From Caulobacteraceae bacterium (GTDB lineage: Bacteria > Pseudomonadota > Alphaproteobacteria > Caulobacterales > Caulobacteraceae): a DNA stretch of 64,000 nt. Numbering within the stretch: the first letter of the stretch is position 1; each line of letters starts with the position of its first letter. Positions 1 through 64,000 of the stretch are shown piece by piece. The notes below the pieces were generated by a model. That model ran no database searches. It worked only from the letters and a program-made list of their open reading frames with translations, and had not been told where the DNA came from. Position numbers and translations under genes: made by a program. The DNA lies in NCBI GenBank assembly GCA_947475735.1, contig CANJLQ010000011.1, forward strand, positions 62,001 to 126,000. Direction: 5' to 3'.

Positions 1-193
1 TTGACCGAGAAGACCCGGCGGCCTGCCCCGCTGATCACGGTGACCGTGCCTTCGCGCAGGGCCGTCATGAAGGGCGCATGGTCGGCCAGGACGCCGAAGT
101 CGCCCTCGACGCCCGGCGCATCGACCTGGTCCACGAGGCCGGAGAAGACCTCGCGTTCCGGGGCGACCAGGGAAAAGCTGAGCTTTCCGGCCA

Positions 194-194
<1 letters not shown>
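1..194 (-). CDS. atpC: ATP synthase F1 epsilon subunit, partial (cut by left window edge)
   Basis: Minus-strand ATG at 192-194 overlapping the atpD stop (ATGA); reads [28 protein letters not shown]..., typical epsilon N-terminus; position after atpD. Confidence 0.93.
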
Positions 195-1789
<1,595 letters not shown>

Positions 1790-2668
1790 TCAGAGCGCTT
1801 CCGCGCCGGCAATGATCTCGATCAGTTCGGTGGTGATCTGGGCCTGGCGCTTGCGGTTGTACTGCAGCGTCAGCGAGTTGATCAGGTCGCCCGCATTGCG
1901 CGTGGCGTTGTCCATGGCGCCCATCTGGGCCCCGAAGAAGCTGGCCTGGTTCTCGAGCAGGACGGCCAGGATCTGGGTCTTGATGTTGCGCGGCAGCAGG
2001 GTCTCGAGGATTTCCTCTTCCGAGGGTTCGTACTCATAGACCGCGCCGTTCAGGTCGATCGGGGCCGCGTCGCCGTCGACCACGGCGGGCACCAGTTGCT
2101 TGGGCGTCGGCACCTGAGAGATGACCGACTGGAAGCGGCTGTAGAACAGGGTCACGACGTCGGCGTTGCCGGCCTCGAACTCCTGGGCCACCAGCTCGGC
2201 GATCGGCTCGGCGGTGTTCATGCCGATGACCTTGTGCTCCGAGAGCTCGAAGGTGCGGATGATCTTGTTGCCGTACAGGCGGGTCAGACCGTCGCGGACC
2301 TTGCGGCCCACGGCGATGATGCGGACATCCTTGCCGTTGGCGATCAGGGTGTTGATCCGCTCGCGCGCGGCGCGGATGACGTTGGAGTTGAACCCGCCGG
2401 CCAGACCCTTGTCGCCCGTCGCGACCACGACGAGGTGCTTCTGATCGGATCCCGTCCCGGCCAGCAGCTTGGGCGCGCCGTCGCCGGACACACCGGCCGC
2501 CAGATTGGCAATCACAGCAGCCATTTTGCGGGCATAGGGACGCGCGCTCTCGGCCTGATCCTGGGCGCGCTTCAGCTTGGCCGCGGCGACCATGTTCAGG
2601 GCCTTCGTGATCTTCTGCGTGGACTTCACGCTTCCGATCCGATTGCGCATTTCCTTGAGGCTGGCCAT
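1790..2668 (-). CDS. atpG: ATP synthase F1 gamma subunit
   Basis: ORF 292 aa; [32 protein letters not shown]; operon position. Confidence 0.98.
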
Positions 2669-2699
2669 CGGGCGCTACTCTCTCAGCTTTCCGTCAGGC

Positions 2700-4289
<1,590 letters not shown>

Positions 4290-4302
4290 TCAACGGTGGG
4301 TA

Positions 4303-4857
4303 TCAGGCCCTTTTCAGGGCGAACTTCATCTGGTCGAGCTTGGTCTTCAGCGAGGCGTCGAACAGTTTCGAGCCGACCTTGACCTTGAGGCCACCCAGGA
4401 TCGACGGATCGACCCGGGCGGTGATTTCGGGCGCCTTGCCCAGCGCCTGCGACAGGGCCGAGCGAATGTGCGTCGACTGCGCGGTCGTCAGCGGCACGGC
4501 CGAGACGATCTCGGCGGCGACCGCGCCGGTGTGGGCGGCGTACAGGGCCTCGAACCCGGCGATGACGGCGGGGAGGTCGCGCGCCCGGCCGTTCTGGCCC
4601 AGCAGGCCGAGGAAGTTGCGGGTGGTCTGTTCGAACCGCGCCTTGTCGGCGATGGCGCTCAGACCCTTGGCCTGATCCTCGACCGCGATGACCGGCGACG
4701 TGGCCAGACGACGCAGGTCGGCGCTGTCGATCCAGGCGGCGCGCAGCGACTTCAGATCGGCGCGGACGGCGTCCAGGCGGCCGGTTTCCAGCGCCAGGTC
4801 AAACAGCGCCTGGGCATAGCGCCCGCCGACTTCCGTCGTTCTGAAATCGTCAGCCAA
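4303..4857 (-). CDS. atpH: ATP synthase F1 delta subunit
   Basis: ORF 184 aa; RYAQALFDLALETG, C-terminal DPSILGGLKVKVGSKLFDASLKTKL; operon position. Confidence 0.96.
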   Translation of the reverse strand: MADDFRTTEVGGRYAQALFDLALETGRLDAVRADLKSLRAAWIDSADLRRLATSPVIAVEDQAKGLSAIADKARFEQTTRNFLGLLGQNGRARDLPAVIAGFEALYAAHTGAVAAEIVSAVPLTTAQSTHIRSALSQALGKAPEITARVDPSILGGLKVKVGSKLFDASLKTKLDQMKFALKRA

Positions 4858-4890
4858 GACCTGTCCGTCCGATATGCGGTTTCGCCAAAC

Positions 4891-4916
4891 GACCGGTCGC
4901 GAGCTTCGCGCCGGTC
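4891..4916 (-). promoter_or_regulatory. Strong hairpin in atpHAGDC leader
   Basis: GACCGG-T-CGCGA-GCT-TCGCG-CCGGTC, 11 bp with one bulge, 33 nt upstream of the atpH start. Confidence 0.45.
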
Positions 4917-5115
4917 AAAGGCTTGTAATGCTTAAGGAAAGCACGGAGGGGGCCGTCTCACTGGAAACGCCCCTCGCTAAGCCGGGCGCCTGATAGCACT
5001 TACCTCTGCCCCCCGCAACAGAGGCAGGAGGGCGCAGGCCCAGCCGGCTCAGAAAGACAGACGGCGCCCGACCCGTCAGGATCGGACGCCGCCCTTCACG
5101 CCTGGTCGCGGTCCC

Positions 5116-5271
5116 TTACTTGGGGCAGCAGTCCATCGCAGTCTTGCAGCAATCCAGGATCAGATCGCAGCAGCTCTGGACCATGCCGAGGACGACCGCC
5201 GGTTCGGCCGCGAATGCCGCAGTTCCGGATGCGATCAGCGACAGTGCTGCAAGGGCGAAGGTCTTCTTCAT
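5116..5271 (-). CDS. Small secreted Cys-rich peptide (51 aa), uncharacterised
   Basis: Own translation: MKKTFALAALSLIASGTAAFAAEPAVVLGMVQSCCDLILDCCKTAMDCCPK*; signal peptide with AFA-AE-like cleavage site, SD GGAG 8 nt upstream of ATG; too short for the supplied ORF track. Confidence 0.72.
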   Translation of the reverse strand: MKKTFALAALSLIASGTAAFAAEPAVVLGMVQSCCDLILDCCKTAMDCCPK

Positions 5272-5274
5272 TGG

Positions 5275-5291
5275 TCAATCTCCATGATTGA
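5275..5291 (-). promoter_or_regulatory. SD-containing hairpin before Cys-rich peptide
   Basis: Minus strand TCAATC-ATGGA-GATTGA; SD GGAG spans the loop and first stem base, 8 nt before ATG. Confidence 0.5.
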
Positions 5292-5320
5292 TTGAATTGA
5301 AAGTGTTCAGGTTTTCGTCG

Positions 5321-5671
5321 TCAAAGGACGCGGCTGCGCGGAGGCGGCGGTTCCGGCGCGGATGCGCGACCAGGCCTATCCCTGGATTGACGAACAGGAC
5401 GATCGAGCGACCCCAGGGGGATCGTTACGGTCACCGTCGCGAAGGTCGGCAGCAGACCACAGCCTATGGGCACCAAACACGCGGAGGTGCAGCAAGCAGG
5501 CTCCGGAAGCCTGTCGTCGCCCATCGGCATCACGTCATCACAGGCCGGCCGCGCAGTGGCCATGTCGCCGGACGCTGCCGATGCACTGACCGGGGAAACC
5601 GCAAGGACGAGGGTCAGCGCGAGGACCACCCGCCCCAGCCAACTCAGACTCTTCCGTTCGGCCGCGCTCAT
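5321..5671 (-). CDS. Secreted small protein with CCTSAC motif and Pro-rich C-terminus, uncharacterised
   Basis: ORF 116 aa; hydrophobic signal segment [18 protein letters not shown], Cys cluster [13 protein letters not shown]-terminal [11 protein letters not shown]; 49 nt upstream of the Cys-rich peptide on the same strand. Confidence 0.6.
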
Positions 5672-5796
5672 GGATCACCCTACGTCGGCGCGCCAAGGTT
5701 CGCTACATCGCCGCGGCGCATTGCCGAAAGGGCCGCTGGCACGCTAGATGCGACACGCAGCCTGCCCCCCTGCCGACCCCTTTTATCAAGGTTATC

Positions 5797-6627
5797 ATGT
5801 TCGACAGCATTACGCCTCTCCTCTCCGATCCGGCCGCCTGGGCGGCGCTCGTCACCCTGGTGGTGCTCGAGGTCGTGCTCGGCATCGATAATCTGATCTT
5901 CATCTCGATCCTGTCGAACAAGCTGCCGGAGGCTCAGCGTCAGCGCGTCCGCCGCATCGGCATCGGCCTGGCCCTGATCATGCGCCTGGCGCTGCTTTCG
6001 ATCATCGCCTGGCTGGTCGGGCTGATCCAGCCGGTCTTCACGGTGATGGGCAATGAGTTCTCGTGGAAAGATCTGATCCTGATCGCGGGCGGCCTGTTCC
6101 TGGTCTGGAAGGCGACCAAGGAAATCCACCACACCGTCGATCCGACGCCGTCGCATGATGTGCTGGACAAGAAGGACACGGCCATCATGAACGCGGGCTC
6201 GGCCATCGTTCAGATCATCATCCTGGACCTGGTCTTCTCGATCGACTCCATCCTGACGGCCGTCGGCCTGACCGAGCACCTGCCGATCATGGTGGTCGCG
6301 GTGCTGGCGGCGGTGCTGGTGATGCTGCTGGCGGCCGATCCCCTGGCCAACTTCATCGCCAAGAACCCCGGCGTGGTCATGCTGGCGCTGGGCTTCCTGC
6401 TGATGATCGGCATGGTCCTGATCGCCGACGGCTTCGGCTATCATGTGCCCAAGGGCTACATCTACGCCGCCATGGCCTTCTCGGCGGGCGTCGAGGCCTT
6501 GAACATGCTCAGTCGATCGTCCCAGTCCAAACAGGACAAGGCCAAGGCGGCGCGTCAGGCGGCGGACGCGGCCGAGGCCCGGGCGCGCGAAGCCGAGGCG
6601 GACGCCGCCTCCGAAACGGCGCGGTGA
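5797..6627 (+). CDS. TerC family integral membrane protein
   Basis: ORF 276 aa; [18 protein letters not shown] and [16 protein letters not shown] motifs typical of TerC. Confidence 0.93.
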
Positions 6628-7454
6628 CCCGGGCCGCGCGCCTCGCCGGCCTCGCGGCCGGACTGGCGCTCGGCGCGCTCGCGCCGACGGCATGGGGCCT
6701 GCAGGCCGCTCCGGTCGCCACGCAACAGGCCGCGCCCGCCGCGCCGGTCGTCCGCCCCCCGAGGCAGGGATACGAGGTCGTCGCCACCTATCCGCACGAC
6801 CCGACGGCATTCACCCAGGGGCTGGTGTTCCGGCACGGCGAACTGCTGGAGAGCACGGGCCGCTACCCGTCGACCATCCGGCGCGTCCGGCTGGCGGACG
6901 GCGAGGTTCTGGCGAGGCGCGAGTTGGACACGCGGCTGTTCGGAGAGGGGCTGACGGTCTTCGGCGACCGCATGATCACCCTGACCTGGCAGACCGGCGA
7001 GGGCTTCGTCTGGGACCCCGACACGCTGGAGCCCGAAGGGTCCTTCACCTATGCGGGCGAAGGCTGGGGCCTGACCCACGACGGGACCCGGCTGATCCTG
7101 TCGGACGGCACGTCTCGCCTGCGTTTCCTCGACCCCGTCACCTTCGCCGAGACCGGCGGGGTCACGGTCAACTGGCAGGGTCGCCCGGTCGGTCGGCTGA
7201 ACGAGCTCGAGTTCATCGACGGGGAGGTCTGGGCCAACGTCTGGCAGACCGACGCGGTGCTGAGGATCGACCCCGCCACCGGTAACATTCTGTCGGTCAT
7301 CGATCTGTCGGGCCTGTTGGCCGAGGGCGAGGTCGCCGATCCCAACGACGAGGTCCTGAACGGCATCGCCTGGGACCCGCAGACCCGCCGCCTGTTCGTC
7401 ACCGGCAAGAACTGGCCCAAGCTGTTCGAAATCCGGGTGACCCCGGCGGGCTGA
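6624..7454 (+). CDS. Glutaminyl-peptide cyclotransferase (glutamine cyclotransferase, beta-propeller type)
   Basis: ORF 276 aa; [20 protein letters not shown]...[17 protein letters not shown]; translationally overlaps the terC-like gene. Confidence 0.9.
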
Positions 7455-7471
7455 CAGCCCGCCACCGGACG

Positions 7472-8215
7472 TCAGCGGACGGCAGCGGTCAGGATTTGCC
7501 GATCGCCACTGGATTGAACCAGCACCGCGATCCGGTCGCCTCCCGCCGTCGTGGCGGGAAGGTCCAGCAGGATCGGCTCACCGGTCCAGTCGCCCAGGCG
7601 GGTCAGCCGCCGAACGACATTGACGTGACGAACCACCCGACCCCGGTTGTCGCCTTCCTCCACCGTCACCGTCTGCGATCCGGGCAGGAAGGTGACGGCC
7701 CAGACCTCGGCCCCGCCCGCAGGCGGGCGGCCCGATCCGATGCCGACGGCGTCACCGGATTCCCGGAACTCAACCTCGGGCGGGAAGACGCGCCGCGCCG
7801 CCTCCTGGTCGATGGCGGCCTGCATGGCCGGTCCCTGGGCGCCCGAGACCTGGCGGCGGCCGTCGATCACCACCTGGGGCGTATAGACGTTTCGCAGCCG
7901 CATCGCCGCCTGATAGGCCCGCTGGCGCGCCTCGAACTCGGGTCGGGCGAAGGTGTCCTCCCAGCCCAGATAGTCCCAGTAGTCGACCGCATAGGTCAGG
8001 GCGATCACCCCGGGCTCATCCGCCAGAGCCTCGACCGCCTGATTGGCCTCGGGACAGCCTGCGCAGCCCTGGGCGGTGAACAGCTCGACCACCACGGGTT
8101 CGATCGGCGCATCGCCCGCCTCGGCGCGCGGGCCGACCGGCTGGGCGATCGACCCGACCGCACCCGCCAGCACCAGGGCCGCGCCCCCTCCGATGATCCA
8201 GCCCCGCGTTCGCAT
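7472..8215 (-). CDS. DUF1223 family thioredoxin-like secreted protein
   Basis: In-frame start MRTRGWIIGGGAALVLAG; PVVVELFTAQGCAGCPEANQ... typical DUF1223. Confidence 0.85.
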   Translation of the reverse strand: MRTRGWIIGGGAALVLAGAVGSIAQPVGPRAEAGDAPIEPVVVELFTAQGCAGCPEANQAVEALADEPGVIALTYAVDYWDYLGWEDTFARPEFEARQRAYQAAMRLRNVYTPQVVIDGRRQVSGAQGPAMQAAIDQEAARRVFPPEVEFRESGDAVGIGSGRPPAGGAEVWAVTFLPGSQTVTVEEGDNRGRVVRHVNVVRRLTRLGDWTGEPILLDLPATTAGGDRIAVLVQSSGDRQILTAAVR

Positions 8216-8275
8216 GGCGGCGATACCTAGACCGCCTTGGATCGCGGCGCCGCTCATAAGTCCGTGAAGCCGCCG

Positions 8276-10435
8276 TCAGTCCATCAGCTGCTGGGCCAGA
8301 TAGACGTAGTGACGCGCCCAGCGCCGCGCATTGGCCACGGGGTCGGCGTCGTTGGAATGCCCGCCCGCCGTCTCCTCGTAATAGAGATAGTCGTGACCCT
8401 GGTCGCCGAGACGCGCGGCGAATTTCCTCGCATGGCCCGGATGCACCCGGTCGTCGCGCGTGTTGGTGGTCAGGTAGACGCGCGGATACTCGGCCTCGGG
8501 GCTCAGGCGCTGGTAGGCGGAATACTGGGCGATGAAGGCCGCGTCGCCCGGCACGCGCGGGTCGCCGTATTCGCCGATCCACGACGCCCCGGCGGGCAGC
8601 TCCTGATAGCGCAACATGTCGATCAGGGGGCTTTCGATCACCGCCGCATTGAACAACTCAGGCCGCTGGGTGATCGACACGCTGGTCAACACCCCACCGT
8701 TCGACCGGCCATAGATGCCCAGGCGACGCGGGGAGGTGATACCGCGCGCGATCAGGTCCTGGCCTACGGCGGCGAAGTCGTCGAAGGATCGCTGGCGGTT
8801 TTCACGCAGGGCCGCCTGGTGCCAGGCCGGTCCGAACTCGCCGCCGCCCCGGATGTTGGCCTGGACGAAGACGCCGCCGTTCTCCAGCCACAGCTTGCCC
8901 ATCTCGGGCTTGTAGGCGGGCGGGAAGCTGACCTGGAAGCCGCCGTAGCCGAACAGGATGGTCGGGGCCGGGCCCTGCTGATCGCGCGGGCGGGTGACGA
9001 AGTACGGGATGCGCGTCCCGTCGGCCGAGGTGGCCTCGAACTGTTCGGTGACGTGGGTCGAGGCGTCGAACAGCGCCGGCGCGGATTTGACCGCGCTCAG
9101 CGCGTCGGCGGCCGAGGTGAGCAGGTTCAGCGTCGGCGGCGTCAGGAACCCCTGCGTCGAGACAAAGACACGCCCGGACCCGCGCGAGACGTCGCCCAGG
9201 CCCACGGCGCTGTTGGCGGGGGTGGCGATCGGCGAGGCGTCCCACCGGGGCTGACCGTTCTGGCCGAACGCCGCGCGTTGCAGCGTGCCCACGACATTGT
9301 CGGAGACCGCCAGGATCAGCTGGTCGTCGAACACAGCCACGTCGGCCACCGACTGGCGCGGGCCGGGCGCGAAGATCAGATCGGGGTTGCTGTCCGGCGG
9401 CGGCAGGCGCTTCTCGGACCGGGCAAGGTCGGCGAGCGACACGGACAGGACGGTCCCCGCCGGATAGGGCTGGCCCTGATACGGCGACCAGGGCTCCTCG
9501 ATGGTGATTACAAGCCGGTCGCCCATCACCCCGTGCAGCCCTGCGCGGGCCGGCAGATGCAGCTGCTGCGCGGCGCCGTCGACGATCCGCCACCGCTCTG
9601 CCCGGAAGGTGTCGAGCGGACGGGAGACGATGACCGCCTGGATGGCCCCGGCGCCGTCGCGGAACACCGAGGGACTGACGCCGTAGCCGCCGTCGCCGGC
9701 GTCCCCGCGATAGACCTCGCCGGCCTGGGACAGGCTCTGGCCCCGGCTCAGCGCCTTGACGATGTAGGGATAGCCACTTTCCGTCAGGGTCCCCGGACCG
9801 AAGTCGGTGGCGATCAGCAGGGTATCGCGGTCCAGCCAGCTGATGCGGTGCTTGCCTTCCGGCAGGGCGAAGCCGTCCTCGACGAAGGTCTTCGTCGTCG
9901 TGTCGAACTCGCGGACCACGACCGCGTCCTTGCCGCCGTCCGACAGGCTGATCAGGCACCGGGTCTCGTCGGGAGCCAGGCAGTTGGCGCCTTTCCACAC
10001 CCAGTCACGGCCCTCGGCGCGGGCCAGGGCGTCGACGTCGATCAGGGTCTCCCACTGCGGCGCGTCGGTGCCGTAGCTGTCCAGAGACGTTCGCCGCCAA
10101 AGTCCCTTGGGATTGGTCGCGTCCTGCCAGAAATTGCCGATGCCCCCGCCCAGGAACGACGGTCCCGGAATCCGGGCCGTGGACGACAGGATGTCGAAAG
10201 CCTGGCTGCGGAAGGTCTCGTACCGGGGATCACCGGTCAGGACCGCCAGCGCCCGCGCGTTGGACGCCGCGACGAAGGCCATCGCCTCGGCCCCTTCGAC
10301 CTCCTCCAGCGCCAGGTGATCGTCGGCGGCGCGCACGCCGGCCGGCGACAGGTCGGTGGGCAGGTGGGGCAGGCTCTGGGCCAGGGCCGGGGAGGCCATC
10401 AGCGCGGCCAGGGCCGCCATCGTCGCGATACGCAT
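8276..10435 (-). CDS. S9 family prolyl oligopeptidase (secreted)
   Basis: In-frame start MRIATMAALAALMASPALAQ; GRSNGG nucleophile motif, TNTRDDRVHPGHARKF, GGHS. Confidence 0.93.
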   Translation of the reverse strand: MRIATMAALAALMASPALAQSLPHLPTDLSPAGVRAADDHLALEEVEGAEAMAFVAASNARALAVLTGDPRYETFRSQAFDILSSTARIPGPSFLGGGIGNFWQDATNPKGLWRRTSLDSYGTDAPQWETLIDVDALARAEGRDWVWKGANCLAPDETRCLISLSDGGKDAVVVREFDTTTKTFVEDGFALPEGKHRISWLDRDTLLIATDFGPGTLTESGYPYIVKALSRGQSLSQAGEVYRGDAGDGGYGVSPSVFRDGAGAIQAVIVSRPLDTFRAERWRIVDGAAQQLHLPARAGLHGVMGDRLVITIEEPWSPYQGQPYPAGTVLSVSLADLARSEKRLPPPDSNPDLIFAPGPRQSVADVAVFDDQLILAVSDNVVGTLQRAAFGQNGQPRWDASPIATPANSAVGLGDVSRGSGRVFVSTQGFLTPPTLNLLTSAADALSAVKSAPALFDASTHVTEQFEATSADGTRIPYFVTRPRDQQGPAPTILFGYGGFQVSFPPAYKPEMGKLWLENGGVFVQANIRGGGEFGPAWHQAALRENRQRSFDDFAAVGQDLIARGITSPRRLGIYGRSNGGVLTSVSITQRPELFNAAVIESPLIDMLRYQELPAGASWIGEYGDPRVPGDAAFIAQYSAYQRLSPEAEYPRVYLTTNTRDDRVHPGHARKFAARLGDQGHDYLYYEETAGGHSNDADPVANARRWARHYVYLAQQLMD

Positions 10436-10450
10436 TCGTCCAGACTCCAC

Positions 10451-12592
10451 TCAATCCATCAGCCGACGGGTCAGATAGGTGTATTCCAGGGCCAGCCGGC
10501 GCGCGGTCTCGCGCAGGTTCGCCGCCGCCCCGTGGCCGCCGTCGGTGTTCTCGTAGAACAGGACCGGATAGCCCAGTTCCTGCATCCGCGCGGCCGCTTT
10601 CCGGGCATGGCCGGGATGGACCCGGTCGTCCTTGGTCGAGGTGTGGATGAAGACCTCGGGATAGGGCTGGCCCGCGCGCAGGTTCTGATAGGGTGAGTAG
10701 GCCTGGATCCAGGCGCGCTCTTCGGGGATGTCCGGATTGCCGTATTCCGAGATCCAGCTCGCCCCGGCCAGCAACCGATGATAGCGCAGCATGTCGAACA
10801 GGGGCACCTGGATGACGGCCGCGTTGATCAGGTCCGGGCGCTGGGTCAGCATCGCCCCCATGAACAGTCCGCCCTGCGAGCCGCCCATGATGCCCAGCCG
10901 CCGCTGAGACGTGATCCCGCGCGCGATCAGGTCCAGGGCCACGGCCTGGAAGTCCTCATGCGCCCGCTGGCGGTTCTCCTGCAGCGCCGCCTCGTGCCAG
11001 CGCGGGCCGAACTCGCCCCCGCCGCGGGTGTTGGCGACCACATAGGTGCCGCCCCGCTCCAGCCACAGCCGGCCCATCGGGGCGGAATAGCCGGGCAGCT
11101 GCGACACCTCGAACCCGCCATAGCCATACAGCAGGGTCGGGTTGGACCCGTCTGTCGGAGCGCCGGCCCGGTGCACGACGAAATAGGGGATCAGGGTCCC
11201 GTCGGCGGAGCGCGCCTCGAACTGCTGGACCTCCAGACCCTCCGCATCGAACTTGGGCGGCAGAGCCTTGACCTCGGCCAGGGCCCCCGTCGCGGCATCC
11301 GCCAAGTACAGGGTCGAAGGCGTCAAATAGCCGGTCGCCGAGACGAACACCTGGTCGTTCCGCTCCGACGCCGAGCCCACGCCCACGGTGACGTTCTCGG
11401 GCAGGTCCAGGCGCGTGCGGGCCCATTCGCCCGACGGATTGGGCCGGTAGACATAGACATTGCCCCGCACGTTCTCGAACAGGGCCACGACCAGGCTGTT
11501 GCGGGTCGCCGTGATGCCCTCGATGGCCTCGCGCTCGCCCGGCCGGATCACCAGTTGCGCCCGCGTGGCCGGGTCCGCCAGCCAGTCGTCCAGGGTCCAG
11601 GCGATGACGTCGCCGGTCCTGAACGCCTGACCGGACGGCGCGGTCCAATCCTGTTTCAGCGACACCACCAGCTGACCCTGGACCAGGGCATTGATGTCCG
11701 ACTTGGCCGGCAGTTGCAGCTGTGTCGTCGTTCCGTCGGCGTTCAGCCGATAGGTCTCGGCCTCGAACAGGCTGAAGGCGCGCGTCACGAGCACGGCTCG
11801 AACCGCGCCGTCCGCGTCGCGCAGGGTGGTGGCCCCCACCAGCACGTCCGTCGGCTGGCCGGAGAAGACGGTCTCGGCCTGGTCGAGGGTCTGCCCCCGG
11901 CGCAGCCGCTTGACGATCATCGGATAGCCCGAGGTCGTCATCGACCCCTCGCCGAAATCGCGCGCGATCAGCAGGGTGTCCTGATCGACCCAGGCCGCCC
12001 CGCCCTTGGATTCCGGCAGTTCGAAGCCACCCTCGACGAAGGTGCGGGTGACGCTGTCGAATTCGCGCACCGTGACCGCGTCCTTGCCGCCGTCCGACAG
12101 GGAGATCAGGCACAGCCGCTCTTCGGGCGGCAGGCAGTTCGAGCCGCGATAGACCCAGTTCTTGCCCTCGGCGGCGGCCAGGGCGTCGACATCGAGGATC
12201 GTCTGCCAGTCCGGCGCGTCGGTCCGGTAGCTGTCCAGCGTCGTGCGTCGCCACAGGCCGCGCACATTGGTGCCGTCCTGCCAGAAGTTGTCGACCAGGC
12301 CGGCGTGGGTGAAGGCCGGCGCGGGAATGCGGTCGCGCGCTTCAAGAACGGCCAGCGCCGCGTCATGCAGCCCCGCGTAGCGCGGATCACCCTGCAGCAC
12401 CCCCAGCGAGCGCGCGTTCTGGTCCGCGACCCAGGCCATGGCCCGGTCGCCCTCGACCTCCTCCAGCCACAGATAGGGATCGCTCGCGTCCGTCGTGGCG
12501 AAGGCGACGTCGGCGGGGGCGGTCTGGGCCAGGGCGGCGCTCGTGAGGCTGGAGGTGGCGAGAAGCGCGGCGAGCGCGACGGAGCGGATCAT
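10451..12592 (-). CDS. S9 family prolyl oligopeptidase (secreted), tandem paralog
   Basis: In-frame start MIRSVALAALLATSSLTSAALAQ; GGSQGG, TSTKDDRVHPGHARK, GGHG. Confidence 0.93.
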   Translation of the reverse strand: MIRSVALAALLATSSLTSAALAQTAPADVAFATTDASDPYLWLEEVEGDRAMAWVADQNARSLGVLQGDPRYAGLHDAALAVLEARDRIPAPAFTHAGLVDNFWQDGTNVRGLWRRTTLDSYRTDAPDWQTILDVDALAAAEGKNWVYRGSNCLPPEERLCLISLSDGGKDAVTVREFDSVTRTFVEGGFELPESKGGAAWVDQDTLLIARDFGEGSMTTSGYPMIVKRLRRGQTLDQAETVFSGQPTDVLVGATTLRDADGAVRAVLVTRAFSLFEAETYRLNADGTTTQLQLPAKSDINALVQGQLVVSLKQDWTAPSGQAFRTGDVIAWTLDDWLADPATRAQLVIRPGEREAIEGITATRNSLVVALFENVRGNVYVYRPNPSGEWARTRLDLPENVTVGVGSASERNDQVFVSATGYLTPSTLYLADAATGALAEVKALPPKFDAEGLEVQQFEARSADGTLIPYFVVHRAGAPTDGSNPTLLYGYGGFEVSQLPGYSAPMGRLWLERGGTYVVANTRGGGEFGPRWHEAALQENRQRAHEDFQAVALDLIARGITSQRRLGIMGGSQGGLFMGAMLTQRPDLINAAVIQVPLFDMLRYHRLLAGASWISEYGNPDIPEERAWIQAYSPYQNLRAGQPYPEVFIHTSTKDDRVHPGHARKAAARMQELGYPVLFYENTDGGHGAAANLRETARRLALEYTYLTRRLMD

Positions 12593-12653
12593 GAGCGAGA
12601 GTTCCCCGGGTGATGACGACAAGACCAGCTTGCCGACACCCGGGGCCCCTTCG

Positions 12654-13457
12654 TCAAGCGTTCCCGGCGACCTCACCGGCGACGCGCGCCCGGTCGAACG
12701 CCAGGGCGATCAGCCGGTCCCAGCCCAGCAGCGAGATCAGGTGGGCGTAGATCTGGCCCAGGGCCCCGTTGTCGCGCAGTTCGGCCAGCTTCTCGGCGGG
12801 CAGGGCCTTCAGCTTCTCTTCCGACACGGCGAAATAGTCCGCCAGCTTCTGAGGCGTGCCCGCATTGCCGTTCTCGTCGCGCGGCGTGAAGACGGCCTCG
12901 CGGACATCGAACAGGTCCAGGTCGGTGAGCAGCTTGACGAAGCTCTCGGTGCGGACGCGCTCCTGCTCGAAGTTGTTGCAGAACTCCATCGCCTGATTGA
13001 CGTAGTCCGAGGGCTTGCCGTCGACGAACAGCGGGGCGGCGCCGCCCTCGGTGATGAAGGGCGCGTTGCGGTCGATGCACAGGATCAGGCGCTGCTGCTG
13101 GGCGTCGTTGGCGAACACGAACGGATAGCGGCGCACATAGGCGGGGATGTAGGCCTCGGGGCGGAAGTCGCCGGCCGCGGTGATGTACAGGTTCTCGCCC
13201 TGGCGCAGGCCCATGACGGCGACCGGCAGCTTGTTGTCGCCCAGGAAGACCACCGGATAGGACAGGGCCGCCGGCGCGAACTCGGTCACGGTCATCGGCA
13301 CGACGTGCGAAGCGCCGACGAACGCATAGGGCTTGTCGACCGGATTGACGCCGAGCGTGCCGTGCAGCTCGGCCGACAGGGGCTCGGGCTTGGAATAGAA
13401 CAGGACGTTGCCGTCCAGCTGCGCCTGGTCGTTGGCGGCGGCGGTGGTGTCGGTCAT
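12654..13457 (-). CDS. SapC family protein
   Basis: Start MTDTTAAANDQAQ at 13457; GNVLFYSKPEPLSAELHG...YPVVFLGD...YIPAYVRRYPFVF typical SapC. Confidence 0.9.
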   Translation of the reverse strand: MTDTTAAANDQAQLDGNVLFYSKPEPLSAELHGTLGVNPVDKPYAFVGASHVVPMTVTEFAPAALSYPVVFLGDNKLPVAVMGLRQGENLYITAAGDFRPEAYIPAYVRRYPFVFANDAQQQRLILCIDRNAPFITEGGAAPLFVDGKPSDYVNQAMEFCNNFEQERVRTESFVKLLTDLDLFDVREAVFTPRDENGNAGTPQKLADYFAVSEEKLKALPAEKLAELRDNGALGQIYAHLISLLGWDRLIALAFDRARVAGEVAGNA

Positions 13458-13575
13458 GAGGTGGAAAGGCTCTGGGTTGGCGGGAAAGGGGGGCGTCTTA
13501 GCCGAACCGGGCAGACGCCGCAAACGGGGTCGCCGCGTGGTTGCGGGACGGGCCCGCAAGGCCTAGCTCTGGGTC

Positions 13576-14061
13576 ATGTCGAACGCCTGTGGCCATGCGC
13601 ACTCGGACGCCGGGATGAACGCCGGCCAGATCGTGCGCGCCCTGGACGAGGCCGAGAGCCGCTGCGTCGCGGGCGGAGAGCGGCTGACGGCGCCGCGCCG
13701 CCGGGTGCTGGAGCTGCTGCTGGAAGCGGGCGAGGCGGTGAAGGCCTATGACCTGATCGCCCGCTATGGCCGCGATGGCGTCGCCGCCAAGCCGCCCACC
13801 GTCTATCGCGCCCTGGAGTTTCTGGAGAAGAACGGCCTGGCGCACCGCATCGCCTCGATCAGCGCCTATGTAGCCTGTTCGGTCGGCGACCGGGTCCATG
13901 CCGCCGCCTTCCTGATCTGCGACTGCTGCGGGGCGACCCTGGAGGTGACCCCGCCGGCGGGCGAGGCCCTGGCCCTGGCCGCGGAGAGCGCGGGATATGC
14001 GCTGGAGCGGACCACCATCGAGGGCCACGGCCGCTGCGCCGCCTGCCGGATCGCCGCATAA
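13576..14061 (+). CDS. Fur family transcriptional regulator, Zur-like
   Basis: ORF 161 aa; LTAPRRRVLELLLEAGEAVKAYDLI, KPPTVYRALEFLEKNGLAHRI, CDCCG and CAAC metal-site cysteines. Confidence 0.88.
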   Translation: MSNACGHAHSDAGMNAGQIVRALDEAESRCVAGGERLTAPRRRVLELLLEAGEAVKAYDLIARYGRDGVAAKPPTVYRALEFLEKNGLAHRIASISAYVACSVGDRVHAAAFLICDCCGATLEVTPPAGEALALAAESAGYALERTTIEGHGRCAACRIAA

Positions 14062-14109
14062 GACGGTCGGTGGTGGCGGCGAGGCTCCGCGCCGCCTAGA
14101 GTGACCCGC

Positions 14110-14997
14110 ATGGATGCCGCCCGGCTCTCCCCGCCCCGCCGCCTGATGGTCCCCCTGCCCGATCGGGGAGGCGAGATGGCCGTGCTGGATTTCGGCGATG
14201 CGAAGCGGCCGGTCGATCTGGTGTTCAGCCACGCCAACGGCTTCAACGCGGCGACCTATCGCTCCATCCTGGCTCCGCTGGCCTCGTCTTTCCGCATCCT
14301 TGTGCCGGACCTGCGCGGGCACGGGCGAACGCGACTGCCCACGGTAACGGAGGGCCGCAGAGACTGGAGCGACCACCGCGACGATCTTCTGGCGTTGCTG
14401 GAGGCCTTTCCGGGGCCGCCGGCGGTGCTGGCCGGCCATTCCATGGGCGGGACGGCGTCCCTGCTGGCGGCGGCGCAGAGGCCGGGGCGGGTATCGCGGC
14501 TGGTGCTGTTCGATCCCGTCATCTGGGGCGGCCTGACGTCCATCTTTCTGCGCGCGCCCGTCCTGAGAGGGCTCAGCGAACGCTATCCCCTGGTGAAGTC
14601 GGCACGGCGCAGGCGAGCGGCCTTTGACAGCCGCGAACAGGCGCTGGAGGCCTATCGCGGGCGCGGAGCCTTTCGAGGATGGCCCGATCCGGTGCTGATC
14701 GACTATCTCTCCGACGGGCTGATCGAAGGGCCGAAGGGCGAGTTCCGGCTGGCCTGCGCGCCCGACTGGGAAGCCTCGAACTATGTGGCCCAGGCCCACG
14801 ATCCCTGGCGGGCGATGCGGGCCTACGGTGGGCCCGTCCGCATCCTGAGGGCCGAGCACGGATCGATCAGCCAGGTGCCGGAGCGGCCGCGTGGCCTGCC
14901 TCAGGTCGCGGTCGAGACCTTCGCCGGCACTCACCACCTGTTTCCGATGGTCCGCGCCGACATCGTCCGCGACGCACTGTTCGACGCAGCGGTCTGA
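14110..14997 (+). CDS. Alpha/beta fold hydrolase
   Basis: FSHANGFNAATY, DLRGHGRT, GHSMGG nucleophile elbow, C-terminal H in TFAGTHHLFPM. Confidence 0.9.
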   Translation: MDAARLSPPRRLMVPLPDRGGEMAVLDFGDAKRPVDLVFSHANGFNAATYRSILAPLASSFRILVPDLRGHGRTRLPTVTEGRRDWSDHRDDLLALLEAFPGPPAVLAGHSMGGTASLLAAAQRPGRVSRLVLFDPVIWGGLTSIFLRAPVLRGLSERYPLVKSARRRRAAFDSREQALEAYRGRGAFRGWPDPVLIDYLSDGLIEGPKGEFRLACAPDWEASNYVAQAHDPWRAMRAYGGPVRILRAEHGSISQVPERPRGLPQVAVETFAGTHHLFPMVRADIVRDALFDAAV

Positions 14998-15001
14998 CCG
15001 A

Positions 15002-15220
15002 TCAGCCGGTCTTGCCCTTCAGCATGGCGTAAATCGCCATGGCGTGACCGTGTCCGAGGTCGAAGTCGGCCTTCAGCCAGTCGGTGATCTGGGTCGCCTT
15101 GACCGAGGATGGGATGCCCTGATCCGTCAGGAACCCCTTGTCCCGGGCCAGGGCGCGGAAGTCGTCGGGTGTCTTGCCGGTCTTGGTCTCGACGTTGTCG
15201 AGATAGGCCTGAAACGACAT
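15002..15220 (-). CDS. DUF4287 domain-containing small protein
   Basis: ORF 72 aa; [29 protein letters not shown]...[21 protein letters not shown]. Confidence 0.85.
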
Positions 15221-15552
15221 CAGCGGTTGTTGAACTCCTCACGCTGGCGCTCCAGGGCCGCGTCGCGCGCCTCGCGCTCGGCCTCGAGGCGATCCTCGAC
15301 CACCAGCAGGTCGCGGTTGGCAGCATTGGAGGCCTCGGCTCGCGTCACGCCCTCCGGCCGGCCGGTGATGTCGGGCAGGTAGATCGGCTGGACGCATTCG
15401 CGCCCCGCCTCGTACCACCAGCGCCCGCTCTGCTCGCACTTGTCGGCCGGCGCGACGTAGAAGGTCTGGAAGGCGAAGGCCCCGGCCACCAGCACGGCGA
15501 AGATCCCGAAAAACAGGATCGACAGGCGGCGCATCGTCAAAAAACGGTTCAT
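15220..15552 (-). CDS. Hypothetical single-TM protein with charged C-terminal coiled coil
   Basis: ORF 110 aa with N-terminal [21 protein letters not shown] and overlap with the downstream DUF4287 gene. Confidence 0.65.
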
Positions 15553-15663
15553 CGTCGGGTTCGCTCTCGCTGCGGCGACCGATCACGCCGCGTTACATTG
15601 ACAGGCCGTGTCGCCCGTTCCATTCCCTGCCGCAACATTCCGGCGATCCTAGGACTGCACGAC

Positions 15664-16428
15664 ATGAAGGTTCTCGTCCCCGTCAAACGGGTGATCGACT
15701 ATAACGTCAAGGCCCGCGTCAAGGCGGACCAGACCGGCGTCGACCTGGCCAACGTCAAGATGAGCATGAACCCCTTCGACGAAATCGCCGTCGAGGAGGC
15801 CGTTCGTCTGAAGGAGGGCAAGGAGCATCACGCGGCCGGCACGGCGTCCGAGATCGTCGTCGTCTCCATCGGCGTGACCCAGGCCCAGGAGACCATCCGC
15901 ACGGCCCTGGCCATGGGGGCCGATCGCGGCATCCTGATCCAGTCGGACACGGACCTGGAGCCCCTGGCGGTCGCCAAGCTGCTGGCCGCCGTGGTCGCCG
16001 AGGAGAAGCCGGACCTGGTCCTGATGGGCAAGCAGTCGATCGACGGCGACAACAATGCGGTCGGCCAGATGCTGGCCGCCCTGCTGGACTGGCCCCAGGC
16101 CACCTTCGCCGCCAAGATCGAGATCGCCGGGGGCGCGGCCAAGGTCACGCGGGAGGTCGACGGCGGCAACCAGACCCTGTCGGCCCCCCTGCCCGCCGTG
16201 GTCACCGTGGACCTGCGGCTGAACACGCCGCGCTATGCGTCGCTGCCCAACATCATGAAGGCCAAGAAGAAGGAGATCGCCATGAAGGCGGTCGCCGACT
16301 ACGGCGTCGACGTGGCCCCGCGCCTGACCGTGCAGAAGGTGACCGCGCCCCCGACCCGCTCGGCCGGCATCAAGGTGGCCGACGCCGCCGAACTGGTATC
16401 CAAGCTCAAGACCGTGGGAGCGCTCTGA
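15664..16428 (+). CDS. etfB: Electron transfer flavoprotein subunit beta
   Basis: [51 protein letters not shown]. Confidence 0.97.
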
Positions 16429-16429
16429 T

Positions 16430-17359
16430 ATGGCCGTCCTCGTCATCGCCGATCACGACGGCTCGACCGTCCGCGACACCACCCACAAGACCGTGACGGC
16501 CGCCCAGGCCCTGGGCGGAGACGTCGATGTGCTGGTGGTCGGATCGGGGGCCAAATCGGCTGCCGACACGGCCGCCACGATCGCGGGCGTGCGCAAGGTG
16601 CTGCTGGCCGAGAGCGGCGAGCTGGGTCACACCCTGGCCGAGGCCGTGACGGCCACGGTCGTGGGACTGGCGTCGGGCTATGACGCGATCCTGGCGCCCG
16701 CCTCGATGGACGGCAAGAACTACATGCCGCGCATCGCCGCCAAACTGGACGTGGCGCCGATCTCGGACATCATGGAGGTCGTATCGGCCGACACGTTCGT
16801 GCGCCCGATCTATGCCGGCAACGCTCTGGAGACGATCCAGACCTCGGACGCCAAGAAGGTCATCACCGTCCGCCCGACCGCCTTCGCCCCGGCGGCGGAG
16901 GGCGGCTCCGCCCCGGTCGAAACCGTGACGGGCACGGACGGCGGCAAGGCGGCCTTCGTCGGCGAGGAGATGGTCAAGTCGGATCGCCCCGAACTGGGCG
17001 CCGCCAAGATCGTGGTCTCCGGCGGACGGGCCCTGGGCTCGGCCGAGGAGTTCCATGCGGTGATCGAGCCCCTGGCCGACAAGCTGGGCGCCGCCGTGGG
17101 GGCCTCGCGCGCGGCGGTCGACGCCGGCTATGCGCCTAACGATTATCAGGTCGGCCAGACCGGCAAGGTCGTCGCTCCGGCCCTGTACATCGCCGTTGGC
17201 ATCTCGGGCGCCATCCAGCATCTGGCTGGGATGAAGGATTCCAAGGTGATCGTCGCGATCAACAAGGACGCCGACGCCCCGATCTTCCAGGTCGCGGACT
17301 ACGGCATTGTCGGGGACTACAAGACCATCGTGCCCGAGCTGATGAGCGCCCTGGGCTGA
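16430..17359 (+). CDS. etfA: Electron transfer flavoprotein subunit alpha
   Basis: ORF 309 aa; C-terminal [47 protein letters not shown]. Confidence 0.97.
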
Positions 17360-17404
17360 GGCGGGGCTGCGCGGTGACGGCGGACGCCGTCACCGTTCGC
17401 CGAC

Positions 17405-17767
17405 CTAGCGGCTGCGGGCCTTGCGGGCCGCATAGCGGGCGTCGCGGGCGGCCTTCTGCTCTTCCTTGGTGAGCTGCTTGCGCTCCTTGCGAGCGGCGCG
17501 CTTCTCGGCCTCGACGGCCTCCTCGGCCTCGCGCTCGGCGGCCAGACGCGCGGCTTCCTTTTCCGCCTTCTGGCGGCGGATCTCGGCCTTTTCGGCCTCC
17601 AGCTTCTGGCGCGCCTCTTCCTTTTCGGCCGCGCGCTTCTCGGCCAGCTTGTCGAACTCGGGATCGGGCGCGGCCGGCTTGGGCTTGAACTTGGCCAGCA
17701 GCGCCTTCTTGGCTTCCTGCTGGGTCGTGATGCGGTCTGCGAAGCCGGTCTGTTTCAGGTCTCTCAT
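17405..17767 (-). CDS. DUF6481-like charged helical protein
   Basis: ORF 120 aa; [28 protein letters not shown] followed by a long Lys/Glu/Arg-rich helix. Confidence 0.75.
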
Positions 17768-18017
17768 GCGGGAGTTCGGTCGTCCTTGTCTGGAAGCGGT
17801 CGGTGGTGAGATTTCACCGCCGGAACGGCGATGAGGCGAGACGCGAAAGTGGTCGCCGTGGGCAAAGCCGAATCGGCGTCGAAAATCAAGGTCGGGCGGG
17901 CGTAATCGCCGCTACCGGCACTGTTCGGACGCCGAATGTCGCGGTCAGGTCGACCCTGACTTCATCCAGATGGGGGTTATCTGCCCCATCGCCAAGAGCG
18001 AAGCGAGCCCTGGCAAA

Positions 18018-18203
18018 TCAGTCGGGCTTGGTCGCCTGTCCCACTGCGGCACCGGCCGCGCCCCCGACCGCCGCGCCGACAGGACCGGCCACCACGGCCC
18101 CCGCGACGGCGCCTGTGGCGGCCCGCTGTTCAATGGTCTGACCACAGGCGGCCAGGACGGCGGTGGAGAGGACGATGGCGACGGGGACGAGCAGACGGCG
18201 CAT
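18018..18203 (-). CDS. Small glycine-zipper lipoprotein
   Basis: In-frame start MRRLLVPVAIVLSTAVLAACGQT (lipobox LAAC) then AVAGAVVAGPVGAAVGGAAGAAVG glycine zipper. Confidence 0.75.
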   Translation of the reverse strand: MRRLLVPVAIVLSTAVLAACGQTIEQRAATGAVAGAVVAGPVGAAVGGAAGAAVGQATKPD

Positions 18204-18589
18204 GGAGTGGTTCCTCAAGCGGAGCGGTGAACTGTCACGCTCAACGCGACCGCCCCGCGCGGGTTCCGGCGCGGGATGCCCCTAGAGATCAGAACCATTT
18301 GGGCGAGGCTGCGAATACAATATCCATTGCCAGCTTGAATAAGACGTCACGGGCGCTCGGCCTGCTCAAGTCTCGCATGTGCAAACGGATACGGCATTCG
18401 CGCCGAATGCCCGGGGTCACGACACCAGCGCGCCCTGGCGGGTCTGTGCGACATCTCGTCAGCCGTCGTCTTTGCTGCGGTGCAGCACAATCTTGCGAAT
18501 CAACCACATTGGCGCCACATTGAGCGGGATAAAGGCCCGCTTTCCGGAGGTCAGGCGTTCGCCCACCTCCGATCCGCGAAGGACTGGAT

Positions 18590-19774
18590 GTGGCGGGTTG
18601 CGCGCCCGGTCCTTTCGCAGACGACCCCGGGGGCGACATATCCGCCCTGCTGAACAGGACGACGCCTTTGCTTGATCCCTCTCCCACGCGCGCCGACGCG
18701 CGCCCTGAGCACGTGGCCCGGATCCGGCCCGTGACCGCGGCGGCTATGTTCGGCGGAGTGCTGGGACTGGCGATCGGTTGCGCCTATCTGGGTGGCACCG
18801 TGGCCAAGGCCACGACGGTGCGGGCCCAGGCCGAGCGCCTGGAAGGCGCCACCGCCGCCGGATTCACCGAAGAGGCCCTGGCCGCCGCCGCCGGTGGGCT
18901 GGACGCCAGCGCCCTGACCATCGCCCGCCGTCATGATCCCTATACCGTCGCCGGCTCGGCCCAGCGCGACCGTCAGGCCGAGTTGCTGACGGCGCGCCTG
19001 GAACAGCTTCGCGGCAATGACGACCGAACCGACCTGCGCCGCGCGAGCCTGAATAGCCTGGCCGACACCGCCCGCCCCTTCCGCCTGTCCAGCGCGCTCG
19101 ACGCCTCCCGCGACCTGGAGTGCCTGACCCAGGCCGCATACTACGAGGCGCGCGGCGAGGGTTCGGACGGCATGCGCGCCGTGGTTCAGGTCGTTCTAAA
19201 CCGCGCCCGACACGGTGCCTTCCCAAACAGCGTCTGCGGCGTTGTGTTCCAGGGCTCCAACCGCCGCGTCGGGTGTCAGTTCAGCTTCACCTGCGACGGC
19301 TCGCTGCGCGGACGTCCCAATCAGGCGGCCTGGAATCGGGCCCGCGACATCGCCTCGGCCGCCCTGTCCGGCGCGGTCTATGCCGGCGTCGGCAACGCCA
19401 CCCATTTCCACACCACCGCCGTGTCGCCGCGCTGGCGCAACAGCCTGGTGCGGGTCAATCAGGTCGGCAGCCACGTCTTCTACCGCTTCGGCGGTCGCGC
19501 GGGGTCGTCCACGGCGTTCAGCTACGCAGCGAACGCCTCGACGGGGGCCGAGCTGCAGCGCACGGTCCACGCCGGAATCGATCCCGCCAACTCTCTGCGT
19601 CAGGCCGGTCAGGCGATCGCCTATACGGCGCTGCTGGCTCAGGAAGGCCGCGCGGACGAGGACGCGCAGGCCGCCGCTCCCGTCGCCCAGGCCCCGGTTC
19701 AGGCCCCGGCCATCACCCCGACACCGGTCGCAGAGCCTGTCGACAGCGCCTCGGTCGTCACGCCCACGACCTAA
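18590..19774 (+). CDS. Cell wall hydrolase, SleB-like
   Basis: ECLTQAAYYEARGEGSDGMRAVVQVVLNRARHGAFPNSVCGVVFQG...CQFSFTCDG; start codon uncertain. Confidence 0.87.
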   Translation: MAGCAPGPFADDPGGDISALLNRTTPLLDPSPTRADARPEHVARIRPVTAAAMFGGVLGLAIGCAYLGGTVAKATTVRAQAERLEGATAAGFTEEALAAAAGGLDASALTIARRHDPYTVAGSAQRDRQAELLTARLEQLRGNDDRTDLRRASLNSLADTARPFRLSSALDASRDLECLTQAAYYEARGEGSDGMRAVVQVVLNRARHGAFPNSVCGVVFQGSNRRVGCQFSFTCDGSLRGRPNQAAWNRARDIASAALSGAVYAGVGNATHFHTTAVSPRWRNSLVRVNQVGSHVFYRFGGRAGSSTAFSYAANASTGAELQRTVHAGIDPANSLRQAGQAIAYTALLAQEGRADEDAQAAAPVAQAPVQAPAITPTPVAEPVDSASVVTPTT

Positions 19775-19782
19775 TCGAGGCC

Positions 19783-19801
19783 GACGCCGTCATACGGCGT
19801 C
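19783..19801. terminator. Candidate bidirectional hairpin between convergent genes
   Basis: GACGCCGT-CAT-ACGGCGTC perfect 8-bp stem at the convergent ends of the hydrolase and nadC; no U-tract. Confidence 0.35.
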
Positions 19802-20659
19802 AAGACCGATATCCAGTACCGGGGCGGAGTGGGTCAGCGCGCCCACTGAAATGACGTCCACGCCCGTCCCGGCGATCGCCCGCACGGTCAACAGGTCGAC
19901 GCCACCCGAGGCCTCCAGCACCACGCGGTGACCACCGTCTCGGCGCAGGCGGACCGCCTCGCTCAGATCGGCCAGATCGAAGTTGTCCAGCATGATGACG
20001 TCCGGACCGAGGCCCTCGGCGACCAGTCCCAGCGCCTCGCCGAACTGCGCCAGGCCGTCGACCTCCAGCTCGATCTTCATTAGATGGCCGACATGGGCTC
20101 GCGCGGCCCGGAGCGCCGCCGTCACGCCGCCGCAAACCGCGACGTGGTTGTCCTTGATCAGGACCGCGTCATCCAGGCCGAAACGGTGGTTGACCCCGCC
20201 GCCGCACCGCACGGCGTGCTTTTCCAGCGCGCGCAGGCCGGGCGTGGTCTTGCGCGTATCGGCGATGCGGGCACCGGTCCCCTCGATAGCCTGGACATAG
20301 GCCCGCGTCAGCGTCGCCACGCCGCACAGACGCCCCAGAAGGTTCAGCGCCGTCCGCTCGGCTGACAGAAAGGCCCGGGCGTCGGCCTCGACCTCGGCCA
20401 AGGTCGCCCCGGCCTCGAAGGCATCGCCGTCGGACAGGCGCAACTCGATCCGCGCCTCCGGGTCCATCTCCAGCAGCGCCAGCCGCACGCAGTCGATGCC
20501 CGCCAGAACGCCCGGCTTTCGCGCCGCGAACACGGCCCGCATCCGCGCGCCGCCAGGGATGCAGGCCGCCGCCGTCACGTCCCCGGCCCGGCCCAGATCC
20601 TCGGCCAAGGCCGCCTGGACGATAGGGCGGATCAGGACATCGGACAGACGCGGGGTCAC
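19790..20659 (-). CDS. nadC: Nicotinate-nucleotide pyrophosphorylase (carboxylating)
   Basis: ORF 289 aa; AERTALNLLGRLCGVATLTRAYV, ADTRKTTPGLRALEKHAVRCGGGVNHRFGLDDAVLIKDNH. Confidence 0.97.
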   Translation of the reverse strand: MTPRLSDVLIRPIVQAALAEDLGRAGDVTAAACIPGGARMRAVFAARKPGVLAGIDCVRLALLEMDPEARIELRLSDGDAFEAGATLAEVEADARAFLSAERTALNLLGRLCGVATLTRAYVQAIEGTGARIADTRKTTPGLRALEKHAVRCGGGVNHRFGLDDAVLIKDNHVAVCGGVTAALRAARAHVGHLMKIELEVDGLAQFGEALGLVAEGLGPDVIMLDNFDLADLSEAVRLRRDGGHRVVLEASGGVDLLTVRAIAGTGVDVISVGALTHSAPVLDIGLDAV

Positions 20660-22167
20660 GCCGCCGCCTTCAGGGACGACGCCTCTCGCCGCAGGCGGGT
20701 GTGGGTCGGCGTCGGGGCGGTCTGCGGATAGTCACTGCGATAGTGGCCGCCCCGGCTCTCGCGCCGGGCCAGGGCCGCCTTGGCGATCAGGCGCGCGGCG
20801 ACCAGCGCGGGAGGCGCGCCGTGGGCCGCTTCCAGCCGGTCGATCAGGCGGATCAGACGCGTCAGGCCAGCGGCGTCGCGCACCACGCCGCAATCGACGC
20901 TCATGGCGGTGCGCAGCTCAGCGAGGGCGGCATCCGGCAAGTCCTCGACGATCGACCCGATCAGGACGGTTTCGCCGCCTGACATCGCCTGTTCGGCCGC
21001 CGCCCGGCCCGTTCGCCGTCCGAAGGCCGCGGCTTCCAGCAGGGAGTTGGACGCCAGTCGATTGGCGCCATGCACGCCCGTCGCGGCGCACTCGCCGACG
21101 GCGAACAAGCCGGGCAGACTGGTTCGGCCGTCCGGATCGGCGACGATCCCGCCCATTTGATAGTGGGCCGCCGGGGCCACGGGGATCGGGCTGACACGCG
21201 GATCCAGCCCGGCGGCCATACAGGCCGCGAACACGGCCGGGAACGCCTCAGGGAAGTGGTCGCCGATGGCGATGCGGGCATCCAGGAAAACGCCGCGCCC
21301 CTCGGCCACGCCGGCGTGGACCGCCCGGGCGACGATGTCGCGCGCTTTCAGATCGGCGTCCGGCTCTGGCCCCAGCAGAAAGGCCCCGTCCCGGTCGATC
21401 AGCCGCGCGCCGTCGCCCCGAAGGGCTTCGGTCGCCAGGGGCATGGGGTCGAGGCCGACGTCGATGGCCGTGGGGTGGAACTGGACGAACTCGGGATCAA
21501 GGATCTCGGCCCCCGCCGCCCAGGCCAGGGCCAGACCTTCGCCCTTCAGGGCCACGGGGGTGGTGGTGCGTCCGAACAAGCCGCCCGCGCCGCCGGTGGC
21601 CAGCACGACGGCCGAGGCCATGACCTCGATCAGGTCGCCGTCCTTCTCGATGACCGCCCCCCGGACGCGGCCGGTCTTGTCCTGGATCAGCGTCCGTAGG
21701 CGCGCGCCTTCCCAGACGATGATGTGATCCGCCGCGCGCGCGGCGTCGACCAAGGCGGACAGGATGGCTCGGCCGGCCCCATCGCCGCCGACGCGGGCGA
21801 CCCGGGCGCGGGAGTGGGCGGCCTCCAGGCTGACGGCGAACTCTCCGGACGCGTCGCGGTCGAACGGCGCGCCCAGCGACGCCAGCCACTCGACGGTGGA
21901 TCGGCCGTCGGTGGTCAAAACCTCAGCCGCCGCGTGATCGACCAGACCGGCCCCGGCGGCCTCGGTATCCTTCAGGTGCAGGGCCGGGGCATCGTCGGCG
22001 GCCAGCGCCGCCGCCACGCCACCCTGCGCCCAGGCGCTGGACGCGGCTTCCAGCAGGGGAGCCGGGCTGACGACCAGAACGGGACGCGGCGCGGCCGACA
22101 AGGCAGCGGACAGGCCCGCGAGGCCTCCGCCGATCACCAGCGGCCCGTCGAGAATGATCCGGCTCAT
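20656..22167 (-). CDS. nadB: L-aspartate oxidase
   Basis: In-frame start MSRIILDGPLVIGGGLAGLSAAL; FVQFHPTAID, HYQMGGIVAD, GVHGANRLASNSLLEA. Confidence 0.96.
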   Translation of the reverse strand: MSRIILDGPLVIGGGLAGLSAALSAAPRPVLVVSPAPLLEAASSAWAQGGVAAALAADDAPALHLKDTEAAGAGLVDHAAAEVLTTDGRSTVEWLASLGAPFDRDASGEFAVSLEAAHSRARVARVGGDGAGRAILSALVDAARAADHIIVWEGARLRTLIQDKTGRVRGAVIEKDGDLIEVMASAVVLATGGAGGLFGRTTTPVALKGEGLALAWAAGAEILDPEFVQFHPTAIDVGLDPMPLATEALRGDGARLIDRDGAFLLGPEPDADLKARDIVARAVHAGVAEGRGVFLDARIAIGDHFPEAFPAVFAACMAAGLDPRVSPIPVAPAAHYQMGGIVADPDGRTSLPGLFAVGECAATGVHGANRLASNSLLEAAAFGRRTGRAAAEQAMSGGETVLIGSIVEDLPDAALAELRTAMSVDCGVVRDAAGLTRLIRLIDRLEAAHGAPPALVAARLIAKAALARRESRGGHYRSDYPQTAPTPTHTRLRREASSLKAAA

Positions 22168-23012
22168 CGCTCGAAGCCGATGAAGCGGGCGGCGACATCC
22201 AGCGCGCCGTCGATCGAGCCATCGGACAGGGGCAGCAGCACGCCGATGGCCGTGGCCGCGCATAGGGCGGCGGTCACCAGAAACAGAGCCAGGGACTTGC
22301 CCGCCTCGCCCCAGCTCAGAACCCTCTCGCCCGGTCGCCAGGCGCCGCGCCGCAGCGAGCCCAGCACGGCGATACCGAGAAATATCGCCAGGATGTAGCG
22401 GCCGGTGGAAAACCCCCACCACACCACCAGCGCCCCGATCAGGATCAGGGCGGCCTTCTCGACCATCGGGTCGATACGGGCCAGGACAGGCCCCAGCGCC
22501 TTGGACCCATCCAGCGGCGGCGCGGGGGCCAGGTTCACCAGATTGATCATGGCGATGAAGAAGGCCCCCAGCATCCAGGCCGGATCGCCCGTGGCGAACC
22601 ACAGGCCAACCGCCGGGATGACGGCCAGCAGGCCGAACGCCGGCCCCGCCAGCGAGACCAGGACGCCGTCCCACTCGGTCTTGGGATTGCGCTGACCGCG
22701 CGCCAGACCGCCGAGGAAGGGGATGATGTAGATCTTTGCCGGACCCATGCCGAGGCGGTTCATCGCCAGGACGTGGCCGTACTCGTGCACGAACAGGCCG
22801 AAGATGGCGGCGATCGCCACGACCCAGCTGCCCGTCGACCACCAGATCAGGCCGCCCAGAAGCAGGGTCGAGACCACCGCCCAGGGCAGGCTCTGGCCCT
22901 TGTCCACGCCCGGCGCGCCGGGCGTCGACGTCTGGATCGTCTCAGGTGCAGCCGCGATCGGCGTCGGTGCCGGCCGTCCGTCGCGCGACCCCCAAGGCCC
23001 GATTTCGCTCAT
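22164..23012 (-). CDS. Site-2 protease (M50) family metalloprotease
   Basis: In-frame start MSEIGPWGSRDGRP; HEYGH zinc motif and NLVNLAPAPPLDGSK; ATGA overlaps with nadA and nadB. Confidence 0.9.
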   Translation of the reverse strand: MSEIGPWGSRDGRPAPTPIAAAPETIQTSTPGAPGVDKGQSLPWAVVSTLLLGGLIWWSTGSWVVAIAAIFGLFVHEYGHVLAMNRLGMGPAKIYIIPFLGGLARGQRNPKTEWDGVLVSLAGPAFGLLAVIPAVGLWFATGDPAWMLGAFFIAMINLVNLAPAPPLDGSKALGPVLARIDPMVEKAALILIGALVVWWGFSTGRYILAIFLGIAVLGSLRRGAWRPGERVLSWGEAGKSLALFLVTAALCAATAIGVLLPLSDGSIDGALDVAARFIGFER

Positions 23013-24088
23013 CAGATCAGCTCCACCGGCACATGATGGCGCGCCTTGATCATGTCGTAGCGGGCGGGGACGGCGGGGGGCGGCAGGTCGATCATGCGCT
23101 GGACGGCCAGGGCGGCTTTGACGATCATGTCCTCGGGCACCGTCACCTCGAACTTCATGTCGCGCAGGCAGTCGCGGATGTTCGTGAGCGTGATCCGCTT
23201 CATATAGGGGCACAGGTTGCACGGGCCGATGAAGTCGACCTCGGGCACGTCGCCCTTGATGTTGGCCGCCATCGAGCATTCGGTGATCAGCACGACCTGG
23301 CGCGGCTTCTTGGCCATGACGTAGTCGGTCATGGCGGCGGTCGAGCCGGCGAAGTCGGCGGCGCCCAGCACGTCTTCCGGACATTCCGGGTGGGCCAGGA
23401 TCTCGGCACCCGGATACGCCTCGCGCATGGCATGGATGTCTTCGGCCTTGAACCGCTCATGCACGATGCAGCGGCCCTTCCAGGCGATGATGCCGATGGT
23501 CGTCTGGGCCGCGACGTTGCGCGCCAGGAACTCGTCAGGGATCAGGATGACGCGGTCGACGCCCCATTCCTTCGCGGCCCATTCGACGACCTGGACGGCA
23601 TTGGCCGAGGTGCAGCAGATATCGGTCTCGGCCTTCACGTCGGCGGTGGTGTTGACGTAGGTCACAACCGGCAAGCCCGGATAGCGCTGCTTGATCAGCC
23701 GCACGTCAGCGCCCGTGATGGCCTCAGCCAGCGAGCAGCCGGCCTTCAGGTCCGGGATCAGGACGGTCTTGTCCGGTGACAGGATCTTGGACGTCTCGGC
23801 CATGAAGTGGACGCCCGCCTGGACGATCACCCTGGCGTCGGACCGGGCGGCCTCCTTCGCCAGACCCAGGCTGTCGCCGACGTAGTCGCCGACGCCGTGA
23901 AAGATCTCGGGCGTCATATAGTTGTGGGCCAGGATCACGGCGTCGCGATCCTTCTTCAGCGCGTTGATCTCGCTGATCAGGCGCGCCTGATCGGGCCACT
24001 CCATCGGCGTGACGTGGCTCTTGACCTTCTCCCAGACCGGAGCGGTCTCCTGGGCGATGGCCCGATCCAGCTGCAAGGTGACGCCCAA
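23012..24088 (-). CDS. nadA: Quinolinate synthase
   Basis: ORF 358 aa; DAVILAHNYMTPEIF, VNTTADVKAETDICCTSANA, PDEFLARNVA, GPCNLCPYMKRITL. Confidence 0.97.
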   Translation of the reverse strand: MGVTLQLDRAIAQETAPVWEKVKSHVTPMEWPDQARLISEINALKKDRDAVILAHNYMTPEIFHGVGDYVGDSLGLAKEAARSDARVIVQAGVHFMAETSKILSPDKTVLIPDLKAGCSLAEAITGADVRLIKQRYPGLPVVTYVNTTADVKAETDICCTSANAVQVVEWAAKEWGVDRVILIPDEFLARNVAAQTTIGIIAWKGRCIVHERFKAEDIHAMREAYPGAEILAHPECPEDVLGAADFAGSTAAMTDYVMAKKPRQVVLITECSMAANIKGDVPEVDFIGPCNLCPYMKRITLTNIRDCLRDMKFEVTVPEDMIVKAALAVQRMIDLPPPAVPARYDMIKARHHVPVELI

Positions 24089-24104
24089 GGTGGCCTCCCG
24101 ACCC

Positions 24105-24125
24105 TTATGCTCAAAGTTAGCATAA
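24105..24125 (-). promoter_or_regulatory. Candidate operator at the nadA promoter
   Basis: Perfect inverted repeat TTATGCT-CAAAGTT-AGCATAA, 16 bp upstream of the nadA start. Confidence 0.6.
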
Positions 24126-24258
24126 CCGGCGGCAATATAGGCCGATGGCGGAGGGGTGCAAGGCTGCCACCGTGACGCGGGCGTTCGCCACCACAGCGCA
24201 AGCCGGTGTTAAGCATTAACGGCCATGGTTGCGGCTCCTCTCGCGTTCCGGGCTCCTC

Positions 24259-25128
24259 ATGTTCCAGATCATCGGCATCGTCCTGCTCTTCGGCATGGTG
24301 TTCGGCGGCTACACCATCGCCGGCGGCAAGATGGGGGTGATCCTGCACTCCCTGCCCTATGAGATGATGATGATCGGCGGCGCGGCCGTCGCGGCCCTGG
24401 TCATGTCCAACGCCCCCTCGACGCTGAAGGGCGTGGGCGGCGGTTTCGCGCGGGTTTTCGCGGGCCCCAAGTGGAAGAAGCAGGACTACAAGGACTTGCT
24501 GAGCCTGCTGTTCCAGCTGACCAAGACGATGAAGTCCAAAGGCGTGATCGCCCTGGAAAGCCACATCGAAAAGCCCGCCGAGAGCACCATCTTTCAGAAG
24601 TATCCCAAGGTGCTGAAGGACCACTTCGCCACCGACTTCATCTGCGACACCCTGCGGATGATGACCATGAACCTGGAAGATCCTCACCAGATCGAGGACG
24701 CCATGGACAAGCAGCTGGAAAAGCACCACCACGAGGCGCTGGAACCCGCTCACGCCCTGCAGAACATGGCCGACGCCCTGCCGGCGCTGGGCATCGTCGC
24801 GGCGGTTCTGGGGGTCATCAAGACGATGGCCGCCATCACCGAGCCGCCGGAAGTGCTGGGCGGGATGATCGGCGGGGCTCTGGTCGGCACCTTCCTGGGG
24901 GTGTTCCTGGCCTATGGGCTGGTCGGACCGCTGGCCGCGCGCCTGACCGGGATCATCAACGCGGACGGATCCTACTACAAGATCATCCAGTCGGTGCTGG
25001 TCGCCCACCTGCACGGCAACGCCGCCCAGATCTCGGTCGAGATCGGTCGAGGTGACATTCCTTCGTCGGCCCAGCCGTCGTTCGCGGAAATGGAAGAGTG
25101 CCTTTCCGCCGCGCCGGCCGACGCCTGA
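24259..25128 (+). CDS. motA: Flagellar motor stator protein MotA
   Basis: MFQIIGIVLLFGMVFGGYTIAGGKMGVILHSLPYEMMMIGGAA...HALQNMADALPALGIVAAVLGVIKTM. Confidence 0.95.
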   Translation: MFQIIGIVLLFGMVFGGYTIAGGKMGVILHSLPYEMMMIGGAAVAALVMSNAPSTLKGVGGGFARVFAGPKWKKQDYKDLLSLLFQLTKTMKSKGVIALESHIEKPAESTIFQKYPKVLKDHFATDFICDTLRMMTMNLEDPHQIEDAMDKQLEKHHHEALEPAHALQNMADALPALGIVAAVLGVIKTMAAITEPPEVLGGMIGGALVGTFLGVFLAYGLVGPLAARLTGIINADGSYYKIIQSVLVAHLHGNAAQISVEIGRGDIPSSAQPSFAEMEECLSAAPADA

Positions 25129-25286
25129 CGGAAGCCGCCTGACGTCGATCACGGCGGCTCACGTCACCGTGTAACCTCGTGATCGTTTCCGGCGAAGCCC
25201 CGGATGCGTCCAGGGGCCATCAGGTCTGAGGACGATTTTCCATGGCCGGGCGTTGTCCGGACCACAAAAATCCAGAGGGGTTTCCC

Positions 25287-25565
25287 ATGTCCAACCGCAA
25301 TCTGTTCGCCGTGATCGCCGCTTCGGCCGCCGCCCTGGCCCTGGCCGCCTGTCAGCCCGCCGCCGAGGAAAAGACCGAGTCCACCGAGGGTGCCATGGCC
25401 CCGGCCGAAGGTGCCATGGCTCCGGCCGACGAAGCGATGGCTCCCGCCGCCGACGGCGCGATGGCCCCGGCCGCCGACGCCATGGCCCCTGCGGCCGACG
25501 GCGCGATGGCTCCCGCTGCCGACGCCATGGCTCCCGCCGAAGACAAGATGGCGCCCGCTCAGTAA
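25287..25565 (+). CDS. Small Met/Ala/Pro repeat lipoprotein
   Basis: 92 aa; lipobox LALAAC, then eight MAPA repeats. Confidence 0.72.
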   Translation: MSNRNLFAVIAASAAALALAACQPAAEEKTESTEGAMAPAEGAMAPADEAMAPAADGAMAPAADAMAPAADGAMAPAADAMAPAEDKMAPAQ

Positions 25566-25755
25566 GGCTCCGACGGCCGGGCTGGCTTCGGCACGCCCGG
25601 CCACACCTTCAGGGCGCGGCGGGGTTACACACCTCGCGAACACGGTCGATCACGAACGCGTGAGGATTTCGCTTGCGATTCTCCTCACGATCTCGTTATG
25701 TCGCCGTGACGGGGATTCATGACCCCGTTTGAACCCCTTCTGAAGGATATACATC

Positions 25756-26028
25756 ATGCGCATCGTCGCTCTGATCGCCGCTTCGGCCGCCGCTCTGGCC
25801 CTGGCCGCCTGCCAACCCGCCGCCGAAGAAGCCGCCACGGAAGCCTCGGCTGACGCCGCTGCCGCCGCCGACACCGCCACGGACGCCGCCGCGACCGCCG
25901 ACGCCGCCGCTGCTGACGCCGCTGCCGCCGCTGGCGACGCTGCTGCCGCCGCTGGCGAAGCCGCTGCTCCGGCCGCCGACGCCGCCATGGCTCCGGCTGC
26001 CCCGGCCGCCGAAACGCCGGCCGCCTAA
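25756..26028 (+). CDS. Small Ala-rich lipoprotein, paralog of preceding gene
   Basis: 90 aa; same N-terminus (IAASAAALALAACQPAAEE) then Ala-rich low-complexity helix. Confidence 0.72.
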   Translation: MRIVALIAASAAALALAACQPAAEEAATEASADAAAAADTATDAAATADAAAADAAAAAGDAAAAAGEAAAPAADAAMAPAAPAAETPAA

Positions 26029-26075
26029 GACCTTTCGGTCTTTCGTTGCTTCGACGGGCTCACGCCTGTCGGGAG

Positions 26076-26105
26076 AAGGGGTCGCTTCGGCGGCCCCTTT
26101 TTCTT
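26076..26105 (+). terminator. Rho-independent terminator
   Basis: AAGGGGTCGC-TTCG-GCGGCCCCTT followed by TTTCTTT. Confidence 0.8.
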
Positions 26106-26133
26106 TGCCCGATCCCCGGCGTATGGACCGCAC

Positions 26134-27885
26134 ATGAGCGGCGACCGCGACCCCCGACTGATCTGGACCGAGGCTGGCGAACCGCGTTCGGGCCGGTTCG
26201 ACGATGTCTACTTCTCCGCGGAAGACGGCCTGGCGGAAAGCCGCGCGGTGTTTCTGGCGGGATGCAGCCTGCCACAGGCCTGGGGCGGCCGTGACCGCTT
26301 CACCGTCGCCGAGTTGGGTTTTGGAACCGGCCTGAACATCGTGGCCCTGCTGGACCTGTGGAACCGGGAACGACAGACCGGGGCCCGGCTGACAGTCTTT
26401 TCCATCGAGGCGTTTCCGCTGGACCTCGACCAGGCCCGCCGCGCCCTCGCGCGTTGGCCCGAGGTCGCCGGCGTGACCGACGTGCTGCTGTCCCGCTGGC
26501 CTGTTAGGACACCGGGCTTTCACCGGATCGACCTGCCGGAGTTCGCCGCCGTGATCGATCTGGCGGTCGGGGATGCGGCCTGGGCGCTGGATCAGTGGTC
26601 TGGCCAGGCCGACGCATGGTTCCTCGACGGGTTCGCGCCCTCCACCAATCCGCAGATGTGGTCCGATCCCGTGCTGGACGGCATCGCCGCCCGGTCCGCG
26701 CCGGACGCTCGCCTGGCCACCTTCACCGTCGCCGGGGCCGTGCGACGGGGCCTGGCCGAGCGGGGGTTCACGGTCGACAAACGCCCCGGCCACGGGCGCA
26801 AGCGCGAACGACTGGAAGGACGCAGGAGCGGACCCGCGCCTGTCCCGCGTGTATGGCCTACCGTGGCGGTGATCGGGGCGGGGATCGCGGGGGCCTCTGT
26901 CGTTCACGCGCTGATCGCGGAGGGCGTCCGCCCCGTGCTGATCGAGGCCGAGGTGCCGGGCGCGGGAGCCTCCGGCTTCCCCGCGGCCCTGGTCACGCCG
27001 CGCTTCGACCTCGGGGATGAGACCATCGCCGGCCTGTTCGCCCAGGCGCTGGAGCGGGCCCGGGACCTGTATCTCACCATCCCGGGGGCGGTGATCGCCG
27101 AGGGGGTACGCCAGCGGCCCTCCAGCGACCGGGACATAGGCCGCTTCGCCCGGATCGCCGATCAGCCGATCTGGCCTGCGGGATCGATGATGACCCAAGA
27201 CGACGGCTCCCTGGGCATGGCCCAAGCCCTGACCGTCCACCCGGCCGCGATCATGGCGGATTGGCTGGGCGACGTAGAGCGGCTGACCTGGCCGGTCCTT
27301 GAGGTAGGATCGGGCGGTGACGGCTGGATCGTGTCGGGCATGACCGGGCAGGTTCTCCGCGCTGATACAGTCGTGCTGGCCGCCGGGTGGGGCGCGCAGG
27401 GGCTGGTGCAGGACCTCGCCCTGACGCCGGTTCGCGGCCAGGCGGACTGGGTCCAGGCTCCCTCGCCCGTGGCGGAGGCGTGGGGCGGCTATGTCGCGCC
27501 GACCCCGGACGGCTTCCTGTTCGGCGCGACCCATGATCGCGGCGACACCACGACCGAACCGCGCGAGGCCGATACCCAGCGAAACCTGGCGACCCTGGCG
27601 GCCCGGTCGCCCGATCTCGCGCGAGTGGCGTCCCGGGCCTCGGGCCGAGCCCGAGCGGCGGTGCGCGCCACGACCCGCGACCGCTTGCCCCTGGCCGGGG
27701 CGGTGGCGGATCGACCGGGGCTTTTCGTCCTGGGCGGGCTGGGCTCGCGCGGCTTCTGCCTGGCCCCCCTGCTGGCCGAGCATGTGGCGGCCCTGATCCT
27801 GGATCGGCCGTCGCCCTTGCCCAAGGCCGTGGCGGAACGGGTGTCTCCCGGCCGGGCGGCGGCGCGCGCCGTTCCGGAACCTTGA
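26134..27885 (+). CDS. mnmC: Bifunctional tRNA mnm5s2U biosynthesis protein MnmC
   Basis: ORF 583 aa; N-terminal methyltransferase FGTGLNIVALLDLW, C-terminal FAD oxidoreductase VAVIGAGIAGASV. Confidence 0.93.
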   Translation: MSGDRDPRLIWTEAGEPRSGRFDDVYFSAEDGLAESRAVFLAGCSLPQAWGGRDRFTVAELGFGTGLNIVALLDLWNRERQTGARLTVFSIEAFPLDLDQARRALARWPEVAGVTDVLLSRWPVRTPGFHRIDLPEFAAVIDLAVGDAAWALDQWSGQADAWFLDGFAPSTNPQMWSDPVLDGIAARSAPDARLATFTVAGAVRRGLAERGFTVDKRPGHGRKRERLEGRRSGPAPVPRVWPTVAVIGAGIAGASVVHALIAEGVRPVLIEAEVPGAGASGFPAALVTPRFDLGDETIAGLFAQALERARDLYLTIPGAVIAEGVRQRPSSDRDIGRFARIADQPIWPAGSMMTQDDGSLGMAQALTVHPAAIMADWLGDVERLTWPVLEVGSGGDGWIVSGMTGQVLRADTVVLAAGWGAQGLVQDLALTPVRGQADWVQAPSPVAEAWGGYVAPTPDGFLFGATHDRGDTTTEPREADTQRNLATLAARSPDLARVASRASGRARAAVRATTRDRLPLAGAVADRPGLFVLGGLGSRGFCLAPLLAEHVAALILDRPSPLPKAVAERVSPGRAAARAVPEP

Positions 27886-27927
27886 CCAGAGGCTGGCGCT
27901 TTCCCAGGGTGACCGCCGGAGGTTCCC

Positions 27928-28341
27928 ATGCCCATCTCGAAAGCCCGCCTCGCCAGCCTGGTCGTCGCCGCCGTCAGCGGGGTCGCGGCGGCCTGCGCCC
28001 CGACCGATGGAGCCGCGCCACGGCCTGAGACAGGCAGCGGACAGACCTGCTTCCTGCCGCGCCAGGTCACCAACTTCCGCTTCGCCGACGACGACACCGT
28101 CTATGTCCGGTCCCAGCGCCGCGACGTCTATCGCCTGACCACGACGGGCTGCCTGGACGGCGAGGCGTCGCTGTCGATCGCATTGCTGCCCGCCGGTGGG
28201 GGCTCGCGCCTGTGCCCGAGCGACCGGGTCGACATCGCCCTGTCGCCCAATACGATCGGGCCCAACCCGTGCCGGGCCCGGGTCGAAGGCCTGCTGACCC
28301 CCGCAGAGGTCGAGGCCTTGCCGGATCGCGCGCGACCCTAG
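27928..28341 (+). CDS. DUF6491-like secreted protein
   Basis: ORF 137 aa; lipoprotein-like signal, [38 protein letters not shown]. Confidence 0.7.
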
Positions 28342-30482
28342 GCCTTCTGGGCGTATCCCAGCCGGGCGTTGAGACGATCGATCAGGTCGATGGCCGTCTC
28401 GGCGATCACCGAGCCGGGCGGATAGACAGCGGCAGCCCCCATGTCGATCAGGGTCTGGACGTCGGACGGTGGGATGACACCGCCGACCGTGATCATGATG
28501 TCGGGCCGCCCCAGCCGCTCCAGCTCGGCCTTCAGCTCCGGCAGGAAGGTCAGGTGGCCGGCGGCCAGCGACGAGGCCCCGACGACGTGGACGTTCTTCT
28601 CGACCGCGTCCCGCGCGGCCTCGGCGGGCGTCTGGAACAGCGGCCCGGCGGTGACGTCGAAACCGAGGTCGCCATAGGCGGTGGCGACGACCTTCTGGCC
28701 CCGGTCGTGGCCGTCCTGGCCCAGTTTGGCGATCAGGATGCGCGGCGGCCCGCCGTCGTTCTCGACGAAGGCGGCGACCATGTCGCGGGCGCGCGACACG
28801 CGGCCATCGGACCCGGCGGCCTTGCCATAGACGCCCGACACGGTCTCGACCGAGGCGACGTGGCGACCGAAGGCGGCCTCCAGCGCATCCGACATCTCGC
28901 CCACAGTGGCGTGGGCACGGGCGGCGCGGACGCAGAGCTCCAGTAGGTTGGCGTCGCCGCGCGCACCCTCGGTCAGAGCCGACAGCGCCGCTTGCGTCGC
29001 CGGCTCGTCGCGTTCGGCGCGCAGGCGCTGCAGCTTCTCGATCTGGCGGGCGCGGACCTCGGCATTGTCGACCTTCAGGACCGGGATGTCGTCGGGCGTG
29101 TCCGACAGATAGCGGTTGACGCCCACCACGGTCTGCTGGCCGGTGTCGATGCGGGCCTGGGTGCGAGCGGCGGCCTCCTCAATGCGGCGCTTGGGCAGGC
29201 CGGCCTCGATGGCCCTGGCCATGCCGCCCAGCGACGCGACCTCGGCCATGTGGGCGCGGGCGCGTTCCGCCAGGTCGTGCGTCAGTCGCTCGACGAAGAA
29301 GCTGCCGCCCCAAGGGTCGATCACCTTGGTCAGGCCGGTCTCCAGCTGCAGAAGCAGCTGGGTGTTGCGCGCGATCCGGGCCGAGAAGTCGGTCGGCAGG
29401 GCCAGAGCCTCGTCCAACGAATTGGTATGCAGCGACTGCGTCTGGCCGCCCGCCGCCGCCATGGCCTCGACCATGGTGCGGCTCACGTTGTTGAACACGT
29501 CCTGCGCCGCCAGGGACCAGCCCGAGGTCTGGCAGTGCGCGCGCAGGCTGAGGCTGCGCGGGTCCTTCGGCGCGAACTCGGCCTGTACCGCCTCGGCCCA
29601 CAGCAGGCGGCCGGCGCGCAGCTTGGCCACCTCCATGAAGTAGTCCATGCCGACGGCCCAGAAGAAGCTGAGCCTCGGCGCGAACCGGTCCACGTCCATG
29701 CCCGCCGCCACGCCCGCGCGGATGTACTCCAGCCCGTCGGCCAGGGTGTAGGCCAGCTCCAGGTCAGCGGAGGCCCCCGCCTCCTGCATGTGGTAGCCGC
29801 TGATGGAGATGGAGTTGAACTTCGGCGTCTCCTTGGCCGTCCACTCGAAGATGTCCGACACGATCCGCATCGAGGGCGCCGGCGGATAAATGTAGGTGTT
29901 CCTGACCATGAACTCCTTGAGGATGTCGTTCTGGATGGTCCCGGTCAGGGCGGCGTGGGCGACGCCCTGCTCCTCGGCCGCGACGACATAGAGGGCCAGC
30001 ACCGGCAAAACCGCGCCGTTCATGGTCATCGACACCGACATCTGGTCCAGCGGGATGCCGTCGAACAGGGTCCGCATGTCCAGGATGGAATCGATGGCGA
30101 CCCCCGCCATGCCGACGTCGCCCGCCACGCGCGGATGGTCCGAATCGTAGCCCCGGTGGGTGGCGAGGTCGAAGGCGATCGAGAGGCCCTTCTGACCGGC
30201 CGCGAGGTTCCGTCGATAGAAGGCGTTCGAGGCCTCGGCGGTCGAGAAACCCGCGTACTGGCGGATGGTCCAGGGGTTGGACGCATACATGGTGGGATAG
30301 GGCCCGCGCACGAACGGCGCGAAGCCGGGCAGGCCGTCGGTGTGGGCCACGCCGTCGAGCGCGTCGGGGCCATAGGCGGGGGCGATGTCGATGCCCTCGG
30401 GTGTCGAGGCGGCCAGGCCCGCGGGGGCGTCCAGCGGCGACAGGTCGAGCGTGGCGCGGGTCAGATCGGGACGCAGGCTCAT
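28338..30482 (-). CDS. scpA: Methylmalonyl-CoA mutase large subunit
   Basis: ORF 714 aa; [28 protein letters not shown]-terminal B12-binding [25 protein letters not shown]. Confidence 0.96.
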
Positions 30483-31867
30483 GCCGCCTCTCCCTCGAAG
30501 GCTTCGGCCCAGCGGACGGGTGTCAGGGGCGCGCAGCGGTCGCCCTCGCCGGGTGCTGGCAGCGGGGGATCGGCCTCGACCGAGACCGGCCGGACGTCGG
30601 CGTCCACGAACTTGGTCACGCCCACCAGCTGAGTGCCGCCCTCTCCGAACGCATTGGCCAGAGTGGCCCGGCTCTGGGCAACGCGCTGCTGGATCGCGCC
30701 GCCGTGCAGCGAGGCGATCAGGCCGCCTTCGCGCTCGATCCTCTGGAACTCGGCCCAGCCGGCTTCGGCCAGGTCGCGGGTGCGGTGGTCGAGGAACCAG
30801 GATCCGGCGGCTGGATCGGCGACGCGGCCGATGAGGGCCTCCTCCATCAGGACCAGCTGGGTGTTCCGGGCCTGACGCCGGGCGAAGGCGTCGGGACGGC
30901 CGCGCGCGCGGGAAAAGCCGTCCAGCACCACGGCCTCGGCCCCGCCGACGGCCCCGGCGAACCCGGCGGCGGTCAGGCGCAGCAGATTGGGCCAGGGATC
31001 GCGGGCGGCCAGCATCCGGCGCGACGACCGCGCCTCGATGACGGCGGGCGTTTCATGGCCGAAGGCGCGGCTGAGCGAGCGCCACATCAGCCGCAGCGCC
31101 CGGACCTTGGCCAGACTGTCGAAGTAGTCCGCGTCGACGCTGACACCCAGCACAGTGCCCGCCAGGGCGCGTTCGAGCGGCAGACCGGCATCGATGGCGG
31201 CCCTCAGATAAGTCGCGGCGGCGGCGGCGGCGAAGCCCAGCTCCTGCCCCGCCGAGCCACCCGCCTCATGCGCGGCACGGCCTGTGGCGAGAAAGAAGGT
31301 CGCCTCCGGATAGGCGCCCGCATGGCGCGCGGCGGTGTTGGCGGCCAGCTCGACGTGCGCCGCGATGGGTCGGGGTGCGCCGCCGGAGGTCGCGAACGCC
31401 GTCAGAGGATCGAGGTGGAACATCAGACGGGCACGCGGTGCGCCCTTGGCGGCGACGGCGAGGGCATTGGCGGCGTCCGGCCCGTCGATCCCGGCGTCCA
31501 TCGCGACGGGAGCGAGCTCCATGGCCACCCCGGACAGGGCGCGGCCCAGCGGTTCGGAATCGGCCAGCACAGCGCCCGCCAGGATCACCGAGGCCGCGCC
31601 GCCTTCCAGATCGGCCAAAACGGCGGCGTTGACCGCCTCGGGGTCATCGCCTTCGCTCAGGGTGCGCAGGTCCCAGGGGCGGCCGTCGGCATCGGCGGCG
31701 CGGGGCGCGAAGACCGGTTCGCACGCATTGGCCCGCCCGTAGAGCGGCCGCACCGCCAGACCGTCGGCGTCGAGATGCAGCAGGCTCTCGATCGCACGCC
31801 CCTTCAGCGCCTTCTCGGCCTCCGCGCGCCAGTCGGTGGGCGAGGGCGTGGGGAAGGGCTGGGTCAA
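30479..31867 (-). CDS. Methylmalonyl-CoA mutase small subunit
   Basis: ORF 462 aa (TTG start); mutase-fold homology pattern and overlap with the large subunit. Confidence 0.9.
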
Positions 31868-31931
31868 GACGAACTCCGGGATGGCGAGGCGGCCCTTTTG
31901 CGACCGCCCGGCCGTCTCGTCCAGACCGACC

Positions 31932-33284
31932 TCAGTTCCCGTAGGCCAGAGGCAGGCCGCCCGCCGGACGACCGCCGTTGCGATAGCGGTCGCGCAGGAG
32001 GATCTGGCGGCTGGTCAGGTCTTGTTGCTGGCCGTTGATGAACTGGGCCGTGACCGAGCTCAGTGGCTCCAGCGGATCGCCGTCCCAAACCACGACGTCG
32101 GCGGCCGCCCCGGCACGCAGCTCGCCGAATTGGCCGGCCATGCCGAAGATGCGGGCCGGGTTGACCGTCAGGGCCGCGATCGCCGCCTCGAACGGCAGGC
32201 CGTGCGACACCGCGTTGCCGGCGTTGAAGCGAGCCTCGCGGGCGCGGTGGATGCCCTGCCCCTTGATGGCGATGACGACACCTGCGGCGTTCAGGGCGGC
32301 GGCGTTTTCCATGCGGGCCGCGCGGGTCTCGAAATTGCCCGGCAGGTTGTCGATGGGCGTCAGCAGGACCGGCACCTCGGCCGCCGAGATCTGGGCCGCG
32401 ACCAGCCAGCCCTCGTCGGCGCCGTCCAGGATCAGGTCGATGCCCTCCTCGTCGGCCAGACGCAGCACCTGCAGGATGTCGGCGGCCCGCCGCACGGTGA
32501 CGATCAGGGGCATGTCGCCGTTGGCCACGGGGATCAGGGCCTCCAGATCCGCCCGCGACAAGGACAGATCGCGCACGCCGGCCCGGTCATAGGCGGCGCG
32601 GTTCCGGGCATACAGGCGGACCTCGGCCAGGGTTTCCTTGAACTGGACGAACTGGGCGCCCCGAGCGCCGCCCGCGATATTGGCCCCGGCCTCGCCGAAG
32701 GGCGCGACCATGGCGACGCGTGGACGGACGAGGATCTCCGTCCCGGCGGCCAGGTGGATGATCGAGGCCTGGCCGGCGAACAGGCTGGGCGACTGCAGAC
32801 CGGCCGACCCGACACCCGCGAAGTCACTGTCGTCGACGTGCGAGTGATCGCCGCCGCCCGCGCCCGGATGGTTGGGGATCACCACCGCGCGGGTGATGCC
32901 GCCCAGCCGCGCGACCGGCAGGGTGAAGGACCAGGGATCGAGGCCATAGCTGACGTCGAACGAGGCCGAGATGGTGTTGGCGCTGTTGGACAGATCGTCG
33001 GACCCGTTGACCGAGGACACTTCGGACGCCCCCAGACCGGCGTCCACGGCGACCAGACCCGGCGTCACCACCGCGCCCCGGGCGTCGATGACGCGGGCTC
33101 CGGACGGCGCGGCTCCGGTGCCGACCGAGACGATCCGGCCGTTCTGGATCACGACCGTGCCGTTCTCGATGACCGACGTCCCGGTCAGGACGCGTCCACC
33201 GGTGATGGCAGTCAGGTCCTGGGCGAGGGCGGGCGAGGCCATGAGCACGGCGGCCGTGGCGAGGAGCGAGATGAGGCGGCGCAT
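31932..33284 (-). CDS. Amidohydrolase family protein (secreted)
   Basis: In-frame start MRRLISLLATAAVLMASPALAQ; RVIDARGAVVTPGLVAVDAGLG; MFGMAGQFGELRAGAAADVVVWDGDPLE-type C-terminus. Confidence 0.88.
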   Translation of the reverse strand: MRRLISLLATAAVLMASPALAQDLTAITGGRVLTGTSVIENGTVVIQNGRIVSVGTGAAPSGARVIDARGAVVTPGLVAVDAGLGASEVSSVNGSDDLSNSANTISASFDVSYGLDPWSFTLPVARLGGITRAVVIPNHPGAGGGDHSHVDDSDFAGVGSAGLQSPSLFAGQASIIHLAAGTEILVRPRVAMVAPFGEAGANIAGGARGAQFVQFKETLAEVRLYARNRAAYDRAGVRDLSLSRADLEALIPVANGDMPLIVTVRRAADILQVLRLADEEGIDLILDGADEGWLVAAQISAAEVPVLLTPIDNLPGNFETRAARMENAAALNAAGVVIAIKGQGIHRAREARFNAGNAVSHGLPFEAAIAALTVNPARIFGMAGQFGELRAGAAADVVVWDGDPLEPLSSVTAQFINGQQQDLTSRQILLRDRYRNGGRPAGGLPLAYGN

Positions 33285-34765
33285 CAGCGGGCTCCCGGAG
33301 CGATATTGGCGGCGGCGATGCCGTAGCCGGGCTGGCCCAGCTCGAAATCGGACAGGGGCTGATAGCGCGGGTCCATGCGGTCGAACGTCAGGGCTCCGTC
33401 TATGAAGACCTGGTCGGCGCGGGCGTAGACGCTGAAGGGATTGGCGCTCCAGATCACCACGTCGGCGCGCTTGCCGGGCTCCAGCGAACCGGTCTCGTCG
33501 CCGATGCCGATCGACCGGGCCGCGTTGGAGGTGATCCAGCTGATCGCCCGCTCCTCGGAGATGTTGATGCCCGCGCGGCGACCGGCGGCCACAGCGGCGG
33601 CGGCCTCCTGGTTCAGGCGCTGGGTCAGCTGGGCGTCGTCGGAGTGGATGACGGCGCACGAGCCGGGGGCCTGGTCGACCAGGGCGGCGTTCTCCTCGAC
33701 TCCGTCCAGGGCCTCCATCTTGAAGCCCCACCAACCGGTCCACATGTCGGCGCAGATGCCCGCCTCGGCCAGTTGCGGGGCCAGTTTGTAGGCCTCGATG
33801 GCGTGGTGGAAGGCGGTGATGCGGAAGCCGAACTCGTCGGCGATGTCCATCATCACGGCCATCTCGTCGGCGCGGTAGCAGTGGTTCTGGACCATGATCG
33901 AGCCGTCCAGCACGCCGGCCAGGGTCTCGTTCTGAAGGTTGCGGGTCGGCGGGGAGCCCTCGCCGGTCTCGCGCCACTTGTCCCATTTGTCGCGATAGTC
34001 CTGGGCCGCGATGAAGGCCGCGCGGTAGCCGGCGACATTGCCCATGCCCGTCGCCGGGCTCTGGTTGCGGCTGCCATAGACGCGCGAAGGATTCTCGCCG
34101 CAGGCCATCTTCACGCCGTAGGGGGCCTCGGGGAACTTCATGCCCTGCATGGTCACCGAGGGGACGTTGCGGACCGTCACCGAGCGTCCGCCGAACAGAT
34201 TGGCAGAGCCGGGCAGGATCATCATCGTCGTTACGCCGCCGGCGCGGGCGGTGTTGAAACCGGGGTCCTGGGGCCAGATCGAATGCTCGGCCCAGACCTG
34301 GGCGGTGTTGGGGCTGGTGGCCTCGTTGCCGTCGCTCATGCCGGTCACGCCGGGGGATGGATAGACGCCGAGGTGGCTGTGAACGTCGATGATGCCCGGC
34401 GTCACGAACCGGCCGCGCGCGTCGACGACCCGGTGGCCGCCGGGGACCGGGGTGTCGGCGCCACCGACGGCGGCCACACGGCCGTCGGTGACGATGACGA
34501 CCCCGTTCTCGATCCGCTGGTTGGTGCCGGTGAAGACCGTGGCCCCGACGATGGCCATGTTCTCGCGCGGCAGGGGCGCATAGGTCGAGGGGAAGGGGTC
34601 GGGGTTGGCGGCGTAGTCGAGGCCGGCGGGAAGCGTGCGCGCCTCGCGCGAGGGGCTCTCGGCTTCAGTGCCGCCCGAGGCGCCGTCGGTGGTGGCGCAG
34701 GCCGTCAGCGCGAGGGCGCAGGCGACCACGGCGAGGCTGGGCCCCCGCAAGGAACGTCGAAACAT
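33284..34765 (-). CDS. Amidohydrolase family protein (secreted)
   Basis: ORF 493 aa; HRVVDARGRFVTPGIIDVHSHLGVYPSP, IGIGDETGSLEPGKRADVVIWSANPF. Confidence 0.9.
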   Translation of the reverse strand: MFRRSLRGPSLAVVACALALTACATTDGASGGTEAESPSREARTLPAGLDYAANPDPFPSTYAPLPRENMAIVGATVFTGTNQRIENGVVIVTDGRVAAVGGADTPVPGGHRVVDARGRFVTPGIIDVHSHLGVYPSPGVTGMSDGNEATSPNTAQVWAEHSIWPQDPGFNTARAGGVTTMMILPGSANLFGGRSVTVRNVPSVTMQGMKFPEAPYGVKMACGENPSRVYGSRNQSPATGMGNVAGYRAAFIAAQDYRDKWDKWRETGEGSPPTRNLQNETLAGVLDGSIMVQNHCYRADEMAVMMDIADEFGFRITAFHHAIEAYKLAPQLAEAGICADMWTGWWGFKMEALDGVEENAALVDQAPGSCAVIHSDDAQLTQRLNQEAAAAVAAGRRAGINISEERAISWITSNAARSIGIGDETGSLEPGKRADVVIWSANPFSVYARADQVFIDGALTFDRMDPRYQPLSDFELGQPGYGIAAANIAPGAR

Positions 34766-34931
34766 GAAAAGCCTCCCCTGTCGCGCCAGGCGGCGCGGTA
34801 CGAGGCACGATTACAAGGGCTTCAGAAGCCGTCCGTCAAAGGCGGAAACATTACAAGTCCGTAACACCTCGCCGCCGCCGACCGCGCGCGATTTGCCCCG
34901 ATGGGCCGGCGCTTCGGACTGGGGGAGGGAA

Positions 34932-35007
<76 letters not shown>

Positions 35008-35162
35008 GAACCTTTCGGTCGGATCGGCGGGAGACAAGGCCCCCGGCGAGGCGGCGGAACCTATGTCAGGCCCTTTTGGCGATCAACCCCGCCCGGACCA
35101 TTTATTTTCACGCTCTTTTGGAGGCCGTGGGAGCGGGTCGAAACCCGCCCCCACAGGTCCCA

Positions 35163-35627
35163 TCAGTCGTCGTCCTTGCCGCCCTTGACGACGTCCTCAT
35201 CGAAGGCGTCGTCGTCTTCATCTTCGAGGAAAGGCACGGAATCGTCGTCATCATCGTCGTCGGCCAAGACGTCGTCGTCGTCGGTCGCCGCCTCACCCAT
35301 TCCGGGCTCTTCGGTCGGATCGACCACCGCGTCGTCCTCGTCGTCCGGCGTCAGGATGGGCTCGTGGCCCTCCTCGTCGATCTCGGGGGTGACGACTTCC
35401 TCTTCCTCGTCCTCGTCGTCGGTCGCCTTCTTGTCGACGACCTGATCCTCGGCGTCGTCGGCGGCATAGCCACCGGGGCGGCCACGGCGGCTGCGCAGCT
35501 TGATGGCTTCTTCAGGGTCGAATTCGGTGTCGCATTTGGGGCAGTGGGCGGGGCGACGCGAGAGGTCGTAGAACTTCGCCTGGCAGTTCGGACAGACCTG
35601 CTTGGCGCCAAGTTTGGGATCGGCCAC
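35163..35627 (-). CDS. TIGR02300/FYDLN-type acidic zinc-ribbon protein
   Basis: GTG start; [40 protein letters not shown] then strongly acidic tail. Confidence 0.87.
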
Positions 35628-35761
35628 GGGGGTGGAGCCTTTGGCTGGTGGGGTGGGATTTCGGGCGCGTCCCTTGCCACCCCCCGGGGCCGCTGTCAAA
35701 AGCCCTGTTCGACCGGGCCGCGAGGCCGGCACCCCCCCTGTCCGCACGGAGCCCGACGCGG

Positions 35762-37075
35762 GTGAGCGACGCCCCCCATCTGACCGCGCGCGCCACGGGG
35801 CCGCTGACCGGCTCCGTCCGGGCGCCGGGCGACAAGTCCATGTCCCATCGCGCCATGATCCTGGGGGCCATGGCCACGGGCGTGACCGAGGTCGAGGGCC
35901 TGCTGGAAGGCGACGACGTGCTGGCTACCGCGCGGGCCGCCGAGGCGTTCGGGGCGACGGTCGAGCGGCGAGGTCCCGGGCAGTGGCGGGTCACAGGCCG
36001 GGGCGGCCTCGCCTCCCCCGCCGGCGTCATCGACTGCGGCAATGCCGGCACCGGGGTGCGGCTGCTGATGGGGGCGGCGGCCGGATACGACCTGAACGCG
36101 ACCTTCGACGGCGACGCCTCGCTGCGCGGACGGCCGATGGGGCGGGTCACGGACCACCTGGAACGGATGGGCGCGCGGTTCGCCTGGAGCGGCAAGCCCG
36201 GACTTCTGCCCGCGACCCTGTCCGGCGGCGGCCTGACGGCCATCGATCATGTGCAGACCGTCGCCTCGGCCCAGGTCAAGTCGGCGATCCTGCTGGCCGG
36301 GCTGAGCGCGGAGGGCGTGACCTCGGTGACGGAACCCGAAAAGAGCCGCGATCACACCGAGCGCATGCTGCGCGCCTTCGGGGCCGAAGTGGACGTCGTG
36401 GACGACGGCGAGGGCTGGGCCATTCGGTTGAAGGGCGGTCAGAGATTGACGGGGACGCACGTCGCCGTGCCCGGCGATCCGTCCTCGGCGGCCTTTCCGC
36501 TGGCGGCCGGTCTGATCGTCCCCGGATCGTCGGTGACGGTCGAGAGCGTCATGCTGAACCCCCTGCGAACCGGCCTGTTCGAGACCTGGCGCGAGATGGG
36601 GGCGGACCTGACCATCACGAACCGCCGCATCGCCGGGGGCGAGGAGGTGGGCGACATCACGGCCCGCCACTCCTTCTTGAAAGGCGTCATCGTGCCCGAG
36701 GCGCGCGCCGCCGCCATGATCGACGAATATCCGATCCTGGCCGCCACCGCCGCCTTCGCCGAGGGCCGGACGGTCATGCGCGGCGTCGGCGAGATGCGGG
36801 TCAAGGAAAGCGATCGCATCCGCCTGATGGTCGACGGCCTGCGGGCCTGCGGCGTGGCGGTCGAGGAGGAGCCGGAGGGCTTCATCGTGACCGGCGGTCG
36901 CGTGCCGGGCGGCGCGGTCGTCCACACCGCCCATGACCACCGCATCGCGATGAGCCACCTGGTGCTCGGTCTGGCCGCCCAGAATGTCGTCACGGTCGAC
37001 GAACCCGACATGATCGCCACCAGCTTCCCAGGCTTCGTGGAGATGATGCGCGGGCTGGGCGCCGAGATCGGATGA
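35762..37075 (+). CDS. aroA: 3-phosphoshikimate 1-carboxyvinyltransferase
   Basis: In-frame GTG start; [42 protein letters not shown]. Confidence 0.96.
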
Positions 37076-37100
37076 CACAGCGTTCACTGGCGCATCCGCC

Positions 37101-37775
37101 ATGTCTGTGCTTCCTGACAAGCGCATGACCCGCCCTCTCGTCATCGCCGTCGACGGCCCGGCCGCCTCGGGCAAGGGGACGATCGCGTCGCGGCTGGCGG
37201 CCCTCTACGGCCTGCCCTTTCTCGATACCGGCCTGCTGTACCGCGCCGTCGGGCTGGGCGTCATTTCCGGCGGGGGCGATCTGGGGGATGCGGCGGCGGC
37301 GGAGGCGGCGGCCCGGTCGCTTCAGCCGGAGCGGCTTTCAGACGCTGCCGACCTGACCACAGGCGATGCGGGCGAGGCGGCCAGCCGGGTCGCCGGCTAT
37401 CCGGGCGTTCGCGCCGCCCTGCTGGACCTGCAGCAGGCGTTCGCGCGCCAGCCGGCCGGAGCGGTTCTGGACGGACGCGACATCGGCACCGTGATCGCGC
37501 CCGATGCGCCGGCCAAGCTGTTCGTCACCGCCGCGCCCGAGGTCCGCGCGCGCCGGCGCTGGCGTCAGCTGAACGAGCGCGGAGACGTCATCACCTATGA
37601 GGCCATGCTGGCCGATATCCTGCGCCGGGACGAGCGGGACGCCGGACGGGGCGCGGCCCCGATGGTCCAGGCCCCGGACGCGGTCTTGCTCGACACCACC
37701 GAGATGGATATAGAGACGGCCTTCGATGCGGCCCGCCGTATCGTCGAGGCGGCGCGCGCGAAACACGGTCTTTAG
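37101..37775 (+). CDS. cmk: Cytidylate kinase
   Basis: VIAVDGPAASGKGTIASRLAALYGLPFLDTGLLYRAVG, VLDGRDIGTVIAPDA; start could be 37125. Confidence 0.95.
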   Translation: MSVLPDKRMTRPLVIAVDGPAASGKGTIASRLAALYGLPFLDTGLLYRAVGLGVISGGGDLGDAAAAEAAARSLQPERLSDAADLTTGDAGEAASRVAGYPGVRAALLDLQQAFARQPAGAVLDGRDIGTVIAPDAPAKLFVTAAPEVRARRRWRQLNERGDVITYEAMLADILRRDERDAGRGAAPMVQAPDAVLLDTTEMDIETAFDAARRIVEAARAKHGL

Positions 37776-37931
37776 GCCCGGATCGCAAATCCAACGCTCC
37801 CATCCTCGGCTTCCGCGGGCGTTCTGGCACCGATCGCCTCGCTTTCGACGACCTGCTTACCTCTCAAAACTTCACCTCGCGCGGGGCCGTTCGGTCGCGC
37901 GCCACAGCCCTATCGGAAACACCAGAGCTTC

Positions 37932-39635
37932 ATGTCTGATACCCTCAACCCCACGCGCGACGACTTCTCGGCGCTGCTCGACGAACAACTGCAAGGCCGC
38001 GATCTCGGCGAGGGCCAGGTCGTGCACGGCCGCGTCGTCGGCATCGAAAAAGACATCATCATCATCGACGTCGGCCTGAAGACCGAGGGCCGCATCCCGG
38101 CCCGTGAGTTCGGCATCGGCGAAGGCGCGGTGATCCCGAAGGTCGGCGATGACGTCGAAGTCTACCTCGAGCGCGTCGAGAACGCCCTGGGCGAGGCCGT
38201 CATCAGCCGCGACAAGGCCCGCCGCGAAGAGGCCTGGACCCGTCTGGAAGTCGTGTTCGCCGACGGTCACCCGGTCAACGGCACCATCGTGGGCCGCGTC
38301 AAGGGTGGCTTCACCGTGGACCTGGGCGGCGCCTCGGCCTTCCTGCCCGGCTCGCAGGTGGATATCCGCCCCGTGCGCGACGTCGGCCCGCTGATGGGCA
38401 AGGAACAGCCGTTCCAGATCCTGAAGATGGACCGTCCGCGCGGCAACATCGTCGTCTCGCGTCGCGCCATCCTGGAAGAGGCCCGCGCCGAGCAGCGCAC
38501 CGAACTGGTCGGCCAGCTGCAAGAGGGCGAAGTCCGCGACGGCGTCGTCAAGAACATCACCGACTACGGCGCGTTCGTGGACCTGGGCGGCATCGACGGC
38601 CTGCTGCACGTCACCGACATGAGCTGGAAGCGCGTCTCGCACCCGAGCCAGGTCCTGGCCGTGGGCGACACCGTCAAGGTCCAGATCGTCAAGATCAACC
38701 CGGACACCCAGCGCATCAGCCTGGGCATGAAGCAGCTGCAGTCCGATCCGTGGGACGGCGTCGAAGCCAAGTATCCCCCGGGCGCCAAGTACACCGGCCG
38801 CATCACCAACATCACCGACTACGGCGCCTTCGTGGAGCTGGAAGCCGGGGTCGAGGGTCTGGTCCACGTCTCGGAAATGTCCTGGACCAAGAAGAACGTC
38901 CATCCGGGCAAGATCGTCTCGACCTCTCAGGAAGTCGACGTGGTCGTGCTGGACGTCGACGCCTCCAAGCGCCGCATCTCGCTGGGCCTGAAGCAGGCCC
39001 AGGACAATCCGTGGGATGCCTTCGTCGCCAACAACCCGATCGGCTCGACCGTCGAGGGCGAGGTCAAGAACGCCACCGAGTTCGGCCTGTTCATCGGCCT
39101 GGACAACGACATCGACGGCATGGTGCACCTGTCCGACCTGGACTGGAACGTCTCGGGCGAAGAGGCCATCCAGCGCTATCGCAAGGGCGAGATGGTCAAG
39201 GCCAAGGTGCTCGACGTCGACGTCGAGAAGGAACGCGTCTCGCTGGGCATCAAGCAGCTGGGCGGCGATCCGGTCGGCGACGGCGACACCTACAAGAAGG
39301 GCCAGACCGTCACCGTGACCGTCACGTCCATCGAGACCGGTGGCATCGAGGTCAAGTTCGGCGACGACGACGCGCCGGTCTCCAGCTTCGTGCGCAAGTC
39401 GGACCTGAGCCGCGACCGCAACGAGCAGCGGCCCGAGCGCTTCGCCGTGGGTGACCGCGTCGACGCCCAGATCACCGGCATCGACAAGGCCACGCGCCGC
39501 GTCTCGGTCTCGATCAAGGCGCTGGAAATGGCCGACGAGAAGGAAGCCATCGAGCAGTTCGGGTCTTCGGACTCGGGCGCCTCGCTGGGCGACATCCTGG
39601 GCGCCGCCCTGCGCGAGAAGGCCAGCAAGGACTGA
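37932..39635 (+). CDS. rpsA: 30S ribosomal protein S1
   Basis: ORF 567 aa with repeated S1 domains (ITDYGAFVDLGGIDGLLHVTDMSWKR...). Confidence 0.98.
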   Translation: MSDTLNPTRDDFSALLDEQLQGRDLGEGQVVHGRVVGIEKDIIIIDVGLKTEGRIPAREFGIGEGAVIPKVGDDVEVYLERVENALGEAVISRDKARREEAWTRLEVVFADGHPVNGTIVGRVKGGFTVDLGGASAFLPGSQVDIRPVRDVGPLMGKEQPFQILKMDRPRGNIVVSRRAILEEARAEQRTELVGQLQEGEVRDGVVKNITDYGAFVDLGGIDGLLHVTDMSWKRVSHPSQVLAVGDTVKVQIVKINPDTQRISLGMKQLQSDPWDGVEAKYPPGAKYTGRITNITDYGAFVELEAGVEGLVHVSEMSWTKKNVHPGKIVSTSQEVDVVVLDVDASKRRISLGLKQAQDNPWDAFVANNPIGSTVEGEVKNATEFGLFIGLDNDIDGMVHLSDLDWNVSGEEAIQRYRKGEMVKAKVLDVDVEKERVSLGIKQLGGDPVGDGDTYKKGQTVTVTVTSIETGGIEVKFGDDDAPVSSFVRKSDLSRDRNEQRPERFAVGDRVDAQITGIDKATRRVSVSIKALEMADEKEAIEQFGSSDSGASLGDILGAALREKASKD

Positions 39636-39682
39636 TCCGCGCGGCCTTTTCGATTAAGGCACTGATCCGGTGACGGATATTG

Positions 39683-39717
39683 AGGGCGGCCGGAGCGATC
39701 CGGCCGCCCTTTCGTTT
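39683..39717 (+). terminator. Rho-independent terminator of rpsA
   Basis: AGGGCGGCCGGA-GCGA-TCCGGCCGCCCT, perfect 12-bp stem, followed by TTCGTTT. Confidence 0.88.
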
Positions 39718-39883
39718 GGGCCCAGATTCCGTATGCGGTTTTGGGAATTAACGCTCTTTCAGGCCCGGAAACGATGTTTCAGGCCTTTTTCGCCCGGCGG
39801 GCGAAGGCTAGGGTAGTCCTGCAACCCGGTTGAAGTTGCACCCGTATTTGCTCTCTGGAGCAGGAAAGGGCGGGGGCCTGGAC

Positions 39884-40174
39884 ATGATCAAGTCTGAGCT
39901 GATCGAGAAACTGGCGGCAGAGAACACCCATCTCACGCACGCCGAGGTCGAGCGCGTCGTGAACGTCATCCTCGGACGCATGACCGAGGCCATGTCGGAA
40001 GGCGGTCGGGTCGAGCTTCGGGGCTTCGGGGCCTTTTCCGTGCGGTCGCGACCCGCCCGCGCCGGCCGCAACCCTCGCACCGGCGAAACCGTCGACGTTC
40101 CCGCCAAGTCGGTCCCCTTCTTCAAGAGCGGCAAGGAGCTGCGTGAGCGGCTCAACGTCGGCGACGAGGCCTGA
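39884..40174 (+). CDS. ihfB: Integration host factor subunit beta
   Basis: Internal [40 protein letters not shown]...[27 protein letters not shown]. Confidence 0.95.
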
Positions 40175-40587
40175 TGTCACTGCTGAGCGAGTTCAAGGAG
40201 TTCGCCGCCAAGGGCAATGTCGTCGACCTGGCCGTCGGCGTCATCATCGGGGCCTCCTTCGGCAAGATCGTCACCAGCCTGGTCGAACAGGTGGTCATGC
40301 CGCCGATCGGCCTGGTGCTCGGGCGGGTCGATTTCTCGAACCTGAAGTGGGTGCTGGCAGCCGAAGATCCGACGACTGAGGCCGTCGAGGAGGTGGCGAT
40401 CCAGTACGGGGCCTTCCTCAACACCGTGATCCAGTTCCTGATCGTCGCCTTCGTGGTCTTCCTGATGGTCAAGGCCATCAACAAGCTGCGCCGCGCCGAG
40501 GCCGCCAAGCCAGATCCTGTCACGGCCGGACCGACACCGTCCGAAGCCTTGCTCGCCGAAATCCGCGACGAACTGCGCAAGCGTTAG
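40174..40587 (+). CDS. mscL: Large-conductance mechanosensitive channel
   Basis: [50 protein letters not shown]. Confidence 0.97.
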   Translation: MSLLSEFKEFAAKGNVVDLAVGVIIGASFGKIVTSLVEQVVMPPIGLVLGRVDFSNLKWVLAAEDPTTEAVEEVAIQYGAFLNTVIQFLIVAFVVFLMVKAINKLRRAEAAKPDPVTAGPTPSEALLAEIRDELRKR

Positions 40588-40591
40588 GCGG

Positions 40592-41710
40592 TCAGGCCGC
40601 CGCCTGCGCCTCCCGACCGATCGGGATCGGCCTCAGGCACACGCCATAGTCGCCGTCGAACGGCGTCGGGGCCCAGGTCTGCGTACCCTCCACTCCCGGC
40701 TCGAACCGGACATGGCAGTGGCCCCAGCCGCCCTCGCGCCGGGCCGAAGCCGCCAGCGGGCCGAGGCGGCGCAGCAGGTCTTCATTGACGACCTGGATCC
40801 GGACCTTGGCCGCCCCCAGCCGTCGGGCATTGGCCAGCAATGCCTCCATCAGCGCGGGAATGGCGCGCGGCTCGTCCCGCAGGGCGACGATGTCCAGCAC
40901 CTCCAGCACGGGCGGCTCGATGACATTGACCTTGGCCATGACCGCCATGGCATAGCCGACGATGGTCGTGCCGCGATTGAAGGCGAGGATGACCGGATCC
41001 AGCGTCCGGTCCGGATCGGCCAGACGCCAGCGCAGAGTGGCGGGACTGCGGTCGGCGACGATCCGTCCCTCGTCTTTCAGTGCCACCCAGAAATCGCTGA
41101 AGCGCGATCGGTCGGCGAAGTCGGACAGCAGGGCGACGCCCGGCGGCAGGCTAAGACTGTCGCACGACCCGAGCCGGGCATTCATGAACCGCTCCCGCGA
41201 GGGGTCGACGAGATGCGGGGCCCGGCGATCGACCTCGCGCCACAGCCGACCATAGGCGCAAGCCAGCGGGTCGATCCGCCACGCGAGCTTGGTCGCGTGC
41301 GTCGAGAGCGGCCACGACATCAACTTGTAGCGCGCGAACAGCGGGCTGGACTTCGGATTGGCGTTGAGGGTGTAGCGGGCGAACAGGGTGGATTGCTCGG
41401 CGAAGGCCCGGAGCAGCATCCGGCTGTGGCCCCGGGCGTGGGGCGCGACGATGATCGAAAACCCGCTGGCGCCGTACAGGACGTCGCTTCCTCGCCAGAA
41501 CCGCTGCACGAAGTTGCCGGTGAAGCCCGCCGCTTCACCGGTCTCGGACTGGAGGATCCACCCCGCCGGAGCCTCGGCCTCCAGACGGGCCGGATTATCC
41601 GACAGCCAGCGCCAGCCCGCCTCGGATCGCGCCGGCCAGCCCACGGATCGATGCAGGTCGTTCAACGCCTGAACGTCCCGTTCCTGAACACTCCTCACCG
41701 AATAGGTCAT
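40592..41710 (-). CDS. GNAT-like N-acyltransferase family protein
   Basis: ORF 372 aa; YSVRSVQERDVQALNDLHRS..., APHARGHSRMLLRAFAEQ; family call by pattern only. Confidence 0.65.
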   Translation of the reverse strand: MTYSVRSVQERDVQALNDLHRSVGWPARSEAGWRWLSDNPARLEAEAPAGWILQSETGEAAGFTGNFVQRFWRGSDVLYGASGFSIIVAPHARGHSRMLLRAFAEQSTLFARYTLNANPKSSPLFARYKLMSWPLSTHATKLAWRIDPLACAYGRLWREVDRRAPHLVDPSRERFMNARLGSCDSLSLPPGVALLSDFADRSRFSDFWVALKDEGRIVADRSPATLRWRLADPDRTLDPVILAFNRGTTIVGYAMAVMAKVNVIEPPVLEVLDIVALRDEPRAIPALMEALLANARRLGAAKVRIQVVNEDLLRRLGPLAASARREGGWGHCHVRFEPGVEGTQTWAPTPFDGDYGVCLRPIPIGREAQAAA

Positions 41711-41825
41711 GACACCGTTCCACAGCGGGACCCTTGCCGCGCTTCGGAAGCCGGGCCTGCACGAAAGGCGCCAGGCAAACGACCACAGGTTGTTCGTCCC
41801 GGAACCGTCGGGTTGCAGTTTGGAG

Positions 41826-42572
41826 TCAGTCCTTGCGGAACAGATACAGCCCGAAGCCCAGGTACGGCCTGCCGAAATCGAAGGTGGCCTTGATCTGGTC
41901 GGCCCTCAACTTGAGCGCGTCGAACCCCTTCGCCCCCGGATTGGCGTCCAGCCAGGCCCGCACCCGGGCGTCGGCACCGTCGAAGAAGGCGTCCCAGAGC
42001 GGTTGTGGGGACATTTCCGAGGAGAGGCACTCAAGCCCGGAGGCCTTCGCCGCGACCTTCCAGCCCTCGTCGGTGGCATAGACGCCTGACAGTCCCACGA
42101 CCTGGCGCAGGGGCGCAGGGGCGTCGGCCGTCCAGACCAGGTCGCCCCACAGCACATAGCCCGGACGCGCCAGACGCTTGGCCAGGACCTGGAAGATGCC
42201 GGAGGCCGTGCCGACGTTTTGCCCCCCGATCCGGCTCGAGCCCATGGCGACCATCATGTCGGCGGGCGCGAGCCTGTCGAGGATATCGGGAGCCTGTCCG
42301 CGAACGACGGTCAGGCGGTCCTGCAGGCCACCCTCTCGCGCGCGCGTATGGATGTGGGAGACCATCACGGGATCGCGTTCGATCGCGTGGACATGGTAGC
42401 CGAAGCGGCGCGCCAGGGCGGCCGATACGCCCCCGGTCCCAGCCCCGATATCGAGCACGCGCGCGCCGGGCGGCAGGCCCGTCCGCTCCGCCGCCGCCTC
42501 GACCGCTTCGATCGTGACAGGGTTGGCCACTTCGAGGCCGACATAGGCGATGTGATGATAGTCAGGAGCCAT
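41826..42572 (-). CDS. SAM-dependent methyltransferase
   Basis: ORF 248 aa; ARVLDIGAGTGGVSAALARRFGYHVHAIERDPVM. Confidence 0.85.
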   Translation of the reverse strand: MAPDYHHIAYVGLEVANPVTIEAVEAAAERTGLPPGARVLDIGAGTGGVSAALARRFGYHVHAIERDPVMVSHIHTRAREGGLQDRLTVVRGQAPDILDRLAPADMMVAMGSSRIGGQNVGTASGIFQVLAKRLARPGYVLWGDLVWTADAPAPLRQVVGLSGVYATDEGWKVAAKASGLECLSSEMSPQPLWDAFFDGADARVRAWLDANPGAKGFDALKLRADQIKATFDFGRPYLGFGLYLFRKD

Positions 42573-42616
42573 GCATCGGTTGTAGCGGGGCCGTTTCCAG
42601 CCGTCCTGAGAAAGTG

Positions 42617-42631
42617 CTTTACATCACAAAG
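42617..42631 (+). promoter_or_regulatory. Candidate operator upstream of membrane-protein operon
   Basis: Inverted repeat CTTT-ACATCAC-AAAG, 39 bp upstream of ATG 42671. Confidence 0.4.
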
Positions 42632-42670
42632 TATATGGGCGATACGATCCGGACATCAGGGAGCCTCCTC

Positions 42671-43243
42671 ATGACGACCGCCGCGATCGCCCCGTCCCTC
42701 TCTTCGCCTTCGGAACCGACCCTCCCGGTCGCGGCCGGGCGTACTCTGATGGCGGCCGGGGCCGTGTTCGGGGCCGCGAACCTGTTCCAGTTCGGCGTGA
42801 TGAGCGGCGCGCTCGGGCTACATCCGGCCACGCTGTCGCTGAGCTGGCCCGTCGCGGTCGCGGTGTTCCTGACCCTCCTGTTCCGTCTGCGGCGCTCCGG
42901 TGGCGAGGCCGCGCGGCGGGCGGGCCAGTGGTCGAGGTATGCCATCCTGACCCAGATCGGTGCCGCGCTTGTGCTGCTGGGACTGTCGCTCGCGACCGGA
43001 GACTGGGGCTGGATGCGCGCCACGGCCGTCGTCGGTATGTCTCTGTACGGCGTCGTCTGGGGAATCGCCGCCGCCCGAACCAGCCGCCTCTGGATGGCGC
43101 TGGTGGCCGGCGGTTGCCTCATGACCGCCGCGGGCATCGCGCTTCTGCTGGGGTCGCCGGCCCAGTATCTGGCCTACGCGATCGGCCTGTTCCTATTCAT
43201 CCTGACCCCCGGTTTCATCCTGGCCTCGGGCCGCGTTCGCTGA
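42671..43243 (+). CDS. Multi-TM membrane protein, uncharacterised
   Basis: In-frame ATG with SD GGGAG; several TM helices; shares GS-x2-QYLAYA-x2-LF-x5-PGF C-terminus with the next gene. Confidence 0.75.
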   Translation: MTTAAIAPSLSSPSEPTLPVAAGRTLMAAGAVFGAANLFQFGVMSGALGLHPATLSLSWPVAVAVFLTLLFRLRRSGGEAARRAGQWSRYAILTQIGAALVLLGLSLATGDWGWMRATAVVGMSLYGVVWGIAAARTSRLWMALVAGGCLMTAAGIALLLGSPAQYLAYAIGLFLFILTPGFILASGRVR

Positions 43244-43262
43244 TCAAGAGACGGAGACAGAC

Positions 43263-43883
43263 ATGACCGAGAGCCGTGACGACATCACAGACATCGCCTG
43301 GCTGCGCGGCCTGGCCGAGGACGGCGCGCGCACACCGATGCGCGGGTCGGCTATCCTGTTCGCCGCCGGCCTGATCTACGGCTCGGCGAGCCTGGTCCAC
43401 TGGGCGGTGACGTCAGGCCTCCTGGCGGCCCCGACCACCGCCTTCAACCTGCTGTGGCTGGGCGCGACGGCTCTGTTCCTGGTCGTCGTCGTCGTGGTCA
43501 ATCTGCGGATCCAGCGCGGCGGCGGGATGACGACGACCGCGAACCGCGCCGCCGGGGCCGCATGGATGGGCGTCGGCTGGGGCATCTTCGCCCTGTTCGG
43601 CTCGCTGGGGATCATCGGCATCCGGATGGGGCCGGAGGCGGCGCAGGTTCTGCTGGGCCTGATTCCTTCGGTCATCATGGTCTTCTACGGGATCGGCTGG
43701 GCGGTGACGGCCGCGATGCAGACGTCGCGGCCCCTCGGCGCTCTGGCCACCGCCTCCTTCATCGCGGCCCCCGTGCTGGCCCTGATGTCGGGGAGCGCCG
43801 GCCAATACCTGGCCTATGCAGCGGCCCTGTTCGGACTGATGGCCGTGCCCGGGTTCCTGCTGATGCGGGCGGCCAAGGCCTGA
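43263..43883 (+). CDS. Multi-TM membrane protein, paralog of preceding gene
   Basis: ORF 206 aa; several TM helices; GSAGQYLAYAAALFGLMAVPGFLL. Confidence 0.78.
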   Translation: MTESRDDITDIAWLRGLAEDGARTPMRGSAILFAAGLIYGSASLVHWAVTSGLLAAPTTAFNLLWLGATALFLVVVVVVNLRIQRGGGMTTTANRAAGAAWMGVGWGIFALFGSLGIIGIRMGPEAAQVLLGLIPSVIMVFYGIGWAVTAAMQTSRPLGALATASFIAAPVLALMSGSAGQYLAYAAALFGLMAVPGFLLMRAAKA

Positions 43884-44185
43884 TGCCCGACGATTTCGAC
43901 ATCGGCCGGATCGACGACGTCATCCACGGGCGGGTGCGGCTGGGCATCATGGCCATCCTGTCCGGCGTCGAGAGCGCCGACTTCGCCACCCTGAAGGCCC
44001 GGCTGCAGACCACCGACGGCAACCTCTCGGTCCATCTGCGCAAGCTGGAAGACGCGGGCTTCGTCGCGGTGACCAAGCGGTTCGTCGGGCGAAAGCCGCT
44101 GACCGAGGCCGCGATGACCCAGGCGGGTCGCAAGGCCTTCGTCGCCTATCTGGACGCCATGGCCGGGCTGGTTCAGCCGCGCTGA
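43883..44185 (+). CDS. Winged-helix transcriptional regulator (HTH_34-like)
   Basis: IDDVIHGRVRLGIMAILSGVESADFATLKARLQTTDGNLSVHLRKLEDAGFVAVTKRFVGRKPLTEAAMTQAGRKAF; TGATG-type overlap with the upstream gene. Confidence 0.88.
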   Translation: MPDDFDIGRIDDVIHGRVRLGIMAILSGVESADFATLKARLQTTDGNLSVHLRKLEDAGFVAVTKRFVGRKPLTEAAMTQAGRKAFVAYLDAMAGLVQPR

Positions 44186-44230
44186 TCGGTCCCCCTCGCC
44201 CGGCGCAATGCAGGCCCGTATAGGAGAGGC

Positions 44231-45010
44231 ATGGCTCCCCGCATCCATGCCTTCGACGCGCTCGACAACTTCCGCGACTATGGCGACTACGCCACGGCGG
44301 CGGGCAGGCGCGTGCGGCCTGGGCATCTGTTCCGCTCGGCGCACCATGCGGCGGCGACCGACGCCGATCTTGACCGGCTGGCCGCCCTGAATCTGGGCAC
44401 CGTCATCGACCTGCGTCGGCCGATCGAGCGGCGTCGGCAGCCGTCCCGGCGCCCCGCCGGCTTCACCGGGGTCGTGATCGAGAGCGATCTGGACGAGGCG
44501 GGCGAGGCCCCGCACATCACCTTCCTGAAGACCGCGGACCTGACGCCCGACAGCGGCCGTCGGTTCATGACCGAGACCTATCGAAACCTGCCCTTCGCGC
44601 CCGCCCATCTGGACCTGTTCAGCCGTTATTTCCGCGCCCTGGCCGAGAGCGACCGGCCCGTCCTGATCCACTGCGCCGCCGGCAAGGACCGGACCGGCAT
44701 GCTGGCGGCCCTGACCCACCACCTGCTGGGGGTCGGCGAGGACGATCTGATGGCGGACTATCTGCTGACCAATACCGCCTTTGATCTGGAGGCGCGCGCG
44801 CCGGCCATCGCCGAACAGCTGAAGGCCATGACCGGGCGGACGGCGGCCCATGACGCGGTCGTGGCCTTCATGGGCGTGGAGGCCGACTATCTGCACGCCG
44901 CGATCCAGGCCATGACCGAGCGGTACGGGTCCGTCGACGGCTACCTCGACCAGGCCCTCGGGCTGGACGCCGCCCTGCGCGACCGGATCGCGGAGCGGCT
45001 GTCGGCGTGA
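44231..45010 (+). CDS. Tyrosine-protein phosphatase
   Basis: ORF 259 aa; FRDYGDYAT, VIDLRRPIER, HCAAGKDRTGMLAAL P-loop. Confidence 0.9.
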   Translation: MAPRIHAFDALDNFRDYGDYATAAGRRVRPGHLFRSAHHAAATDADLDRLAALNLGTVIDLRRPIERRRQPSRRPAGFTGVVIESDLDEAGEAPHITFLKTADLTPDSGRRFMTETYRNLPFAPAHLDLFSRYFRALAESDRPVLIHCAAGKDRTGMLAALTHHLLGVGEDDLMADYLLTNTAFDLEARAPAIAEQLKAMTGRTAAHDAVVAFMGVEADYLHAAIQAMTERYGSVDGYLDQALGLDAALRDRIAERLSA

Positions 45011-46263
45011 TCGATCCGGCCCCCCGGACCCTGGCCTGGGTCGAGCCCCTGACCGTCGCGGCGGGGCTGAAGGACCGCGACGGCGCGCTGTGCCTTCTCT
45101 CCGACGGCGGACCGAACGGTCGCTTCTCCTATGTCGCCGCCGATCCGGATCGCGTCCGGGCGGGCCCGCTCGGTCCGGACAGTCTGGTTGAAAGCCTTGG
45201 CCACGACCTGGACCGAAAGGTCGTCGGCCTGATCGCCTATGACTGGGGCGCGCGACCGGCCACGGGGGATCGCGACTTGGTCTGGCCCGACCTGATGCTG
45301 GCGCGGTATCCGACCCTTCTGGTGTTCGATCATGCCGACCGAACCGTCATCGCGGTCGGCGATCCTGCAGTGGCGGAGGCCTGGGTGTCTTCGGCCCGGC
45401 CCGTCGATATCCCTTCGCCCCCGGCAGACGCGTTTGAGGCCGACGCCGAGGACCAGCACTACCGCGAGGCGGTGGCGGACGTGGTGGCGCGGATCGGCGC
45501 CGGCGAGCTGTTCCAGGCCAATATCGCGCGGAGCTGGTCCGGGCGCCTGCACGCCGGGGCCGACCCGTTCGACCTGTTCGTGCGTCTGGCGTCCGGGCCC
45601 GCGCCCTACGGGGCCTTCTGGCGTCTGGGGGACCGGGCGCTGGTGTCGAACTCGCCCGAGCTGTTCCTGACCTTCGATCCCGCCAGCGGGCGGATCGAGA
45701 CCCGTCCGATCAAGGGAACGCGCCCCCGGTCCGCCGATCCGGTGGAAGACGCGGCCGTGGCCGCCGACCTGCTGGCGAGCGAGAAGGACCGCGCCGAGAA
45801 CCTTATGATCGTCGACCTGATGCGGAACGATCTGGCCCGGGTCTGTGAACCGGGCAGCGTCGCCGTCGAACGGCTGTTCGCGCTGGAGAGCTTCGCGACC
45901 GTGCATCATCTCGTCTCGACGGTCACGGGCAGGGCACGGGGCCACACCGCGGCCGGAGAGGTGCTGGAGGCGACCTTCCCGCCCGGCTCCATCACGGGCG
46001 CCCCGAAGCACCAGGCCATGAAGGTCATCGCCGCCCACGAACCGCCACGCGGCCCCTGGTGCGGCAGCCTGTTTCTGCTGGACCCCGGCGGACGGCTGAC
46101 GGCTTCGGTCCTGATCCGGACGGTGGCCCTGTGGCGCGACGGCGGGCGCTGGCGGTTCCGCACCCAGGCCGGTGCTGGCATCACGGCCGACAGCGATCCG
46201 TCGGCGGAGCTGGACGAGACCGAGGCCAAGATCGTGGCCATCCGGCGCGCCCTGGTCGGCTAG
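45007..46263 (+). CDS. pabB: Aminodeoxychorismate synthase component I / anthranilate synthase I family
   Basis: ORF 418 aa; GELFQANIARSWSG, IKGTRPRSADP, EKDRAENLMIVDLMRNDLARVC, FPPGSITGAPKHQAM. Confidence 0.9.
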   Translation: MIDPAPRTLAWVEPLTVAAGLKDRDGALCLLSDGGPNGRFSYVAADPDRVRAGPLGPDSLVESLGHDLDRKVVGLIAYDWGARPATGDRDLVWPDLMLARYPTLLVFDHADRTVIAVGDPAVAEAWVSSARPVDIPSPPADAFEADAEDQHYREAVADVVARIGAGELFQANIARSWSGRLHAGADPFDLFVRLASGPAPYGAFWRLGDRALVSNSPELFLTFDPASGRIETRPIKGTRPRSADPVEDAAVAADLLASEKDRAENLMIVDLMRNDLARVCEPGSVAVERLFALESFATVHHLVSTVTGRARGHTAAGEVLEATFPPGSITGAPKHQAMKVIAAHEPPRGPWCGSLFLLDPGGRLTASVLIRTVALWRDGGRWRFRTQAGAGITADSDPSAELDETEAKIVAIRRALVG

Positions 46264-46799
46264 CAGTCGGTACAGGGAATCTGGTCGGTCAGGCGCGGCC
46301 TGAGATAATGCCGACCCTGGAACCGGGTGGCGTTGGGAAGAAGCGTATCCAGGGGCGAGACATAGTCATAGGCCGCCTCGCCCATGATGATCATCTCGCC
46401 GTTGGCGATCAGGCCGGCCGGCACGGTCTGGACGCCCGTCAGAGGCGCCATGCCGCGACCCCGGCTCCAGGTGACGCGGGCCACGCCGTTGTTGTCGCGG
46501 GTGATGGCCGTGACGCGGATGTCCAGCGGGGCCTCGGGAAACGGCTGCATGATCAGCGAGCCGATATCCATGATCTCGTCGATCTGGGCGCGCGAGGTCG
46601 TCGGGGCCCGCGCGACCATGTCGGCGACCTGCGATGTCGTGTGGATGGTCCGCTTCTGGGCCATATAGGCCTGGCAGAACTCGGCGAGGCCGAAATAGCA
46701 GACGATCAGGACCGGCACCACGAGGGCGAACTCCACCGCCGCGACGCCGCGGGCATCGCGCGCGAACCGGCCGAGCCAGGACGGGGCGCGATCAGCCAT
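46260..46799 (-). CDS. TadE-like pilus assembly protein
   Basis: ORF 179 aa; FARDARGVAAVEFALVVPVLIVCYFGLAEFCQAY. Confidence 0.85.
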   Translation of the reverse strand: MADRAPSWLGRFARDARGVAAVEFALVVPVLIVCYFGLAEFCQAYMAQKRTIHTTSQVADMVARAPTTSRAQIDEIMDIGSLIMQPFPEAPLDIRVTAITRDNNGVARVTWSRGRGMAPLTGVQTVPAGLIANGEMIIMGEAAYDYVSPLDTLLPNATRFQGRHYLRPRLTDQIPCTDC

Positions 46800-47334
46800 T
46801 GAACGGCTCGTTGCGGAAGGCGGTCGTGACCGAGATGAGCGCGCCCCCGGAATCCAGCCGGGTGAGCGCCTGGGACAGCAGGGGGGTGATCACCGGCTGT
46901 TCGTACCAGACCCGAACCAGCATCAGATCGCCGGCGTCGCCCGGATCGAACTCGCCCTCATCGGGCTCCAGCGCGCCGTCGGCCGTCGGATCGGGCGGGT
47001 TGGGATCGCGGAACTGGGGAATGACCCGGACGTCGACCGTGGCGCGCGACTGGCAGTCGCCGGAGAAGACGCTCATGCCCTGACACAGGGCCGTCTTGAA
47101 CTGCGCCGACGAGATCGCGCCGCCCTGGGCCTGGCCGGTGCGGACCAGACGGCTGGCCTGCTGGACCGCCGATTCCATCATGGAATCGACCAGGAAGATG
47201 ATCCCTAGCTCCAGAATGGCGAAGATGACGAAGAAGAAGGGCACCGCCACGATGGCGAACTCGATCGCCGCCGCGCCCTCGCGCGGCGCGCGGGCCTTGC
47301 GGCGCGCGGACCAGAGCTGCGGGCGCCCTCGCAT
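46792..47334 (-). CDS. TadE-like pilus assembly protein
   Basis: ORF 180 aa; GAAAIEFAIVAVPFFFVIFAILELGIIFLV. Confidence 0.87.
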   Translation of the reverse strand: MRGRPQLWSARRKARAPREGAAAIEFAIVAVPFFFVIFAILELGIIFLVDSMMESAVQQASRLVRTGQAQGGAISSAQFKTALCQGMSVFSGDCQSRATVDVRVIPQFRDPNPPDPTADGALEPDEGEFDPGDAGDLMLVRVWYEQPVITPLLSQALTRLDSGGALISVTTAFRNEPFNG

Positions 47335-47337
47335 CGA

Positions 47338-47745
47338 TCAGGGGGTCGCGGTCGCGGCCGCGGCGGTGTTGCGCACGGAGGTCGAGCAGGAGGCGGCGCA
47401 GGCCAGCTCCGTCGCCTGGGCACCGCGCCACACGCGGACCGAGCCGGTCGAGCCACCGGTCACCACGATCTCGCCCTGGAACAGGGTGCGGCCGATGGCG
47501 TCGACGGCGATGACCTCGGTCACGCCATAGCCCTTGCCCGTGACGAACAGGGTGTTGGCGTCGACCACGGTCACGTCGGCGATGGCCGGGTTGCCGACGA
47601 TCACCGAGGCGGCCGAGCCGCTGAGGCCGATCCGGCTCGAACGATCAATCTCCACGTTCAACGACTGGGCCTGGACCGCGCCGGCGGCCAGCAGGGCGAC
47701 GAGGGCGGCAGCGTGAGGGGTCAGACGGGCGAACGGTCCGGCCAT
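47338..47745 (-). CDS. Small secreted protein with CpaC-like N-terminal domain
   Basis: ORF 135 aa; IDRSSRIGLSGSAASVIVGNPAIADVTVVDANTLFVTGKGYGVTEVIAVDAIGRTLF. Confidence 0.8.
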   Translation of the reverse strand: MAGPFARLTPHAAALVALLAAGAVQAQSLNVEIDRSSRIGLSGSAASVIVGNPAIADVTVVDANTLFVTGKGYGVTEVIAVDAIGRTLFQGEIVVTGGSTGSVRVWRGAQATELACAASCSTSVRNTAAAATATP

Positions 47746-48074
47746 GGGGCGTGTCCTTGTCTCTCTCGCCAGCGCGCGAGGCGAGCGCGGAGGATCGGCC
47801 GGAAACCTCTATAAAGTCTGAAAGCCGCGAGGTTGCTCAACACCCGATTGATGAAGGTTAATACTCGTCAACGTCTCAGGCCTGAAATCCCGCCATAACT
47901 CGCAGATAGGCAGCAAAATCGCGTCTTTTACGGTGAACGGTTGAGTAACCACGACCTCTGACGCGGCCTTAACCGGTTCGGGTCATGTTGTCAGTGCGTT
48001 TGGGGGACAAGCGGGCGACCGAGCCTCCCAGCCATCGTTGCTCGCTTAGCCAGTTTCACATGAGAGGAAGTCAC

Positions 48075-48248
48075 ATGACCAAGTTCATCACCAAGTTCGT
48101 CAAGGACGAGTCGGGCGCCACCGCCATCGAGTACGGCCTGATCGCCGCCCTCATCGCCGTGATCATCATCACCGCCGTCGGCCTGGTCGGCACGCGTCTG
48201 GAAGCCGTGTTCCAGCGTATCGCGACCTCGCTGACCCTCACCGCCTAA
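48075..48248 (+). CDS. Flp family type IVb pilin
   Basis: 57 aa; MTKFITKFVKDESGATAIEYGLIAALIAVIIITAVG, G/ATAIEY processing motif. Confidence 0.96.
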   Translation: MTKFITKFVKDESGATAIEYGLIAALIAVIIITAVGLVGTRLEAVFQRIATSLTLTA

Positions 48249-48274
48249 GACCAGCGGTCAGTCTTGAAGTCGGA

Positions 48275-48309
48275 GGGCCGGCGCGGAAACGCGCCGGCCC
48301 TTTGTTTTT
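48275..48309 (+). terminator. Rho-independent terminator after Flp pilin
   Basis: GGGCCGGCGCG-GAAA-CGCGCCGGCCC followed by TTTGTTTTT. Confidence 0.9.
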
Positions 48310-48359
48310 GCGATCACTCGCACACGCGGAATTAACGCGTCCCGATCCAAGGTTCCCGC

Positions 48360-48872
48360 ATGGACGTCCTGACCCTCGCCCTCCTCAGCATCCTGCCCGC
48401 GCTCGTCATCGTCGCAGGCCTGATGGACCTGACGACGATGCGGATTCCGAACTGGATCTCGGGCCTGCTGATCGTGGCCTTCTTTCCGGTCGCCCTGATC
48501 GTCGGCCTGCCGCTGGGCACCGTCGGGCTGCACGCCCTGATCGCCGTCGCGGCCCTGTTGCTGGGAATGGCGTTGTTCGCAATGCGGATCATCGGTGGCG
48601 GCGACGCCAAGCTGATGGCCGCCGCCTGCCTGTGGCTGGGCCTGGTCGGGTCTGGCATGTTCCTGTTGTGGACGGGCGTCGTCGGAGGCTTCTTCTGCCT
48701 CGGCATCCTGGCCGCCAGGGCCTATCTGGGTCCGTACCTGCGAGGCGCGCCGCCCTGGGTCGCCTCCCTGATGAGCCCGCGCGGCGACATTCCCTATGGA
48801 GTCGCCATCTGCGCCGGGGCCCTGATGGCCTTTCCCTCCAGCGCGATGCTGGCCGTCGCCGCCGCCCTTTGA
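48360..48872 (+). CDS. cpaA: Prepilin peptidase CpaA/TadV
   Basis: ORF 170 aa; DLTTMRIPNWISGLL, IIGGGDAKLMAA. Confidence 0.93.
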   Translation: MDVLTLALLSILPALVIVAGLMDLTTMRIPNWISGLLIVAFFPVALIVGLPLGTVGLHALIAVAALLLGMALFAMRIIGGGDAKLMAAACLWLGLVGSGMFLLWTGVVGGFFCLGILAARAYLGPYLRGAPPWVASLMSPRGDIPYGVAICAGALMAFPSSAMLAVAAAL

Positions 48873-48968
48873 TCCGCTTAGGCCCGCGTTAACCCGCGCC
48901 CGGCATGGTCGTTAACGGTAGGTCCCGCACACCTTGAGTCGTGCGGCGGGCCGCGCCGGAGACCGTCG

Positions 48969-49895
48969 ATGAAGCCCGCCCGTATCGCCGTCATCTGCAT
49001 CGCCGCCGTTTCGGCCATCGGCCTGGCGCTGGTCGTGCGCGCCATGGGGTCGTCCTCGGGCGAGCCCGTCGCCGTGGCCGCCGCCGAAGCGCCCCGGAAC
49101 ATGGCCAAGGTTCTGGTCGCCGCGCGCGATCTGGCCCCCGGTCAGCGTCTGACCGACGCCGATCTGGAGTGGAAGGACTGGCCCGCCGACGAGGTCAATC
49201 CCGCCTTCATCACCGACGGCTCCGTCCCCGTCCCGACCGCTGAGAAGCCGGACGGCGAGGAAAAGGCCGAAGGCGAACCGGCCGAGAACACCACGGTCGC
49301 CCGCGTCACCCGCGCCGCGACCGACCTGGCCACCGGCGGCGCCAAGGCCGACTATTTCGGATCGGTCGTCCGTGAGCCCATTCTGGCCGGCGAACCCATC
49401 ATCGGCCGCAAGATCGTGCGCGCCGGAGACAGCGGCTACATGGCCGCCTATCTGGAGCCTGGCATGCGGGCCATGGCCATCGGCGTGACCGTCGAGTCGG
49501 CCGCCGGCGGCTTCATCCTGCCCGGCGACCGTGTCGACGTGATCGTCACCGTCGAGCTGGGCGACAATGGCGACGAGGGCGGCAGCCAGGCGCGCCACGC
49601 CTCCACCACCGTGCTTCAGAACGTCAAGGTGCTGGCCGTCGATCAATCGACCCGCGCCGACGACGACCAGCAGACCGTGGTCGGCGCGACCGCCACTCTC
49701 GAAGTCTCCCCAAGCGATTCCGAGGCCCTGGCCCTGGCCCGGGCGGCGGGAGAGCTGTCTCTGGTTCTGCGCTCCTACGCCGACACCGCCGGGCCGTCCG
49801 GCCGTGTCGCCTCGGCACCGCGCGCGCAGCGCGCCGAGGCGACCTCCGTCCGCATCTTCCGCGGCGGCGAACCCGAAGTGGTGAGCGTCCCATGA
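48969..49895 (+). CDS. cpaB: Flp pilus assembly protein CpaB/RcpC
   Basis: ORF 308 aa; KVLVAARDLAPGQRLTDADLEWKDWP, GFILPGDRVDVIVTVEL; locus context. Confidence 0.94.
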   Translation: MKPARIAVICIAAVSAIGLALVVRAMGSSSGEPVAVAAAEAPRNMAKVLVAARDLAPGQRLTDADLEWKDWPADEVNPAFITDGSVPVPTAEKPDGEEKAEGEPAENTTVARVTRAATDLATGGAKADYFGSVVREPILAGEPIIGRKIVRAGDSGYMAAYLEPGMRAMAIGVTVESAAGGFILPGDRVDVIVTVELGDNGDEGGSQARHASTTVLQNVKVLAVDQSTRADDDQQTVVGATATLEVSPSDSEALALARAAGELSLVLRSYADTAGPSGRVASAPRAQRAEATSVRIFRGGEPEVVSVP

Positions 49896-51463
49896 AGGCG
49901 TCCATGACAATCTCCCTGAAGCCGATCCTCGCCGTCGCCTGCGCGGCCACCATGGCCGCCGCCCCGATAGCGACACCTGCTCTGGCCCAGACCTATGGCG
50001 CGACCCAGACCGTCGCCGCCGGTTCGGGCCCGCGGCTGATCAACCTGCCGCGCGGCACCTCCTTCGCCGTGGACCTGCCGGCCGACGCGCGCGACGTGAT
50101 CGTATCGAACCCGGCCGTGGCCGAGGCCAATGTCCACTCTCCGCGCCGGATCACCGTCATCGGCATCGCGCCGGGCGAGACCGACGCGGTGTTCCTGGAC
50201 GCCGCCGGACGTCCGATCCTGACCCTGAGGGTGCGGGTCGATGCCGGCGTGTCGGCGCTGCAGGACACCCTCAGCCGCGTCGCGCCGGGCTCGCAGGTGC
50301 GGGCCGAGGCGGTCAACGACAGCATCGTCCTGACCGGACTGGTGACCAGCGCCGCCGAGTCCGATCGCATCGCCTCGGTCGCGCGCGCCTTCGTTTCGGC
50401 CCCGGACAAGGTGCTGAACCTGACCACCATCGCCGCCTCGGACCAGGTCACGCTCCGGGTCCGGATCGTCGAGGTGCAGAGAAACGCCATCAAGCAGCTG
50501 GGCTTCGACACCAACGCCGTTCTGGGCCGGGTCGGAGAAGCGCAGTTCCTGCTGGGTCAGGTCGCCAGCTTCGGCATCAACGGCTCGCTTCTGGGCGGTC
50601 TCAGCGCGGGCGTCACGCGCGACACCCGTCCTCAACCGCAGCTCGAGATTCCCTGCGCCGCCGGCGTCCAGGGCACCTGCTACGGCGTGATCGACGGCCC
50701 GAACAATCGTTACGGGGCCGAGAACTGGGATACCGCCACCGCCCGCGACACCGTCGGCGACGACGGCCTGAACCAGGGCGAGGCCACCATCAAGGCGTTC
50801 GAGCGGGTCGGCCTGCTGCGCACCCTGGCCGAGCCCAATCTGACCTCGGTCAACGGCGAAAGCGCCAGCTTCCTCGCGGGGGGCGAGTTCCCCGTCCCGA
50901 CCGGCCGCGACCGCGACGGCAACGTCACCATCGAGTTCAAGCCCTACGGCGTCAGCCTGGCCTTCCGGCCCGTCGTCCTGTCTGAAGGGCGCATCTCGCT
51001 GCAGATCTCGGCCGAGGTGTCCGAGCTGACCCAGACCGGCGGCATCACCCTGGGCGCGGGCACGTCCACCCCGTTGAACATCGCGGGCCTGAACGTCCGT
51101 CGCGTCCAGAACACGGTGGAAATGCCGTCCGGCGGCTCCATGATGATCGCGGGCCTGCTTCAGGAATCCAGCCGTCAGGCGATCGACAGCTTCCCGGGCC
51201 TCGGCGGCCTGCCTGTGCTGGGCCAGCTGTTCCGTTCGCGGGACTTCACCTCCGGCGAGACCGAACTGGTCGTGATCGTCGAGCCCTTCATCGTCACCCC
51301 GACGTCGCGCGACCGCATGCAGACCCCGGCCGACGGCCTGCGGATCGCGTCGGACGCCCAGACCATCTTCTTTGGCCAGCTGAACCAGGCCTACGGCTCG
51401 CCTGCCCCGGGGGCCACGACGGCGCCCGCCTGGCAGGGGCCCGTCGGCTATGTGATCGAGTGA
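49892..51463 (+). CDS. cpaC: Type II/IV secretin CpaC/RcpA
   Basis: ORF 523 aa; N-terminal pilus domain, RIVEVQRNAIKQLGFD, secretin VPTGRDRDGNVTIEFKPYGVSL. Confidence 0.95.
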   Translation: MKASMTISLKPILAVACAATMAAAPIATPALAQTYGATQTVAAGSGPRLINLPRGTSFAVDLPADARDVIVSNPAVAEANVHSPRRITVIGIAPGETDAVFLDAAGRPILTLRVRVDAGVSALQDTLSRVAPGSQVRAEAVNDSIVLTGLVTSAAESDRIASVARAFVSAPDKVLNLTTIAASDQVTLRVRIVEVQRNAIKQLGFDTNAVLGRVGEAQFLLGQVASFGINGSLLGGLSAGVTRDTRPQPQLEIPCAAGVQGTCYGVIDGPNNRYGAENWDTATARDTVGDDGLNQGEATIKAFERVGLLRTLAEPNLTSVNGESASFLAGGEFPVPTGRDRDGNVTIEFKPYGVSLAFRPVVLSEGRISLQISAEVSELTQTGGITLGAGTSTPLNIAGLNVRRVQNTVEMPSGGSMMIAGLLQESSRQAIDSFPGLGGLPVLGQLFRSRDFTSGETELVVIVEPFIVTPTSRDRMQTPADGLRIASDAQTIFFGQLNQAYGSPAPGATTAPAWQGPVGYVIE

Positions 51464-52143
51464 GCGCCCCGATGATCCGCACCCTGATCCTTGCCGCCGT
51501 CTCGGCCGCCACCCTGTCCGCCTGCGTCGGCCTGCCCGCCGAGGGCACCGGCCCCGTGCCGCTGACGCCCACATCGCGCTATGCCCTGGCCGTCGAGCCC
51601 GGCATCGAGCGGATCGCCCTGGCCGTCCACGACGCCGGCCCCTCGGCCAATCAGGCCCGCGCGCTTCAGGACATCGCCTATCGCTTCAACGCCGAGGGCG
51701 CGCCTGTGCTGCGCGTCGAGGCCCCGTCGGGCGACGATCCCGTCTCGGGCGAGATGGCCTGGAGCGTCCGCAATGCCCTGGAAGCGGCCGGCGTGCCGGG
51801 CCATCAGGTCCAGGTCGTGACCTATATCGCGCCGGACCCTCGCGCGCCGGTTCTCGTCGGTTTCGACACCGTTCGGGCCTCCGTGCCCCGGTGCGGAACT
51901 GAATGGACCAATCTGACACGCACGGCCAACAATGCCGGTCACTCCAACTTCGGCTGCTCCGTGAACGCCAATCTGGCGGCGCAGATCGCCAACCCGCGCG
52001 ACATCACGACGCCGCGCGCCATGACCCCGCCCGACTCCGGTCGACGGGCGCTCGTGCTCGACAAGTACCGCCGGGGCGAACAGACGGCGGCTGTCATCGA
52101 ATCCCTGCTCGAGAACGGTCAGGTTTCGGATGCTGTGGACTGA
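51460..52143 (+). CDS. cpaD: Pilus assembly lipoprotein CpaD
   Basis: ORF 227 aa; lipoprotein signal, NAGHSNFGCSVNANLAAQIANPRDI. Confidence 0.92.
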   Translation: MSAPMIRTLILAAVSAATLSACVGLPAEGTGPVPLTPTSRYALAVEPGIERIALAVHDAGPSANQARALQDIAYRFNAEGAPVLRVEAPSGDDPVSGEMAWSVRNALEAAGVPGHQVQVVTYIAPDPRAPVLVGFDTVRASVPRCGTEWTNLTRTANNAGHSNFGCSVNANLAAQIANPRDITTPRAMTPPDSGRRALVLDKYRRGEQTAAVIESLLENGQVSDAVD

Positions 52144-52149
52144 CGGCTC

Positions 52150-53700
52150 ATGACGAATGCGTTCGCTTCGCGCCCTTACGAGCCCCTGGATGACGAGTTC
52201 GACGCCGAACTGGACGTCGTGCCCACCGCCGTGCCCGCCGCGGGGGGGGACATCAATCCGCGCGAACCGCTGCAGTTCTCCGCGCCCGGAGGCTATGATC
52301 CGAACTCGCCTGTCGACCCCGCAGGCGCGGTCGTCGCCCATCCGGCGGGTTTGCCGGTCGCCCAGGGCGGCCTGCCCGCCGGGGCCGGCTACAACCCCGT
52401 CGGCGACCTGGTCGCGGGGGCGTCGGCGGCCATGGCTCCGCACGCCTTTCAGGCGGGGCTGCAGAACGAAGTCACCATTCCGCGCATCGCCATCCACGTC
52501 TTCGCCGAGCGCCAGGACACGCTGGCCGCCGCCGAACGCGCCGGTCAGGATCGGCGCATGGCGCGGGCCACGACCCAGATCCGGGTCGGCGGCATTCCGG
52601 CCGCCGTGGACGCCTACAACCAGGAGCCGACCCCGCCCCTGATCATCGTCGAGTGCATGCAGGACCCCGGCACCCTGCTCTGGCAGGTCGACCGCCTGGC
52701 CGAGGTCTGCGACGCGGGGACCAAGGTGGTCGTCATCGGCGCGACCAACGACATCATCCTGTTCCGCGAGCTGATGAAGCGCGGCGTCAGCGAATATCTG
52801 GTCGCGCCGATCCAGCCGCTGCAGCTGATCGCCGCGATCGGCGGCCTGTTCTCGGACCCGGCCCAGCCGTTCGTCGGACGGTCGATCGCCTTCGTCGGCG
52901 CGCGCGGCGGGGCGGGCGCCTCGGTGGTGGCCCACAACACCGCCTACGCCATGTCCGAGAAGATCGGCGCCAACACCGTCATCGTCGACTACGACCTGCC
53001 GTTCGGCACGGCCGGGCTGGACTTCAACCAGGACCCGCTGTCGGGCGTCGCCGACGCCCTGGGTCAACCCGATCGTCTGGACTCGGTGTTGCTGGACCGG
53101 ATGATGGTCCGCTGCACGGACAAGCTGAGCCTGTTCGCGGCCCCCGCCACCCTGGACAACGACTGGGACATCAGCCCCGAGGCCTTCGAGGAGGTCACGA
53201 CACAGATTCGCGGCACCGCGCCCTTCATTGTGCTGGACCTGCCGCACATCTGGACCGGCTGGATGCGCCGCACCCTGATCGCCGCCGACGAGGTGGTGGT
53301 GGTGGCGACCCCGGACCTGGCGTCGCTGCGCAACGCCAAGAACATGATCGACCTGATCCGCTCGGGCCGTCCCAACGACGCGCCGCCGCGTCTGGTGCTG
53401 AACCAGGTCGGCGTTCCGGGTCGTCCGGAAATCCCGGCCAAGGATTTCGGCGCGGCCCTGGGCATCCACCCCAGCCTGTCGATCCCGTTCGACGCCAAGC
53501 TGTTCGGGGCCGCCGCCAACAACGGCCAGATGATCCTGGACGCCAACGCCAAGTCGAAGGCCGCCGAGGCCTTCCAGCTGCTGGCCCAGATCGTGTCGCG
53601 GCGCGAACTGCCCGCCCTGGCCGCCCCCGGCAAGGCGGCCAAGCCCGCCAAGGGCGAGTCCAAGTCGCTGTTCGCGGGCCTGTTCAAGAAGAAGGCCTGA
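52150..53700 (+). CDS. cpaE: Pilus assembly ATPase CpaE/TadZ
   Basis: ORF 516 aa; SIAFVGARGGAGASVVAHN ParA-like P-loop; locus context. Confidence 0.94.
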   Translation: MTNAFASRPYEPLDDEFDAELDVVPTAVPAAGGDINPREPLQFSAPGGYDPNSPVDPAGAVVAHPAGLPVAQGGLPAGAGYNPVGDLVAGASAAMAPHAFQAGLQNEVTIPRIAIHVFAERQDTLAAAERAGQDRRMARATTQIRVGGIPAAVDAYNQEPTPPLIIVECMQDPGTLLWQVDRLAEVCDAGTKVVVIGATNDIILFRELMKRGVSEYLVAPIQPLQLIAAIGGLFSDPAQPFVGRSIAFVGARGGAGASVVAHNTAYAMSEKIGANTVIVDYDLPFGTAGLDFNQDPLSGVADALGQPDRLDSVLLDRMMVRCTDKLSLFAAPATLDNDWDISPEAFEEVTTQIRGTAPFIVLDLPHIWTGWMRRTLIAADEVVVVATPDLASLRNAKNMIDLIRSGRPNDAPPRLVLNQVGVPGRPEIPAKDFGAALGIHPSLSIPFDAKLFGAAANNGQMILDANAKSKAAEAFQLLAQIVSRRELPALAAPGKAAKPAKGESKSLFAGLFKKKA

Positions 53701-53703
53701 TCC

Positions 53704-55359
<1,656 letters not shown>

Positions 55360-55365
55360 GCGGGC

Positions 55366-56346
55366 ATGCTTCCCATACTCGCCGCCGTCCTGGCCTTCAT
55401 CACAATCGGCGGCCTGGGCTGGGTCTTCGTGGGTGGCGACGACTCGTCGGCCCAGGCGGTCAAGCGCGCCGAGGCCATGGGCATGGGCCAGACCAAGGCC
55501 GCTCGCGTCAAGGCCGCCAAGGCCGAGGCCAACACCCCCGAAGCCCGCAGGAAGGCGATCGAGCTTCAGCTCAAGGACGCCGAGCGCAAGGAGCGCAAGG
55601 CCCGCATGACCATGGCCGCGCGCCTCAAGCACGCGGGCCTGTCGATCAGTGTCCGGACCTTCTGGATCATCAGCGCCGGTCTCGGCCTCGTCGCGACCCT
55701 CGTCGCGGTGGTCTTCGGCCTGAACATCCTGGTCGCCATCGGTGCCGGCGTCGCGGCAGGCCTGGGGCTTCCCCGATGGATCGTCGGGTTCATCGGCAAG
55801 GGCCGAATGAAGAAGTTCGGACTGGAGTTTCCCAACGCCGTCGACGTCATCGTGCGCGGCATCAAGTCGGGTCTGCCGGTCCACGACTGCTTCAAGATCA
55901 TCGCCAAGGAGAGCCCCGCGCCCCTGGGGCCCGAGTTCGTCAAACTGGTCGAGGGGCTGGGCGTCGGCCTGACGCTCCCACAGGCTCTCGACAAGATGTA
56001 CGAGCGCATCCCTACGCCGGAGCTGAAGTTCTTCACCATCGTGATCGCCATCCAGCAGAAGACCGGCGGCAACCTGGCCGAGGCGCTGGGCAACCTGTCG
56101 GCCGTCCTCCGGGCCCGGAGGATGATGCGGGAGAAGGTCAAGGCCTTGTCGTCCGAAGCCCTGGCCTCGGCCGGCATCATCGGCTCCCTGCCGCCCGTGG
56201 TCATGGCCCTCGTGGGCCTGACGACCCCGGCCTACATGGCGCTGATGTTCACCGATGTCCGGGGACAGATCATGCTGCTGGGTTCGGGCATCTGGATGAC
56301 CTTCGGCATCATCGTGATGAAGCGCATGATCTCGTTCAAGATCTAG
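55366..56346 (+). CDS. tadB: Type II secretion system F-domain protein TadB
   Basis: ORF 326 aa; FPNAVDVIVRGIKSGLPVHDCFKIIAKE, GGNLAEALGNLSAVLRARRMM. Confidence 0.94.
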   Translation: MLPILAAVLAFITIGGLGWVFVGGDDSSAQAVKRAEAMGMGQTKAARVKAAKAEANTPEARRKAIELQLKDAERKERKARMTMAARLKHAGLSISVRTFWIISAGLGLVATLVAVVFGLNILVAIGAGVAAGLGLPRWIVGFIGKGRMKKFGLEFPNAVDVIVRGIKSGLPVHDCFKIIAKESPAPLGPEFVKLVEGLGVGLTLPQALDKMYERIPTPELKFFTIVIAIQQKTGGNLAEALGNLSAVLRARRMMREKVKALSSEALASAGIIGSLPPVVMALVGLTTPAYMALMFTDVRGQIMLLGSGIWMTFGIIVMKRMISFKI

Positions 56347-56355
56347 GGGCGGGTC

Positions 56356-57357
56356 ATGGGATTTATCGAGGCCATCGTCGAACCCCGCAACCTGCTCAGC
56401 CTCGGCGTGGGCGTGCTGGTGTTCGCCACCATCCTGACCCTGATGGGCGCCATGGGCGGCGGGGTCCAGCTGGACAAGCGGATGCAGGCGGTCTCGACCC
56501 GACGCGACGAGCTGAAGCGCCGGTCGCGCCAGGCCATCGCCGGCGGTCAGGGGGGCCTTCGCCATACCGACGACGGCTTCAAGAAGCGCATCGTCGAACG
56601 CCTAAACCTGTCGAAACTGCTGGAGGACCCCAAGGTCGTCGAACAGATGAGCCAGGCCGGATTTCGCGGGCCGCGACCGATCACGACGTTCTACTTCTTC
56701 CGCTTCGCGACGCCGATTTTCTTTCTGCTGTTCAGCGCCTTCTATCTGTTCTTCATCAACGACTTCGGCCTGCCCAGCATTACCAAGCTGCCGATGATCA
56801 TGGGGGCGACGGTCTTGGGGTTCTACGGCCCCAACGTCTTTCTGCAGAACCGGATCACAAAGCGTCGCCAGTCGATCATGCAGGGTTTCCCCGACGCCCT
56901 CGATCTGCTGCTGATCTGCGTTGAGGCCGGCATGTCGATCGAGTCCGCGATCGTGAAGGTCAGCCAGGAGATTGGAACCAGCTCGGTCGAGCTGGCCGAG
57001 GAACTGGCCCTGCTGTCCGCGGAACTGAGCTATCTTCCTGAGCGGCGGATGGCCTATGACGGCCTGGCCAAACGGACCAACCACCCCGGCGTGCGCGCCG
57101 TGGCCACGGCGATGGTGCAGGCGGAACAGTACGGGACGCCGCTGGCGACCGCGCTACGGACCATGGCCAAGGAAAACCGCGAACTGCGCCTGTCGGCGGC
57201 CGAGAAGAAGGCGGCGGCCCTGCCCGCCCAGCTGACCGTGCCGATGATCCTGTTCTTCCTGCCGGTCCTGTTCGTGGTCATCCTGGGTCCCGCCATCATC
57301 CAGATCCAGGACCAGATGAAGACCCGCGACGGTCAGCAGGCGACCGCGTCCGAGTAG
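56356..57357 (+). CDS. tadC: Type II secretion system F-domain protein TadC
   Basis: ORF 333 aa; GFPDALDLLLICVEAGMSIESAIVKV, LTVPMILFFLPVLFVVILGPAIIQI. Confidence 0.94.
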   Translation: MGFIEAIVEPRNLLSLGVGVLVFATILTLMGAMGGGVQLDKRMQAVSTRRDELKRRSRQAIAGGQGGLRHTDDGFKKRIVERLNLSKLLEDPKVVEQMSQAGFRGPRPITTFYFFRFATPIFFLLFSAFYLFFINDFGLPSITKLPMIMGATVLGFYGPNVFLQNRITKRRQSIMQGFPDALDLLLICVEAGMSIESAIVKVSQEIGTSSVELAEELALLSAELSYLPERRMAYDGLAKRTNHPGVRAVATAMVQAEQYGTPLATALRTMAKENRELRLSAAEKKAAALPAQLTVPMILFFLPVLFVVILGPAIIQIQDQMKTRDGQQATASE

Positions 57358-57360
57358 GGC

Positions 57361-57795
57361 TCAGCCCGCCTCGGCCTCGGCCTTCAGCGCCTCGGCGACC
57401 GCTTCGCACGCCCCCCGAAGCACCCGCTTGTGCTTGTCGTGGAAGCCCTCGCCGCGAAAGCCGGAGAAGATGAAGCCGTTAGAGGCGATGCAGCTTTGCG
57501 CGTCCAGCTGCTCGATCTCGTAATAGCGGACCGCGTTGAACAGCCAGCCGCGCTTCTCGACGAGGATCAGCTGGGCCTCGGGCTGCCACTCCCGCACCGC
57601 CAGGGTCGTGCGGCGCTCGCCCAGTTCCGCGATGGTCTCGGTCAGGGTCAGGGCGCCGCCGAAGCCAATCCGCCCCTCGACCTGGGTCTCTAGCGGGTTC
57701 CACCGGTCCCAGCCCGGCAGGTCGGCGATCACGGCCCAGATGCGTTCGGAGCTGGCGCGAACGCCGATGCGTTTTTCGATCCTGAAGGTGCTCAT
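57361..57795 (-). CDS. SRPBCC family protein
   Basis: ORF 144 aa; MSTFRIEKRIGVRASSERIWAVIADLPGWDRWNPLETQVEGRI. Confidence 0.88.
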   Translation of the reverse strand: MSTFRIEKRIGVRASSERIWAVIADLPGWDRWNPLETQVEGRIGFGGALTLTETIAELGERRTTLAVREWQPEAQLILVEKRGWLFNAVRYYEIEQLDAQSCIASNGFIFSGFRGEGFHDKHKRVLRGACEAVAEALKAEAEAG

Positions 57796-57850
57796 GGGGC
57801 CGATGTCGCAATCCGCGGGGCGCGACGCAAGCCGGGCCGTTCGCCGCGCC

Positions 57851-59137
57851 CTAGCGACCGCCCTCCGGCCCCGGTTGCGAGGCGGGCGGCGTCTCGGGCG
57901 ACGGCGTATCGATGGTGAGCGGATTGGGATCGCGCCGCAGCGTCGTGCTGAACAGGGCCATGACCATGGCGGCGGCCAGCAACACGGCGTTCGCCCCGAA
58001 CGGCGCGGCCTCGCCGAGGCCGTACAATGCCACGCCCGCCACCGGGGGCACCAGGAAGCTGAGCCCGGCCAGCGACATCATCAGCCCGGCGACCGCCCCC
58101 TGCTCGTGTGCGCCGACCGCCAGGGACGACCCGGCGGTGAAGCCCGGACGCGCGAAGCCCACGCCCATCGACACCACCGCATAGCCGACCACCACGCCGA
58201 AATAGCCGGGCGCCACCATGCTCAGCAGATTGCCCGCCAGGGCCAGCCCGGCCCCCCATCGCATCAGGGCGAGCGGCTGCATCTTCAGCAGCGGGATCAA
58301 CCCCCATTGCACCATCAGGGTCGCCGCCGCGCCGGCGAACATCGCCACCCCGATGAAGGCCTGGGCCTGGGCTGCCGGAAGTCCGGTCTCGGCCATCTCG
58401 TCGATGATGTGGAAGCCCAGAACGGCGATGTTCACCGCTTGGGCGCTGGTGACCAGCAGGCCGTACAGCAGGAAGTCACGCACCCGCGGATCACGCCACA
58501 ACCCCTTGCCATCGCCACCCCGCGCCGTCGGCTGGCGCACGACGTCTCCGGAGGGCAGCCGCTTCCAGACGACCAGCAGCACGACCAGTCCGATCAGGGC
58601 GAAGGCGTACATCGGCCCCGCCAGTCCGACGATCGGCAGGACGAGGAAGGGCGACAGCACCGGCCCGACGACCGTGCCCAGCCCCTGGGCCGAGGCCAGC
58701 AGCGACATGGCCTGGGTGCGCTGTTCCGGGCTCGTCCGGTCGGCCACATAGGCCTGGGAGGCGATCGGGGCCGCCGAGCCGAGGACCCCATAGACCGTCC
58801 GCGCCACCGCCATCAGCACGAAGGCCGTGATCGGGGCCAGCCACCCCTCCAGCCCGAACGTCGCGCCGACGCCGAACCCGGCCATGGAGATGACGAAGCC
58901 GACCAGGCCGATCAGGATGACGTTCTTCCTCCCCGCCCGGTCCGACAGCCGGGCCCAGAAGGGCGAGGCCACCGTCCACATCAGGGCCGAGATGGCGAAG
59001 GCGGCTGCCACCAGGGTGTCGGCCAGACCGAACGTCCGCCCGATATTGGGCAGCACCGACTGCAGCCCCATGTTCCCCGCCGCCGCGATCAGGCTGACGA
59101 CGAACAGGATCACGAAGGCGGGCGAGGTGGGGGACAT
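57851..59137 (-). CDS. MFS transporter
   Basis: 12-TM pattern; FWARLSDRAGRKNVILIGLVG, SQAYVADRTSPEQRTQAMSLLASAQGLGTVVGPVL. Confidence 0.92.
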   Translation of the reverse strand: MSPTSPAFVILFVVSLIAAAGNMGLQSVLPNIGRTFGLADTLVAAAFAISALMWTVASPFWARLSDRAGRKNVILIGLVGFVISMAGFGVGATFGLEGWLAPITAFVLMAVARTVYGVLGSAAPIASQAYVADRTSPEQRTQAMSLLASAQGLGTVVGPVLSPFLVLPIVGLAGPMYAFALIGLVVLLVVWKRLPSGDVVRQPTARGGDGKGLWRDPRVRDFLLYGLLVTSAQAVNIAVLGFHIIDEMAETGLPAAQAQAFIGVAMFAGAAATLMVQWGLIPLLKMQPLALMRWGAGLALAGNLLSMVAPGYFGVVVGYAVVSMGVGFARPGFTAGSSLAVGAHEQGAVAGLMMSLAGLSFLVPPVAGVALYGLGEAAPFGANAVLLAAAMVMALFSTTLRRDPNPLTIDTPSPETPPASQPGPEGGR

Positions 59138-59150
59138 GGGACGGCTATAT

Positions 59151-59290
59151 CTCTCCCTCCCCTTCATTGGGAGGGACGGCGAAGCGAAGCGAAGCCAGGG
59201 TGGGGAAGTTTACAGCGCGCGCCACCTTCACACGGCCCCACCCGCGCTCGGCTGCGCCTCACGGTCCCTCCCCATGAAGGGGAGGGAGAG
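59151..59290. repeat. 140-bp nested palindromic intergenic element
   Basis: 26-nt arms CTCTCCCTCCCCTTCATtGGGAGGGA / TCCCTCCCCATGAAGGGGAGGGAGAG (one mismatch) plus inner GGGTGGGG/CCCCACCC sharing exactly the same centre. Confidence 0.85.
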
Positions 59291-59295
59291 CGTTC

Positions 59296-59643
59296 CTACT
59301 CGACCACCGTCAGCGTCGGCTTCAGTCTGCGCCCGTCGTCCAGCCCCAGTCGCGCCTTCACCTCGAACAGATCGGCACCAGCCGGCACGATCAGCAGTTG
59401 TTTTGGCTCCATGGCGTTGATCGCCACCACGGCGTTCCTGGGGCAGATGTCGAAACACCCCGTCTCGATCACGGCCAGCTCGGCCTTGCGGCCCTTGCCG
59501 TCGCCGGGCTTCAGGTACTTCTTCAGCGCCTTCTTCAACGTCTTGTCGCCGTCGGGCCCAAAGCCCCCGTCCAGCTTCTTCTGGCACTTCTTGCAGACCA
59601 GGACGACGTCCTTCCAGCGGGTCTTCGACGTCTTGATGGCCAT
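59296..59643 (-). CDS. (2Fe-2S) ferredoxin-like small protein
   Basis: MAIKTSKTRWKDVVLVCKKCQKKLDGGFG...IETGCFDICPRNAVVAI. Confidence 0.75.
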   Translation of the reverse strand: MAIKTSKTRWKDVVLVCKKCQKKLDGGFGPDGDKTLKKALKKYLKPGDGKGRKAELAVIETGCFDICPRNAVVAINAMEPKQLLIVPAGADLFEVKARLGLDDGRRLKPTLTVVE

Positions 59644-59738
59644 GCCCGACAGATCGGGGCATCCGGCCGCGAACGCAAGCGACTTGCGTCCGCGCAACAC
59701 CCCGGACCATCATCCGCCGACCCTTTCCGGAGCCCGCC

Positions 59739-61052
59739 ATGATCCGTCCCGCCGCCCTCGCCGCCTTGCTCAGCCTCGGCGCGGCGCCTGTCCTGGCGCA
59801 GAGCGTCACCACAGATGAAGTCCGCACCGCCGCCGACGGGGTCAATGCCGACGTCGTGGCCTGGCGCCGCGACCTGCACCAGAACCCCGAACTGGGTCTC
59901 GCCGAGGTCCGAACCGCCGCCTTCGTGGCTGAGCGCCTGCGCGGCTTCGGTCTTGAGGTGCGCGAGGGGGTGGGCCGCACGGGCGTCGTCGGCATCCTGC
60001 GTGGCACCGCCTCAGGGCCCGAGCGGGTCGTGGCGTTGCGCGCCGACATGGACGCCCTGCCGGTGCTGGAGGCGACCGGCCTGCCCTTCGCCTCGACCGC
60101 CACGGGCACCTATCAGGGCGCGACCGTGCCCGTCGCACACGCCTGCGGCCACGACGCCCACGTCGCCATGCTGCTGGGGGCCGCAGAAGTGCTCAGCGGC
60201 ATGAAGGACCGGTTCAGCGGCACCATCGTCTTCCTGTTCCAGCCGGCCGAGGAGGGCGTACCGCCGGGCGAGGCCCTGGGCGGGGCGCGCCTGATGATCG
60301 AGGCGGGCGCCTTGGAGGATCCCAAGGTCGAGGCCATCTTCGGCCTGCACGTCGTACCGGGCCGCCCGGGAACCCTGTTCTATCGACCCCAGGGCTTCAT
60401 GGCGGCGTCGGACCGGGTCGACATCACCCTGAAGGGTCGCCAGACGCACGGGGCCTGGCCCTGGCGGGGTGTGGATGTGATCGCCGTGGCCGGACAGGTG
60501 ATCTCGACGGTCAACACCCTGACCGCCCGGACCGTGGACCCCACGACGACGCCGACCGTCTTCACCATCGCCACGGTGAACGCCGGCGTCCGCTACAACA
60601 TCATCCCCGACGAGGCGGTGCTGTCGGGCACCCTGCGGACCTTCGACCGCGAACAGCGCCAGAGCCTGGTCGACCGCGCCGAGGCCGCCATCGGCCATGT
60701 CGCCGAGGCCTATGGCGCGACCGCCGAGTTCTCCATCCGCGAGAACGCCGCCCTCGTCTTCAACAACGAACCCCTGTCGGCCTGGCTGGCCCCGGTGCTG
60801 GAAGAGGCGGCGGGCGCGGGCAACGTCAATCCCGCCACGCCGCCCACGACGGTGGCCGAGGACTTCTCCTACTTCCAGAACGAGGTGCCGGGCGTCTTCT
60901 ATCACCTGGGTGGCACACCGGACGGTGTCGATCCGGCCACGGCCCCGCCCAACCATTCGCCCCAGTTCGACGTCAACGAGGACGTTCTGGTCGTCGGCGT
61001 CCGCGCCCATGTGCTGAGCGCCCTGCGGTTCCTGGAGACCGGCGGGACCTAG
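59739..61052 (+). CDS. M20 family amidohydrolase/metallopeptidase (secreted)
   Basis: ORF 437 aa; WRRDLHQNPELGLAEVRTAAFV, ALRADMDALPV, HACGHDAHVAMLLGAA. Confidence 0.94.
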   Translation: MIRPAALAALLSLGAAPVLAQSVTTDEVRTAADGVNADVVAWRRDLHQNPELGLAEVRTAAFVAERLRGFGLEVREGVGRTGVVGILRGTASGPERVVALRADMDALPVLEATGLPFASTATGTYQGATVPVAHACGHDAHVAMLLGAAEVLSGMKDRFSGTIVFLFQPAEEGVPPGEALGGARLMIEAGALEDPKVEAIFGLHVVPGRPGTLFYRPQGFMAASDRVDITLKGRQTHGAWPWRGVDVIAVAGQVISTVNTLTARTVDPTTTPTVFTIATVNAGVRYNIIPDEAVLSGTLRTFDREQRQSLVDRAEAAIGHVAEAYGATAEFSIRENAALVFNNEPLSAWLAPVLEEAAGAGNVNPATPPTTVAEDFSYFQNEVPGVFYHLGGTPDGVDPATAPPNHSPQFDVNEDVLVVGVRAHVLSALRFLETGGT

Positions 61053-61234
61053 CCGCGACCGGCCCTGATCCGGGCCCAGACGATCGCCACCACGGCCGTG
61101 GAGACCAAAGCCGCGCCCAGCCCGTCCCACAGGCCGTCAGCAAGCAGGGCTCCGACCAGCCCAGTCAGGCCCAGGACGAACAGGATCAGGGGCCAGGCGA
61201 AGACCGCGATCAGGCTCTGGCGATGGACCTTCAT
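61049..61234 (-). CDS. Small two-TM membrane protein
   Basis: In-frame start MKVHRQSLIAVFAWPLILFVLGLTGLVGALLADGLWDGLG; overlaps the PepSY gene. Confidence 0.65.
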   Translation of the reverse strand: MKVHRQSLIAVFAWPLILFVLGLTGLVGALLADGLWDGLGAALVSTAVVAIVWARIRAGRG

Positions 61235-62316
61235 GCGCCGCGCCGGCGGCGAGCGATCCAGAGATAGAGCCCCGACCCCAGGATGATGATGGTGATGATG
61301 TCCAGGGCCGCCCACACCAGCTTCAGCCCCAACCCACCGTAGTCGCCGAAATGCAGCGGTTGCGACAGGCCCAGCGCCTTGACGTACCAGGGGGCCTCGG
61401 CCACCGCCGCCAGCTCGCCCGTGCGCACGTCGATCAGGGCCGGGGTCGTCAGGTGCCGGGTCAGGGGCGTGTCGCCGTGGAAGAAGACGGCATAGTGGTG
61501 GTCCGTCGTGTACTCCGTGCCCGGAAAGGCGACGAACTGCAGCGTCCGGCCGGGCAGGGCCGCCTTGGCCCGCGCCACCGCCGCGTCCAGGGAGGCGCGC
61601 TCACCGACCGGCGCGGGCGCGTCATTCGCCCGTGTCAGATCGGCAAGGGCCGTGTCCTTCCAGACCGCCAGAATCGGGGTGGCTAGCGTGTTGACCACCC
61701 CCGTCAGCCCGACGACCAGAACCCAGGCGGCCGTCGTCGCCCCTGCCAGATTGTGCCAGTCCAGCCACCGCGTGCGCGCGGTCTTGTTCAGCCGCAGCGT
61801 GCCATACGGTAGCCGACGCATGAAGGGGGCGTAGAGCACGATCCCCGATACCGTCGCCGCCACCAGCATCAGCCCCATCAGCCCCAGGAACAGCATCCCC
61901 GGTAGGCCGAGGAACATGTCGGTGTGCAGCTGGAGCAGGAACTCCACCACGGGATGACCCGCGACCAGGGGGGTGGCATCGCCACTGGTCTGGTCGATCG
62001 GCTGGAAATTGTACTGTCCTGCCGGGGCGTCCGGCGCGCGACTGGTTACGTTCACCACCGGCCGGTCCTCGTCGAAGCTCAGAAAGGCCGGAACGTCGCC
62101 CGGATGACGCGACAGGGCGGTGGCCATGACGGCGTCCAGGCTCAGCCTCTCGCCCGGTCGAGCGGGCTGCCAGGGCTCATCCAGCAGCCAGTGGTCCAGC
62201 TCATGGCTGAAGACCAGCGGCAGGCCGGTGAGGCACAGCATCAGAAGGAACACCGTCGAGATCAGGCTCGACCAGGTGTGGACGACCGACCAGGCGCGGA
62301 TGGTGCCGGGCTTCAT
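61231..62316 (-). CDS. PepSY-associated TM domain protein
   Basis: In-frame start MKPGTIRAWSVVHTWSSLISTVFLLMLCLTGLPLVFSHELD; TRWLDWHNLAG; last TM LDIITIIILGSGLYLWIARRR. Confidence 0.88.
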   Translation of the reverse strand: MKPGTIRAWSVVHTWSSLISTVFLLMLCLTGLPLVFSHELDHWLLDEPWQPARPGERLSLDAVMATALSRHPGDVPAFLSFDEDRPVVNVTSRAPDAPAGQYNFQPIDQTSGDATPLVAGHPVVEFLLQLHTDMFLGLPGMLFLGLMGLMLVAATVSGIVLYAPFMRRLPYGTLRLNKTARTRWLDWHNLAGATTAAWVLVVGLTGVVNTLATPILAVWKDTALADLTRANDAPAPVGERASLDAAVARAKAALPGRTLQFVAFPGTEYTTDHHYAVFFHGDTPLTRHLTTPALIDVRTGELAAVAEAPWYVKALGLSQPLHFGDYGGLGLKLVWAALDIITIIILGSGLYLWIARRRRGA

Positions 62317-62321
62317 CCGGA

Positions 62322-64000
62322 TCAGAACTCGGTCGACACCGCGAACCGCAGGGTGCGCGGGGCCCCCAGCGTCAGATAGTTGGCGCCCGGGAAGCCACCC
62401 ACGGCGACCCACTGGTCCTCGTCGGCCAGGTTCTCGATCCGCGCCCGCACCGTGATCGGACGATCGCCGACCGCGAGAGCGTAACGAACGCCCGCATCCA
62501 CCCGGGTCCAGGCGTCCAGCTCGACGGCGTTGGCGGCATCGACGGGCTGCTCGCCCGTGTAGACGACCCGGCCCTCCAGCGTCAGGCCGGCGACCTGGGG
62601 CACATCCCATTCGACATTGACGTTGGCCTGCCACTCGGGCGTACCGATCGGACGACGGCCGTCCAGCGCGCCGCCCGAGGTGCGGGTCAGCTCGGCGTCC
62701 AGCCAGGTCCAGCCGCCGATCAGGCGCAGGCCGTCTCTCGGCTCTCCATACCAGGACACTTCAAGGCCCGTGTTCTCCTGCTCGCCGTTGGTGCCGAACA
62801 CGCCGTTCTCGACGAAGGCGCTGGGCTGGGTGATGCGGAACAGGCTGACGGCCCCGCCGAAGCGGCCCACGTCGTATTTCAGGCCCGCCTCGATCTGCTC
62901 GCCACGGAACGGGGCCAGGGCCTCGCCCGCATTGGTGACTGGCACGCCGCCGCTGACGGCGGGCGCGATCTGGCCGGGGATCAGGGCCTCAGCATAGTTG
63001 GCGAACAGCGCGATGAATTCGCTGGGCTTGTAGACCACGGCGAAGACCGGCGTGGTCGCATCGCCCTCGTAGGCCGAGACCTGGGCCCCGGTGTTGTAAT
63101 CGTAGGACCGCGTCTCGATGGTCTGGTGGCGCACGCCCACGGTCGCCAGCAGGCGGCCGTCCAGGAAGCTCATCATCTCGGCGAGGGCGACGCTGGCGTT
63201 GTCGACCCGCTCGGTGACGCCGGGATCGTTCAGGTCGCCGCCGACGAAGAAGTCCGCGGCCGGAGGGGCCACGTCGATCGGGTTGTACAGATCGCTGGCG
63301 AAACCCGCGAAGCTGGAGAAGGCATAGGCGTTCGCTGAGCGCGACTGCACCTGCGAGGCCGAAGCGACGACCCGGTGGCCGATTTCACCGGTCGCGAACT
63401 CGGCACGCACGCCGACGTCCCCCGAAATGATGCTGTCCTCGCGCGTGTTGTCGAAGCGGTAGGCGCTGAGCGTTCCGTCCGGGGCCGAGGTCGGGTTGGC
63501 CAGACGGTTCTCCTCCTCACCGCGCCGCCCGCCGAGCGCGGCCCAGGCGGTGACGCCGTCGCTCAGATCGAACTCGCCGCGCGCCACACCGAACAGCTGA
63601 CGCTCGTCGGTGAAGGTCCAGGGCTGGGCGAAGTTCGCCTCGGCGTCCGGCGCGCGCGGCACGGCCCCGGACGGCGTCACGGTGGGGCGCGGCGCGTCGA
63701 TGCGGTGATCCTGATAGCCGACGTCGGCCGAGAACCGCACACGGTCGCCGCGCCGGTCCAGGCCCAGGCCGATCGCGGTCAGCTGCCGCTCCTCGTCCTC
63801 GACGCCCGCCTCTCCGTCGCGACGGACCAGGTTCAGCCGCGCGCCATAGTCGCCGTCCGCGCCGAAGCGCCGAGCGATATCGGCCGCCAGATAGAGCTCG
63901 CTCTCCCCTTCAAGCCCCGCGGTCAGGCGGGTCAGGGGCGCATCGGGCGCGCGCTTGGGCGTCAGGTTGAAGGCCCCGCCGATGCCGCTGCCGCCCGGGG
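62322..64000 (-). CDS. TonB-dependent siderophore receptor, partial (cut by right window edge)
   Basis: Open frame continues from the listed ORF to 64000 (...GSGIGGAFNLTPKRAP...); beta-barrel repeats, C-terminal GAPRTLRFAVSTEF. Confidence 0.92.
   Translation of the reverse strand, partial: PGGSGIGGAFNLTPKRAPDAPLTRLTAGLEGESELYLAADIARRFGADGDYGARLNLVRRDGEAGVEDEERQLTAIGLGLDRRGDRVRFSADVGYQDHRIDAPRPTVTPSGAVPRAPDAEANFAQPWTFTDERQLFGVARGEFDLSDGVTAWAALGGRRGEEENRLANPTSAPDGTLSAYRFDNTREDSIISGDVGVRAEFATGEIGHRVVASASQVQSRSANAYAFSSFAGFASDLYNPIDVAPPAADFFVGGDLNDPGVTERVDNASVALAEMMSFLDGRLLATVGVRHQTIETRSYDYNTGAQVSAYEGDATTPVFAVVYKPSEFIALFANYAEALIPGQIAPAVSGGVPVTNAGEALAPFRGEQIEAGLKYDVGRFGGAVSLFRITQPSAFVENGVFGTNGEQENTGLEVSWYGEPRDGLRLIGGWTWLDAELTRTSGGALDGRRPIGTPEWQANVNVEWDVPQVAGLTLEGRVVYTGEQPVDAANAVELDAWTRVDAGVRYALAVGDRPITVRARIENLADEDQWVAVGGFPGANYLTLGAPRTLRFAVSTEF

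Follow-up and report, generated by a model that had tools for sequence, protein, structure and literature searches.

A candidate CutF-type metal-sensing leader paired with a Cys-rich secreted peptide in Caulobacterales

In a 64,000-nt stretch of a 3.47-Mb Caulobacteraceae genome (hereafter the window), two short genes on the minus strand probably form a self-contained operon, in which a CutF-like nascent-chain sensor of a metal, presumably copper, would control the synthesis of an exported Cys-rich peptide that is itself probably metal-binding and metallothionein-like. We lean slightly towards a broader reading, according to which the pair is a mobile-capable, self-contained Caulobacterales cassette, its CutF-type sensor gating an anti-Shine-Dalgarno (anti-SD) arm at the leader stop codon and so providing translational metal buffering through a metallothionein-like micropeptide. 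Known targets of CutF-type leaders are enzymes, pumps and transporters. A Cys-rich micropeptide as the output of such a leader has no report in the open-access literature searched, and with a metallothionein-like periplasmic peptide, a system of known kind would most likely gain a new output. The CutF survey sorted downstream genes by Pfam domain, so an unannotated peptide of ~50 aa would escape its notice. If the reading is true, Brevundimonas and Caulobacter hold a compact form of nascent-chain metal sensing that is easy to work with experimentally, composed of two short genes and a terminator, along with Cys-pair peptides of the periplasm that make up a new family.

The two-gene unit in the window

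CutF of Rhodobacter capsulatus is exported by Sec, and copper binding to its CxxxC motif lengthens a pause on its Pro-rich C-terminus; the prolonged pause opens a stem-loop over the Shine-Dalgarno sequence (SD) of cutO (PMC9973294). CutF-like membership was judged here by the criteria of Ozturk et al. 2023. The leader ORF of the window (5321..5671, minus strand) encodes 116 aa and is CutF-like in size and signal, with a Sec-type signal peptide at the N-terminus that comprises a hydrophobic stretch and an AxA-type site (by inspection). Its Cys motif, read from the ORF translation, is C60 C61 T S A C65, in which C61 and C65 form a putative metal-binding CxxxC (5477..5491, minus strand) with C60 adjacent. 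The CxxxC precedes a PPPP run at residues 108-111 of 116, within the last 15 residues, which belongs to a putative ribosome-stalling PPPPR motif (5336..5350, minus strand; residues 108-112). A 49-nt spacer (5272..5320, minus strand) then leads to a co-directional gene with a putative role in metal homeostasis, the Cys-rich secreted peptide (5116..5271, minus strand; 51 aa), which has a signal peptide to about residue 21 followed by CC-x5-CC-x5-CC, the Cys pairs lying at 34/35, 41/42 and 48/49. The first-pass annotation had described a CCTSAC leader with a Sec-like signal and, 49 nt after it, a secreted triple-CC peptide, and both ORFs were confirmed in position and motifs. A feature absent from that annotation is the strong intrinsic terminator that closes the two-gene unit (5059..5094, minus strand; 16-pair stem with a T-rich tail); intrinsic terminators also follow most of the homologous peptides. 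The pair is flanked upstream by a divergent TerC-family gene (5797-6627) and downstream, beyond the terminator, by atpH (4857-4303).

A sigma-70 promoter scan at the pair found no promoter, and Rfam returned sub-threshold chance matches only. Pfam and NCBIfam gave no family match for the leaders. A match of the peptide to ExtJ (selenite/tellurite) at E 0.05 was put down to signal-peptide similarity, and no reading was built on the AlphaFold model of the peptide, which was computed from the single sequence and showed a long helix with a pLDDT of 68.

The Sec signal peptide and the Cys pairs resemble those of bufferin precursors (PMC12452194), which raises the reading that the peptide is a RiPP precursor of bufferin- or oxazolin-like type, modified by an MNIO enzyme, and that the functional product is the modified metallophore. 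What the present peptide shares with the MNIO-modified bufferins and oxazolins (PMC12452194) is that it is small, Sec-exported, Cys-containing and copper-linked. In contrast to them, it has no accepted Pfam or NCBIfam match, and neither an MNIO nor a partner gene was seen with the pair: in the window the gene that follows the terminator directly after the peptide is atpH, MNIO is absent among the first 25 of 123 neighbour families, and the pair has no co-conserved enzyme. We therefore regard a RiPP precursor as highly improbable.

Conservation and coding selection

The peptide proved the better search handle, and searches with it began from the single sequence and continued with profiles. The 116-aa leader as sole query returned noise, and leaders were located by their anatomy upstream of the peptide. 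Within the genus, 132 genomes yielded ~45 peptide loci with E below 1e-12, roughly a third of the genomes, and profile searches also found the peptide in the wider family and in further Caulobacterales families. In a class-wide sample of 395 genomes, no copy was found outside the order; four matches from outside it were rejected as weak, partial, mostly over the signal-peptide part, or inside larger ORFs. Across the family the peptides are 44-69 aa long, and the end of the signal peptide and the Cys pairs are invariant.

Among 72 peptide loci examined, one lies at a contig end and 70 of the 71 testable ones (all but L129) have a leader upstream, which begins with a signal-like stretch and combines a Cys motif with a PP(P)R-type motif at the C-terminus. 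The Cys motif is CxxxC in nearly all loci and stands 39-45 residues before the last proline, again in nearly all; most of the 68 gaps measured between leader and peptide gene are 44-55 nt. The search for homologs, joint conservation and constant spacing, which the first-pass annotation had proposed as one check, thus came out in favour of the pair. Many loci are close relatives: dropping leaders more than 85% alike left 45, and a 60% limit left 30. Among the 574 genes called in 41 loci, 25 have a PPPR within 10 residues of the C-terminus, and every one of these carries a CxxxC at the leader spacing. Outside the signal, the Cys motif, the spacing and PPPR, the last of which is invariant in 14 diverse leaders, the leader is poorly conserved.

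The nearly invariant CxxxC at a fixed spacing bears on a SecM-like reading, in which the leader stalls on the general status of Sec export, without metal sensing, and the peptide belongs to an envelope-stress response. A Pro-rich C-terminus on an exported leader would suit such a role, and arrest peptides that monitor Sec/YidC are described in PMC10987492. Like SecM-type arrest peptides, the present leaders would stall near the C-terminus of an exported chain and expose the SD of the next gene; unlike them, they hold the Cys metal motif, and their output is a peptide of metal-binding type, not a Sec component. The Cys motif, together with the copper-gene contexts and the profile link to leaders of copper proteins described below, makes the SecM-like reading very unlikely.

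The coding character of both ORFs was assessed in three groups of relatives; the window copy itself has no relative close enough for this comparison. In these groups pN/pS was 0.20, 0.50 and 0.44 for the leader in frame and 0.19, 0.18 and 0.24 for the peptide, and the shifted frames of the leader gave 1.05-2.09. These values point to purifying selection on both ORFs as translated genes. The ORFs are more than chance, because they are conserved as a pair and show in-frame purifying selection in related groups.

In three genomes of the genus Brevundimonas (L107, L108 and L112) the pair lies between TerC and atpH, as in the window, and from this shared position the window copy has probably been inherited vertically. 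The TerC-atpH copies (L003/L108, L009/L112 and L107) encode longer peptides of 66-69 aa with an extra Cys/His-rich tail, for example CCKACVECIGDCAGHCADHGGH. Three of the 70 loci with a leader deviate in detail. The leader frame of L153 extends into the start of the peptide. Single-base indels break the peptide start and the leader in L111 (genome G069) and the leader end in L125 (genome G288), and each may reflect sequencing errors or a decaying copy. A copy filed under an archaeal MAG (L163, JALRLN010000278.1) has a peptide gene identical to a Brevundimonas one and is probably bin contamination.

Pairing of the Shine-Dalgarno sequence and the proposed mechanism

The SD of the peptide gene in the window is GGAG (5280..5283, minus strand), and it coincides with a 6-bp hairpin, TCAATC/GATTGA (5275..5291, minus strand; arms 5291-5286 and 5280-5275, -4.2 kcal/mol), which the first-pass annotation had proposed as its mask. 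The hairpin exists, and the masking role did not hold up. The GGA of the SD lies in the loop and the last G alone is paired, so the hairpin is not a convincing SD mask. The cost of opening the SD in the window is 5.12 kcal/mol compared with 5.13 kcal/mol in shuffled sequences, and the part of it that depends on the region covered by a ribosome is 0.35 compared with 0.47; as the cost equals that of the shuffles, the hairpin does not exceed chance expectation.

The family as a whole behaves differently. We computed the SD-opening cost on the leader end plus spacer of 45 nonredundant loci and compared it with dinucleotide shuffles of the spacer; to mimic a covering ribosome, the computation was repeated without the leader and the 10 nt that follow its stop codon. 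The opening cost was 5.15 kcal/mol versus 3.92 kcal/mol in shuffles (Stouffer z 5.5), and the part depending on the covered region was 2.53 versus 0.68 kcal/mol (z 10.6), p being no higher than 0.1 in 51% of loci; in the 30 less related loci the corresponding z-values were 3.7 and 9.2, all of these z-values being inflated by the kinship left among loci. The partner of the SD is mainly nt +3 to +7 after the leader stop codon (1.65 versus 0.28 in shuffles for the 45 loci, and 1.34 versus 0.29 for the 30 less related ones), and the SD avoids pairing with the mid-spacer. The arms vary by lineage: for example, TGATCTCCA pairs with TGGAGATCA, TGATCCTG with CAGAGATCA, ATCCACTTGAAA with TTTTCAATGGAT, and, in a further lineage-specific case, TTCCGA with TCGGAA. 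MAFFT alignments of the spacers lose the register of the pairing, so we make no claim of covariation and relied on the shuffle tests instead. The SD-masking partner in relatives is thus the region of the leader stop codon, other than the hairpin noted in the window, and the CutF model calls for just this position. In several families the spacers share a TTCAATC-like motif ahead of the peptide start, which is usually not the partner of the SD.

In the window copy an SD mask is not recognisable, which makes it an exception within the family. Its leader continues with SRVL after PPPPR, and other C-terminally extended leaders are also without a consistent masking signal. The unmasked SD of the window speaks for an ordinary co-transcribed pair with no switch, in which the leader would be a periplasmic copper chaperone and the peptide would be made constitutively; the window copy especially could be such a case. 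Two observations count against it, namely that the leader is conserved mainly in its signal, Cys motif, spacing and PPPR, which is the pattern of a regulatory nascent chain, and that the SD is masked across the family. We consider a pair without a switch quite unlikely.

Since the pairs as a family share the sequence features of the CutF system, we infer metal-induced stalling, release of the SD and a metal-binding peptide in the periplasm. Sec would export the leader co-translationally, and by the time PPPR is translated, the CxxxC ~40 residues earlier would have left the ribosome and reached SecY or passed it. Metal on the CxxxC would lengthen the pause at PPPR, and a ribosome paused there would cover the leader stop codon together with several nucleotides beyond it; in most relatives these constitute the anti-SD arm. 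With this arm covered, the SD would be freed and the peptide made, to serve as a periplasmic metal binder, like metallothionein. Without metal, the leader would be completed and degraded, and the SD would remain masked. Because the SD pairs with the leader stop region time and again, the step in which a stall opens the SD could be tested directly by comparing natural sequences.

Copper-linked relatives, neighbourhoods and spread

We built a leader profile (A9) from 14 diverse leaders and searched it context-blind in 196 genomes of the class. In other alphaproteobacterial families, the profile found ORFs that immediately precede the genes of a multicopper oxidase (L241), three cupredoxins (L242-L244) and a DUF411 protein (L245), with per-genome E-values of 1.5e-5 to 2.7e-4 for these matches before Cu-oxidase_3, Cupredoxin_1 and DUF411 genes. 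A sixth match outside the order (L246) was a low-complexity protein and was discarded. The layout of L241 is that of cutF-cutO. Because the profile retrieves leaders before copper-protein genes, the CutF reading is supported by sequence. The present pairs and CutF-CutO of R. capsulatus (PMC9973294, PMC8456105) share a small Sec-exported leader with CxxxC and a Pro-rich C-terminus at ~45-residue spacing, a short spacer, and an SD of the next gene that is masked by pairing, here across the family. They differ in that CutO is a Tat-exported multicopper oxidase whereas the output here is a Cys-rich peptide of 44-69 aa, in the anti-SD, which in the present pairs lies at the leader stop codon, and in that the authors assign CutF to DUF2946 whereas the present leaders have no Pfam DUF2946 match.

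DUF2946 also comprises CruR of Bordetella pertussis, which has the same layout with the opposite sign (PMC9426467) and whose arrest on RAPP was shown in vitro (PMC12992588). By a CruR-type logic, the leader would stall by default and metal would relieve the stall, so that the peptide is made under metal scarcity for scavenging or delivery. CruR-bfrG (PMC9426467) and the present pair have in common an upstream ORF, copper-responsive in CruR, with a Cys motif and a C-terminal proline arrest motif ~45 residues apart. CruR differs in its CXXC and RAPP motifs, a 162-nt spacer and Rho-dependent termination; its export signal is not needed, and metal turns its operon off. CruR-type leaders are DUF2946 proteins with RAPP or RGPP ends and long spacers before uptake genes. 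The leader examined here has no Pfam match to DUF2946 (PF11162) and a PPPR rather than a RAPP-like C-terminus, and hhalign of the leaders against local DUF2946 proteins gave a probability of 1.1%. The window genome itself has a DUF2946 (CruR-type) leader (G000, contig C5:37616-37930; L233) that ends in APPPPARGPP and is followed after 70 nt by the gene of a 441-aa PepSY_TM-like protein (family assigned by eye), so that leaders of the CruR type and of the CutF type seem to coexist in this genome. This leader, with its ARGPP end before a PepSY_TM-like gene, is unmatched by the present leaders, which also counts against a CruR-type logic, as do the anti-SD at the leader stop codon, which fits an ON switch by stalling, and neighbourhoods that consist of copper resistance genes. 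We judge this logic unlikely for the present pairs.

In a large Brevundimonas group the gene order is CopA-type P-ATPase, DUF305, CopC, CopD, leader and peptide, and DUF411 and a SnoaL-like protein are encoded close by. In other lineages CopC/CopD, DUF411, a CsoR-type repressor or a CopA-type ATPase lies within a few kb of the pair (L096, L110, L113, L114, L119, L186, L195, L196 and L200). Copper-gene queries against the first 20 kb of the window gave no match, and many further copies sit by themselves amid housekeeping genes, without copper neighbours. The pair, having copper genes near some copies and not others, is therefore a self-contained unit that is repeatedly, if not always, found with copper genes. 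Of the proposal in the first-pass annotation, a CutF-like leader with a Cys-rich secreted output is supported by the co-conservation, the fixed spacing, the copper neighbourhoods and the leader profile, and the window hairpin as mask is the part that finds no support.

One nearly identical version of the pair is present in several Brevundimonas species (L095, L097, L098, L099, L100 and L104). Its neighbours look conjugative or mobile by eye (DUF736-like, ArdC-like and relaxase-like), and this setting suggests horizontal spread of the pair as a cassette.
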